A stretch of DNA of 45,366 bases from Prosthecobacter debontii (lineage in GTDB: Bacteria; Verrucomicrobiota; Verrucomicrobiia; Chthoniobacterales; Chthoniobacteraceae). Of this stretch, positions 1 through 45,366 are shown in pieces. The notes under the pieces were generated by a model. That model was not told the origin of the DNA and ran no database searches. It saw nothing but the letters and a program-made list of their open reading frames with translations. Positions within the stretch are counted from its first letter, which is position 1. Each line of letters begins with the position of its first letter. Location of the stretch: assembly GCA_945861385.1 (NCBI GenBank), contig CAMAUI010000024.1, positions 1 to 45,366 of the forward strand, in the 5' to 3' direction. Made by a program: the position numbers and the translations under genes.

Positions 1-1
1 C

Positions 2-403
2 GGCGAATTCCCCTTCATCCTCACCACCGGCCGCGTGCTGGAGCATTACAACTGCGGCACCATGACCCGCCGCACCGGCAACGCCCGCATCGTCACCGAG
101 GACGTCCTCGCCATCCACCCCGCCGACGCCGCGAAAAAGCAAATCACCACCGGCGACCTCGTCCGCATCTTCTCCGCCCGCGGCGAAGTGCGCATCCACG
201 CGAAGGTCTCCGACGAAGTGAAACCCGGCATCCTCTACACCACCTTCCACTTCCCCGAACACCTCGTGAACGTTGTCACCAGCAGCGAATGCGACGAGGA
301 CACCATGTGCCCTGAATACAAGGTCGTCGCCGTGGACGTGGAGCGCGTGAGCGCGCCGGTGGAAAGGAAGAGCGCGGAGCCGGAGGCGGTCGCGGTGAAG
401 TGA
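2..403 (+). CDS. Formate dehydrogenase alpha subunit, C-terminal part (cut by window edge)
   Basis: Only the last 133 residues lie inside the window; the gene enters from the left edge in frame 2. The visible part is the molybdopterin-dinucleotide-binding C-terminal domain of the MopB/formate dehydrogenase family. It begins with FILTTGRVLEHYNCGTMTRR, continues with the AxxxxITTGDLVRIFSARGEV beta-barrel segment, and carries TTFHFPEHLVNVVTSSECDE, which is typical of NAD-linked FdhA/FdsA subunits. In this family the subunit oxidises formate to CO2 at a Mo- or W-bis-MGD centre. The catalytic Sec/Cys and the iron-sulphur domains lie outside the window, so substrate specificity cannot be checked. 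A second, unrelated-in-frame fragment of the same family lies about 1 kb downstream. Confidence 0.85.
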   Translation, partial: GEFPFILTTGRVLEHYNCGTMTRRTGNARIVTEDVLAIHPADAAKKQITTGDLVRIFSARGEVRIHAKVSDEVKPGILYTTFHFPEHLVNVVTSSECDEDTMCPEYKVVAVDVERVSAPVERKSAEPEAVAVK

Positions 404-445
404 GCTGCGGCCCTTCGTTGGTTGTCTAGCCGCAGCTTGGCCGGT

Positions 446-682
446 TCACAGCTCGTCGCCGGGCACGGGCGGGGCGGCGGGGACGCTGGCCAGATATTTC
501 TCGAAATCCTCCCGGCGACCGGCGGCGGCTTCCCGCTTGAGGTAGTCCATCGTCAGCATCACCGCCAGTTTCTCGCTCGCGGCACTGGCGAGGAATTGGC
601 CCACGGAAAACCCCTCGCGCGCGGCGAGGTCTTCAATGTTCTTCTTTACCGAGTCCGGCAGGTTGACGGTGAGAGTGCTCAT
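446..682 (-). CDS. Small antitoxin-like protein paired with a PIN-type toxin remnant
   Basis: This 78-residue protein begins MSTLTVNLPDSVKKNIEDLA, a strand followed by a helix as in ribbon-helix-helix (CopG/HicB-like) antitoxins. It continues with GFSVGQFLASAASEKLAVM and an acidic, proline-rich tail. Its ATG overlaps the stop of the upstream PIN-type reading frame by four bases (ATGA), so the pair would be translationally coupled in toxin-then-antitoxin order. From what is known of such pairs, it should neutralise the PIN ribonuclease and autoregulate. The gene looks intact while its toxin appears truncated, suggesting a decaying module in which the antitoxin is retained. The assignment rests on size, fold pattern and context only. 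Confidence 0.65.
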   Translation of the reverse strand: MSTLTVNLPDSVKKNIEDLAAREGFSVGQFLASAASEKLAVMLTMDYLKREAAAGRREDFEKYLASVPAAPPVPGDEL

Positions 683-1170
683 GGCTGTTTTCGTATCAGT
701 TTCAGAAATTCACGGGGCCGGATGGCGGTGACGCCGAGTTGCTCCGAGCCGTGAAAATCGTTCACGTTATGCGTGACAACGTAGCGGCACCCGGCGGCGA
801 ACGCCAGTTCCAACACCATGTCGTCATTGGCGTCGGTGAGGAATGGCCGCCACAGGAAATGGATTTCCTGCAGGTGCGCCTGGCTGGCGAGGTAGCGCAG
901 GAAGCGCAGCGCGTCCTCTGGAGTCTGGCCGGGCGGGAGGTGCGCCGCGAGCATCGGTTCAATTTCAGTGGCAAGAAACTCCTTCGAAACCCCGGACACC
1001 GATGCAGCCGTCATCATGGTTCGCTGCGCGTCCAGCAGCGGCTGGAGCACTGCTTCCGGAATATCGAGCCAAAGAGCTTGCCGCGTCGCCTGGATCGCAG
1101 CGATGAGTTTTTCGCCGACGAGACGGCGGTCGCCTGCCTGCAGTGCCGTGTACGCTTCGCGCATGAACAT
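679..1170 (-). pseudogene. PIN-domain toxin, truncated or chimeric at the N-terminus
   Basis: The last roughly 90 residues match the C-terminal two thirds of the COG1569 PIN family ('putative toxin component, PIN family'). The recognisable parts are LRFLRYLASQAHLQEIHFLW, then DANDDMVLELAFAAGCRYVV, THNVNDF and REFLKLI. The acidic residues of the DDMVLELA and THNVNDF segments are present. The N-terminal strand with the first catalytic Asp (usually LDTNV) is missing. Instead the frame runs into an unrelated helical stretch (MREAYTALQAGDRRLVGEKL), so the 5' end looks replaced by rearrangement. The ATG at 1170 gives 163 residues but no convincing start exists. Without the first Asp, RNase activity is unlikely. 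The downstream antitoxin overlaps it by four bases. Confidence 0.55.
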
Positions 1171-1345
1171 CTCAACCCTTTCGCCGGCACGAATCTCGTC
1201 TTCCACGACCGACGCCTTGTTGTTGCCGGGCGGAGCGCGCAAGGCGCGCAAGCGATGAAAGCTGTCTGTCGCTTCACCGATGAAGTTGAGTAACGGAAGT
1301 CTGAACGCGTGGCACGAGGGAAATGCGGGGCACTTAACGACCCGC

Positions 1346-1477
1346 GAGGTGTCGCTGGAGTTCCTCGTCGTGCAGGAAATCTTCATGAGCGAGGCCGCGA
1401 AGTTCGCGACCGTCGTGCTGCCTGGCGCGTCGTTCTTTGAAAGGAGCGGCACGTTCACCAGGATCGAAAACACATAG
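1346..1477 (+). pseudogene. Internal fragment of a formate dehydrogenase alpha-subunit gene
   Basis: About 40 residues read LEFLVVQEIFMSEAAKFATV and then VLPGASFFERSGTFTRIEN before a stop. This is the conserved FdhA/NarB-type stretch that in intact proteins reads LVVQDxFLTETAxxADVVLP followed by A(A/S)xxEKxGTFTNTER. The match stops abruptly at the TNTER position and nothing upstream belongs to the family. In an intact gene this stretch lies well upstream of the C-terminal domain seen at the left window edge, so here it is out of order and isolated. It is read as debris of a duplicated or rearranged fdh gene, not an expressed protein. Confidence 0.6.
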
Positions 1478-1761
1478 ACCTCCAGCATGCGGATGCGGCG
1501 CAGTGTTTTGCCGATGCAGGCGGCGCCGTTGTGGCGGCGGCAGCCGTCTGGGTCGCCAGACCGTTGGTGCAATAGTCGAGGGGTTTGCTCACTGTTTGCG
1601 GCCTGTGGTTGAGGGCGTTCGTCCCGCCCGGCCCCACCACCACCCGTCACGGCCAATGCCGGCAACAGGAGAAGGCTGGCCAGCGCGATGAGCCAGCCAG
1701 GACGCCGCCCGGGGTGTCCACGGCAGTTCGCTGGCGGATGCCGTTCACGGCGGGGTGTAGA

Positions 1762-1797
1762 TGGAAATGCTCGCGCCGCCAAATTTCCATTCGACAG
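1762..1797 (+). repeat. Dispersed 36-bp hairpin repeat, copy 1
   Basis: The arms TGGAAAT (1762-1768) and ATTTCCA (1783-1789) form a 7-bp stem around a 14-nt loop, followed by TTCGACAG. A second copy lies at 3189-3224 and matches at 30 of 36 positions. The closing pair differs between copies (T-A here, C-G there) but stays complementary. Confidence 0.65.
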
Positions 1798-1801
1798 GAA
1801 G

Positions 1802-1895
1802 TAGTCATCACCGCTCCGCGTGATGCAGTGGCGTTCTGAACCAGGACACGCGCTCTGCTTGCGAGACGTTTGCATCACGCGGAGCGTGATGACTA
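1802..1895. repeat. Inverted repeat with 25-bp arms
   Basis: The left arm 1802-1827 (starts TAGTCATCACCGCTCC) and the right arm 1871-1895 (ends GGAGCGTGATGACTA) are reverse complements apart from one extra C in the left arm. They enclose about 43 bp. Each arm also contains a small palindrome, ATCACGC/GCGTGAT. No transposase gene is present. It resembles a short non-autonomous or REP-like element. Confidence 0.65.
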
Positions 1896-1926
1896 CTTTT
1901 CCAGCACACCCTGATTCCTGGCTCCA

Positions 1927-2952
1927 TCAGAGCAGCTCGCCGCGGCTCCTCCCGGACTTCGCCGCGGCTTGGAACTTTTTCCAGCGAAACGGCTGCACAA
2001 TCTGCCCGAAAAATCCCTTCGGCATCGCGTCTTTGATTCCGATTTCCGCGGGCGGACGGCGCCGGGTGTCGTCGTAGTAAGTGCCGAAGATCAGATCCCA
2101 CAGCATGATATTTTCGCCGTAGTTTTTGTTCCCCTCGCGCAGATCCATCGAGTGATGCCAGCGGTGCAAAGCCGGGGTGTTGAAAATGTAGCTGAGCACG
2201 CCGAATCGCATGCGGATGTTGCAGTGGGTCAAAAATCCGATGTAGGCCGTGATCGCCCCGAACCACAGCACCACGTCATTCGGCGTCCCGGCAAGTGCGA
2301 GCAGCGGCGCGGAAAAGGCGACGCTTTTCAGGGTATCAATGATGTGAAAGCGGCCCGTGTTGAAGAACCACAGTTTTTTCGAGCTGTGGTGCACCGCGTG
2401 AAACCACCACAACGGCTCCCATTCGTGCGCCACACGATGCGCCCAGTAGAGCCCGAACTCCGCCACTACGAGCGCAAGCACGACTTGAAAAAACATCGGC
2501 CATTCGTTCGGCCAGAATCCCGCCCCCTTTTCCCCACCCACCACGCTCGCCAGACCCAGCCACGTCAGCGAACCGACCATGAGTTGCACGACGGCCTTGG
2601 TGAACGCCGTGTGGGCCAGATCGGGGATCTCCTGTCTGTCGGAATGCAGCCAGCTCTTTTCGTGCGGATGCAGGCGTTCGATCACAAAGAGCAGGCCCGC
2701 GAGGCTGAAGAAAACGATGTTGAAGGCCAGTTGCCCGTGGCCGTTCGCAATGCCGATCCCGGTCGGTATCAGCGCGCAGGTCAAAAGCAGCGGCCAAAGC
2801 GAGCAGTCCAGCAAAGTCTGGAGGCGGGGAAATTTCGGCGCGCCTCCAACCCGCAGGAGACTTTCTTCCGGTTGCGGCTGATGTCTGCCGTTCATCACAT
2901 TTTCCAGGACGCGTTTCCCGTCGCTGTCTGTCGCTCGCGAGGAGGTGTTCAT
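1927..2952 (-). CDS. Sterol desaturase / fatty acid hydroxylase family membrane protein
   Basis: This 341-residue integral membrane protein carries the di-iron histidine boxes of the fatty acid hydroxylase superfamily. They are HRVAHE (HxxxH), HAVHHS (HxxHH) and LHRWHHSMD (HxxHH), in the usual order with a GxxKNYGENIMLWDLIFGTYY stretch after the last. Hydrophobic segments lie near residues 48-95 and 125-160, before the first box, and between the second and third boxes. The family uses O2 and a non-haem di-iron centre to hydroxylate or desaturate lipids in the membrane; the substrate cannot be told from sequence. The ATG at 2952 was chosen; an in-frame ATG at 2895 (MNGRHQPQ) is an alternative. 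No partner gene is adjacent on the same strand. Confidence 0.85.
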   Translation of the reverse strand: MNTSSRATDSDGKRVLENVMNGRHQPQPEESLLRVGGAPKFPRLQTLLDCSLWPLLLTCALIPTGIGIANGHGQLAFNIVFFSLAGLLFVIERLHPHEKSWLHSDRQEIPDLAHTAFTKAVVQLMVGSLTWLGLASVVGGEKGAGFWPNEWPMFFQVVLALVVAEFGLYWAHRVAHEWEPLWWFHAVHHSSKKLWFFNTGRFHIIDTLKSVAFSAPLLALAGTPNDVVLWFGAITAYIGFLTHCNIRMRFGVLSYIFNTPALHRWHHSMDLREGNKNYGENIMLWDLIFGTYYDDTRRRPPAEIGIKDAMPKGFFGQIVQPFRWKKFQAAAKSGRSRGELL

Positions 2953-3253
2953 ATGGTCAGCGGGTTGCCGGTGCCTTCGGACGTCTGATACACGATTTCA
3001 TGGACGGCTGGATATTCTTTTGACGATTTTGGGCCAGCTAAAGACGCTGAAGGGCACGAAAAACACAATGCTTCCACCCGATGGGCCCGCTCGCCCCGCG
3101 GATTGCATTTCCAATTCCAGGCACCCCCCTTGGTCGTCGTGCTCCCGAAGGCACGGCCAGACGTGTCCATTCACCCCGGATTGATCCGTGGAAACATTCA
3201 CCCCGCCAAGTTTCCATTCGACAGACCCCGTCCGGGCGCGGTCATTTCCCCGC
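2953..3253. other. Divergent intergenic region, no gene seen
   Basis: This 300-bp spacer separates the desaturase gene (minus) from the TPR-AAA+ gene (plus) and should hold promoters in both directions. No convincing -35/-10 pair was identified by eye. A copy of the 36-bp hairpin repeat lies at 3189-3224, about 30 bp before the start codon at 3254. It may therefore fall in the leader of that mRNA. Confidence 0.4.
3189..3224 (+). repeat. Dispersed 36-bp hairpin repeat, copy 2
   Basis: The arms TGGAAAC (3189-3195) and GTTTCCA (3210-3216) surround a 14-nt loop and are followed by TTCGACAG, as in the copy at 1762-1797. It ends 29 bp before the start codon of the AAA+ gene. Confidence 0.65.
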
Positions 3254-4624
3254 ATGTCTCAACTCGCCGCACTTCGACAGGCCGCATCCGTCTCGCCGGA
3301 AAATCTCCCGCTGCAAATGCTGTACGCCCAGGCGTGCCTCGATGAGTTCTCATTCGACGAGGCGCGCACCGCTTTTGAAAAAGCCGCGCAGCTCGCGCCC
3401 GGCGATCCCGGGCCGAAGCTCGGCGTCGCCCGCGCGCTCTACTCGATGGGCCGCACGAGCGAGGCCGTCATCCGCACCGAGGCCGTCACCGCCCAGTTTC
3501 CCCGGCATGCCCCGGCCTGGGTGCTGCTCGCGCGGCTTGCGCTCATCGAGGGCAGCCGCGACGCCGCAAACGCACACTACCGCAAGGCCATTGAACTCGA
3601 TGGCACCGCCGCCGACCCCGCGCTCGAGCAGGAACTCTACATTGAAAACGGGAAGCCTCCGCAGCGCGCCGCCCTGTCCTCCTCCGGCGCGACGGGCTTT
3701 GACACGGACGACAGCGCGCCGCACGACGACGAGAATCCGGACACCGGCGGGCTCGGCGAATTCGAGCGCCCGACGATCGCATTCAGCGACGTGGGCGGGA
3801 TGGATTCGGTGAAGGAGGAGATCCGCATGAAAATCCTCTACCCCCTGCAAAACCCCGACCTGTTCCGCGCCTACGGCAAAAAGATCGGCGGCGGCGTGCT
3901 GCTCTATGGCCCGCCGGGCTGCGGCAAGACGCTTCTCAGCCGCGCGACCGCGGGGGAGATCAAGGCAAACTTCCTCGCCATCGGCCTGCACGAGATTCTC
4001 GACATGTGGGTCGGCAACTCGGAAAAAAACCTCCACAAAATCTTCGAGCTGGCCCGCGACAACGCGCCAACCGTCCTCTTTTTCGATGAAGTGGACGCCC
4101 TCGCCGCGGACCGCCACGACCTCCGCCACAGCGCGCAGCGCACGGTGATCAACCAGTTCCTCGCCGAGATGGACGGCACCAACGGCACCAACGACGGCCT
4201 CCTCATCCTCGGCGCGACCAACGCACCGTGGCACATTGATGCCGCATTCCGCCGCCCCGGCCGGTTCGACCGCGTGCTCTTCGTCCCGCCGCCCGACGAC
4301 GAAGCGCGCGCCGCCGTGATCGAGGTGATGGCCAAGGGCAAGCCCGTCCACAACCTCGACGCCCGCGCGCTGGCGAAAAAGACGACGGACTTCAGCGGGG
4401 CGGATTTGAAAGGCGTGTTCGACATGACCATCGAGCGGGCACTGGCAAAAGCGATGAAGGAAGGCCGCATCGTCCCCATCACCACGGACGACCTCATCAA
4501 GACCGCGAAGGACGTGAAGCCGACGGCGCGCGCGTGGTTCGAGAGCGCGAAAAACTACGCGCTGTACGCCAACCAGGGCGGTTTTTACGATGACGTGCTG
4601 GCCTACCTCGGGCTGAAAAAATGA
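3254..4624 (+). CDS. AAA+ ATPase with N-terminal TPR repeats
   Basis: This 456-residue protein has about 120 N-terminal residues of tetratricopeptide repeats (for example ARTAFEKAAQLAPGDPGPKL). An acidic linker follows, then an FtsH/Cdc48-type AAA module starting at FSDVGGMDSVKEEI. The module has Walker A GPPGCGKT, Walker B VLFFDEVDA, sensor 1 LGATNAPW and arginine-finger region RRPGRFDR, with a C-terminal small domain (TTDFSGADLKGVFDMTIERA). No protease domain or N-terminal membrane segment is present, so it is likely a soluble unfoldase or remodelling ATPase using the TPRs for partner binding. The ATG at 3254 (MSQLAALRQ) is chosen over 3188, whose extra residues are low complexity and overlap a repeat. 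Its stop overlaps the next gene's ATG by four bases. Confidence 0.85.
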   Translation: MSQLAALRQAASVSPENLPLQMLYAQACLDEFSFDEARTAFEKAAQLAPGDPGPKLGVARALYSMGRTSEAVIRTEAVTAQFPRHAPAWVLLARLALIEGSRDAANAHYRKAIELDGTAADPALEQELYIENGKPPQRAALSSSGATGFDTDDSAPHDDENPDTGGLGEFERPTIAFSDVGGMDSVKEEIRMKILYPLQNPDLFRAYGKKIGGGVLLYGPPGCGKTLLSRATAGEIKANFLAIGLHEILDMWVGNSEKNLHKIFELARDNAPTVLFFDEVDALAADRHDLRHSAQRTVINQFLAEMDGTNGTNDGLLILGATNAPWHIDAAFRRPGRFDRVLFVPPPDDEARAAVIEVMAKGKPVHNLDARALAKKTTDFSGADLKGVFDMTIERALAKAMKEGRIVPITTDDLIKTAKDVKPTARAWFESAKNYALYANQGGFYDDVLAYLGLKK

Positions 4625-5571
4625 GCGCCGACCCCGCCTCCGCGCATCTCCAGCGCGGGCTGCACCTCGCCCGCGTGCGCCGCTTCGCGGAAGCCGAGGC
4701 GGCATTCAAGGACGCCCTCCAGGGCGATCCCGAGAATGCCTTCGTCCTCTACCAGCTCACGCTGGTGCAATGGCAGCAGGCGGGCCGCGAACGCGACGCG
4801 CTCGCCACCATCCAGCAGGCCGTCCGCTGCGCTCCCAACGAGAGCGACATCCACGCGCTCCAGGCGAACCAGCACAAGGACGCCGAGCGCCACTTCCGCG
4901 AGGCGCTGCGGCTGAACCCGGAGAACGAATTCGCCCGCGAGGGCCTCATCGAGTCGTTCCGCGCGCGCTCGCGGTTCTACCGGCTGCACCTGCGCTGGCT
5001 GCTGTGGATGCAGGCGCGCAGCGACAAGATGCAGTGGGCGGTGATCCTCGGCCTGCTCATCCTCCCAAGAATCATCCGCCGGATTTTCACCGGACCAGCA
5101 GCGGCGGTGGGCGCGCTGCTCGTCGGGCTTGTGCTGCTCTTCGTGCTCTGGGTCCACGTCGCGCGCGGCTTCGGGAACCTCATCGTCTTCACGGATCGCT
5201 TCGCCCGCATGGCGCTGCGGCGCGGGGAAAAGCTCGAGGCCTTTTTTGTCGGCGGATTCATCGTCGCCGCGCTCGCCCTCGCAGCGGCGGGGGTGGTGAT
5301 CGGCGAATTTCTCCTGCTCATCATCGCCGCGACGCTCGTCGCGGCGGCAGTGCCTTTCTCCCACACCTTCACCAACAAGTCCGCGGCCGGTCGCTGGATC
5401 TTCGGCGCGATCGGCGCTTTCGCGCTCATCGCAGGCGGGCTCATCGTTTTCCAGCCGCTGATCGCGGGGATCCTCGACGCAAAAACCGCCGTCTCAATCG
5501 GCAGCGCCGCATTCCTGTTCAGCGTCCTCTCGACATGGCTCTGCAATATCCCCGGCCTTCGCCAGCGGTGA
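4621..5571 (+). CDS. TPR-containing integral membrane protein, partner of the AAA+ ATPase
   Basis: The first roughly 115 of 316 residues are TPR-like (EAEAAFKDALQGDPENAFVL, then ERHFREALRLNPENEFAREG). The rest forms about five hydrophobic segments, including MQWAVILGLLILP, VGALLVGLVLLFVLWV, FIVAALALAAAGVVIGEFLL, IFGAIGAFALIAGGLIV and SIGSAAFLFSVLSTWL. No enzymatic motif is visible. The ATG overlaps the stop of the TPR-AAA+ gene (ATGA), a strong sign of coupled translation. The likeliest role is a membrane anchor or adaptor that meets the ATPase through its TPRs; this is inferred from context. Its last 78 bp overlap the convergent amgK gene on the other strand. Confidence 0.75.
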   Translation: MSADPASAHLQRGLHLARVRRFAEAEAAFKDALQGDPENAFVLYQLTLVQWQQAGRERDALATIQQAVRCAPNESDIHALQANQHKDAERHFREALRLNPENEFAREGLIESFRARSRFYRLHLRWLLWMQARSDKMQWAVILGLLILPRIIRRIFTGPAAAVGALLVGLVLLFVLWVHVARGFGNLIVFTDRFARMALRRGEKLEAFFVGGFIVAALALAAAGVVIGEFLLLIIAATLVAAAVPFSHTFTNKSAAGRWIFGAIGAFALIAGGLIVFQPLIAGILDAKTAVSIGSAAFLFSVLSTWLCNIPGLRQR

Positions 5572-6501
5572 ATTGCAGCAGCCCTTCCGCTCCAGCAAGT
5601 CCGCCAGCCGCCCCATGCCCGCGATGCGCGAGAGCACTTCGCGCAGGCGTGGGACGGCCACGGGGATGTGCGCGAGAAAATGCAGCCTCCCGTCCTTGTG
5701 GCCGAGTTTTCCGTAGGCGCCGAGCGCCTGCATGAGCCGTTGCATCGCGCAGAGATCGTAGAGCGCCATCCACTGCGCCTCGCCGGGCCGCCCAGGGCCG
5801 AGCAGGCCGCTGAGGTAATGCTGGAGCAGCTCGGCGCGTTCCTCCTCGGCGAGGTTCACATACGGATCGAGCAGCAGCGACGCGACATCGTACTGCGCGA
5901 GCCCGGGGCGCAGCCCTTGGAAATCAATCAGGCACACGCCGCCGTCGCGGATGATGACGTTCTGGCTTTGGAAATCCCGGTGGACCAGGCAGCGCGGCTG
6001 CGCGGCCAGATGCTCCGCAATCTGCGCAAGCCGCGCGCGATCCACATGCGCCGCGATCTCCTCCGCGCCGAGGCCGAAATGCCGCCCGAGACAATGCTCG
6101 ATGAAATACTCCTGCTCCCATTTGTAGAGCGCCGCGTCGAACTCCTGCTGCAAATGCGGCCTGCCCTCCGCCAGGTGCGCCTGCGTGTGAAGCGCGAGCA
6201 CCTCATCGAGCGTCCGCTGGTAGAGCGCGCGCCGCGCAGGCCACGAGTCCCCGCGATGGCTCCACAAATCCTCACCCCCCGCATCCTCCATGAAAATGAT
6301 CCCCTCCTTCTCGTCATGAAAATCCACCCGCGGCACGCGCACGCCCGCGCGCGCAAGGAACTGCGCGATCACGACGAAGTAGCGGTTCTCATCGCGCTCC
6401 GCGGTGTAGCGCACGAGGATCAGTGACTGCCCCGCGAGATGGACACGCCAGAACTTGCGGCCAGAACCACCCTTCTCGATCGGCTCTACAAAAACGGACA
6501 T
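5494..6501 (-). CDS. amgK: AmgK-type anomeric sugar kinase (aminoglycoside phosphotransferase fold)
   Basis: This 335-residue protein has the APH/choline-kinase fold. It shows the catalytic loop LVHRDFQSQNVIIRDG (HxDxxxxN), the metal-binding segment VCLIDFQGLRPGLAQYDVAS and an N-terminal nucleotide-binding region with GGSGRKFWRV. In the characterised AmgK-MurU route, AmgK phosphorylates the anomeric hydroxyl of MurNAc (and GlcNAc), bypassing de novo UDP-MurNAc synthesis. Position supports that role over drug resistance: the nucleotidyltransferase gene murU lies 47 bp upstream on the same strand. The C-terminal 26 residues overlap the 3' end of the convergent TPR membrane protein gene. The ATG at 6501 fits the family's N-terminus. 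An unrelated small-molecule kinase cannot be excluded from sequence alone. Confidence 0.75.
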   Translation of the reverse strand: MSVFVEPIEKGGSGRKFWRVHLAGQSLILVRYTAERDENRYFVVIAQFLARAGVRVPRVDFHDEKEGIIFMEDAGGEDLWSHRGDSWPARRALYQRTLDEVLALHTQAHLAEGRPHLQQEFDAALYKWEQEYFIEHCLGRHFGLGAEEIAAHVDRARLAQIAEHLAAQPRCLVHRDFQSQNVIIRDGGVCLIDFQGLRPGLAQYDVASLLLDPYVNLAEEERAELLQHYLSGLLGPGRPGEAQWMALYDLCAMQRLMQALGAYGKLGHKDGRLHFLAHIPVAVPRLREVLSRIAGMGRLADLLERKGCCNSPLAKAGDIAEPCREDAEQECGAAD

Positions 6502-6548
6502 CGCCGCGAGTAATCAGCAGGATCACTCCGCGTGCAAGCCGGACGACC

Positions 6549-7418
6549 TCAAAAATCCCGCCCGCTGTGCTCCCCTTCCGCGCGCGCACCGTCTGTGACG
6601 ACGCATCGGGAAAGCCGCGCACCCGGGGCGACCTCCGCATTTTCCCACACGCTGCACCCGCTCAAGCGCGCGCCCTCGCCGATGCGGGCGGTCGGCGCGA
6701 TCCACTGCGGCTCGCCGAGTGCGGCGCAGGCAGCGAGGTATTCGTCGCGCGTGCCGAGATCCCGCCACCCGCCTTCGTCGAGAACGATGCCGCCGGGATG
6801 CTCACCCGCGCGGATCATGCCGTGAAAAATCGGGACGACTCCGATTTTTTGCGCCGGTGGAATCCGCGCGATGAAGCGGGGCTCGACGATGTAGATGCCC
6901 GTGAAGAGATGCGCGGGCTCCAGCTCGGGGCGCAGTTCGCGCCGGAGATCAAGCACGCGCGCGCCCGCCGGATCGAACGCGACATTTCGCGCGCCACCGC
7001 TGCTGCGCAGGACGAGCGTGACCTCGTTGCCCGCGGCGCGGTGATGCGCCAGCGCCGGGGCGAGGGGGATGTCACTCAGAATGTCGCCATTATAGACAAT
7101 GAAAGGGCCGTCGCCGAGATGCTCGCGCGCGTTCCAAATCCCGCCGGCGGTCTCGAGAACCCCGGGCGCCTCGTGGACGAAGACGATGGGCCGCCCGCGC
7201 CAGCGGGAGTCCGGAAAAAATTCCGCGTAGCGTTCCGCGCACCAATGCGTGTTCACGACGAAACGCTCCACCCCGGCGGCGATAAGATGATCGAACGCAT
7301 GGGTGATGAGCGGCCGCCCCGCGACGGGGATCAGCGGTTTTGGGCGCCGCGCCGTGAGCGGCCGCAGCCGGGTGCCGAGCCCGGCGCCGAGGACGAATGC
7401 GGTGAGCGCTGATTCCAT
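6549..7418 (-). CDS. murU: MurU-type sugar-1-phosphate nucleotidyltransferase
   Basis: This 289-residue protein opens with the nucleotidyltransferase signature FVLGAGLGTRLRPLT and RPKPLIPVAGRPLI, followed by the metal-binding FIVYNGDILSD. It has VFVHEAPGVLETAGG and ends with a short hexapeptide/left-handed-helix-like tail (ARIGEGARLSGCSVWENAEV). MurU transfers UMP to MurNAc-1-phosphate to give UDP-MurNAc in peptidoglycan recycling. The amgK-type kinase just downstream makes this the favoured reading over a generic mannose- or glucose-1-phosphate transferase. The canonical opening is usually GxGxRxRP; here it is GAGLGTRLRP, fully conserved. The pair probably forms an operon, perhaps continuing from the helicase gene whose stop is 61 bp upstream. 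Confidence 0.75.
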   Translation of the reverse strand: MESALTAFVLGAGLGTRLRPLTARRPKPLIPVAGRPLITHAFDHLIAAGVERFVVNTHWCAERYAEFFPDSRWRGRPIVFVHEAPGVLETAGGIWNAREHLGDGPFIVYNGDILSDIPLAPALAHHRAAGNEVTLVLRSSGGARNVAFDPAGARVLDLRRELRPELEPAHLFTGIYIVEPRFIARIPPAQKIGVVPIFHGMIRAGEHPGGIVLDEGGWRDLGTRDEYLAACAALGEPQWIAPTARIGEGARLSGCSVWENAEVAPGARLSRCVVTDGARAEGEHSGRDF

Positions 7419-7479
7419 TCATGCGGGTGAAAGCAGAATGCGCCGTGCGTGGCGAGCGTCTGTCCTGCGAGGCAGCGCG

Positions 7480-9504
7480 CTACAACTTCCCCAGCATCTC
7501 GAAAATCGCCCCGAACTTCGCCGCGGCCTTCTCCTCCGTGACCGGCCTGGAAAGAATCTCGCCCACGTCCTGGTGCTCCACAAGTTCCGGGTCGAGTTCC
7601 TTTAGAAAACTGCTCGCGATGCCAGGCATTGCCGTTCCGTATTTCATCCGCTGGCGGCACCATGTCAGCGAGAGAGTCCGCTTTGCGCGCGTGATCCCCA
7701 CATAAAGGAGCCGCCGCTCCTCATCCACCGTGCCCTCCAGCTTCGAGCGGTCATGCGGCAGGACGCCCTCCTCGCAGCCCATGAGATAGACATGCGGAAA
7801 TTCGAGCCCCTTGCTCGCGTGCAGCGTGATGAGTGGAACGCCGGCGGTCTCCTCGTCCGCGTCCTCCTCCTGCTCCTGCCGCAGCATCATCTCGTCAAGG
7901 AACCCCCGCAGGCCCTTGTCACTGCGCTCCTCGTATCGCTCGAAGCTCGCGAAGACATCCTCCACGCTGCGCTCGCGGTCCAGCCATTCCTCGGGAGTCT
8001 TGCAAGTGCGCTGGAGGTCGGCGAGGTAGCCGCTCTCCGCGATCAGCGCGCGCAGGATCGCCGGCTGGTTCGCGAGCGGTTCGTGCATGCGCGTCTCGTT
8101 GTCATCGAGAAATGCCGTGAACCTCCCGATCGCCGCCGCCGTCTGCGCGCGCAGCGTCGCGAGAAACTCCGCATCCCGCAGCGCGTTAAAAACACTCGTC
8201 TTTGTCCCGATGCTCCACTCCGTCGCCTTCTCCACCGTCGCATCGGAAATTCCCCGCGCGGGCGTATTGACGATCCTCAGAAGCGCGACGTCGTCGTCCA
8301 CATTCAGCAGCGCCGCCGCGTAGGCCAGCACGTCCTTCACCTCGCGGCGGTCGAAGAAGCTTTTCCCGCCCACGATGTGATACGGCACGCGAAGCCGGCG
8401 CAGGTTTTCCTCCATCAGCCGGCTCTGGGCATTCATGCGGAAGAGCACCGCGAAGTCCTCCCATTTCAGCCCTTCCGCCGTCTTCCGCACGTTGATCTCC
8501 TCCGCGATGAACTCCGCCTCCTGCCGGTCATCCGGCATCGCGATGATCTTCACCTTCTCGCCGCCCTCCATCGCGCTCCACAGCTTTTTCTCGCGCCGGC
8601 GGGGGTTGTTTTTGATCAGCGAATTCGCCGTCCCGAGGATGAAATTCGTCGAGCGGTAATTCTGCTCCAGCTTCACCACGGTCGGCTGCGGGAAGTGCGC
8701 CTCGAATTCCAGGATGTTGCTCACCTCCGCGCCGCGCCAGCCGTAGATGGACTGATCGTCGTCGCCCACGACCGCGATATTGGGCCGGAGATTTTCGCCC
8801 CCCTTGGCGATCAGCGAGACGAGATCGAGCTGAAGCCGGTTGGTATCCTGAAACTCATCCACCATCACGTAGCGAAACCTGCGATGCCACCGCTCGCGAA
8901 CCGCCGGGTGCTCGTTCAGAAGCTGAACGGTGAGGAGCAGCAGATCGTCGAAATCCACTGCGTTCAGCGTCTTCAACCCGGCGTTGTACTGCGCAAACAC
9001 CGCCCCCACGAGCGTCTTCTCCTCATCCGCCGGGCCGGCCGGGCGCAAGCCCGCGTTCTTCGCCTTGCTGATCGCGTTCTTCGCCGCGTGCGGATCCAGC
9101 TTCTCATCGCGCGCGGAGATCCGGCCGATGATTTTTCTGATGAGCCCGAGCTGGTCGCCCTCGTCGTAGATGGAAAAGTTCCGCTTGTACCCAAGCACCT
9201 CGATTTCCTGCCGCAGGATGCGAACGCACAGCGCATGGAAGGTACACATCGTGACTTTCCTCGCCTGCTCCGGCTCCGCCATCCCCGCCAGGCGCTCGCG
9301 CATCTCGGTGGCCGCCTTGTTGGTGAAAGTCACCGCGAGGATGCTCTCCGGCGGCACGCCCTCCGCGATGAGGAACGCCGCGCGTGCCGTGATCACCCGT
9401 GTCTTCCCGCTCCCCGCCCCGGCCAGGATCAGCAGCGGGCCTTCGGTCGTGCGCACCGCCTGCAACTGCTCGGGATTGAGATCAAAAAGACGAAAACCTG
9501 CCAT
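7480..9504 (-). CDS. UvrD/PcrA/Rep-type superfamily 1A DNA helicase
   Basis: This 674-residue helicase carries motif I AGAGSGKTRVIT, motif II region FQDTNRLQLDLV, VVGDDDQSIYGWRGAEVSNI (motif III), LEQNYRST (motif IV), ITLHASKGLEFPHVYLMGCE (motif V) and ERRLLYVGITRAKR (motif VI). These mark a 3'-5' translocating helicase of the PcrA/UvrD/Rep group, which acts in mismatch and excision repair and fork clearance. The start was set at the ATG at 9504 (MAGFRLFDLNPEQLQAVR) because the family begins there; the open frame upstream to 9774 is arginine/serine-rich and overlaps the dpdE-like gene antisense-free coding. The gene lies between dpdE-like (upstream, 88 bp) and murU (downstream). Which of the three paralogues it is cannot be fixed from motifs. 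Confidence 0.9.
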   Translation of the reverse strand: MAGFRLFDLNPEQLQAVRTTEGPLLILAGAGSGKTRVITARAAFLIAEGVPPESILAVTFTNKAATEMRERLAGMAEPEQARKVTMCTFHALCVRILRQEIEVLGYKRNFSIYDEGDQLGLIRKIIGRISARDEKLDPHAAKNAISKAKNAGLRPAGPADEEKTLVGAVFAQYNAGLKTLNAVDFDDLLLLTVQLLNEHPAVRERWHRRFRYVMVDEFQDTNRLQLDLVSLIAKGGENLRPNIAVVGDDDQSIYGWRGAEVSNILEFEAHFPQPTVVKLEQNYRSTNFILGTANSLIKNNPRRREKKLWSAMEGGEKVKIIAMPDDRQEAEFIAEEINVRKTAEGLKWEDFAVLFRMNAQSRLMEENLRRLRVPYHIVGGKSFFDRREVKDVLAYAAALLNVDDDVALLRIVNTPARGISDATVEKATEWSIGTKTSVFNALRDAEFLATLRAQTAAAIGRFTAFLDDNETRMHEPLANQPAILRALIAESGYLADLQRTCKTPEEWLDRERSVEDVFASFERYEERSDKGLRGFLDEMMLRQEQEEDADEETAGVPLITLHASKGLEFPHVYLMGCEEGVLPHDRSKLEGTVDEERRLLYVGITRAKRTLSLTWCRQRMKYGTAMPGIASSFLKELDPELVEHQDVGEILSRPVTEEKAAAKFGAIFEMLGKL

Positions 9505-9592
9505 GAAATCGAGTTGCGCAGACAACCGGCGCACCGGCGCACTGGCAAACGAAACCGCTCGGAGCGGAGGAGAAAAGCGGCGGGCGGCGCAC

Positions 9593-12500
9593 CTACTTTT
9601 TGCCGCGCGCCAGCTCGGGATCCCAGTCGGGCTCGTTCCACCACGGCTTGTCGCTGAGGATGCAGGCGCCGATCGTGTCGAGTGTGATGACCGGGGAGGC
9701 AAGGATTTCGCGGACGAGATTCTCGATCGTGTCCTCGAGGGCGCTTTCGGCTTTGGCCTGTGCGGCGGTGTCAATGCCTGCCTGTGCGCGTGATTTCAGG
9801 CGGGCGCGCATCATCGAGAAATGTTCCGCGGCGGAGGACAGTGCGCGCTGGATGGCGGTGGTGAATTCCGGCAGTTTCCTGACGGCGGCTCCGGCCCGCT
9901 TGCTGGCGGTGTGGCAGGCTTTGCGCCATTCCTTCTCGCCGAATTTCTCGCGCAGGTGGGCGGCGCGTTCCTTGCCCATGTTGCGGTCCAGTTTGAAGTG
10001 GTAGGGCCGTTTGCAGGGCTCGATGATTTTTGCGGCGGGATCGTTGCCGACATCATCGCACCAGAATTCCGCGATCATCTCGGGGAACCATCCTCGCACC
10101 AGGCGGATGAGCCCGCCCCGGCGGATGGAATCCCAGCCGGCCTCTGCGAGGGCTTTCTCCACGGGCCCGAGATCCACGGAGACCCGTGTGAGGGTGCGGA
10201 ATACGATCTTCGGCTCCTTGATGCCCGGCACGCTGCGCCACATGGCCCATGCGCGGCCACGATCGTCCCAGCGGAGGAGTTCGCGGCAGCCTTCGACAGC
10301 GGGGTGGCCGGGGCGGAGGAAATCGAGCGTGAGATCCTCGATGACGACGCTGCGGTGGACGGAGAATTTCGTGGCGAACATGCTGGCGAGGGCGTCGAGC
10401 CTGTCGGCGGGGATGAGCGGATTGGTGTCCCGCTTCATGCGGAACATGAGGCTGTTGGTCTCCTCGTCCCATCGTTCATCGAGCCCGAGGTTGCGCTGGA
10501 GGTAGGCGCTGAATGCACGGCTGAAATCCTCGGCCGCGGCATCCGCGGCGGTGAGATCGCGGGTGAGCGCAGACTCGGGGCTGAGGCTGTGCATGCCGTC
10601 AATCACGTCCTGTTCCTCGATGCTCGCCCGTTCTTTCTCCACGGCTTCGGCGAGCGCCGGGATCGCGGCGAGCAGCGCGGGCGCGCCGCCGGCAAATGCG
10701 GTCTCGCGGAGGATCGGGAGCTGCGAGTCCACGAGGTGATGCAGGTCTGAGATGCTTGCCTTGTAGAGGCCGAAGCCGTCGGCGAGCACGCAGCGCCAGG
10801 TCTCGTCCAGCGCGATCGCGTCATCCTCGCCGCTGGTGCAGACAATGCAGGGGATGGGGCCGACGCGGTCAATGCGGTCGAGACGCCCGAGGCGCTGCTC
10901 GAGCCGCATGGGCGCCCATGGCAGGTCGTGGAAAAACACGGCGCGCGCGAATTGCAGGTTGAAGCCCTCCTCGCCGGTGGCGTCGGTGATGAGGACGCGG
11001 GCGAGCGGATCGCCGGCGAAGTCGGAAAACAGCTCCCCCACCTGGGAGCGGGCGGCGCTCGTGCTGGCGACTTTCACCCCCTCGCTGCCGAAGAGCGGAA
11101 GCATGCGTTTCGAGAGATCGGCACACATGCGCGCGGCCGGGCAGAAGACGACGTATTTTCCGCCGCTGCCGTCTTTCGCCGCGCGGCGCCGAAGCGATTC
11201 GGTGATGAGATCGAGCCGTGCCTCGGCGATCCGCCAGGCGCGTTTGTCGTCCGCAAGGGCTTCGAGGAGCTTGTGCTCGGTCGCGGTGAAGTCGGTGGAT
11301 TTCTCGACCTCCTTCACGAGGTCCGAGAGCTTCTCGGGCTCCGCGGCGATGGCCTCGGCCAGGCGGATGTATTCCGCCGCGGCAGTGGCGCGCAGCTTGT
11401 GGCCGGGGCCGATGCGGCGGCTGGTCTCGACGCGCCATTTCTCGAGCGCGTCCCACAGCTCCGCGTGCGGTTCCTCGTCAATCTCGATCTCGATGGTCTC
11501 GTGCACGTCGCGGACAAACCGCTTTTGAGAACCTGCGAGCCAGCGGCGGCGGGTGCGGAGCATGCGGCGGTGAATGCGGTAGGTCTCACTGATGTGGAGA
11601 TGCAGCTCGTGCTGGATGCGTTTCGCATCCGCGCCGGCCTTCGAGAGATCCTCGGCGAGTTCCTTCACGCGCGTGTCCTTTGGAAGAAGGGAGGCGAGCT
11701 TGCCGGCGTGAAGCTTCACCAAGGCGGGGACGGTGGCGCTCCGGAGCGCGAGGAATGCGCGGCCGAGCTCGACTCGTTTGGAGGTGCGTTCCTTGAACGC
11801 TTCCAGCTTGTCCGAGGAGTAGTTCTCCGGGTCGAGCAATTCGAGAAGCGCGAGCAAGTCCGCATCGTGATGCAGCACGGGCGTGGCGGAGAGCAGCAGC
11901 AGATGCCTTGCGCGATGCGCCAGCTTGAGCGCGTTCTTCGTGGTGGTGGATCCGAGGATCCCCTGCCGCTCAACGATGCGGTGGGCCTCGTCCATCACGA
12001 GGACGTCCCATGTTTCATCGAGCAGCGCCTTGTCCTTCACGAGAGCGCCGTGCGGGAAGACCTCCACGTCATCCAGCCCGAACCGCGAATCCAGCTCCTC
12101 GCGCCATTGCCGCGTCAGCGCGTCCGGCGCGACAACGGCCATGCGGGCATCCGGCGCATCAAGCCGGAGCTGCCTGAGGATCACCCCGGCCTCGATGGTT
12201 TTTCCGAGGCCGACTTCGTCCGCAAGAAGGTATCGGATCACCGGATCGCGCAGCACGCGGTCTGCAATCTCAGCCTGGTGCTGGAGCACCTCGACTTTTG
12301 AAGACAGTAGCGCCGGCAGCCCGTGGGCGAGCTGGTTTTGTTTCAGCACCTCGCGAAGCAAATCCGCCCGTTGCTGGAAAAAGAACGGCGTCTCCTGCGC
12401 ACTTTCCGCAAGCACCATCGCCGGGTCATCACCCGGCAGATACGAACGAACCGTGAACGCCTCCTCGCTCATCTCCGTAAGCGAAGTCGCGCCCGGAAAA

Positions 12501-12910
12501 TGCACGAGGTAGGTTCGCATCCCAACGCTCTGTTTCGTGGCGAGAACCCGGCCGAAGCGCACGACTCCTTCCGCTGCATGAAAGACCCGTGTTTGATTTG
12601 GCAACGGTGCATGCACGACTATTTCCGCAGGCACCTCCTTCTCCACCGAGTTCACCGGATCGGTGAAAAACCGTAATTTCACCTTCGTGCCGGATACGGA
12701 CGCGACTTCGCCGAAACCTGCTGCCGGGAATGTGCGGACGAAAACCTTCGCGCCGGGTACTGGCTTGAATTGCGGTTGCGGCGCGCCTGTCAGCCCCGCA
12801 AACGCCTCGAGTTCGGCTGCGGTAATTTTCTCACGCGCCTGTTTTTTTCCCGTCTTGGGCTTTCGGACATCACCGGCAAGGCTCTTTGTGGGCTTTTTGG
12901 GTTTGGGCAT
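9593..12910 (-). CDS. DpdE-like SNF2-family helicase
   Basis: This 1105-residue protein starts with a lysine-rich tail, then two SH3-like beta segments (AGFGEVASVSGTKVKLRFFT and RVFHAAEGVVRFGRVLATKQ). A SNF2/RapA-type helicase follows: motif I LLADEVGLGKTIEAG (near residue 230), DEAH-type motif II VLVMDEAHR, LLLLSATPV, then helicase C with VLITDATGEEGFNLQFA and APMRLEQRLGRLDRIDR. The domain order, and LLSSKVEVLQHQAEIADRVL directly before motif I, resemble DpdE of the 7-deazapurine DNA modification (Dpd) system. No other dpd gene (TGT-like dpdA, QueC/QueD homologues) lies nearby, so it is called DpdE-like only. A RapA-type RNA polymerase recycling factor is the main alternative. The ATG at 12910 (MPKPKKP) is preferred to 12970. 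Confidence 0.7.
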   Translation of the reverse strand: MPKPKKPTKSLAGDVRKPKTGKKQAREKITAAELEAFAGLTGAPQPQFKPVPGAKVFVRTFPAAGFGEVASVSGTKVKLRFFTDPVNSVEKEVPAEIVVHAPLPNQTRVFHAAEGVVRFGRVLATKQSVGMRTYLVHFPGATSLTEMSEEAFTVRSYLPGDDPAMVLAESAQETPFFFQQRADLLREVLKQNQLAHGLPALLSSKVEVLQHQAEIADRVLRDPVIRYLLADEVGLGKTIEAGVILRQLRLDAPDARMAVVAPDALTRQWREELDSRFGLDDVEVFPHGALVKDKALLDETWDVLVMDEAHRIVERQGILGSTTTKNALKLAHRARHLLLLSATPVLHHDADLLALLELLDPENYSSDKLEAFKERTSKRVELGRAFLALRSATVPALVKLHAGKLASLLPKDTRVKELAEDLSKAGADAKRIQHELHLHISETYRIHRRMLRTRRRWLAGSQKRFVRDVHETIEIEIDEEPHAELWDALEKWRVETSRRIGPGHKLRATAAAEYIRLAEAIAAEPEKLSDLVKEVEKSTDFTATEHKLLEALADDKRAWRIAEARLDLITESLRRRAAKDGSGGKYVVFCPAARMCADLSKRMLPLFGSEGVKVASTSAARSQVGELFSDFAGDPLARVLITDATGEEGFNLQFARAVFFHDLPWAPMRLEQRLGRLDRIDRVGPIPCIVCTSGEDDAIALDETWRCVLADGFGLYKASISDLHHLVDSQLPILRETAFAGGAPALLAAIPALAEAVEKERASIEEQDVIDGMHSLSPESALTRDLTAADAAAEDFSRAFSAYLQRNLGLDERWDEETNSLMFRMKRDTNPLIPADRLDALASMFATKFSVHRSVVIEDLTLDFLRPGHPAVEGCRELLRWDDRGRAWAMWRSVPGIKEPKIVFRTLTRVSVDLGPVEKALAEAGWDSIRRGGLIRLVRGWFPEMIAEFWCDDVGNDPAAKIIEPCKRPYHFKLDRNMGKERAAHLREKFGEKEWRKACHTASKRAGAAVRKLPEFTTAIQRALSSAAEHFSMMRARLKSRAQAGIDTAAQAKAESALEDTIENLVREILASPVITLDTIGACILSDKPWWNEPDWDPELARGKK

Positions 12911-13198
12911 GTGGTTTCGGTTTCTACGGGCTGGCTTTCTACCGTGCATGTCGCGTCGGGAGCCATGCAAAATGCGGACAAACGGACACGGTTGGTTGTG
13001 CGCTGTCCGCGGGCTTGTTCACACGGTGTACTGGATTGATTTATTTCCGGGGAAGACACTTCACAATCATCAGCGTGTGAATAAGCACTCCGCTTCTTGC
13101 TCCACGGAAGCTCCGTGTGTGTTCCGCAACAATTCAACGGTGTGAAAAAGCGACTGTTTGTAATCGGGCGATGCCCGGCAAGTGTGGTGGCGTGCTGC
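12911..13198. other. Intergenic spacer, no gene seen
   Basis: This is a 288-bp gap between the dpdE-like gene and rnc, both on the minus strand, with somewhat lower GC than the flanks (about 13030-13180). It must hold the dpdE-like promoter if that gene is not co-transcribed with rnc. No tRNA, hairpin terminator or small ORF with a recognisable product was found. Confidence 0.4.
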
Positions 13199-13939
13199 TT
13201 ATCCGGGGTTGCTGGCAGTTTCCGGCTGGTTATTCGCAAGCTGTTTGGCTGCCGCGGCTGGTCGCCAAATTTGCTTCGTCAGCGCTTCCCGCGCCGCGGC
13301 GGTTTCCGCATCTTTTTTACTCCGGCCAGAGCCAGTCCCCAGATCCAGCCCGCACCAGACCACACGCGCGGTGAAAGTTTTGAGATGCTCCGGCCCCTCG
13401 GTGGTATCAATCAGGTAGGCCGGGCTCACCGGCGAGAGCGCTTGTAGAATTTCCTGCAACCGACCCTTCGGATTTGAATCCGGCGGATCAATTTCCAATG
13501 CCTCCAGATCGGGCCTGGACTCGGCCAGCACGATGCGCCGCACAGTCACGTAATCACTGTCCAGATAAATGGCCCCGATGAGCGCTTCGTACGCATCCGC
13601 GAGAGCGGAGCTACGCTGGCGCCCACCGCTCACTTCCTCTCCGCGGCCCAGCATGATGTGCCGGCCAAGGTCCAGCCGCGCGGCCTGCAACTTCAAGCCG
13701 TCACGCGACACCAGCCGCGAGCGCATCTGTGTCAGCGATCCTTCGCTGAGTTTCGGGAAGTGATCGAACAGCCACTCGGTGAAAATGAGCTGCAACACCG
13801 CATCGCCGAGGAACTCCAGGCGCTGATTGTCGAAGTGGTGCCGTCGCGTTTCATGGCCGAGGGAGGGGTGCGTCAATGCCTCCGCGAGCAGGAGCGGATT
13901 GCGGAATTTGTATTTCAGACGCTGTTCGAGCGGATTCAT
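13199..13939 (-). CDS. rnc: Ribonuclease III
   Basis: This 246-residue protein has the RNase III signature NQRLEFLGDAVLQLIFTEWL and the second catalytic segment ALADAYEALIGAIYLDSDY, with the metal-binding E and D residues in place. A C-terminal double-stranded-RNA-binding domain begins at NPKGRLQEILQ and ends with GRSKKDAETAAAREALT. RNase III cleaves dsRNA in rRNA precursors and structured mRNAs, leaving 2-nt 3' overhangs. The ATG at 13939 (MNPLEQRLKYKFRNP) is the family start; an upstream extension to 13972 is not conserved in type. It reads in the same direction as the dpdE-like gene with a 288-bp gap. Confidence 0.93.
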   Translation of the reverse strand: MNPLEQRLKYKFRNPLLLAEALTHPSLGHETRRHHFDNQRLEFLGDAVLQLIFTEWLFDHFPKLSEGSLTQMRSRLVSRDGLKLQAARLDLGRHIMLGRGEEVSGGRQRSSALADAYEALIGAIYLDSDYVTVRRIVLAESRPDLEALEIDPPDSNPKGRLQEILQALSPVSPAYLIDTTEGPEHLKTFTARVVWCGLDLGTGSGRSKKDAETAAAREALTKQIWRPAAAAKQLANNQPETASNPG

Positions 13940-14027
13940 CGGGACTGCGGTGATAACAGACCAAGGGCGCAATATCTTTGGAAAAGTTACTGTGCCAGCC
14001 GGCGGCTTCCCGCGGAAACCGCGGAGC

Positions 14028-14567
14028 CTACCGGAAAAAGTCCACCCAGTTCAGCGTGAGGCCGGCCTTCGCCCGCGCGAGAAGGGCCGGCGGCAGGGCA
14101 ACCTCGAAACATCCCCCTTTTGCCGGATCAGGCAGCGCTTCGATCTCCCTCCCGTTTCCGTCGAGTAACCGGATTGCCACCCGGAACGCCTCGCTCCCCT
14201 CCCCGGCCCTCTTTTTCCCAGCCTCTTCGATCTCCTGCAATTGCCTGTGGCCGCTGTGGCTGAGGACGGACGCGGACACCACCACATCGCCCCCGGAAAT
14301 ACGCAAGCTTTCCAGCCCGCCAAGCCGGAGCCGGAGAGTCACAGATGTCGGCCAGACGCCTGCTTTCGGAATGATGCGCACGCCACCGATCCCCCGCCCC
14401 GCGTAGAAATCGAACACGACGGAACCGGCCTTGGACACCACCTTGACATCCCCCGCCGGATCTCGCTCGCCGGGCTTCACGCTCTCGAAAAGAAACCCAT
14501 GCTCCTCCGCGGTGCCGGGGAGCAGGGCAGCGAAGAAACAAGCGATGGCTGTGAGCGTCCTTTTCAA
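14028..14567 (-). CDS. Secreted protein of unknown function, coupled to an ABC permease gene
   Basis: This 179-residue protein begins with a signal peptide (LKRTLTAIACFFAALLPGTA, cleavage after TAEE or nearby). A beta-rich region follows with VVSKAGSVVFDFYAGRGIGG and VRIIPKAGVWPTSVTLRLRL, ending FEVALPPALLARAKAGLTLN. The start is a TTG at 14567, five bases after the permease stop codon. The sequence GGAATAGGAAGA, which contains that stop, serves as ribosome-binding site, so the two genes are coupled. No known domain was recognised. Linkage to an ABC exporter suggests a periplasmic or envelope role, but this is inference. The same frame stays open far upstream to 16100, where it is only a shadow of the permease gene. 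Confidence 0.65.
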   Translation of the reverse strand: MKRTLTAIACFFAALLPGTAEEHGFLFESVKPGERDPAGDVKVVSKAGSVVFDFYAGRGIGGVRIIPKAGVWPTSVTLRLRLGGLESLRISGGDVVVSASVLSHSGHRQLQEIEEAGKKRAGEGSEAFRVAIRLLDGNGREIEALPDPAKGGCFEVALPPALLARAKAGLTLNWVDFFR

Positions 14568-14572
14568 TCTTC

Positions 14573-16300
14573 CTATTCCTCCGAGCCGTCGTATTGGTCG
14601 TAGAGGGTGCCGAGCCAGGCGATGCCGAGGGCGGCTTCGAGGGCGAAGACGAAGGCGGCTGTCATTGCGGATGTCGCGGCCTGCCAGGGGAGCGGGAGGC
14701 CAAGGCGCGCGCTCGCGAACCAGGCGCATGCGCCGAAGAACAAGGGCGGGAGCATGGCGAGCACGATGGCGAGGAGCTGGCCGACGCCCATGACGAGGCG
14801 GAGCCCCGTTTGCTCGATGCCGCGCTGAGCGGCGTCCTGTGGCTTGAACCAGCCGGGGAACATGAGCGCGGCGACGCTCGGGAGGATGGCCATGCCGACG
14901 TTGAACACGGGCAGCAGGAGCCCGCCGATGCAGAATGCCACCGTGAGGCCGGCCATCGCGGCGGGGTCGCGGATGAGCGTGGTGGCAAGATAACCGCCCA
15001 CGGCGAGCGCGCACCATTGCAGGAGTGTGCCGGCAATGACGGGGCCGAGGAGTTCGCCGAGGGCGAGCTTCCAGCCGGGGATGGGATAGGTTTTCAGGAG
15101 ATCCATCATCGTCATGCCGTGGCGGAGCTGGCCGCTCGCGGTCTGGCCTACGAGGACGAGGCTCAGCAGCACGGCAATATAACAGATGATGCCGATGATC
15201 ACGGCGGCGATGCTGAAGCCATCCGCCCCCTGCTGATTTGCGTGATTCCGCACGAACCAGGCTGTGACAGCGAGTGTCGCGAACATTGCCGACCACCACG
15301 CAAGGGTGCGGCGGCCGCCCATCTTCAGGGCGGATTTCCACATGAGTGCCAGCGGTGCGAACCCGGTGGGACGCAGGCGCCAGAGCGGGGTGCGGGACTT
15401 CGCGGACCGGGAGGTGATCCGCATTCCGCCACTTTGCACGGCGGTGAGGAATGTGGCGCGTCTCTGCGCGGCGGCGATCGAGGCTTCCTCGAATGAGGTA
15501 TCCGCGGCGATGACCCAGATGAAATGCGCGGCCATGATCCCGAGCGCCGGGAGGATCGCGAGTGCAAACCCCGCGAGATCGTGCGCGACGAATGGGGCGA
15601 CCATGATTTTGAACGGCGCCAGCAGGTATCGGAGCGGGCCGTTGTTCACGAGCTGGTGGAGCAGCGCGGCGGTGTCCTGGGCGGGCGGCACTGTGAAGCT
15701 CCGCCGCGTCCATTCGATGCCGAGCGCCAGAGCCGCGGCGGCCAGCAGGAACGCGAGCCGCCGCTTCCAGTCCGCGAGGCCCCGCTCGCGAAGGCGCTGG
15801 AGCGCAAACGACGCCCCGATGCGGTGCATGTTCAGCGTATTCAGCGCCACCCACAGCGTCCCCATCGCGAACCACGCCTGCGGGCCCTCCCTGAACCGCC
15901 CCGTGATGAGCGTCATCAGCGCCGAGAGCATCAGCATCGCAAATTGCGACCGAAGCAGCTTGTGGATCACCAGTGCGCGGCGTGACAGCGGGGCGGGAAA
16001 AAGGAACGCCATCTCCGCCTCGGAGAAAGCCAGCGCCGCGCGCGACGCGGGGAGCACCCAGCTCAGGAACAGCGTCGCCCCGAAAAGCGCAAGCGCCCAT
16101 ACCGCGGTGAGCGCCTCCGGCGGCAGCGCTGGCCTGGGCGAGCCAAGGTTCTGGCCGAGCAACTTGTAGAAGTAGAAGTAGAAGTAAGCCCCGCCGAGCA
16201 CTGCGCCGATGAGGTACTTCGGCTGGCGCAGCCGCAGCAGGCGCGTCCTCACGCTATTCACCAGCGACCTCAGCAGCAGGTAACGCAGCGCCGCGTTCAC
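14573..16300 (-). CDS. ABC transporter permease (large, about 12 hydrophobic segments)
   Basis: This 575-residue protein has many hydrophobic helices, for example YLIGAVLGGAYFYFYFYKLL, ALTAVWALALFGATLFLSWV, IAAVIIGIICYIAVLLSLVL and FNVGMAILPSVAALMF. FSEAEMAFLFPAPLSRRALV near residue 85 is typical of ABC-2-like export permeases of this size. It has no ATPase motif and must work with the ATP-binding protein encoded directly upstream. The start is GTG at 16300, whose last bases overlap the ATPase stop codon (GTGA), so the two subunits are translationally coupled. The substrate is unknown. The open frame reaching 16897 is a shadow of the ATPase gene and was not used. A secreted protein gene follows five bases later. 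Confidence 0.8.
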   Translation of the reverse strand: MNAALRYLLLRSLVNSVRTRLLRLRQPKYLIGAVLGGAYFYFYFYKLLGQNLGSPRPALPPEALTAVWALALFGATLFLSWVLPASRAALAFSEAEMAFLFPAPLSRRALVIHKLLRSQFAMLMLSALMTLITGRFREGPQAWFAMGTLWVALNTLNMHRIGASFALQRLRERGLADWKRRLAFLLAAAALALGIEWTRRSFTVPPAQDTAALLHQLVNNGPLRYLLAPFKIMVAPFVAHDLAGFALAILPALGIMAAHFIWVIAADTSFEEASIAAAQRRATFLTAVQSGGMRITSRSAKSRTPLWRLRPTGFAPLALMWKSALKMGGRRTLAWWSAMFATLAVTAWFVRNHANQQGADGFSIAAVIIGIICYIAVLLSLVLVGQTASGQLRHGMTMMDLLKTYPIPGWKLALGELLGPVIAGTLLQWCALAVGGYLATTLIRDPAAMAGLTVAFCIGGLLLPVFNVGMAILPSVAALMFPGWFKPQDAAQRGIEQTGLRLVMGVGQLLAIVLAMLPPLFFGACAWFASARLGLPLPWQAATSAMTAAFVFALEAALGIAWLGTLYDQYDGSEE

Positions 16301-17031
16301 TTCCCCCCGTCCTCCCCCGCGATGCGGATGAAAATCTCCTCGAGGCTCACCTCCGTCCCATCCGTGCTGAACTGCGAGCGAATTTGCGTGAGGGTGCCAT
16401 AGGCCGCCTTTTCGCCGCGCTTGATGATGAGCACATGCGAGCACACTTCCTCGAGCAGGTGCAGGAGGTGGGAGCTGATGAGGATGGCGACGCCCTGCTT
16501 CGCTTGCTGCATGATGATATCCTTCGTCCGCCGGATGGCCAGCGGATCGAGGCCCGTCAGCGGCTCGTCGAAAAACATCACCTTTGGCCGGTGCAGGAAG
16601 CCGCAAGCGAGCGCGACCTTCTGCTTCATGCCGCGCGAAAGCTCCGCCGGGAGGACGTCGGCCTTGTCCTTGAGATCGAGCATCCCGAGCAGCTCCTCCG
16701 CGTGCTGGCGGGTGTCCTTCATCTGGTAAAGGCGCCCGGTGAACTCCAGGTGCTGCCTCACCGTGAGGTAGTCGAAGAGGCGCGGCTCGTCGGGAAAAAA
16801 TGCCAGCTCCTGCTTTGCCCCGAGCGGGTCCAGCGCCATGTCGTGGCCGGCGATGATGACGGCTCCGCTCGTCGGCGGGATGATCCCGGCGAGACACCGC
16901 AGCGCCGTCGTCTTCCCCGCCCCGTTTGGCCCGACAAGCCCCATCACCTCCCCGCCGCGCACCGCGAAGCTCAAGCCCCGCACCGCCGCGAAGTCCCCGT
17001 AGAATTTAGTCAGTCCGTCGGTGGCGATCAT
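16297..17031 (-). CDS. ABC transporter ATP-binding protein
   Basis: This 244-residue ATPase has Walker A GLVGPNGAGKTTALR, a Q-loop in QELAFFPDEPRLFDYL, signature LSRGMKQKVALACGF (a variant of LSGGQ common in ABC-2 exporters), Walker B VMFFDEPLTGLDP and the switch His in LISSHLLHLLEEV. It energises the permease encoded just downstream. The ATG at 17031 (MIATDGLTKFYGDF) is the family start. The frame is open to 17091, but that stretch consists of palindromic repeats at 17036-17080. The GTGA overlap with the permease start indicates a two-subunit half-transporter or homodimeric exporter. Confidence 0.88.
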   Translation of the reverse strand: MIATDGLTKFYGDFAAVRGLSFAVRGGEVMGLVGPNGAGKTTALRCLAGIIPPTSGAVIIAGHDMALDPLGAKQELAFFPDEPRLFDYLTVRQHLEFTGRLYQMKDTRQHAEELLGMLDLKDKADVLPAELSRGMKQKVALACGFLHRPKVMFFDEPLTGLDPLAIRRTKDIIMQQAKQGVAILISSHLLHLLEEVCSHVLIIKRGEKAAYGTLTQIRSQFSTDGTEVSLEEIFIRIAGEDGGK

Positions 17032-17035
17032 ACGG

Positions 17036-17080
17036 TGGAGCAAGCCGCCGGCTTGTGTGGCGCAAGCCGCTGGCTTGCGA
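17036..17080. repeat. Tandem palindromic repeats, family shared with 20395-20416
   Basis: Two adjacent palindromes, CAAGCCG/CGGCTTG and GCAAGCC-GCT-GGCTTGC, lie just upstream of the ABC ATPase start. The 22 bp at 17059-17080 recur exactly, in inverted orientation, at 20395-20416. A further small hairpin, TCCCGAT-CTA-TCGGGA-like, lies near 17125-17142. Confidence 0.6.
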
Positions 17081-17196
17081 GAGCACCGCACCGCACCAGC
17101 CCCGCGGCGCGGCGCCGCGGGAATCCCGATCTATCGGGACGACGAGGGCGTCGCAGCCACGGCGCGCTCCCCGCCCGGACAACCCCCTCCACCCGC

Positions 17197-17571
17197 CTAA
17201 GGCCTCCCACCCGCGGGCGGCGGCTTGGTTTCCTTCACGGCTGCATTCCCCGGCGCGGCGGGTTCCTTCGCGGGCACCGCGGGCGCGATTTGCGCCGGCT
17301 TCGGCGTCGCATCCGCCGCCGGGTCCGGGCGATTCATCCAATAGAGAGACACCCCGATCAGCCCCGGAACCAGCGCAGCCGCCGCCACCTGCCAGAGCGG
17401 CGGGCGTCCCGTGGGCGGCGCGGCGGCGCGAGCGGCGGGAGCATTCAGAGCCTCCCGGCGCGACAGCATCGTGCGCACATCCTCGCCCATCTGCGCGTGG
17501 CAGGACGGGCACTTCTCGGATTGGATTTCCCGTGGCAGGAAAGTGAGCGAACACTTCGGGCAGCGGAGCAT
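17197..17571 (-). CDS. Zinc-ribbon protein with one membrane segment
   Basis: This 124-residue protein begins MLRCPKCSLTFLP and continues EKCPSCHAQMGED, two CxxC knuckles that form a zinc ribbon. A low-complexity Ala/Pro linker follows, then one transmembrane helix (LWQVAAAALVPGLIGVSLYWM) and a Pro/Lys/Ala-rich tail. The family is widespread in this type of genome, and no function is known. Topology suggests a cytoplasmic ribbon and an extracytoplasmic tail. The ATG at 17571 was preferred to 17613 because it places the CxxC motif at the N-terminus as usual. It reads toward the ABC operon but is separated from it by about 165 bp with palindromes. Confidence 0.65.
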   Translation of the reverse strand: MLRCPKCSLTFLPREIQSEKCPSCHAQMGEDVRTMLSRREALNAPAARAAAPPTGRPPLWQVAAAALVPGLIGVSLYWMNRPDPAADATPKPAQIAPAVPAKEPAAPGNAAVKETKPPPAGGRP

Positions 17572-17672
17572 GTGGATGGATAAGGAAAGGTTTGAGACCA
17601 GCCGCATGCTCACCCTCCATGCCGGGATGTACTAGAGCTTTTTCCCCGTGGGGCAGGCGGCTTGCGGGAAGG

Positions 17673-17808
17673 GGGCGCATCCCAGCTTCTGAGCACCACT
17701 GCGGGCGGAGGTTCTTACTTCTTGCTCTTGCTCCAAAGTTTCAGAGCGCCGCGAGCAAGAGCAAGAGCAAGAGCAAGAGGGCGACCTGCCAAAAACTGGG
17801 ATGCGCCC
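17673..17808. repeat. Nested inverted repeat with GAGCAA microsatellite arms
   Basis: The outer arms GGGCGCATCCCAG (17673-17685) and CTGGGATGCGCCC (17796-17808) are perfect 13-bp reverse complements. Inside them, CTTGCTCTTGCTC (17721-17733) pairs with a GAGCAA tandem run at 17753-17778. The whole element is about 136 bp and lies between two divergent genes. No coding potential was recognised. It could be a non-autonomous mobile element or a structured leader. Confidence 0.6.
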
Positions 17809-17897
17809 GCTGGCAACCCTGCGCCATTTCCGCACTTGACGGGCTCGCCGGAATACCCGAACTGGAACACACACAACCCCCCCAACACACCGTCCCT

Positions 17898-19409
17898 ATG
17901 AACCGATCAAAACTCACACTGCTCGCCCTCACTATCGCCGCCTGTCTGGTGCTGGACGCCAGGGCGCAATTGGATCTGCTTCCTTCGATCCCGAAAGGAA
18001 CCATCTCGCTGGAACTCCAACCGCTCGTCACGGGACTGGGCGCGCCGCTTTACGGGATCAATGCACCGGATGACCCGAGCCGGCTTTTCATCTTGGAGCA
18101 AAAGGGTCAGGTGTTGGTTGTGGCAAATGGCAGCCTGCTGCCCACGCCCGCGCTCGACATCGGCAGCCTCATTTCACTCGGGAGTACTCCTGGAGTGCAT
18201 TCTTTCAACCCGGCCAATGCAAACGATGAGCGCGGCCTTCTGGGGATGGCGTTTCATCCGGGCTACAGCAATTCAGGCAGCCCCGGATTCCGGACGCTTT
18301 ACACGTTCAGCACCCAGCCGCTCGGCACCGGCGCGACGTATGCGGCGCCAAATGGCGCGACGCAGAACTACAAGACCGTCGTGAACGAATGGAAGATCAG
18401 CCCAACCGATCCCAATGTCGTGGACCCGGCCTCCCGGCGGGAGGTGATCTCCTTTGGCAAAAACGCGAACAATCACAACGGCGGCACCATCGAATTCGGC
18501 CCGGATGGCTACATGTATCTCGGCCTGGGCGACGGCGGCAATGCGAACGATGTGGGCGCAAGCCACATCGAGCCCGGCGGCAACGCCCAGAACCTCAGCA
18601 CGCCGCTCGGCAAAATGCTCCGCTTCGACCCGCTCAACCCCGCCCTGACTCCTGGAAGCCTGAACCCCACCAGCGGCAACGGCCAATACCGCATCCCGAC
18701 GACCAACCCCTACCAAGGCCCCGGCCAAGTGCCGGAGATCTTCGCATCCGGCCTCCGCAACCCCTATCGCTTTTCCTTCGACTCGCGCCCCGGCGGCACC
18801 GGGGATCTGATCCTGGCGGATGTCGGCCAGGGCAACATCGAAGAGATCAACCGCATCACCCTCGGCGGCAACTACGGCTGGCCCATGAAAGAAGGCACCT
18901 TCCTCTTCGACCGCGCCATCGGCGGCGCAGCCGGCACGGGCGCCAACAGCCCCGGTCTTCCCCTCGGCCTCACCGACCCGATCAGCGGCCCCCTCGGCAC
19001 GCTCCAGTATGACCATCAAGACGGCATCTCCATCACCGGCGGCTTCATCTACCGCGGGACTCTGATCCCCGAGCTGATCGGCATGTATGTCTTCGGCGAC
19101 CTTGCGCTGAAAAACAACCCCCCACGCGTGGATGGCCGCCTTTTCTACGCCGACCTCCTTACCGGGCAGATGTTCGAATTCCTCCTCCCGCAGTTTGCTG
19201 GCGGCCTCCTGCCCAACGGCGAAACCCTGCATGGATACGGGCAGGACTACCACGGCGAGCTTTACGCCATCACCACCAACACCCCGGCCAACGGCACAGG
19301 CGGGAAGGTCTATGCCATCGTCCCCGAGCCCGCCACGGCCACCCTCCTCGCCATCACCGCCATCGCACTGCTCGGCGCAGGCCGCCGCCGCAGGGTGCTT
19401 GACAAGTGA
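17898..19409 (+). CDS. PQQ-dependent sugar dehydrogenase (GDH/sorbosone type) with PEP-CTERM anchor
   Basis: This 503-residue protein has a signal peptide (MNRSKLTLLALTIAACLVLD). A six-bladed glucose/sorbosone dehydrogenase propeller follows, recognisable by PSRLFILEQKGQVLVV, NDERGLLGMAFHPGY, NNHNGGTIEFGPDGYMYLGL, EIFASGLRNPYRFSFDSR and GNIEEINRITLGGNYGWPM. The C-terminus is a PEP-CTERM sorting signal: VPEPATATLLAITAIALLGA followed by basic residues. The family oxidises sugar hydroxyls or aldehydes in the periplasm with PQQ. The PEP-CTERM tail predicts processing by an exosortase and attachment or export. The start at 17898 gives a proper signal peptide; the open frame back to 17592 crosses an inverted repeat. 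A second PEP-CTERM gene follows after 41 bp. Confidence 0.85.
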   Translation: MNRSKLTLLALTIAACLVLDARAQLDLLPSIPKGTISLELQPLVTGLGAPLYGINAPDDPSRLFILEQKGQVLVVANGSLLPTPALDIGSLISLGSTPGVHSFNPANANDERGLLGMAFHPGYSNSGSPGFRTLYTFSTQPLGTGATYAAPNGATQNYKTVVNEWKISPTDPNVVDPASRREVISFGKNANNHNGGTIEFGPDGYMYLGLGDGGNANDVGASHIEPGGNAQNLSTPLGKMLRFDPLNPALTPGSLNPTSGNGQYRIPTTNPYQGPGQVPEIFASGLRNPYRFSFDSRPGGTGDLILADVGQGNIEEINRITLGGNYGWPMKEGTFLFDRAIGGAAGTGANSPGLPLGLTDPISGPLGTLQYDHQDGISITGGFIYRGTLIPELIGMYVFGDLALKNNPPRVDGRLFYADLLTGQMFEFLLPQFAGGLLPNGETLHGYGQDYHGELYAITTNTPANGTGGKVYAIVPEPATATLLAITAIALLGAGRRRRVLDK

Positions 19410-19450
19410 AACCACCAGCCGTCTTCTCCACCACTCACCTCTCCAAATCC

Positions 19451-20233
19451 ATGAACACACCGACCGCCATCCAGCCCCCTCCATTCCGCGGAAAAATGCG
19501 CGCAGCACTGCTCGCAACAGCACTCACTGCCGCACTCTGCGCATCACCGGCGCACGCTGCCAACATCACCCTCAGCCCCATCCGGGACAACTCGATCTAA
19601 GCCGAAAACAACAACAGCAACGCCCTCGGCAACATCTTCGTCGGACGCACCGCCGGCGTCTCCGGCACCTCGATCCGCCGTGGTCTCCTCGAGTTCGACA
19701 TCGCGGGGAACCTCCCCGCCGGCTCAGTCATCAACTCCGTCACACTCACACTGCAAATCCTGGGGGCCGGCCCTGCTGCCGGCAGCGACATCCTCGAACT
19801 CCACCCACTGCTGGCCGATTGGGGCGAAGGCACCTCCTCGGGAACCGGGCCCGGCGCACTGCCCACCACCAACGACGCCACCTGGAACTTCCGCCTCTTC
19901 AGCACCGCCTCCTGGGCAACCCCCGGCGGCGACTTCGGACCCACAAGCGGCACGACCACCCTCGGGGCAGCCAGCACTGCCACCCTCAGCTCGCAGCCCG
20001 GGATGGTTGCCAACGTGCAGAACTGGCTCGACACGCCCGGCGCAAACTTCGGCTGGCTGATGCGCTACTCGAACGAAACCACTCCTTCCACAGCGCGGTA
20101 CTTCGGTTCCAGGGAAAGTGCTCCAGCGTCCCGCCCGGCATTGGCGATAGACTACACCGTAGTCCCAGAGCCGGGCAGCCTCACACTCCTCGCCATCGGC
20201 GCAGCATGCGCCCTCCGCCGCCGCCGCCCCTGA
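19451..20233 (+). pseudogene. DNRLRE-domain PEP-CTERM protein interrupted by one stop codon
   Basis: One frame of 260 codons is broken only by TAA at 19598-19600. Before the stop is a long N-terminal region with a signal peptide (MRAALLATALTAALCASPAHA) and the start of the mature domain, NITLSPIRDNSI. After it the same frame continues NNNSNALGNIFVGRTAGVSG, SIRRGLLEFDIAGNLPAGSV, later ALAIDYTVVPEPG and a PEP-CTERM tail SLTLLAIGAACALRRRRP. DNRLRE-type domains usually have an aromatic residue at the interrupted position (DNTIY), so one base change from TAT or TAC explains the stop. It is either a recent nonsense mutation or a sequencing error. The mature protein would be an exported beta-rich, carbohydrate-binding-like domain. 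Confidence 0.7.
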
Positions 20234-20338
20234 GCCCCGCACAAACACACACATTGCCCGGCGCAACCAGCCGATGCGTGCGGAAGACAGGCGGCGTGAC
20301 ACGGGCTGGCAGCCCCCCGTGGAGCAGGCTGGAAGCGG

Positions 20339-20372
20339 CACGGATCGGGGAGCGCGGGCGCCCCGATCCGTG
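20339..20372. terminator. Perfect 12-bp hairpin between convergent genes
   Basis: CACGGATCGGGG (20339-20350) and CCCCGATCCGTG (20361-20372) are exact reverse complements around a 10-nt loop. The position, between a plus-strand PEP-CTERM gene and a minus-strand kinase gene, suits a bidirectional terminator. There is no U-run on either side, so it could equally be a dispersed repeat. Confidence 0.4.
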
Positions 20373-20394
20373 GGGTTCGTGGTTTGCCACAGCA

Positions 20395-20416
20395 TCGCAA
20401 GCCAGCGGCTTGCGCC
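20395..20416 (-). repeat. Palindromic repeat, inverted copy of 17059-17080
   Basis: The core GCAAGCC-AGC-GGCTTGC is a 7-bp stem with a 3-nt loop. All 22 bp match the reverse complement of 17059-17080. It sits just downstream of the thymidylate-kinase-like pair. Confidence 0.6.
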
Positions 20417-20435
20417 ACTGATGTGCAGGGCCGGG

Positions 20436-21191
20436 TCAGGCGTCCAGCTTTAGCATGGCTCCGAGCCGGGCGCGGAGGTCGCTCTGTACGGGGCTGATGC
20501 CGCGGTTCGCATCTATGATCTCGAAGCTGTGCCGGTGCTGCATCTGGGCAAATTCGCGCTGGAGCATGGTCTGGTACGCCAGGAAGCTCTCGAACATGTC
20601 CCGCGAGAGGCCGAGGTCCATGCCGCTCTCCCAGTAGTCGAGGGTGGCTCCTTTTTCAAAGGTGCGGAGCACGAGCCGGCGGGGCTCGACTTGGAGATAG
20701 TACACGGCGTCGGGCACAAGGGCCGGGCTGTAGAGGTTGCGGGTCCATTCGGGCTCCGCTCCGCGGACCAGGTCGCGGGCCATGAGGGTGTAGATGTAAC
20801 GGTCGGCGAGGACGATGTAGCCGGCGCGGAGGGCGGGGATGATCTCGTGTACGAGCTGGTCGAAGAAGTCCGTCGCGTAGAAGAGGGACATGGTGGTGTG
20901 GGTGAGGACGTTGGATTGCTTGGCTTGCTCGATGTCCTCGGCAAGCAGGGGGGAGCGGCGGAGGCCCATGTGCTTTACGGCATGGCCGTTGGTTTCGAGC
21001 CATTCGCTGAGGAGCCGGATGTGGGTGGAGCGGCCGGAGCCGTCGGGACCTTCGACGACGAAGAGGCGTCCGGCGATCTTGGAGTCGCCCAGCTCGGGCA
21101 GTGGGACGCCGAAGACGGGGTGGACGGGCCGGGCGTTGGGCTTCGGGGCGCGGGTGTGTGGGGTGGCGGAAGCTGGGTGTTTGCGGGCCAT
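20436..21191 (-). CDS. Thymidylate-kinase-like protein, second gene of a coupled pair
   Basis: This 251-residue P-loop kinase of the dTMP kinase fold has Walker A VEGPDGSGRSTHI, with Arg where the P-loop Lys is usual (GSGKST becomes GSGRST). The LxDRYIYT segment reads GYIVLADRYIYTLMARDLV, and FESFLAYQTMLQREFAQMQ follows. The usual dTMP-binding TREPGG motif after strand 2 is replaced by KHMGLRRSP, so a canonical dTMP substrate is doubtful. The ATG at 21191 follows the upstream paralogue's stop (TGAcATG) with one base between, so the two are co-translated. The N-terminal 50 residues are low complexity. It may form a heterodimer with its neighbour; this is inference. Confidence 0.7.
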   Translation of the reverse strand: MARKHPASATPHTRAPKPNARPVHPVFGVPLPELGDSKIAGRLFVVEGPDGSGRSTHIRLLSEWLETNGHAVKHMGLRRSPLLAEDIEQAKQSNVLTHTTMSLFYATDFFDQLVHEIIPALRAGYIVLADRYIYTLMARDLVRGAEPEWTRNLYSPALVPDAVYYLQVEPRRLVLRTFEKGATLDYWESGMDLGLSRDMFESFLAYQTMLQREFAQMQHRHSFEIIDANRGISPVQSDLRARLGAMLKLDA

Positions 21192-21192
21192 G

Positions 21193-21864
21193 TCAGCGTT
21201 TGAAGTCCCCCACCCGCACGTGGCTTTGGATGATGCTGCGGACGGTTGTCTGTTGTTGGTGGATGTCCCGCGTCGCATCAATGACGGTGAAGCGGAAGCG
21301 GCGGCTCATTTTCTCATACTGTGCCCGGATGCGGTGCTGGAAGATGCGGAAGCTCTCGTAGGGATCGGTGCTCCAGCCCATGTCGAGGCCGGCTTCGTGG
21401 AATTTCAGTTGCGGGCGCCCGTCGAGGATGCGGCCGAGGACGACATCGAGCGGTGCACGGAAGTAGAATGTCAGATCGGGCATCGCCGCGAAGGAGTAGA
21501 TGCGCTCGACCCAGGCCGGATCCACGCCGCGGACGACATCGCGGGCGAAGGCGGTGAAGATGTAGCGGTCGGCGAGGACGAGGTATCCGGCTTTCAACAA
21601 GGGCAGGATCTGCCGCTCATACCGGTCGGCAAAGTCGGTGGCGTGGATGAGGGAAAAGGTGGTCGGTGTGAGGAGCTTCCCGGTTTTGCCCTTGCTGGTG
21701 CTCGGTTTGACGAGGCTGGAGGAGTTCCATTGCGTGAAGAACACGCGCGCTCCGGAGAGTTCCAGCCAGCGCTTGACGAGATAGATCTGGGTTGATTTGC
21801 CCGATCCGTCCAAACCCTCGACAGCGATGAGTTTTCCGGGATACTTGGTCGGTAGAGAAGCCAC
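21193..21864 (-). CDS. Thymidylate-kinase-like protein, first gene of a coupled pair
   Basis: This P-loop kinase (about 223 residues) has Walker A VEGLDGSGKSTQIYL intact and GYLVLADRYIFTAFARDVVR matching the dTMP kinase DRY motif. MPDLTFYFRAPLDVVLGRIL follows, then a long C-terminal helix region. As in its neighbour, the TREPGG motif is missing; at that place it reads FFTQWNSSSLVKPSTSKGK. The proteins are alike in HATDFADRYERQILPLLKAG against YATDFFDQLVHEIIPALRAG. The start is uncertain: GTG at 21864 leaves a short N-terminus before KLIAVEG and keeps clear of the divergent cdd gene, while TTG codons further upstream would overlap it. It is divergent from cdd, another pyrimidine gene, with about 50 bp between. 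Confidence 0.68.
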   Translation of the reverse strand: MASLPTKYPGKLIAVEGLDGSGKSTQIYLVKRWLELSGARVFFTQWNSSSLVKPSTSKGKTGKLLTPTTFSLIHATDFADRYERQILPLLKAGYLVLADRYIFTAFARDVVRGVDPAWVERIYSFAAMPDLTFYFRAPLDVVLGRILDGRPQLKFHEAGLDMGWSTDPYESFRIFQHRIRAQYEKMSRRFRFTVIDATRDIHQQQTTVRSIIQSHVRVGDFKR

Positions 21865-21914
21865 GCGCGCATGCTGCGTGACTGTCCGCAAAACGCAACG
21901 GGAAAGACACAACA

Positions 21915-22316
21915 ATGCCGCACCTGGTGAACGATGAAGAATTGCTGGCCGCAGCGAAAGCCGCGCGGGCGAGCGCCTACGCGCCTTACTCGAAGTTTGC
22001 GGTGGGCGCCGCATTGCTCACGGCGGAGGGCGAGGTATTCACCGGATGCAATGTCGAGAATTTGTCGTTCGGGCTGACAGTTTGCGCCGAGCGCAACGCA
22101 GTCTTTGCCGCTGTGAATGCCGGCAGGCGTTCCTTCCTGCGGATCGCCGTGTGCGCAGACTCCAAGGAGCCTGTAGCCCCCTGTGGAGCATGCCGGCAGG
22201 TGCTGGCGGAATTCGCGCCTGACGTCGAGGTGATCAGCATCACTCTGACCGGGGATGAGTATCGGGCACGGATGTCAGAGCTTCTTCCGAGGTCGAGAGC
22301 AGGGATTTTAGGCTGA
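21915..22316 (+). CDS. cdd: Cytidine deaminase
   Basis: This 133-residue protein is of the homotetrameric CDA type. It shows YAPYSKFAVGAALLTAEGEV, the substrate-binding CNVENLSFGLTV, the catalytic CAERNAVFAAV (Cys ligand and Glu proton shuttle) and PCGACRQVLAEFAP with the two other zinc cysteines. It deaminates cytidine and deoxycytidine in pyrimidine salvage. The ATG at 21915 gives the normal length. It is divergent from two thymidylate-kinase-like genes, and the pairing of pyrimidine functions may be meaningful. After its stop, base composition drops sharply. Confidence 0.93.
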   Translation: MPHLVNDEELLAAAKAARASAYAPYSKFAVGAALLTAEGEVFTGCNVENLSFGLTVCAERNAVFAAVNAGRRSFLRIAVCADSKEPVAPCGACRQVLAEFAPDVEVISITLTGDEYRARMSELLPRSRAGILG

Positions 22317-22867
22317 TGAACTATAAAAGAACGGATGCTTCTCTGTATGATGACGCGAGAATTAGGCTTCCAGGTGGGAACTCCTGTCTTTCTGATGTGA
22401 TGTAAAGGGCTAATTGTCATGTCTTTCACCTGCATACAATTATTTCAGTCGAGCCGGCCCACGTGCGCTCCTCTCCTGCCTCAATTGAGGGCTCACGGTG
22501 GTGTTCCTGTTGCGGTGCGAAATCGAAATTTGCCCGAGGTCATCAGATCGCGCTATCGCCGCTGGCAGAGCCAAGCGACGCACTACCTGCAACGCGATTC
22601 GTTGGCATGGCTATGGATCGGAAAACATATCATTCTGAAACACAGGGACATGAGTCGCTGGATAGGGTCTTTGTCCGACAACTTAGATTTCATGTCGGCA
22701 TGTCGGCATTCTGTGCGGAAGTCAAAATTCCTGACCAACAAAAGAGCTCTATTCTCGGCTTGTGGCTTCGAGAAGTTCTCCATCCGGCTCGCCTCGTTCC
22801 ATGTGGAACGTAAGAATTTCCAAGGCTGCCTTCGTGCTATTTCACTCCACACGACAACAGTTTGACC
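22317..22867. other. Low-GC intergenic stretch upstream of mnmG
   Basis: This 551-bp stretch has visibly lower GC than the genes before cdd. Open frames exist (148 residues at 22419-22865 plus; 116 at 22463-22813 plus), but they have no recognisable domain and resemble random frames. A palindrome CGTTCCA-TG-TGGAACG lies at 22795-22810. No DnaA box (TTATCCACA type) was found by eye. Confidence 0.45.
22795..22810. promoter_or_regulatory. parS-like palindrome upstream of mnmG
   Basis: CGTTCCATGTGGAACG is a 7-bp inverted repeat around TG. It agrees with 13 of 16 positions of the ParB-site consensus TGTTYCACGTGRAACA. A closer match lies at 23619-23634. By itself it is a weak call. Confidence 0.35.
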
Positions 22868-24721
22868 ATGTTTGAGTTTCCAGAGCGTTTCGATGTTGTA
22901 GTGATCGGTGCAGGCCACGCTGGCATTGAGGCTGCCATGGCGGCTGCGCGACTTGGGTGTCGGGTGATGATTCTGACTCAGAATCTAGACACTATGGGCC
23001 AAATGTCTTGCAATCCAGCGATCGGTGGGCAAGCGAAAGGGCAAATTGTTCGTGAGATTGATGCATTGGGAGGATTCATGGGGTTGAATACGGATGCGAC
23101 GGCCATTCAATTCAGAATGCTCAATGCACGAAAGGGACCGAGCGTTCAATCTCCTAGGGCACAATGTGACAAAAAGGCATATCAATTCCGTGCGAAATCG
23201 TGCCTTGAGCGAGAACATGGGATCGCCATTTTTCAGGGCAATGTTACGCAATTTATAGTGAATGACGATGGGGCTTGCGGTATTCAAACCGATCTGGGAA
23301 TCAAAGTGTCGTGCCGGTCAATAGTCGTTACAACCGGCACTTTCATGCGCGGGCTTCTGCACGTAGGATTGAAGAATATCACTGGAGGAAGGATGGCCGA
23401 TGCCTCCTCAACACTTAGCGAATCTCTTAAAATCCTTGGATTTGAAGTCGGCCGATTCAAAACAGGAACCCCATGCCGACTCAATGGGAGGACAATAAAC
23501 TTCGCAAAGTGCAGTCGCCAGAATGGTGATTCTCCCCCCAAACCATTTAGCTTTATCCCCGAGACTCTTGAATCCCGAGACGACAATATTTTCACATTAA
23601 ACCGATATTCTGGGGGAATGTTTCACATGGAACAAATGCCGTGTTGGATCACGCATACGAACCCCAAAACTCATGCGATAATCCGAAGTAACCTCAGCAA
23701 GTCGCCGCTTTATTCTGGCAGGATTCAGGGGGTCGGCCCGAGATACTGCCCCTCAATCGAAGACAAGGTTGTAAAGTTTGAAGACAAGGAAGCGCATCAA
23801 ATATTCCTCGAGCCGGAAGGGCGAGACACTGAAGAATTTTACGTGAACGGAGTATCAACCAGCCTCCCTATGGACGTTCAATTTGCATTCATTCGGACAA
23901 TTCCAGGACTCGAATGTGCAGAAATAATCCGTCCTGGGTATGCAGTAGAATATGACTACTGCCCACCGACACAGCTTCGCGCTACACTTGAGACAAAGCG
24001 GGTTCCCGGGTTGTTTTTCGCTGGGCAGCTCAATGGCACTTCTGGATATGAAGAAGCCGCAGGCCAAGGACTTCTAGCCGGAGCGAATGCTGCGCTCAAA
24101 GTGCTCGGAAGGACGCAACTGGTTTTGAGTCGCTCACAAGCCTATCTCGGCGTCCTGATAGACGATCTCGTGGTTCAAGGAGTGGACGAGCCTTATAGAA
24201 TGTTCACGAGTCGTGCCGAACACCGGCTTCTTTTGCGACACGATAACGCCGATATCCGCTTAACACCGGTGGCAAAAAACTGCGGCTTGGTTGATGCATA
24301 CCGCTGGCAGAAGCTGGAAGAAAAACAGCGGGAGATGAATAGTCTTCGGAAATTTATTGCCAACGCGAACCATGATGGGGTTCGGATTGAGCGATGGCTG
24401 AGCCGGCCAGAAAATACCTCAACGATGCTGCCCAACCACATCCGAATGAACTACTGCGAGGAATCTTGGGAGGCGCTTGAGACCGAGATCAATTACGCTG
24501 GATATATCACCAGACAGGAAAATCAGATCGTGAGAATGGAGGCCGATGAAGCAGCAGGGATTCCGGATGATTTCAACTACTCGGCTGCTAGTGGTCTTCG
24601 CACGGAGGCGATGCAAAAGCTCTCAATGGTTCGTCCGAAAACACTTGGACAAGCCTCTCGCATTCGGGGGGTTACTCCTGCAGACGTCGCCTTGCTTTCC
24701 GTATTGGTGTGCCGGAAATAA
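22868..24721 (+). CDS. mnmG: tRNA uridine-5-carboxymethylaminomethyl modification enzyme MnmG (GidA)
   Basis: This 617-residue FAD protein starts with the dinucleotide-binding [20 protein letters not shown]. It has [31 protein letters not shown], the [15 protein letters not shown] segment, [20 protein letters not shown], and [20 protein letters not shown] near the C-terminal domain. With MnmE it installs the cmnm5 group on wobble uridine-34 of tRNAs. The ATG at 22868 ([12 protein letters not shown]) is preferred to TTG at 22862. The gene is full length but has much lower GC and different codon choice from its neighbours. Its usual companion rsmG is absent. A parS-like sequence lies inside it. 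Confidence 0.95.
23619..23634. promoter_or_regulatory. parS-like palindrome inside mnmG
   Basis: TGTTTCACATGGAACA matches the ParB-binding consensus TGTTYCACGTGRAACA at 15 of 16 positions, the exception being A for G at position 9. It encodes the residues around MFHMEQ. mnmG/gidA genes are often near chromosome origins with parAB and parS, which makes the match worth noting, but codon constraint could produce it by chance. Confidence 0.4.
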
Positions 24722-24784
24722 CCAGATCCAGGCCCAACTTTCCACCCGGTTCGCAATAGGACGAATGTAATGGAATTCAACCGG

Positions 24785-27535
24785 TCACTTCGCCTCTACC
24801 GGGTGTTGCGTTTCCCATTCGTTGAGGAATTCGCCGACTGGACGGGGCTGCTCGCCGGTGCCGAGAAGCTTGAGCGCGGGGTGCGCGCGCAGCTTTTCCA
24901 CACCGGAAGACTTGGGTGAGATGGAGAGCCGGTTCAAACGGGGGCACTCGAGAAGGGGAGTGAAGTCCTTGATCGAATCACACCCGTGCAGGATGAGGTT
25001 TTCCACAGACGAGCCGCGCATTGCATTGAGGTCGGTCAGTCCACCTTGAACTTGGAGGGATTTTAGCGGAGCGCCCTTGAGTGGTTCGAGATCTTGAAAG
25101 GGACCAGCCAGCTCCGCGTTTTCCAGCGGCATGCCTTTTAAAGGAGCGAGATCGGTCAGATCAGGGAGACCGGCCGCGTGTAGCTCGACAAGGGGCATTC
25201 CACGCAGTGGTTCGAGGGAGCGGATCTTGGTGCCGTTGATGCCCAGCCGCTGCAGCTTCAGCCCGCTGAGGCCGGCAAGGTCGGTGACCGCGCTGTCGTT
25301 GAGATCCAGTTCACGCAGCGGGAGCACGCTCAGCGGAGCGAGATTCGTGGTCGGTGTGTGATGGAGGACGACTTTGCTAATGGGTTGATCCCGCAGCTCG
25401 CGTAATGGGGAGAGATCCTGGATCGGAAGTTCGCCAAGCAAGATGGAAAAAGTGCCGTCGGCCTCGCTGACGACACGATTCTCGATCTTCTCCCAGCCGG
25501 GTAGCTTTTCCCAAGTGCGGAGCACCAGGCGGATGGCGTCTTCGCCGGCTTGCGTGCCGAGGCCGAGTCGCTTGCCGAGCGGAAGGCTCTCGGCGGTGCG
25601 GCCTTGGGCGCGGATGGATTCATAAAGTTCGCGCAGGATTGCTCCGTCGGGCTGACCGGTGGCGGGCCATTTCGCGAGGATCCTCTCGGTGAGTGCGAGG
25701 TTCAATTTCGCGCTCTCATCCTTCCGCATCGCGAGCACACCGCGATAGTCTGCGGCGGCTTCCTTCAGGCGCAGGGAGGTCTGGAGGAGATGCGCGCGGC
25801 GCAAGCGGTGGCCTGCATCACGCGGGGCCACGGTTAGTGCCAAGGTGAGTTGCTCGATGGCGGCGTCGAGTTGCTGCTGAGTAACGAGAGCCTCCGCCTG
25901 CGCGGCGAGGGCGGGCGCAGCTTTTTGCAAACCGGCGAGGGTGCGCTCCGCACGGTCGCGCTCGCCGAGGATTTTTGCCGTGAAGACTGCAGCCGCTCCG
26001 ATGAAAAGCACCGCGGTGAGGATGACAGCGAGGATGGCGGATTTCCCGCGCTTACCGGCGGGGGCGGGAGGAGTGATAACAGGAATCAGGGAGGTGTCGG
26101 CGGGAACGGGCTGCCGCCCGACAGCGCTGGGAAGGGTGCCGCCTGGGAAAGGTGCCTTTGTGACAGCGCCGGGAGGTGTCCCGCCTGGGAAAGGTGCTTT
26201 TGCGACAACACTGGGAGGCGTGCCGCCTGGGAAGGGCGCCTTTGTGACAGCATCGGCTGGGGTGCCGCCGGGAACGGGTGCCTTTGCAACAGCGCCGGGT
26301 GGCTTTCCAACCGGGGCGGCCTTCTCTGTGCTGGCTCCGTAGCCGTTTTGGAAAGTGAGAAGGTCGGCCTGCATTTCCTCGACGCGCGAATAGCGGGCCT
26401 CGATCGAGAGTGCGAGGGCTTTACGGCAGATCGCGAGGAGTGCGCTGGGGATTTGTGTTTCGCCCGCTTCCCACTCGATCGTGCCAGCCTGCACTTTGGC
26501 GATGATCTGCGCGGCATCTGTTCCGATGACTGCGGGGCGCAGGTGGAGCAATTCAAAGAGGATCGCGCCGAGCGCGTAGATGTCCGATCGTGCGTCAATG
26601 CTCCCGACTTCGCCGCGAGCCTGCTCCGGCGACATGCACGCGGGCTGGCCATTGACCGCGGGGGCCGGGCGCTCCGTGCCACCGACACGCCGGGCGAGGC
26701 CCCAGCCCATGACGAACACTTCGCCAAAGTTTCCAAGCAAGATGTTCTCCGGGTTGAGGTTGCAATGGATCACCCCCTTGCTGTGTGCAAACGCGATGGC
26801 ATCGCATATTTTCTGAAAAATGGTCAGCCGCACCGGCAGCGGATATTTTTTAATTGCGCCCTCGATGCCCTTCGCCAGCAGATCGGCGACTTTTTTCAGC
26901 GTGATGCCCTGCACCATTTTCGTGGTGGAATAGACTTCGCCCTGTTCGTTCACGCTCAGCTCATAAACGGGGGCGATGCCTGGATGATCGAGCTGCGCTG
27001 TGATCCGCGCCTCCTCGATAAAGCGCAGCATGTCCCCGGGGTCCACAGTCCTGGGCAGGACTTTCATGACCACGTTGCGCTGGGTGCTCAATTCGAGCGC
27101 ATCGAGAATCGTGCCCACGCCGCCTTGCGCGAGTTGATTGCCGATCTGGTAGCGGTGCGCCCCCAGCAATTCCGGCGGCAAATCTTCGCGATGAGGCTCC
27201 TGCGTTGGCGCGGGCGATTCATCCTCCGGCTCGTGTTTGCGCAGTTCCAGAGTCGTATCCCCGATCCGGATTTTCTGCGAAGGAGCCACCACCACTGCAG
27301 AGGTGCCGACGGGCTGCTCGTCGAGCTGCGTGCCATTGGCGCTGCCGAGATCGGTGATGGACCAATGCTGCAAGCCCACGAACAACCGCGCGTGATGCCG
27401 CGAGACTTTTCCGCCGCTGACGCGGAGCGCGCAATCCGCGCCGCGCCCGATGATGTATTGACCCGGTTCAAGAATGTGCCGCTCCGACTCGCCGCTGTCT
27501 TTTGAAATGATGATCTCGGTCTTTAGTTCAGACAT
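24785..27535 (-). CDS. FHA-domain pseudokinase with linker repeats, membrane segment, TPRs and leucine-rich repeats
   Basis: This 916-residue protein is multi-domain. An FHA domain spans about 5-100 (YIIGRGADCALRVSGGKVSR, then GSANGTQLD). A Ser/Thr-kinase-like domain spans about 125-400: GGVGTILDALEL, the ATP-site lysine K158 in VVMKVLP, MSPEQARGE and DARSDIYALGAILFELLHLR. The catalytic loop reads HCNLNPENIL (residues 257-266) where HRDLKPENI is expected, and the DFG-type motif reads VMGWGLAR, with G277 for Asp. Both catalytic aspartates and the loop Lys are lost. After that come four copies of a 14-residue KAPFPGGTPP unit, one transmembrane helix (SAILAVILTAVLFIGAAAVF), TPR-like helices and leucine-rich repeats such as PLRELDLNDSAVTDLAGLSG. 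It probably scaffolds phosphopeptide-dependent signalling. The ATG at 27535 places the FHA domain at the N-terminus. Confidence 0.85.
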   Translation of the reverse strand: MSELKTEIIISKDSGESERHILEPGQYIIGRGADCALRVSGGKVSRHHARLFVGLQHWSITDLGSANGTQLDEQPVGTSAVVVAPSQKIRIGDTTLELRKHEPEDESPAPTQEPHREDLPPELLGAHRYQIGNQLAQGGVGTILDALELSTQRNVVMKVLPRTVDPGDMLRFIEEARITAQLDHPGIAPVYELSVNEQGEVYSTTKMVQGITLKKVADLLAKGIEGAIKKYPLPVRLTIFQKICDAIAFAHSKGVIHCNLNPENILLGNFGEVFVMGWGLARRVGGTERPAPAVNGQPACMSPEQARGEVGSIDARSDIYALGAILFELLHLRPAVIGTDAAQIIAKVQAGTIEWEAGETQIPSALLAICRKALALSIEARYSRVEEMQADLLTFQNGYGASTEKAAPVGKPPGAVAKAPVPGGTPADAVTKAPFPGGTPPSVVAKAPFPGGTPPGAVTKAPFPGGTLPSAVGRQPVPADTSLIPVITPPAPAGKRGKSAILAVILTAVLFIGAAAVFTAKILGERDRAERTLAGLQKAAPALAAQAEALVTQQQLDAAIEQLTLALTVAPRDAGHRLRRAHLLQTSLRLKEAAADYRGVLAMRKDESAKLNLALTERILAKWPATGQPDGAILRELYESIRAQGRTAESLPLGKRLGLGTQAGEDAIRLVLRTWEKLPGWEKIENRVVSEADGTFSILLGELPIQDLSPLRELRDQPISKVVLHHTPTTNLAPLSVLPLRELDLNDSAVTDLAGLSGLKLQRLGINGTKIRSLEPLRGMPLVELHAAGLPDLTDLAPLKGMPLENAELAGPFQDLEPLKGAPLKSLQVQGGLTDLNAMRGSSVENLILHGCDSIKDFTPLLECPRLNRLSISPKSSGVEKLRAHPALKLLGTGEQPRPVGEFLNEWETQHPVEAK
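26121..26290 (-). repeat. In-frame 42-bp tandem repeats in the pseudokinase linker
   Basis: Four consecutive 14-residue units of the form (V/A)xKAPFPGGTPPxx (first unit KAPVPGGTPAD) lie between the kinase-like domain and the membrane helix. Third-position changes between units are few, suggesting recent slippage-type expansion. Confidence 0.7.
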
Positions 27536-27732
27536 CAGGGAAACTATGAGGACTGTACTGGCGGAAGCCAAGCCTGCTGCGGCACCCCAGGCCGCATCGC
27601 CGCCTGTTACCGTGGAGCGCGGGCAGTTCTTGCACGCTGTTTCACTCCTTCTCGAATCGCGTCCTGGAGCACGCTGCGCGACACACACCCACTCTTTCCC
27701 AAAGCGAATCCGCCGCGTAGTGTTCTCTCCGT

Positions 27733-30648
27733 ATGCCCGCTCCCGCCACGTTCGTCTGCGTTCTGCTCGCCCTCGGCTCGCGGCTGCTCGCGGACGATGC
27801 GGCTTTTTTCCGCGAGAAGATCGAACCGCTGCTGCGCGAGCGGTGCTACGAGTGCCATTCGCACGCGGGCAAAATGAAAGGAGGCCTCACGCTCGACTCG
27901 CGCAGCGGGTGGGTCGAGGGCGGCGAGAGCGGCCCGGCCATCATCCCCGGAAAACCGGACGCCAGCCTGCTCATCAGAGCCATCCGCCGCCTGGACGAAG
28001 ACCTCTCGATGCCGCCGAAAAAGCCTCTCCCGCCCGGCGAAGTCGCGCTCCTCACCGAGTGGGTGCGGCTCGGCGCCCCCGACCCGCGCACCACCGTCGC
28101 GAAAAAGCCGGACAACGATTGGTGGTCACTGAAGCCGCTGCCGGGTGCGGGTGCGCAGCCGGCACTGGCGAAGCTGGGAACTGAGAACTGGGAACCGGGC
28201 GCTTCACCCCGTACACTCATCCGCCGCCTTTACTTCGATCTCCACGGTCTCGCGCCGACATTCGAGGAAGTCGAGGCGTTCGCGATGGAGTGGGATCGGG
28301 CCGATCCGTCTGGGCGGGCTCTTCTGATCGCCACACTTACCGACAAGCTCCTCGCCAGCCCCCGGTACGGCGAACGCTGGGCACGGCATTGGTTTGACAC
28401 GATCCATTTCGCCGACACGCACGGCTTCGAGCACGACCGCATCCGCGAAAATGCCTGGCGCTACCGCGACTACGTCATCGCCGCGCTCAATGCCGACACG
28501 CCGTGGCCGCGTTTCATCCGGGAGCAACTCGCGGCGGATTACTTTTTCCCCGACGAACCGCGCCTCACCGCCGCGCTTGGCTTCCTCGGAGCGGGCCCGT
28601 TCGACCAAAGTGCGGCGGGCACTGCGCCAAAAATGTTCGAGGCCGTGGATCGCGACGACATGCTCACCCAGACGATGGCCGCTTTCACCAGCACGACCGT
28701 CGGCTGTGCACGCTGCCACGACCACAAATTCGATCCTATCCCGCAGCGCGAATACTACTCGCTCGCGGCAGTCTTCGCCGGCGTGGCGAAAGGCGACATC
28801 CCCTTCGATGCTGACGACGCCGTTGGGCGCGAACGCCAGCGCTGGCTGCGTCTGAAGTCCGCCGCCGAAAAACGCGACCCCGCCGTGCTGCTCGCCGCCG
28901 ACGCCCGCGCGATCACCGCCGCGTGGGAGCCCGCGCCCGGCGTCCCAGCCGTGTGGGAGACGCCTGCGCCCCGCGACTTCGCATCCGCCGGCGGCGCGAC
29001 GCTCACCGCGCTCGACGACGGCTCGCTGCTCTCCGGCGGCATCCGCCCGGATAAGGACACCGTCACAATCCACACCGACCCGAAGCTGCGCACCATCAGC
29101 GCCATGCGCCTCGACGTGCTCACCGACGACGATCTTCCGAAATACGGCCCCGGGCGGCAGGACAACGGCAACCTGCACCTCAGCGAATTCGAGCTGTACG
29201 CCATCGGTGCCGGCGATCCGCAGCGCGTGGCGATCCGCAGCGCATTCGCGGACTTCGACCAGGCCGGCTGGACCATCGCCCACGCGCTCGACGGCAACGA
29301 AAAAACCGCGTGGGGCATCTTCCCGCGCGTCGGCGAGCCGCACACGGCCACGTTCGTGCTGGAGAAAAAACTCGCGCTCCCCGCAGGCGCGCGCCTCCGC
29401 GTGGTGCTCAAACAACTCCACGGCGAAGGCCATCTCATCGGCCGCCCGCGCATCTCCGTCACGGACACAGTGCCATCACCCGCCACCTCGTTGCCCGCCG
29501 ATGTCGCCGCCGCCCTCCGCGCCACGCCGCGCGGCGAAGCGCAGCAACTCACGCTCGCCGCATACGCAGTCCGCACCCGCGCCACCGAGGCGCTCAGCGC
29601 ACTCCCGCCGCAGGCGCTCGTGTACGCCGCCGGGCGCGACTACTCGCGCCACGGGACGAAGGCCACCGTCGGCGAGCCGCGCGAAATCCGCGTGCTTCAC
29701 CGCGGCGAACTCGCACAGCCGCGCGACATCGCCGCTCCCGCCGCGCTCGCGTGCATCACCGCGCTGAAGCCCGATTTTTCCTCCGCAAAAAACGAGGCCG
29801 CCCGCCGCGCCGCCCTCGCCGACTGGATCGCAGATCCGAAAAATCCGCTCACCTGGCGCAGCGCCGTGAACCGCGTGTGGCACTATCATTTTGGCCGCGG
29901 CATCGTGGACACGCCAAACGACCTCGGCCGCATGGGCGGCAAGCCCGCGCACCCCGAACTGCTCGACGCGCTCGCCGCCGATTTCCGCGAGCACGGCTCT
30001 TTGAAAAAGCTGCATCGCGCGATCTGCACGAGCGCCGCCTACCGCGTAACCGCGCTTGTCAAAGCGCGGGCCGATCTTCCGCCAGCAGAAAGTGCCCGCG
30101 CTCTTACGAGCGCGGCTACCCGCCGCCGCCTCGACGCCGAGAGCTATCGCGACATCGTGCTCCAGTGCGCAGGCCGGCTCGATCTCACGATGGGCGGCCC
30201 CGGCGCGATGCACTTCAAGCTCGGCCCCGCCATCCAGGACACGCCCGTGCTCGACTACACCGCGAACGACTGGGACGCACCCGGCGCAAACCGCCGCAGC
30301 ATCTACCGCCTCGTCTATCGCAACATCGCCGACCCCTTCATGGCCGCGCTCGATTTCCCCGATGCCGCGCAGCTCGCGCCCGCGCGTCCGTTTTCCGTGA
30401 GCGCTCTGCAAGCCCTCGCCCTGTGGAACGACAATTTCATCCTCCGCATGAGTGAGCACTTCGCTGCACGCGTGGAGAAAATGGTCGCCGACACCCCGGG
30501 CCGCATCCGCACTGCCATCCGCATCACCCTCCTGCGCGAGCCGACCGCCGACGAACTGCGCGACCTCTCCGCCTTCGCGGAAAAACACGGCCTCGCCGCG
30601 CTTGGCCGCGTGCTTTTCAACTCGAACGAGTTCATGTTCGTCGAGTAG
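27733..30648 (+). CDS. Planctomycete-type cytochrome c / DUF1549 / DUF1553 secreted protein
   Basis: This 971-residue protein has a signal peptide (MPAPATFVCVLLALGSRLLA). A PSD1-type cytochrome domain follows with the haem-binding RCYECHSHAGKMKGGLTLDS and GPAIIPGKPDASLL, then DUF1549 (RRLYFDLHGLAPTFEEVEAF; CARCHDHKFDPIPQREYYSL, a second CxxCH). A discoidin-like insert (about 420-590) and DUF1553 (LTWRSAVNRVWHYHFGRGIV) complete it. Such proteins are common in Verrucomicrobiota and Planctomycetota and are thought to act with DUF1501 proteins in periplasmic polysaccharide breakdown; no reaction is proven. Residues 786-796 (ESARALTSAAT) are encoded by a palindromic repeat that also occurs at 35172-35205. 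The DUF1501 partner, usually adjacent, lies 5.3 kb downstream. Confidence 0.88.
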   Translation: MPAPATFVCVLLALGSRLLADDAAFFREKIEPLLRERCYECHSHAGKMKGGLTLDSRSGWVEGGESGPAIIPGKPDASLLIRAIRRLDEDLSMPPKKPLPPGEVALLTEWVRLGAPDPRTTVAKKPDNDWWSLKPLPGAGAQPALAKLGTENWEPGASPRTLIRRLYFDLHGLAPTFEEVEAFAMEWDRADPSGRALLIATLTDKLLASPRYGERWARHWFDTIHFADTHGFEHDRIRENAWRYRDYVIAALNADTPWPRFIREQLAADYFFPDEPRLTAALGFLGAGPFDQSAAGTAPKMFEAVDRDDMLTQTMAAFTSTTVGCARCHDHKFDPIPQREYYSLAAVFAGVAKGDIPFDADDAVGRERQRWLRLKSAAEKRDPAVLLAADARAITAAWEPAPGVPAVWETPAPRDFASAGGATLTALDDGSLLSGGIRPDKDTVTIHTDPKLRTISAMRLDVLTDDDLPKYGPGRQDNGNLHLSEFELYAIGAGDPQRVAIRSAFADFDQAGWTIAHALDGNEKTAWGIFPRVGEPHTATFVLEKKLALPAGARLRVVLKQLHGEGHLIGRPRISVTDTVPSPATSLPADVAAALRATPRGEAQQLTLAAYAVRTRATEALSALPPQALVYAAGRDYSRHGTKATVGEPREIRVLHRGELAQPRDIAAPAALACITALKPDFSSAKNEAARRAALADWIADPKNPLTWRSAVNRVWHYHFGRGIVDTPNDLGRMGGKPAHPELLDALAADFREHGSLKKLHRAICTSAAYRVTALVKARADLPPAESARALTSAATRRRLDAESYRDIVLQCAGRLDLTMGGPGAMHFKLGPAIQDTPVLDYTANDWDAPGANRRSIYRLVYRNIADPFMAALDFPDAAQLAPARPFSVSALQALALWNDNFILRMSEHFAARVEKMVADTPGRIRTAIRITLLREPTADELRDLSAFAEKHGLAALGRVLFNSNEFMFVE
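30088..30119 (+). repeat. Palindromic repeat inside the DUF1553 gene
   Basis: The core CCGCGCTC-TTAC-GAGCGCGG is a perfect 8-bp stem with a 4-nt loop. The 32 bp at 30088-30119 match the reverse complement of 35172-35205 with two single-base indels. It is read through in frame as ESARALTSAAT, immediately before the conserved RRRLDAESYRD. Confidence 0.7.
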
Positions 30649-30669
30649 CCACGGTTTCGGGGAACGCCA

Positions 30670-31071
30670 TCAATCCAGTTCGCCCAGCGCGGCAAGGACG
30701 CTGCGAAATTCGATGCGTTCCTCGGAGTTCATTTGCAGCACCCACGCAGTCGTGCGTCCGCACGCTGTCAGGCCGGTAATTTGCGCACCGGCGAAATGAA
30801 AATGCTCCGCCCATGCATCCCGGCGTGGATGAAAAAGCCGCGTCATCTCGCCGGTGTCCGGATCTAGCCCCGATAAATTCGAGCCCTTGTGCAAATTGCA
30901 CTGGTCGCAAGCGAGAGCGAGATTGTCCGGCTCATCGGTGCCGCGATGTTTGCGCGCCACGACATGCTCGATGTGAAAAGTGTGGACGGACATATGCCGC
31001 TGCCGAAGCCGGTAGTATTCACAGCGGAATCCCGCGCGCTGCCGCACAAGCTCCCGCGTCGCAGCGTCCAT
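30670..31071 (-). CDS. HNH endonuclease
   Basis: This 133-residue protein begins MDAATRELVRQRAGFRCEYY. It has the HNH core VHTFHIEHVVARKHRGTDEP followed by DNLALACDQCNLHKGSN (H-E-H, then N and the CxxC-like CDQC). A C-terminal region of about 55 residues ends GELD. HNH proteins of this compact type nick or cut DNA in restriction, homing or mobile-element contexts. The ATG at 31071 shares one base with the stop of the upstream small gene (TGATG), so the two are co-translated. Such small-ORF/HNH pairs recur in bacterial genomes, where they look like a selfish or toxin-antitoxin-like unit; that reading is inference. It converges on the DUF1553 gene, 21 bp away. Confidence 0.82.
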   Translation of the reverse strand: MDAATRELVRQRAGFRCEYYRLRQRHMSVHTFHIEHVVARKHRGTDEPDNLALACDQCNLHKGSNLSGLDPDTGEMTRLFHPRRDAWAEHFHFAGAQITGLTACGRTTAWVLQMNSEERIEFRSVLAALGELD

Positions 31072-31337
31072 CAAGCCGCCGATTGTTGCAGGTGGAGCCG
31101 GGCTTTCGCCTGCAAAATGGCGATGACGTTCCCCGCATGGACGTATGCCTCGTAGTCCCGCCGCTCGCTCTCGGTCAGTTCCCCTTCATTCGCTTTTTCC
31201 GCCAGCACTTCGATCCGCTGGCGGACGGCCTCATTCGCTTCGAGCCCCGCCAGTGCCCGCGCCGTCTCCGCAGTGAAGCAACGGCTCACCGAATCGAGCA
31301 GGCTGTCGAGAATCATCACAGGCTGTGTGGCTGGCAT
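31071..31337 (-). CDS. Small helical protein co-translated with the HNH endonuclease
   Basis: This 88-residue protein is rich in charged helices: MILDSLLDSVSRCFTAETAR, then VRQRIEVLAEKANEGELTES and ERRDYEAYVHAGNVIAILQA. No known domain was recognised beyond this pattern. Its stop codon overlaps the HNH start (TGATG), which fixes the order small protein then nuclease. That suggests a regulator or antidote of the nuclease. The ATG at 31337 (MPATQPVMIL) was chosen because upstream residues in the open frame are low complexity. Confidence 0.7.
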   Translation of the reverse strand: MPATQPVMILDSLLDSVSRCFTAETARALAGLEANEAVRQRIEVLAEKANEGELTESERRDYEAYVHAGNVIAILQAKARLHLQQSAA

Positions 31338-31556
31338 GGCGCGGAAATTAGACCGCAGGTTTGCGGGCGACAAGTGAAGGTTTGTATGAAAAGCGTGCGG
31401 ATGTGTGTCGAGAATCTGCGCCTCGCCGCCGCTTTTTTCTCCGCTGCGACACGTTTGCGCCGCGAAGACGCTGGCGATGCTTCGTGGGGAGACGGCGGGT
31501 TGTCGGGTGAATCTACTACATTGCCGCACCACCCAGGCTGTGTTTCAAGGTGCCCC

Positions 31557-33686
31557 ATGAAACTCCCGATCCGCCTCTCTGCCGCGCTGCTCGCCGCATC
31601 CATCACCCACGCCGCCACACTCCCGGCATCCGAAGACACCTACGGCTTCCGCGCCAAGCTCACCCTCGCCGCGAATAAAGCCGCCACGCTCCCCGTGGAC
31701 GCCACGCATCGCGCCTTCCTCTACTTCAACCTCGCCGACCTCCCGCCCGGCGCCACGCTCCGCTACGCACGGCTGCGGCTCTACCTCCCGCGCGTCGTCC
31801 GCGCGGGCGGCGGCCTCAGCGTCCACCAAGTCACCGGCACATGGGACGAATCGCTCGCCAGCGCCGAGCCCACCTTCACCGTCGCGCCCTTCGCCAATCT
31901 CCCCGCCATCGGCCTCCGCACAAAGCGGTTCATCTCCGTGGATGTCACCGCCACCGTGCAAGCCTGGCTCGCCGCGCCCGCGACCAACGAAGGCTTCGCC
32001 ATCGCCGCCATCCCCGGCGCGACGGCGAAACTCACCGCGAGCGTTTCGCTTGGCGCGAAAGAAGGCAGCGGCAGCGGCTACCCTGCGGAACTGGATGTTG
32101 AAATAGCAGATGATCCCATCGCGCCCGGCGCTGTCGGAACTACGCAGCTCGCGCCAAATCTCACGCTCGGCGGCACAACCACCGGCACCTTTAGTGGCAG
32201 TCTCGCCGGCATCGCTACGGGCTTCACCGGCACACTCACGGGTGATGTGACCGGTACGCAGGGAACCACGGTGGTCAGTACAGTTGGCGGAGTCACCGCA
32301 GCCGCCGTGGCAGCGGGCGCGACTCTCGCGAATACGGCGATCACTCCCAGCGGAAGTTTCAGCCTGCCCGCGACGAGTGGCGCTACCGTGGGCGTCATCA
32401 CGCAAGGCGGCAGCCCATTGATACACACGTTTGGAATCAACAACTTCTTTGCCGGTACCGGGGCGGGCAATTTCACCATGACGGGAAGCAGCAACACGGC
32501 CAGCGGCGTTGGTGCGCTTCAAAACAACTTCACGGGCAGCAGCGATACCGCCCACGGCCTCAATGCGCTTTTCAGCAACACCATCGGGAATGACAACACG
32601 GCTATCGGTGCCACTGCGCTCCAGAACAACACGACCGGCAACAACAACTCCGCCAGTGGTGTCAATGCGCTTGCTGGCAACACAACCGGCGACCACAACA
32701 CCGCCAATGGTGCCAATGCGCTGCGGTTCAACACGACGGGCAGCAGCAATACGGCCAGCGGCGTCGGTGCGCTTCAAAACAACATGACTGGCGTCAACAA
32801 TGTGGCCAGTGGCGTGAATGCGCTCCAGGCCAACACGACGGGCAGTAGCAACACCGCTCTCGGTCAGAGTGCGCTCTTCAACAACACAACGGCGGACAAC
32901 AATACCGCCATCGGCCACCACTCTCTCTTCAACAATACGACCGGCTTCAACAATATCGCCAGCGGTCTGAGTGCGCTCGCAAGCAACACGACCGGCAACA
33001 GCAATACGGCATACGGTATAAATTCGCTCCAATTCAGCACGACGGGCGACAGCAACACGGGCATCGGTCTCAATGCTCTTCAGTCTAACACGACTGGCAC
33101 GAACAACACCGCTATCGGCACCAGCGCCGGCAACGCGCTCACCTCCGGCAGCAACAACATCGACATCGGCAACGTGGGCGTGGCGGGTGAATCCGGCATC
33201 ATCCGCATCGGAACGACGGGCAACCAGAGCAAGACGTTCATCGCTGGCATCCGCGGCGTGACCACCGGAGTGGCTAACGGCGTCACGGTGCTGATCGACG
33301 GCAACGGACAACTCGGCACCATCTCATCCTCGCGCCGCTACAAGGAAGACATCGCCGACATGGGCGACACGAGCGCACGCATCGGCGCGCTGCGCCCCGT
33401 GACTTTCCGCTATAAGAATCCTTATGCCGACGGCGGAAAACCCGTCCAATATGGCCTCATCGCCGAGGAAGTGGCCGAGGTCTTTCCCGAGTTGACTGTC
33501 TTCAACGAAGATGGCCAGCCGGAGACCGTGAAGTATCAGGATATCACGCCACTGTTGCTCAATGAATTCCTCAAAGAGCGCCGCCGAACCAAAGACGTGG
33601 AGACCGCGCTGCGTGAGGAAAACGCCGACTTGAAGAAGCGCCTCGAACGGCTCGAAACACTGCTCCCCGCCACCACGGCGAAGTGA
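31557..33686 (+). CDS. Secreted DNRLRE / beta-repeat protein with C-terminal Peptidase_S74 chaperone domain
   Basis: This 709-residue protein has a signal peptide (MKLPIRLSAALLAASITHAA). A DNRLRE/CBM96-like jelly roll follows (THRAFLYFNLADLPPGATLR; ISVDVTATVQAWLAAP). A glycine/threonine-rich collar comes next, then thirteen 17-residue repeats (residues 311-531, pattern xNTAxGxxALxxNTTG) like YadA-head or tail-fibre beta-rolls. The Peptidase_S74 intramolecular chaperone spans about 589-680 (SSSRRYKEDI; PVQYGLIAEEVAEVFPEL). A putative Ser-Lys pair is S591 and K596. A final coiled coil (VETALREENADLKKRLERLE) ends the protein. In characterised members the S74 domain trimerises the fibre and cleaves itself off. 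No phage genes are nearby, so a surface fibre or adhesin is the likely role. The frame is open back to 30813, but only 31557 gives a signal peptide. Confidence 0.82.
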   Translation: MKLPIRLSAALLAASITHAATLPASEDTYGFRAKLTLAANKAATLPVDATHRAFLYFNLADLPPGATLRYARLRLYLPRVVRAGGGLSVHQVTGTWDESLASAEPTFTVAPFANLPAIGLRTKRFISVDVTATVQAWLAAPATNEGFAIAAIPGATAKLTASVSLGAKEGSGSGYPAELDVEIADDPIAPGAVGTTQLAPNLTLGGTTTGTFSGSLAGIATGFTGTLTGDVTGTQGTTVVSTVGGVTAAAVAAGATLANTAITPSGSFSLPATSGATVGVITQGGSPLIHTFGINNFFAGTGAGNFTMTGSSNTASGVGALQNNFTGSSDTAHGLNALFSNTIGNDNTAIGATALQNNTTGNNNSASGVNALAGNTTGDHNTANGANALRFNTTGSSNTASGVGALQNNMTGVNNVASGVNALQANTTGSSNTALGQSALFNNTTADNNTAIGHHSLFNNTTGFNNIASGLSALASNTTGNSNTAYGINSLQFSTTGDSNTGIGLNALQSNTTGTNNTAIGTSAGNALTSGSNNIDIGNVGVAGESGIIRIGTTGNQSKTFIAGIRGVTTGVANGVTVLIDGNGQLGTISSSRRYKEDIADMGDTSARIGALRPVTFRYKNPYADGGKPVQYGLIAEEVAEVFPELTVFNEDGQPETVKYQDITPLLLNEFLKERRRTKDVETALREENADLKKRLERLETLLPATTAK
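32487..33149 (+). repeat. Thirteen 51-bp coding tandem repeats
   Basis: The 17-residue units start at 32487 and run without gaps to 33149. The consensus is SSNTASGVxALxxNTTG, with Asn/Thr/Ala and a GxxAL core conserved. They are diverged at DNA level, so they are old rather than freshly amplified. The pattern suits a trimeric beta-roll. Confidence 0.8.
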
Positions 33687-33733
33687 CCGACGCTGATTCC
33701 CGCAAACCGAAGCGTCGCACAATATCTGCGAGG

Positions 33734-33858
33734 TTTTGGAGTGAGCAGTCCTCTGCCGCTTTGTTACTTGGGTGAGAGGGGACAGTCGTCCAAATTGCGG
33801 GAGCCGTCCCCACCCGGCACTCCACTCCAAAGCGCCAGAGGGCTGCCGCACTCCAAAA
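33734..33858. repeat. MITE-like inverted repeat, about 125 bp
   Basis: The left arm 33734-33763 (TTTTGGAGTGAGCAG, then CTCTGCCGCTTTG) and right arm 33827-33858 (CCAAAGCGCCAGAG, then GCCGCACTCCAAAA) are imperfect reverse complements over about 30 bp. An inner pair, GGGGAC/GTCCCC, lies at 33779-33784 and 33806-33811. No ORF lies inside. It sits between the S74 protein gene and the first toxin-antitoxin module. Confidence 0.6.
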
Positions 33859-33895
33859 GCTGTCGCACGCTCCCCCGTCGCCGTTTCGCTTTCGG

Positions 33896-34188
33896 TTAAC
33901 GCAGCGGACGCCTTCCGCGCGCGCCGTGCCAGAAGCGGAGAATCTTCACCGTCTGCCGCGCCTCATCCGCGCGGTAGATGATGAGATAAACGCCGAAAGG
34001 GAAAAAATGGGGCCCGGTCTTTCGCGCAGCGACACGCCGATATGCGGCGCGTCCGTGAAGGACTCGGCCTTTGCGATCAACTCCATCCCGAAACGCTCCG
34101 CAGCCGCGGGCGAGTCGAGCGTGATCCGTTCCACGATTTTTCGCAAATCGTCGCGGCTGCGCGTGGAGAAAATTACCTGCCAGCCCAT
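33896..34188 (-). pseudogene. ParE/RelE-type toxin with a frameshift
   Basis: The N-terminal part (from ATG 34188) reads MGWQVIFSTRSRDDLRKIVE and later GVSLRERPGPIF; the C-terminal part lies one frame back as FFPFGVYLIIYRADEARQTV and KILRFWHGARGRR. Together they form a normal ParE/RelE-family toxin of about 97 residues. The break is at a run of six T on the coding strand (A6 at 34002-34007 on the plus strand). A -1 slip there yields RPGPIFFPFGVYLIIYR, which is what the family normally has. It is either a real inactivating indel, a sequencing homopolymer error or slippage-dependent expression. Without the shift the product is an 80-residue protein lacking the C-terminal strands. Its start overlaps the antitoxin gene by 16 bp. 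Confidence 0.7.
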
Positions 34189-34403
34189 GAGCGCACGGCC
34201 CCTCGCATTTCGTCGGCGGAAAGGCCGCGCCCGCTGTCAATTTCCCACTCCGCCTCGTCCAGTGAGGCGAGCAATTCCACGCGCTCGCCCTCGCTCATGA
34301 TGTCGAGGCCGAACCGCCGCGCGAGCCAGCGCGATTCCAAAACCTCACGCTGATTCACAGGCAGTTCTTCAATTGCGGATTCGATTTCGTCAACGGTGCT
34401 CAT
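34173..34403 (-). CDS. Antitoxin (addiction-module component) paired with the frameshifted ParE
   Basis: This 76-residue protein reads MSTVDEIESAIEELPVNQRE, RFGLDIMSEGERVELLASLD and EAEWEIDSGRGLSADEMRGA. It resembles the small acidic addiction-module antitoxins that precede RelE/ParE toxins; the C-terminal DEAEWEIDSGRGLSADEM is the likely toxin-wrapping segment. The ATG at 34403 is favoured because upstream residues are low complexity. It overlaps the toxin start by 16 bp. It is divergent from a second ParD-like gene at 34611, so the 207 bp between them probably holds both autoregulated promoters. Confidence 0.7.
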   Translation of the reverse strand: MSTVDEIESAIEELPVNQREVLESRWLARRFGLDIMSEGERVELLASLDEAEWEIDSGRGLSADEMRGAVRSWAGR

Positions 34404-34610
34404 GCCCGCGAGGCTATGCCTTTGCCCACTGCTTCGCAACCGCCTTCTCCGCCGCCCTTCCAAATTGCAGGCGGCAAGCTGGGCTGTTGCGGATTTCCCG
34501 GCAGCGGTGAGTGAAGCCGATGGCTCGTGCGTCGAGCGCGAGTCGAGTGCGGCTTTTACACGGTCAGCCTGTTCGCTTGCCAGCACACTCTCCGCAGCTA
34601 TTTTCGCCGC

Positions 34611-34841
34611 ATGGCACAGGTCATTCTTTCACTGCCGGAGACGCTTGAAGACACACTCGCCCGCCGGATGTCGGCGGCGGGGATTCACAGTAAGCAGGAA
34701 TACCTGCTCGAACTCGTGCGCGCGGATTGCGAAGCGGCGGACTTGGAGGTCGTGCTCGAATCGCGCGACGCGGGGCCGGTCGAGCCGTTGGAGGCGGATT
34801 GGAAAGAAAAGGTGCGCGCCGCCGCGCAAGGCCGTGGCTGA
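34611..34841 (+). CDS. ParD-like antitoxin
   Basis: This 76-residue protein begins MAQVILSLPETLEDTLARRM, a ribbon-helix-helix-like start, and ends with an acidic-to-basic tail GPVEPLEADWKEKVRAAAQG. It precedes a ParE-type toxin gene whose GTG start overlaps its end by eight bases, the usual antitoxin-first order. The tail spacing fits ParD/CopG antitoxins that wrap the toxin. The ATG at 34611 is followed directly by the family-like sequence; the open frame back to 34527 has no such similarity. Confidence 0.7.
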   Translation: MAQVILSLPETLEDTLARRMSAAGIHSKQEYLLELVRADCEAADLEVVLESRDAGPVEPLEADWKEKVRAAAQGRG

Positions 34842-35160
34842 GATCGAGCGGCACCCGGCGGTGGTGGCGGAAGACTTGCCGAAAATCTACGCCACCATCG
34901 CGCGTGACAACCCGGCCGCCGCTGAACGCGTGCTTGATGCGGTGGAGGTGACTTTCGATCTACTCGCGCGGGAACCGGCGGCGGGCGTCGCATATCTCAC
35001 GCGCAACGCAAAGCTGCGCGGGCTGCGGATGCTGCCGGTGATTGGTTTCCGAAACTACCTCGTCTTTCACCGCATCGCAGGCGAGCGCGTCCGCATCCTC
35101 TACGTCACACACGGTGCCCGGCATTTGCTTCGCCTTTTTCGGCGCTCGCAACGCGAGTAA
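34834..35160 (+). CDS. ParE/RelE-type toxin
   Basis: This 108-residue protein starts at GTG 34834 (VAEIERHPAVVAEDLPKIYA). It has the family pattern of two N-terminal helices (TIARDNPAAAERVLDAVEVT) and a four-stranded sheet ending MLPVIGFRNYLVFHRIAGER and VRILYVTHGARHLLRLF. ParE members poison gyrase while RelE members cut mRNA on ribosomes; sequence alone does not decide between them. The start overlaps the antitoxin by eight bases. This module is intact, unlike its divergent neighbour. Confidence 0.75.
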   Translation: MAEIERHPAVVAEDLPKIYATIARDNPAAAERVLDAVEVTFDLLAREPAAGVAYLTRNAKLRGLRMLPVIGFRNYLVFHRIAGERVRILYVTHGARHLLRLFRRSQRE

Positions 35161-35171
35161 CGCAAAACCCC

Positions 35172-35244
35172 GTAGCCGCGCCTCGTAAGAGCGCGGGCAC
35201 TTTTCCACGAGGGAGATACGCCGCACTTTTACAAGCGCAGCTAC
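35172..35244. repeat. Intergenic palindromic repeat pair, same family as inside the DUF1553 gene
   Basis: The copy at 35172-35205 (GTAGCCGCGCCTCGTAAGAG, then CGCGGGCAC) is followed after 15 bp by a diverged inverted copy at 35221-35244 (CCGCACTTTTACAAGCGCAG, then CTAC). Together they form a long hairpin between two toxin-antitoxin modules. The first copy matches the reverse complement of 30088-30119. Confidence 0.65.
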
Positions 35245-35299
35245 ACCCGATGCCGGAAATCGCGTTCGACAACTTCTGCCGCGCGGCTAGTCTGCGCTC

Positions 35300-35548
35300 A
35301 TGCCGCAAGTTGCCGCACATGAACTGCCGGAGGAATTGCTCAGGGCTTGGGCGCATCTGCCGCCGGAGCGCCGACGCTCTGTCGTCGAATTTGCCCGCTT
35401 TCTCGAAGAACAGGAAGTGTCGGGTGCCGGGGATGCGGCATGGGACCGGATCACGGGCGACGAAGGTAAAATGGCGAACTTTCAGCAGTGGGCCGATCGT
35501 CTGCTCACGGAACCGGGATCCGAACCGATCGTCACCGAGCGGTTGTGA
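35300..35548 (+). CDS. Antitoxin-like protein (DUF2281-type)
   Basis: This 82-residue protein reads ELPEELLRAWAHLPPERRRS and VVEFARFLEEQEVSG, the LPPExxxxVxxFxxFL pattern of DUF2281-like antitoxins. A divergent tail follows (DRLLTEPGSEPIVTERL). Its stop codon overlaps the GTG start of the next gene (GTGA), so the pair is translationally coupled. It lies directly after a palindromic repeat pair. The role is inferred from partner and size. Confidence 0.65.
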   Translation: MPQVAAHELPEELLRAWAHLPPERRRSVVEFARFLEEQEVSGAGDAAWDRITGDEGKMANFQQWADRLLTEPGSEPIVTERL

Positions 35549-35805
35549 TCTCGAAAGTCCACGCGCACTTTTGGCGGCTGCTCAACCAACTGCCGGAGCA
35601 AATTCAGCAGATGGCCCGCGAACGCTATGCGGACTTCATCAAAGACCCCGGCCTGCCGGGGCTGCGATTCAAGAAGCTTCAGGGCACCCGCGATCTTTGG
35701 TCGGTGCGGCTGAATGATGATTACCGCGCCGTGTGCCAGCGTTCCGGCGACACCGTTGTCTGGGTCTGGATCGGGTCGCACCGCGAGTTCGACAAGTTGT
35801 TCTGA
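35545..35805 (+). CDS. RelE/ParE-superfamily toxin
   Basis: This 86-residue protein starts at GTG 35545 (VISKVHAHFWRLLNQLPEQI). It shows the typical QMARERYADFIKDPGLPGLR, FKKLQGTRDLWSVRLNDDYR and VVWVWIGSHREFDKLF. These match the group of small RelE-like toxins (plasmid stabilisation type) with Lxx..LWSxRxxxxYR and a WIGxHxEY/FD C-terminus. It should be a ribosome-dependent mRNA interferase held inactive by the protein encoded just upstream. GTGA overlap joins the two genes. Confidence 0.75.
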   Translation: MISKVHAHFWRLLNQLPEQIQQMARERYADFIKDPGLPGLRFKKLQGTRDLWSVRLNDDYRAVCQRSGDTVVWVWIGSHREFDKLF

Positions 35806-35928
35806 CCGGTTGCATGGTCGCGTCCCGGCCACTTTGCCACACGAGATCAGCCCGCGCCTGCGACGGATAACTGAGCCGGGGCGGAAATTTCCTCCGAGTA
35901 ATCCCCCGCATCCGCGGTTAATGCCTCC

Positions 35929-37329
35929 ATGACATCGGTGGATCAACAGGGTTTCGGCCGCCGTGAATTCCTCCGCCGTGCGGGCGGCGGCTTTGGCGCG
36001 CTTGCGCTGGCGGATGTCATCGCGCGCGCGGAGTCGCCGGCTTTTCTCACGCACGTGCCGCGGGCGCGGCGGGTGATCCAGCTTTTCATGAATGGCGGCG
36101 TGTCGCCGATGGATACGTTTGACCCGAAGCCGGAACTCACTCGGCTGCATGGGCAGAAGCTCGGCCCGAAGGAGCGGCCCGAGGGGCAGACGGGCGATTG
36201 CGGCGCGCTGATGAAGTCGCCGTTTCCGTTTGCGCAGCACGGGCAGTGCGGGCGCTGGGTGAGCAGCATGTTCCCGCATACGGCGCGGCATGTGGACGAC
36301 CTCGCGTTCCTCATGGCGATGGCGAGCAAGACGAGCGTGCATGGGCCTGGCAGCTACATGCAGAACACGGGGTTTTTGCTGCCCGGCTTCCCGTGCCTCG
36401 GCGCGTGGGTGAGCTACGCGCTGGGGAATATCGCGGACAATCTGCCGACGTTCATCGCGATGCCGGATCCGCGCGGGCTGCCGTACAATCAGCGCGGGAA
36501 TTTCTCCGCCGGCTTCCTGCCCGCGGCGCACGAGGGCACGGTGTACGAGCCGGGGAAGGGGATTCACGATTTGTTCCCGCGCGAACGGTTCGCGTTTGCG
36601 AAGGGCGATGCCGAGCGCGAGAGCCTGGCGTTGCTGGGGAAAATCAACCGTGCCCACGCGGCGGCGCATCCGGGCGATTCGCGGCTCGATGCGCGAATCG
36701 TGGCGAGCGAGCTGGCTGCGAAGATGCAGCTCAGCGCGCCCGAGGCGTTCGACGTGATGCGCGAGAGCGCGACGACGCGCGCGGCGTACGGGATGGAGAA
36801 AAAGGAGACGGAGGATTTCGGGAGGCGCTGCCTGCTCGCGCGGCGGCTCGTCGAGCGCGGGGTGCGTTTCGTTCAGGTGTGGAGCGGCCCGCAGGGCGCG
36901 GTGAACAATTGGGACAACCACGGCAGCATCCCGAAGGAACTCCCGCCGATGGCGCTCAGCGTGGATCAGCCCATCGGCGCGCTGTTGGCGGATCTCAAAC
37001 AGCGCGGGCTGATGGAGGACACGCTGGTGATCTGGACGACGGAATTCGGACGCACGCCCTTCGCACAGGGCGGCGACGGACGCGATCACAACGGCGGCAG
37101 CTTCGTCACGTGGCTCGCGGGCGCAGGCGTGAAGGGCGGCGTCGCGCACGGCCAGAGCGACGACTGGGGCTGGAAGGCCGCCGAGGGAAAAACGTACTGC
37201 TACGATCTGCACGCGACCGTCCTGCATTTGCTCGGCATCAATCACGAGAAGCTCACGTGGCGCCACAACGGCATAGACCGCCGGCTGACGGACGTTCACG
37301 GGAAAGTCGTGCGTGAGATTCTTGCGTAA
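35929..37329 (+). CDS. DUF1501 protein with twin-arginine signal
   Basis: This 466-residue protein begins with a Tat-type leader (GRREFLRRAGGGFGALALAD). It then shows the family hallmarks RRVIQLFMNGGVSPMDTFDP, GPGSYMQNTGFLLPGFPCLG and AWVSYALG, PQGAVNNWDNHGSIPK, and EDTLVIWTTEFGRTPFAQ followed by DHNGGSFVTWLAGAGVKGG and HLLGINHEKLTWRHNGID. The fold is sulfatase/alkaline-phosphatase-like, and the molecular activity is unproven. In related genomes the gene usually follows a DUF1549/DUF1553 cytochrome gene directly; here that gene ends at 30648, with an accessory island between them. Confidence 0.88.
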   Translation: MTSVDQQGFGRREFLRRAGGGFGALALADVIARAESPAFLTHVPRARRVIQLFMNGGVSPMDTFDPKPELTRLHGQKLGPKERPEGQTGDCGALMKSPFPFAQHGQCGRWVSSMFPHTARHVDDLAFLMAMASKTSVHGPGSYMQNTGFLLPGFPCLGAWVSYALGNIADNLPTFIAMPDPRGLPYNQRGNFSAGFLPAAHEGTVYEPGKGIHDLFPRERFAFAKGDAERESLALLGKINRAHAAAHPGDSRLDARIVASELAAKMQLSAPEAFDVMRESATTRAAYGMEKKETEDFGRRCLLARRLVERGVRFVQVWSGPQGAVNNWDNHGSIPKELPPMALSVDQPIGALLADLKQRGLMEDTLVIWTTEFGRTPFAQGGDGRDHNGGSFVTWLAGAGVKGGVAHGQSDDWGWKAAEGKTYCYDLHATVLHLLGINHEKLTWRHNGIDRRLTDVHGKVVREILA

Positions 37330-37391
37330 CAAGACGCGAGAGTTTCGCCTTTCCACGGCGGGCCGGGTGGCGCACAAACCGCACGACTTCG

Positions 37392-38696
37392 ATGAAAGTC
37401 TCCGACCTTCGCGGCATTCTTAACTACGTCCCCCGCTTCCGGGAAAAAATCTTCGTCGTCGCCGTGGATGGCGAGATCGCGGCGTCGCCGAATTTTTCCA
37501 ACATCCTGCTCGATCTCGCCGTGCTCCGGTCGCTGAACGTGCGCGTGGTGCTCGTGCATGGCGTGGCGCATCAGATCGAGAGGCTGGCGGCGGAGCGCGG
37601 GGTGAAGCCGAGTGATATTTACGGCACGGGGATCACGGATGAGCCGACGCTGAAAGTCGCGCTGGATGCGGCGACGACGCTGATGAACGAGATCATGCAG
37701 GGGCTCACGAGTGTGGATCTGCGGGCTGCCTACGCGAATGTGGTGATCGCGCACCCGGCGGGAATCCTCGGCGGGGTGGACCAGCAGCACACGGGAAAGG
37801 TCGAGCGGCTGGACAAGGGGCTGCTGCAATTGCTGCTGAACGAGGGGGTGATCCCGGTGATCCCGCCGATCGGGTTCGATGGGGAGGGGCGGACGTTCCG
37901 CGTGAACAGCGATGCGATCGCCACGGAGGTCGCGGAGGCGATGCAGGCGATGAAGGTGATTTTCCTCGGCACGAGGGACGGAGTGTACGTGGGGGGCACG
38001 CTCATCCACCAGCTCAGCATCAGCGAGGCGGAGGAGCTTGCGAAGAAGCGGAGGAAGGAACTCGAGGCCGGGACGGTGTCGAAGCTCGATTGCGCCGCGC
38101 GCGCCTGCCGGCACGGGGTGCCGCGCGTGCATCTGCTGAATGGCAACACGGATGAGGCGCTGCTGGCGGAGGTGTTCAGCACCGAGGGCGTGGGCACGAT
38201 GGTGTACGGGAATGATTACCAGCAGATCCGCCGGGTGCTGAAGAAGGATGTGCGCGCGGTGATGCAGCTCATCAAGAACAGCATCGAGCACGCGGAACTC
38301 ATGAAGCGCACGCGCAACGACATCGTGGCGCAGATTGACGACTACTGGGCGCTCGAGGTGGACCGGCAGCTCGTGGCGTGCGTCGCGGTGCATTTGTACG
38401 GGGATGAGCAGAACGCCGAGCTCGCGTGCCTGTACGTGGCGCGCGCGCACGAGGGGCAGGGCTATGGCCGGAAGCTGATGGCCTTTGCGGAGCAGCTCGC
38501 CGCGCAGCGCGGTGCGAAGCAAATCTTCGCGCTGAGCACGCAGGCCTTCAACTACTTCACCCAAAAGGGCGGCTACGTAGAGGTGTCGCCGGATGTGCTC
38601 CCGCCCGAGCGCCGGAAGAAGTACGACGCGAGCGGACGCAATTCGAAGGTGCTGGCAAAGACAGTCGTCGCATCCGGTGATCCGGCGCGGGCCTGA
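37392..38696 (+). CDS. argA: N-acetylglutamate synthase (amino-acid N-acetyltransferase)
   Basis: This 434-residue protein has an N-terminal amino-acid-kinase-like domain (EIAASPNFSNILLDLAVLRS; VVLVHGVAHQIERLAAERGV; GVIPVIPPIGFDGEGRTFRV; NSDAIATEVAEAM). A C-terminal GNAT domain follows (AELACLYVARAHEGQGYGRK, with the acetyl-CoA loop QGYGRKLM). It transfers acetyl from acetyl-CoA to glutamate, the first step of arginine synthesis. The ATG at 37392 (MKVSDLRGILNYVPRFREKI) is the family start. The gene is 62 bp after the DUF1501 gene and converges on yebC-like with a 6-bp gap. Arginine feedback through the kinase-like domain is known for the family. Confidence 0.88.
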   Translation: MKVSDLRGILNYVPRFREKIFVVAVDGEIAASPNFSNILLDLAVLRSLNVRVVLVHGVAHQIERLAAERGVKPSDIYGTGITDEPTLKVALDAATTLMNEIMQGLTSVDLRAAYANVVIAHPAGILGGVDQQHTGKVERLDKGLLQLLLNEGVIPVIPPIGFDGEGRTFRVNSDAIATEVAEAMQAMKVIFLGTRDGVYVGGTLIHQLSISEAEELAKKRRKELEAGTVSKLDCAARACRHGVPRVHLLNGNTDEALLAEVFSTEGVGTMVYGNDYQQIRRVLKKDVRAVMQLIKNSIEHAELMKRTRNDIVAQIDDYWALEVDRQLVACVAVHLYGDEQNAELACLYVARAHEGQGYGRKLMAFAEQLAAQRGAKQIFALSTQAFNYFTQKGGYVEVSPDVLPPERRKKYDASGRNSKVLAKTVVASGDPARA

Positions 38697-38702
38697 TCCG
38701 CG

Positions 38703-39434
38703 CTATTTCAGGGCGGCCCAGACGCGGTGGACGTCGTCATGGTCCTCGAGGCCCTGGAGGAATTCGCCGACCTCGGCAAGCTGGGCTTCGCTGAGTTCGG
38801 CGCATTGTTTCGGGATGTAGCCGATCTCGCTGGTGACGACGTTCCAGCCGTTCGATGAGAGCCATTTCGAGACCGCCGCAGTGGCGGTGCGGTCGGTGAT
38901 GAAGCGCGCCCCTTTCCGGTCGGCGGGGATGTCGTCATTCTTCTCGTGGCTGAGCGGCTCGACTTCGTTGGCGCCGGCCTCGATGGCGGCTTCCTCGATG
39001 TCGGCGTCCATTTTTTCCGTGTGCGCCTCGACGATGCCGACGTTTTCGAAAAGAAACTTGTTGCTACCGGGCGCGCCGAGCTGGCCTTTTTTGAAGAGGA
39101 CGCGGATTTCCGGTGCGGTGCGGTTGTTGTTGTCCGTGAGGACCTCGACGATGACGGCGACCTTGTGCGGCGTGTAGCCCTCGAAGACGACGTGCTCCAT
39201 CACCATTTTTTCGTCGCCGAGCCCCGCGCCTTTCTTGATGGCGCGCTCGATGGCGTCGCGGGTGACGGAGTTTCTGCGCGCCTTTTCGACTGCGGCAAAA
39301 AGGCGTGCGTTCGAGTCCGGATCGGCGCCGCCGAGCTTGGCGGCGACCGCGATTTCCTTGGTGAGTTTGCCGACGACCGCGCCTTTGCGCAGATTCGCGA
39401 CTTCACGTTTTGCATGGAGCCATTGACGTCCCAT
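38703..39434 (-). CDS. YebC/TACO1-family protein, YeeN-like N-terminus
   Basis: This 243-residue protein reads NLRKGAVVGKLTKEIAVAAK, then DPDSNARLFAAVEKARRNSV, RDAIERAIKKGAG and VVFEGYTPHKVAVIVEVLTD, all typical of YebC/PmpR/TACO1. The opening MGRQWLHAKREVANLRKG differs from the classic MAGHSKWANIKHRK and is closer to the YeeN-type branch. Members bind DNA or the ribosome; recent work on the family points to relief of ribosome stalling at proline runs. The start at 39434 was chosen because upstream residues are unrelated. It is the last gene of the minus-strand run, 48 bp after the glycosyltransferase gene. Confidence 0.85.
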   Translation of the reverse strand: MGRQWLHAKREVANLRKGAVVGKLTKEIAVAAKLGGADPDSNARLFAAVEKARRNSVTRDAIERAIKKGAGLGDEKMVMEHVVFEGYTPHKVAVIVEVLTDNNNRTAPEIRVLFKKGQLGAPGSNKFLFENVGIVEAHTEKMDADIEEAAIEAGANEVEPLSHEKNDDIPADRKGARFITDRTATAAVSKWLSSNGWNVVTSEIGYIPKQCAELSEAQLAEVGEFLQGLEDHDDVHRVWAALK

Positions 39435-39482
39435 GGGCGGATGGATAGCGGCGCGATTTGCGAACGGCAAGCGGGGGCTGCG

Positions 39483-40433
39483 CTATTTCGGGAGCCGCGC
39501 GGAGAGCCATTTCCCGAGCCCGGCGCGGGGGCATTCGATGCCGGCGGGGAAGTCCGCCATGCGGCCGATGCGGCCATCTTTCCACACCCACGCGCGCTGG
39601 GAAAACGGGCCGACTTGCCGCGGGTCGCTCCATGTGTGGATGGCGAGAAGCCGGTCGCTGAGCGCGGCGGCGATGTGCATGGGGCCGCTGTCCACGCTGG
39701 CGACAAATTCCGCGCGGCGGATGAGCCAGCAGAGTTCGGGGAGCGACGTTGCGTTGATGAGGTTGACCGCATTTGCGCGCACGGTGCTGGCGGTGCGGCC
39801 GGCTAGGACGACGGGGACCGGGGCAAGCGCATCGCAGAAGTCGGAAATCTCGGATGCTGTGAGCGATTTGCCCGCGCCGCGGGAAAAGGGATGCAGCAAC
39901 ACAAACCGCGCGGGCAGATGCGCGGCGGGCGCGCTGCCGGCGGGGAGCGGCCATTCCGGTTCTCCGCCGATGTCGCAACCGAGCGCGGCGGCGAGGGCGA
40001 GGTTGCGCGTCACCGCGTGGACCGGCTCGCCGCGTTTCGGGACGGGGACGACATGGTGATGCAGCCAGCGTGCGCCCTCGCGGGAATCGCTTGTTCCCCA
40101 CACCTCTCCGCCGGACATCCGCCCGACGAGCGCGCTGCGGAGGAGGCCCTGGAAGTCCAGCACGAGATCCGGCTTCACGAGGTCGCGCATTCCGCGCGCC
40201 CATCCGCGGAGGCGTGTCCAGCCGAGGATGCCCTTGAAAGTGCTGCGGGGGAACTCGATCACCTCATTGATGTGGGGATTGCCGGCGAGGAGGGGAGCCC
40301 ACTCGGGATTGGCGAGCCAGGTGATGCGCGATTGGGGCCACTTTTTCCGGATGCATGCGACCGCGGGCAGGGCGTGGACGATGTCGCCGAGGGAGCTCGG
40401 CTTGATGACGAGGATGGAGCGCGGATTTTCCAC
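39483..40433 (-). CDS. Glycosyltransferase family 9 (heptosyltransferase-like)
   Basis: This 316-residue GT-B protein starts ILVIKPSSLGDIVHALPAVA, the family 9 signature. It has ITWLANPEWAPLLAGNPHIN, VLDFQGLLRSALVGRMSG and, in the donor-binding half, FVLLHPFSRGAGKSLTASEI and EFVASVDSGPMHIAAALSDR with the D(S/T)GxxHxA motif. Family 9 enzymes transfer ADP-heptose to lipopolysaccharide inner core; the exact acceptor is unknown. Gene order after a metallophosphoesterase and an ABC exporter fits an envelope-glycan operon. The gap to the upstream gene is 30 bp. Confidence 0.85.
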   Translation of the reverse strand: MENPRSILVIKPSSLGDIVHALPAVACIRKKWPQSRITWLANPEWAPLLAGNPHINEVIEFPRSTFKGILGWTRLRGWARGMRDLVKPDLVLDFQGLLRSALVGRMSGGEVWGTSDSREGARWLHHHVVPVPKRGEPVHAVTRNLALAAALGCDIGGEPEWPLPAGSAPAAHLPARFVLLHPFSRGAGKSLTASEISDFCDALAPVPVVLAGRTASTVRANAVNLINATSLPELCWLIRRAEFVASVDSGPMHIAAALSDRLLAIHTWSDPRQVGPFSQRAWVWKDGRIGRMADFPAGIECPRAGLGKWLSARLPK

Positions 40434-40463
40434 GAAGCCAGGCAGGAGGTCCGCCTCGCGGCG

Positions 40464-41189
40464 CTAGCGTCCGTCCGCCAGGCGGCTGGCGAGCCTTGGC
40501 GGCAGGCCTGCATCGAGGATTTTCTGCTGCGCGGTGGCGATGTCGTATTCGACGCGACGCAGTTGCACGTATTGTTCCTCGACGTGGTAAATGGCGTAGG
40601 AGGCGCGCCAGTCGCCATCGCGGGGCTGGCCGGTGCTGCCGATGTTGAGGAAATATTTCCTGCCCGCCTCGATAAGGATGTTCTCCCAGGAATCCATGGT
40701 GTGGACGTGGTGGTCGCGGATGTATGCGCGCGGCACGTGGGTGTGGCCGAAGAAACAAAGCTGGGTGTGCTGGTAGCTGAAGCTCGCACCGGCATCGAGC
40801 TGGTTGAGCACGTAGCCCCACTTGTGCGGCGTATCGAGGGTCGCGTGGACGATCGTGAAATCGCGGACCTGCCGCACGAACTTGAGCGAGGCGAGCCACG
40901 CGAGGTCATCCTCGGTGAGGCGGGCGCGGGTGAAATCAATGCCCTCGTTGGCGAGCGGGGAGACATTGTGGGGGTTGAAATCCATGCACGCGAGTTCGTC
41001 GTGGTTTCCTTTGACCACCGGGCAGTCGAGTGCGCGCACGATGTCGAGGCACTCCTTCGGGTTGGCGTTGTAGCCGACGATGTCGCCGAGGCAGATATAG
41101 TGCGTGCAGTGGTGCGCCTCTGCATCTGAGAGGACGGCGTGGAGGGCTTCTAAATTTGAGTGGATGTCTCCAAAGATGGCGAATCGCAT
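40464..41189 (-). CDS. Calcineurin-like metallophosphoesterase
   Basis: This 241-residue protein has all the metal-site motifs of the family: MRFAIFGDIHSN (GDxH), YICLGDIVGYNANP (GDxxxY), VVKGNHDELACMD (GNHD), FTIVHATLD and CFFGHTHVPRAY (GHTH). It also has KYFLNIGSTGQPRDGDWRAS near the end. This is the YfcE/DIP-like group of diadenosine or nucleotide phosphodiesterases; the substrate is unknown. The ATG at 41189 follows the stop of the upstream gene by two bases; TTG at 41195 would overlap it. It is probably co-translated. Confidence 0.85.
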   Translation of the reverse strand: MRFAIFGDIHSNLEALHAVLSDAEAHHCTHYICLGDIVGYNANPKECLDIVRALDCPVVKGNHDELACMDFNPHNVSPLANEGIDFTRARLTEDDLAWLASLKFVRQVRDFTIVHATLDTPHKWGYVLNQLDAGASFSYQHTQLCFFGHTHVPRAYIRDHHVHTMDSWENILIEAGRKYFLNIGSTGQPRDGDWRASYAIYHVEEQYVQLRRVEYDIATAQQKILDAGLPPRLASRLADGR

Positions 41190-41191
41190 CG

Positions 41192-41977
41192 TCAATCCGG
41201 CGGGAGCCGGTCTTGTGGTGGTATATAAAGACGCCGGTCATTGGGAATGCCTAATTTTCGTTCAAGGATCTGGATCTTCGCGAGCAGCGTCGGCAGCCAC
41301 TCGTGCTGGCCCTCGTTGTAAAGGGCGGTGAGCTTCTCGTAGGCCTCGCGTTCGTGGCCGGGGCACTCGGCGAGCATGTAAACGGCGAAACGGCGCGTAT
41401 AGTCGAGGCGGCCGGGGCGCCTGGATGCCTCGGCGTAAGCGTGCGCGGCCTTGCAGGGGTCGTGAAATTTATCCCGGTAAAGCATGCCGAGCCGGTCGTA
41501 GAGCGTCCATTTGTCGGGGCAATTTCTCACTCCCTCGAGCAGATAAGCCTCGCCGATCTCAAAAAAGCGCCTCGCTTCGCGCTGGCTTGCGATGACGTCG
41601 CCACCCGCCCGCAGCATCTCGGTCCGTGCGAATTCGGAGCCGTTGTAGGCCATGTGCCACGAGGCGACGTCCCAGAATTCCTCCCGCCGCGGCTGCAGCG
41701 TCGTGCAGGCGTCGAAGTACAGTTTCATCCGCGGATACTGGCGATCCTCCCATGCCATGTGCGCGCGGATCCACAGGATGTCCGCCACCATTGCGCGCAG
41801 TCCGCTGAGGACGGCGAGGAACCCGGCCTGCCCGGCCTGCTGCCGGAGGCTGGCGGTGATTTTGTATCCGCCGAAGCGGTGTTCCTGCAGCTTCGCTGCG
41901 AAGGCCGACTCCATCGGCAGCTTCACGAGCCCCCACAGCAGGACGATGCAGATGCCGATCGCGCGCCCTTTTTTCAC
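41192..41977 (-). CDS. Membrane-anchored TPR-like protein encoded after an ABC permease
   Basis: This 261-residue protein begins with an N-terminal transmembrane segment (AIGICIVLLWGLVKLP). A helical region follows with GLRAMVADILWIRAHMAWED and RMKLYFDACTTLQPRREEFW, then TPR-like DRLGMLYRDKFHDPCKAAHA. It has no enzymatic motif. The GTG start at 41977 overlaps the permease stop (GTGA) and is preceded by GGAGGGA as a strong ribosome-binding site. Tight coupling to the ABC permease gene suggests an accessory protein of the exporter, anchored in the inner membrane with its TPR-like part outside. The C-terminus ends QDRLPPD two bases before the next ATG. Confidence 0.65.
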   Translation of the reverse strand: MKKGRAIGICIVLLWGLVKLPMESAFAAKLQEHRFGGYKITASLRQQAGQAGFLAVLSGLRAMVADILWIRAHMAWEDRQYPRMKLYFDACTTLQPRREEFWDVASWHMAYNGSEFARTEMLRAGGDVIASQREARRFFEIGEAYLLEGVRNCPDKWTLYDRLGMLYRDKFHDPCKAAHAYAEASRRPGRLDYTRRFAVYMLAECPGHEREAYEKLTALYNEGQHEWLPTLLAKIQILERKLGIPNDRRLYIPPQDRLPPD

Positions 41978-42882
41978 AGCTCCCTCCAGATGAAAAACAC
42001 GTAGCCGACGAGGAGATAGACCGCGATGTAACCCGCGCTCAGCCCGGCGATGGTGGCGAAGATTGCGGGGGCGACGTTTGTGCCGAGCGCGATCTCGTCC
42101 ACGATGTTGAAAATCTGCATGTCGGGAAAGGCGACCGTCACCAGCCGCAGGAATCCGTCCATGTACCATGGCGGGTCCACGCCGAAACTCGCCGGGTTTT
42201 GCCACACGTTGCGCGCGATGGCGACGAGGTGGCCGATGATGACCGCCGCGAAAGACACGATCACCGTGAACAACCATGAGGTCGCGAAACATGAGATCAT
42301 CAGCGTGAGCGCCGCGCATACGATCGAGCGCAGAAGCACGACGAAAACTCCGCCAAACAGGGACGGCGTGAACGTCCCCGACCGCACCAGCTCGATCCGC
42401 TGCGCTGCCTCGGCGGGATCATAGTAGAAGGGGATCGCTGCAATCTCCCGCCCGCGCCAGTACCACAGGACGATGCAAAAGACGCCGGCCATGAGCACGA
42501 TGGCCAGCGCAAGGATGCCGACGACGCCGAGCAGTTTGCCGGCGAGGTACTCGAACCGCGCGACCGGCTTCGCGAGGATCGTGTAGAGCGTGCGATCCTC
42601 GATGTCCTTGGGCAGCAGCATCGCCGTGGCCAGCACCGCGAGCAGGATGGAGAAGACGCCCATCGCCCCGAGGGAGACATCAATCACCGTCTGCAACTGG
42701 CCGCGCGAGTTGATGGAGGCGAGCGCGAGAGAGGCGCCGATGAGAATCAGCGCGAAGACGAGCATGAAATAGAACACCTTCTGCCGGACGAGATCGCGGA
42801 ACGTGTTCGCCGCGATCGCCCATACGCGGGTGAAGGAAAACAGCTTGTGCGCTGCGGCGTGGATGGCGGGGTCGGCGGTCAT
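41974..42882 (-). CDS. ABC-2-type transporter permease
   Basis: This 302-residue protein has about six membrane segments, among them VFYFMLVFALILIGASLALA, GAMGVFSILLAVLATAMLLP, VVGILALAIVLMAGVFCIVL, LTLMISCFATSWLFTVIVSF and AGYIAVYLLVGYVFFIW. IEDRTLYTILAKPVARFEYL after the second segment is the characteristic ABC-2 (NosY/GldF-like) coupling region. The ATG at 42882 overlaps the ATPase stop (ATGA). It forms an exporter with the preceding ATPase and is followed by an overlapping TPR-like gene. The substrate is unknown. Confidence 0.85.
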   Translation of the reverse strand: MTADPAIHAAAHKLFSFTRVWAIAANTFRDLVRQKVFYFMLVFALILIGASLALASINSRGQLQTVIDVSLGAMGVFSILLAVLATAMLLPKDIEDRTLYTILAKPVARFEYLAGKLLGVVGILALAIVLMAGVFCIVLWYWRGREIAAIPFYYDPAEAAQRIELVRSGTFTPSLFGGVFVVLLRSIVCAALTLMISCFATSWLFTVIVSFAAVIIGHLVAIARNVWQNPASFGVDPPWYMDGFLRLVTVAFPDMQIFNIVDEIALGTNVAPAIFATIAGLSAGYIAVYLLVGYVFFIWREL

Positions 42883-43739
42883 TCGTCCCTGGCGTCGCGA
42901 GTGACATCGAGGAAATACCGCTCGAGGTTTTGCTGCGGCCTGGCCTCGCCCACGACGCGCGCCCCGGCGGCGGCGACGCGCGCCTTGAGGTCGGCCAGCA
43001 GCTCGGGCGTTGCGTTTTCCACGACGAGTTCGGTCTGGTTTTCGATCGCGATCATTTCCTCCAGCGGCCCTTCGCGGATGAGCCTTCCGCGGTGCATGAT
43101 GCCGATGCGGTCGCAAATTTCCTGCACCTGGCTGAGCAGATGCGAGCAGAGCAGCACGGTGATCCCGCGTTGCTTGAGGCTCACGATCAAGTCCCGGATC
43201 TGGCGCGAGCCCGCGGGATCCACGCCTGCCGTGGGCTCATCGAGCACCAGCAGGCGCGGCTCCTGCACGAGCGCCTGCGCAAGCCCGATGCGCTGGAGCA
43301 TGCCCTTCGAGTAGCCGCCCACGCGCCGGTGGGCCGCATCCTCGAGTCCGGCGAGCGCGAGTAGTTCCCTCGCCCGTGCCGCGAGCGCCGCGCCGCGAAG
43401 GCCGCACAGCTTTCCATAAAAATGCAGCGTCTCCTCCCCGGTGAGGAATTTGTAGAAATACGGATTCTCGGGCAGGAATCCCACCGCCTCGCGGCTTTCC
43501 ACATCGCGGCTGTCCTTGTCGAAAATAAATGTCCGCCCGCTGGTCGGCGTGACGAGGCCGAGGACGATTTTCATCGTTGTGCTTTTGCCCGAGCCATTGG
43601 GCCCGAGCAGCCCGTACACGTGCCCCGCCTCGACGGTCAGCGACAGGTCGTCCACCGCCACGATGCCGCCGCGGCTGAACACCGAGGGATTGGTGAATCG
43701 CTTGGTGAGATTTTTTATGGTGATGGCGGGGACGCTCAC
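42879..43739 (-). CDS. ABC transporter ATP-binding protein
   Basis: This ATPase (about 286 residues) has Walker A GLLGPNGSGKSTTMK, Q-loop region FLPENPYFYKFLTGEET, signature VGGYSKGMLQRIGLAQAL (YSKGM type), Walker B RLLVLDEPTAGVDP and switch His LLCSHLLSQVQEI. A C-terminal extension (LLADLKARVAAAGARV) is typical of exporters of the CcmA/NatA type. The start is uncertain: GTG at 43739 (VSVPAITIKNL) matches the family N-terminus, while TTG at 43775 directly after the acylphosphatase stop adds 12 residues. It is coupled by ATGA to its permease. Confidence 0.88.
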   Translation of the reverse strand: MSVPAITIKNLTKRFTNPSVFSRGGIVAVDDLSLTVEAGHVYGLLGPNGSGKSTTMKIVLGLVTPTSGRTFIFDKDSRDVESREAVGFLPENPYFYKFLTGEETLHFYGKLCGLRGAALAARARELLALAGLEDAAHRRVGGYSKGMLQRIGLAQALVQEPRLLVLDEPTAGVDPAGSRQIRDLIVSLKQRGITVLLCSHLLSQVQEICDRIGIMHRGRLIREGPLEEMIAIENQTELVVENATPELLADLKARVAAAGARVVGEARPQQNLERYFLDVTRDARDE

Positions 43740-43775
43740 GGATGGAGATTGTGCAGAAGCCCCGGCTCTCCGCAA

Positions 43776-44045
43776 CTACGACGCGATGTCAAAACTCGTG
43801 GCCACAAAATGCGGGATCGCGCGAACGTCTATTTTGCGGATGTGTGATTTCAAGTCGCTCTCCTGGATGGCCTCCAGAAAAGCTTCCACCTCATCGGTCT
43901 CGCCGCACGCCTGCAGTTCCACGCGGCCATCGGGCAGGTTTTTCACCCAGCCCGTGACTTCGTATCCGCGCGCGATGTTTTTCGTCGTCCACCGGAACCC
44001 GACGCCCTGCACGCGGCCCTCGAAAAACACATGGCGACCGGTCAT
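43776..44045 (-). CDS. Acylphosphatase
   Basis: This 89-residue protein carries both acylphosphatase signatures: VFFEGRVQGVGFRWTTKNIA, with the active-site Arg, and YEVTGWVKNLPDGRVELQAC, with the catalytic Asn. It hydrolyses acyl phosphates such as acetyl- or carbamoyl-phosphate. The ATG at 44045 overlaps the stop of the galT-like gene (ATGA), so both are read from one message. Downstream, the ABC ATPase gene begins within 40 bp. Its role in this operon is unclear; many acylphosphatases are housekeeping. Confidence 0.9.
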   Translation of the reverse strand: MTGRHVFFEGRVQGVGFRWTTKNIARGYEVTGWVKNLPDGRVELQACGETDEVEAFLEAIQESDLKSHIRKIDVRAIPHFVATSFDIAS

Positions 44046-45046
44046 GGCTGCGCCTCCTGGTGCCTGAGCACGTCCGCCGCGATCTCGGGCCACACGCCGT
44101 TCACGTGGCATCCCGTGGCGGACTCGATCACACCCGGCGTGTGGAGCCGCGGGGTGATCGTTGCGTGCCAGCGGAAGTCCTCGTCGAGCGTGTCCCAATG
44201 GTCCGCGGCGGGCGCGCGCGAGGGTGCGGTGGTGAGAGCGAAATGATACGCCGGGTAATCGAGGGCATGGTTGAGCTTTCGCAGCACGGCGAGGAGCGCG
44301 TCGGCCAACTGACACGCCTCGCCGGCATTGATGTGGTGGAAATCGGCGCACTGGCGCTTCGGCCACACTGAGATCTCGAACGGGGCACGCGCCGCGTACG
44401 GGCAAAAGGCGAGGAAGCCCGCGTTTTCATACACGAGCCGGTCGGCGCTCCGCTGCTCGTGCTCGATGATTTCCGCAAAAAGCGACCGCCTGTGCGCGGC
44501 GAACCAGGCCTTGGCGGAATCCAGCTTCGCGCGGAGCGCGCCCGGGATGACCGCCATCGCGAACACCTGGCTGATGCTGTGCGCGATCGTCTGCCCGGCG
44601 GCTGTGCCCGTGGCTTTCAGCACGCTGAACGCGACAAGCCGCGAGTCGCGCATGAGGTCCTCGATCCGCGCGCGCCATGCATTCACGACCAGCTCGGCCT
44701 CGCCCACGTGCAGCTCTTCAAACCGCCGGCTGGCAGGATCCTCGATCACGATCTCGTGGGCGCCGACGCCGTCGAGATGCTGGTAAAAACCGTTTCCGTT
44801 CGGAGCATGGTCGCCCTCGACCCGGAGGACGGGGACGCGGTTTGGCACCACGCGGACCTGCCAGCCGCCCGGTCCCCCGGCGTGGTGAAGCGTGTGTGGT
44901 GCGTAGCGTTCGAGCCCCGCGCGGAAGGGGCTTTCGGAAAAGCTCCCCGCCGTCGCCGGGCCAAACTCCGGCGCGAGCGCACGCCCTTCGGTGAAGATCG
45001 TCCATTCCCGCGTGAGCGGATCGAGGCGCAATTCGGTTTTGTCCAT
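44042..45046 (-). CDS. Galactose-1-phosphate uridylyltransferase-like protein lacking the nucleophile
   Basis: This 334-residue HIT-superfamily protein is built like GalT. It starts ELRLDPLTREWTIFTEGRAL and has VRVVPNRVPVLRVEG, AHEIVIEDPAS, and a second half with AFCPYAARAPFEISVWPKRQ and FRWHATITPRLHTPGVIESA. At the active site, GalT has HPHxQ or HSHSQ; here residues 156-160 read HSISQ, with Ile158 where the uridylylated His belongs. The later HWH segment reads RWH. A canonical ping-pong transferase is thus unlikely; a phosphorylase, hydrolase or binding role is possible. The ATG at 45046 (MDKTELRLDPL) fits the family. It is the first gene of the operon and overlaps the acylphosphatase gene. 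Confidence 0.75.
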   Translation of the reverse strand: MDKTELRLDPLTREWTIFTEGRALAPEFGPATAGSFSESPFRAGLERYAPHTLHHAGGPGGWQVRVVPNRVPVLRVEGDHAPNGNGFYQHLDGVGAHEIVIEDPASRRFEELHVGEAELVVNAWRARIEDLMRDSRLVAFSVLKATGTAAGQTIAHSISQVFAMAVIPGALRAKLDSAKAWFAAHRRSLFAEIIEHEQRSADRLVYENAGFLAFCPYAARAPFEISVWPKRQCADFHHINAGEACQLADALLAVLRKLNHALDYPAYHFALTTAPSRAPAADHWDTLDEDFRWHATITPRLHTPGVIESATGCHVNGVWPEIAADVLRHQEAQP

Positions 45047-45366
45047 CGGCCTCTTGCTGCCACGCGGCGCGGGGGTGTGGCGAGCGCGTTCCGATAGTCG
45101 TGGCTTACGGTTGCTCCACCGCGCCGCGTCTCGCTCCACCCGTGCAGCTTCGCAGTAAAGCACATGATAAGCGCCTGCCACCTCGCGCGCAGGGGATTAC
45201 CCTGTTATACGATTTATAGGTTCTTCCGGGAATATCATGGGTGAAGGAGGGGGAATCTGAGGGGAACAGCGGCCCCTGGGCCTTCGGCCACCGGGGGTGC
45301 CGCACTGAAGGGCGCGGGAGCAAGGCGGCGAAATTCTCATCGGGATGTCTGGGGAGCGGGGTTGAG
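45047..45366. other. Upstream region of the minus-strand operon, no gene seen
   Basis: These 320 bp run to the window edge. They should contain the promoter of the eight-gene minus-strand run that begins at 45046, but no clear -35/-10 pair was recognised. An imperfect GC-rich hairpin lies at about 45269-45303 (GCGGCCCCTGGG against GGGGTGCCGC). A short A/T-rich patch is at 45205-45240. Confidence 0.4.

Follow-up and report, generated by a model that had tools for sequence, protein, structure and literature searches.

A predicted pseudokinase receptor in one lineage of a common bacterial FHA-kinase family

When a bacterial receptor kinase loses its catalytic residues, does the gene decay or is it kept as a non-catalytic module? 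This question is raised by a gene of Prosthecobacter debontii, lying in a stretch of 45,366 nucleotides (hereafter the window). The genome measures 4.29 Mb in 174 contigs, and the variant described here is known from this one assembly. The ORF starts with ATG and spans 916 codons with zero internal stops, and its start position is backed by that of the orthologue in genome G128. The gene has the following features:

24785..27535, minus strand: whole gene, encoding an FHA-pseudokinase-TM-TPR-LRR protein of 916 aa (ORF and Pfam)
27260..27457, minus strand: FHA domain, residues 27-92 (Pfam PF00498, E-value 3.8e-13)
26375..27151, minus strand: protein-kinase fold, catalytically degraded, residues 129-387 (PF00069, E-value 3e-24)
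26921..26923, minus strand: gatekeeper T205 (M205T), Met in 146/146 homologues without the Asp losses
26744..26767, minus strand: catalytic loop HCNLNPEN, residues 257-264 (R258C, D259N, K261N)
26621..26707, minus strand: DFG-type motif reading GWG (D277G), with a shortened activation segment; residues 277-305
26119..26299, minus strand: Pro-rich linker, a 42-bp unit repeated 4.3 times, not in the orthologues
25982..26038, minus strand: transmembrane helix, residues 500-518 (hydropathy; single hydrophobic helix)
25565..25879, minus strand: helical TPR-like stretch, residues 553-657 (low-confidence model; weak TPR matches in orthologues)
24920..25477, minus strand: internalin-type LRR, residues 687-872 (LRR_4 near cut-off, AlphaFold model, Foldseek)

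Most of this architecture had been proposed in the first-pass annotation and was recovered by Pfam, by hydropathy and, for the LRR, by AlphaFold and Foldseek. The FHA domain carries the phospho-Thr-binding signature (G30-R31, S45-R46-H47-H48 and N67-G68), and at FHA columns conserved at 95% the focal protein shows no departures. The domain that follows has a Hanks-type Ser/Thr kinase fold (PF00069, 86.3 bits against a cut-off of 31.7) with PknB as its best PDB match (phmmer, E-value 3e-35); a single-sequence AlphaFold model of this domain had a pLDDT of 36 and was set aside. The N-terminus is predicted to lie inside, with GKRGK ahead of the membrane helix. Also ahead of the helix, the 42-bp linker unit encodes a Pro/Gly-rich repeat, and none was found in the orthologues from G128 and G291. 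At the C-terminal end, the LRR_4 score is slightly under the Pfam cut-off. A solenoid was modelled here with a pLDDT of about 76-92 across residues 708-867 (AlphaFold from a single sequence, run on the C-terminal part and confident only in the LRR), and Foldseek matched it to internalins (InlA, E-value 2.6e-8 across 205 columns). The proposed TPR is less firm. It has zero Pfam matches in the focal protein, and weak matches in the orthologues together with the low-confidence helical model make the assignment likely.

The catalytic motifs had been read correctly, with HCNLNPEN in the loop, MGWG (residues 276-279) at the DFG-type position and the ATP-site lysine K158 retained. Of the three residues expected in a catalytically competent kinase (HRD Asp, DFG Asp and beta3 Lys), two are lost (D259N and D277G), in addition to K261N, R258C and the activation-segment Thr residues, which makes this a pseudokinase by sequence definition. 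The loss extends further than the three changed residues in an otherwise intact domain that were first described. Ten of 38 invariant kinase columns, taken from 47 homologues with intact motifs, differ in the focal protein (M140V, A156V, Y203S, M205T, L236R, R258C, D259N, K261N, D277G and G292P). These columns sit mostly in the active site, and the intact members that were checked likewise depart at 0 to 2 of the 38. The activation segment is reduced to 20 residues, compared to 37 in both orthologues (17 gone), and both of its conserved Thr are missing from columns that are 98% and 96% conserved in active members. In kinases, the HRD Arg normally binds the Thr phosphates of the activation segment and so contacts the segment in its phosphorylated form; R258C and the missing Thr thus form a coherent pair of changes. 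Retained are the beta3 Lys K158, the alphaC Glu E175, the loop Asn N264, G279, the SDIYALG motif and the glycine-rich loop GGVG. It is well supported that the focal kinase domain is non-catalytic, as judged from its sequence.

The nearest relatives of the focal protein are found in two congeneric genomes, G128 (contig C51) and G291 (contig C31), with kinase domains 67-68% identical and C-terminal parts 41-42% identical to those of the focal protein; as assembled, the G291 copy has a broken N-terminal part. The first-pass annotation had asked whether the altered motifs are shared by orthologues. Both relatives match the focal protein in domain order but read HRDLKPEN and MDWGLAR, and a catalytic loss common to the orthologues was thus rejected. 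Unlike the focal protein, they also have a TQTG..GTPTYMSPEQ segment, a Met gatekeeper and no Pro-rich repeat linker. In the tree, the focal protein groups with these two orthologues (support 100/98) within a clade of intact kinases, and because of this nesting the catalytic losses are derived on the focal branch. Gene neighbours of the focal gene and of the orthologues are not alike, so orthology rests on the tree rather than on synteny. The order FHA-kinase-TM-TPR-LRR, at first thought unusual, was found in the orthologues and several paralogues as well; the receptor-like fusion is ordinary and common in this bacterial family. By its sequence, the focal gene is a real bacterial pseudokinase, specific to its lineage, within a common receptor architecture.

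Active FHA kinases occur in the same genomes. In the focal genome, an intact FHA-kinase paralogue on contig C95 was the closest other FHA kinase with intact motifs that was seen. The G128 orthologue adjoins a second, short FHA kinase that is intact; no close match to this short kinase was seen in the focal genome, and no kinase gene is adjacent to the focal gene within the window.

We determined how often such losses occurred in an alignment covering 40 family genomes and about 150 distinct homologues. Both Asp are missing in only four homologues: the focal protein, one in G307 and two in G133. The tree counts three independent losses (bootstrap 5-95% range 3-3), with the G307 row on a long branch whose exact placement is unsure. 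A single origin of the four pseudokinases was rejected, as the tree requires three changes. Losses of this kind were also sought with a restricted DNA pattern, which does not cover every codon and overlooked two of the four pseudokinases. It gave two cases in 384 class genomes and the identical two in the family, while the intact-type pattern matched in 28/40 family genomes. In a contig search, only two distant Rubripirellula kinases were found.

The other pseudokinases differ in their arrangement. On contig C474 of G307 (L053:1462-2769), a shorter FHA-pseudokinase with HCTLRPEN and NNWG ends after the kinase domain. Three of its changes, R258C, Y203S and M205T, also occur in the focal protein, an apparent convergence. 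On contig C14 of G133 (L071:4353-9658), a pseudokinase with HRNLKPEN and MNWG lies immediately upstream of an intact family kinase, the two genes overlapping; this pair is possibly a kinase/pseudokinase operon. The second G133 case (contig C13, L070:5675-7957) is a split gene: one piece carries the kinase and TPR, the other the LRR, and an intact kinase gene comes after them. In both G133 pseudokinases, His or Arg replaces the beta3 Lys. The gatekeeper is Thr in 4/4 pseudokinases versus Met in 146/146 other homologues, and in a simulation of random parallel change any column with an identical replacement in three lineages arose with p = 0.011. This parallel Met-to-Thr change across the losses is suggestive only. 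A rather doubtful extension is that FHA-kinase receptors were converted three times by one package, comprising the loss of both Asp, the gatekeeper change from Met to Thr and a shortened activation segment, into non-catalytic partners of active sister kinases. If true, this repeated conversion would be a bacterial counterpart of receptor pairs of kinase and pseudokinase such as HER2/HER3.

Because the catalytic residues are lost while the remainder is under selection, the focal protein probably acts as a binding and signalling partner and not as an enzyme. Our preferred reading, to which we assign a probability of roughly 0.6, is a lineage-specific pseudokinase receptor that serves as a phospho-Thr-reading scaffold or as an allosteric partner of an active kinase. 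The protein would be a receptor with a single membrane pass, its cytoplasmic kinase domain retained without phosphotransfer as a folded non-catalytic module. Its LRR/TPR part would receive a signal outside the membrane, and its FHA domain would read phospho-Thr written by an active kinase, for example the C95 FHA kinase. The pseudokinase domain could then be the allosteric partner of such a kinase or, plausibly, its scaffold. The intact C95 paralogue and the overlapping gene pair of G133 favour this reading; that no kinase gene adjoins the focal gene in the window, and that no near match to the short G128 kinase was seen, weigh against it.

Since K158, E175, N264 and GGVG are retained, the pseudokinase domain may bind nucleotide without metal. 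A sub-case of the preferred reading, rather than its opposite, is that metal-independent ATP binding sets the receptor conformation shown to the partner. This switch would fit an ATP site that is kept while the metal-binding Asp is lost. Its working principle is that of STRADalpha, whose non-catalytic kinase fold has kept its ATP site usable; STRADalpha binds ATP without a cation and activates the active kinase LKB1 (PMC4718504). STRADalpha is eukaryotic and LKB1 is its known partner, whereas the partner of the focal protein is a putative one. The G133 pseudokinases speak against the switch, and nucleotide binding is not a common requirement, because they are without the beta3 Lys. We regard the switch as a tentative possibility.

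It had initially been proposed that selection for a non-catalytic scaffold, rather than random decay, explains the altered motifs. Conversely, the gene might be an early-stage relic that lost its activity and drifts as a whole, too recently to have acquired stops. The ten changed invariant columns would be consistent with this, as would the long end branch of the focal protein (0.65, against 0.02-0.08 in both orthologues) and the N-lobe, for which neutrality alone was not rejected (p = 0.58, codon model). The wider evidence points the other way. In the codon model, omega of the kinase on the focal branch was 0.18 versus 0.10 in the background (p = 0.046) and omega of the FHA domain was 0.08, figures that are rough because synonymous sites are saturated and because part of the focal branch predates the loss. 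Neutrality on this branch was rejected for the whole kinase (p = 7e-6), for its C-lobe and for the FHA domain (p = 6e-4), whose conserved columns are unaltered. Neutral simulations reached ten changed invariant residues after about 406 substitutions, with 8.5 stops on average, and only 0.3% of runs had zero stops, as the focal frame does. Identity between the focal and G128 kinases (67%) equals that of MnmG between these genomes (66.6%), and G128 and G291 are 94-95% identical in the kinase and MnmG alike. Constraint is partly relaxed, as the focal kinase has diverged slightly further from G128 than the active kinases of G311 and G289 (71-72%). A drifting relic is therefore unlikely. That selection, not plain decay, maintained the gene is supported by the open frame, the intact FHA domain and the constraint on the kinase as a whole.

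A non-canonical activity, either weak phosphotransfer or another nucleotide-dependent transfer via K158, E175 and N264, is more improbable still. The retained ATP-site Lys, alphaC Glu, loop Asn and GGVG would allow it, and some pseudokinases perform AMPylation or glutamylation according to the available text of a 2025 review (PMC12599244). Yet the loop Lys has gone along with both Asp, D277 has no acidic substitute, and SelO and SidJ are listed in a table of that text as retaining the DFG-type Asp, unlike the focal protein (PMC12599244). An assembly or base-call error imitating catalytic loss can practically be dismissed, for although there is a single assembly in 174 contigs, the error would have to produce four separate nonsynonymous changes across two motifs with no frameshift, besides an in-frame shortening by 17 residues and coordinated active-site changes elsewhere.

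How does the preferred pseudokinase receptor compare to known systems? PknB of Mycobacterium tuberculosis is an active Hanks-type Ser/Thr kinase with PASTA sensors and no FHA domain. Its layout of kinase, TM helix and extracellular sensor, as generally known, is shared by the focal protein, which is without the catalytic Asp, the metal Asp and the activation-loop Thr. PknB-like dimer contacts were uninformative: positions matching R10 and D76 vary across the family, and the one matching L33 is T in the focal protein.

Among pseudokinases, EssB/YukC is described in the available review text as a single-pass membrane scaffold of type VIIb secretion with a shortened activation loop (PMC12599244). 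The focal protein is similar in these membrane and loop features. In EssB, which has a role in secretion, none of the three motifs survives and the glycine-rich loop is lost too, whereas the focal protein retains GGVG and K158 and thus falls outside EssB/YukC; no secretion genes were present among the scanned neighbours (MnmG, a PSD1/PSCyt protein, thymidylate kinases and cytidine deaminase). The PSCyt/PSD proteins suggest a genome of planctomycete/verrucomicrobial type. The MviN pseudokinase (ActPs3) works with the FHA domain of FhaA, as the accessible parts of two sources state (PMC12599244, PMC4718504). In that system pseudokinase and FHA domain belong to different proteins and nucleotide binding by MviN was not found, whereas FHA and pseudokinase form one chain in the focal protein, which retains K158. 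The review text, as far as available, counts seven bacterial pseudokinase families (named ActPs1-3, GLW, CP1, DYD and DLHK) and several single cases; it includes no FHA-LRR receptor among the described pseudokinases and mentions neither Verrucomicrobia nor Planctomycetes (PMC12599244). Compared by description only with this text, the combination of VVMK, HCNLNPEN and GWG in an FHA-LRR protein fits no described family (PMC12599244).

Other genes in the window were also noted. The MnmG gene (22862-24721) has 50% GC versus 64% for the window. A horizontal origin was rejected, and the low GC looks genus-wide, because the MnmG loci of congeners have 49-59% GC. Two adjoining thymidylate-kinase-like genes on the minus strand (20436-22014) lie beside a cytidine deaminase gene on the plus strand, and a long repeat protein with a terminal Peptidase_S74 (endosialidase chaperone) domain is encoded at 30813-33686. 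A sigma-70 promoter scan gave no match.

Bacterial pseudokinases are known yet hardly studied. Here, a single genus holds a predicted pseudokinase as well as intact orthologues that share its architecture, and the tree gives the loss a direction; this set would therefore allow a direct test of what becomes of a receptor kinase after catalysis is lost. Within the family, repeated loss with the same gatekeeper change may offer a comparative test for a common path of pseudokinase conversion.
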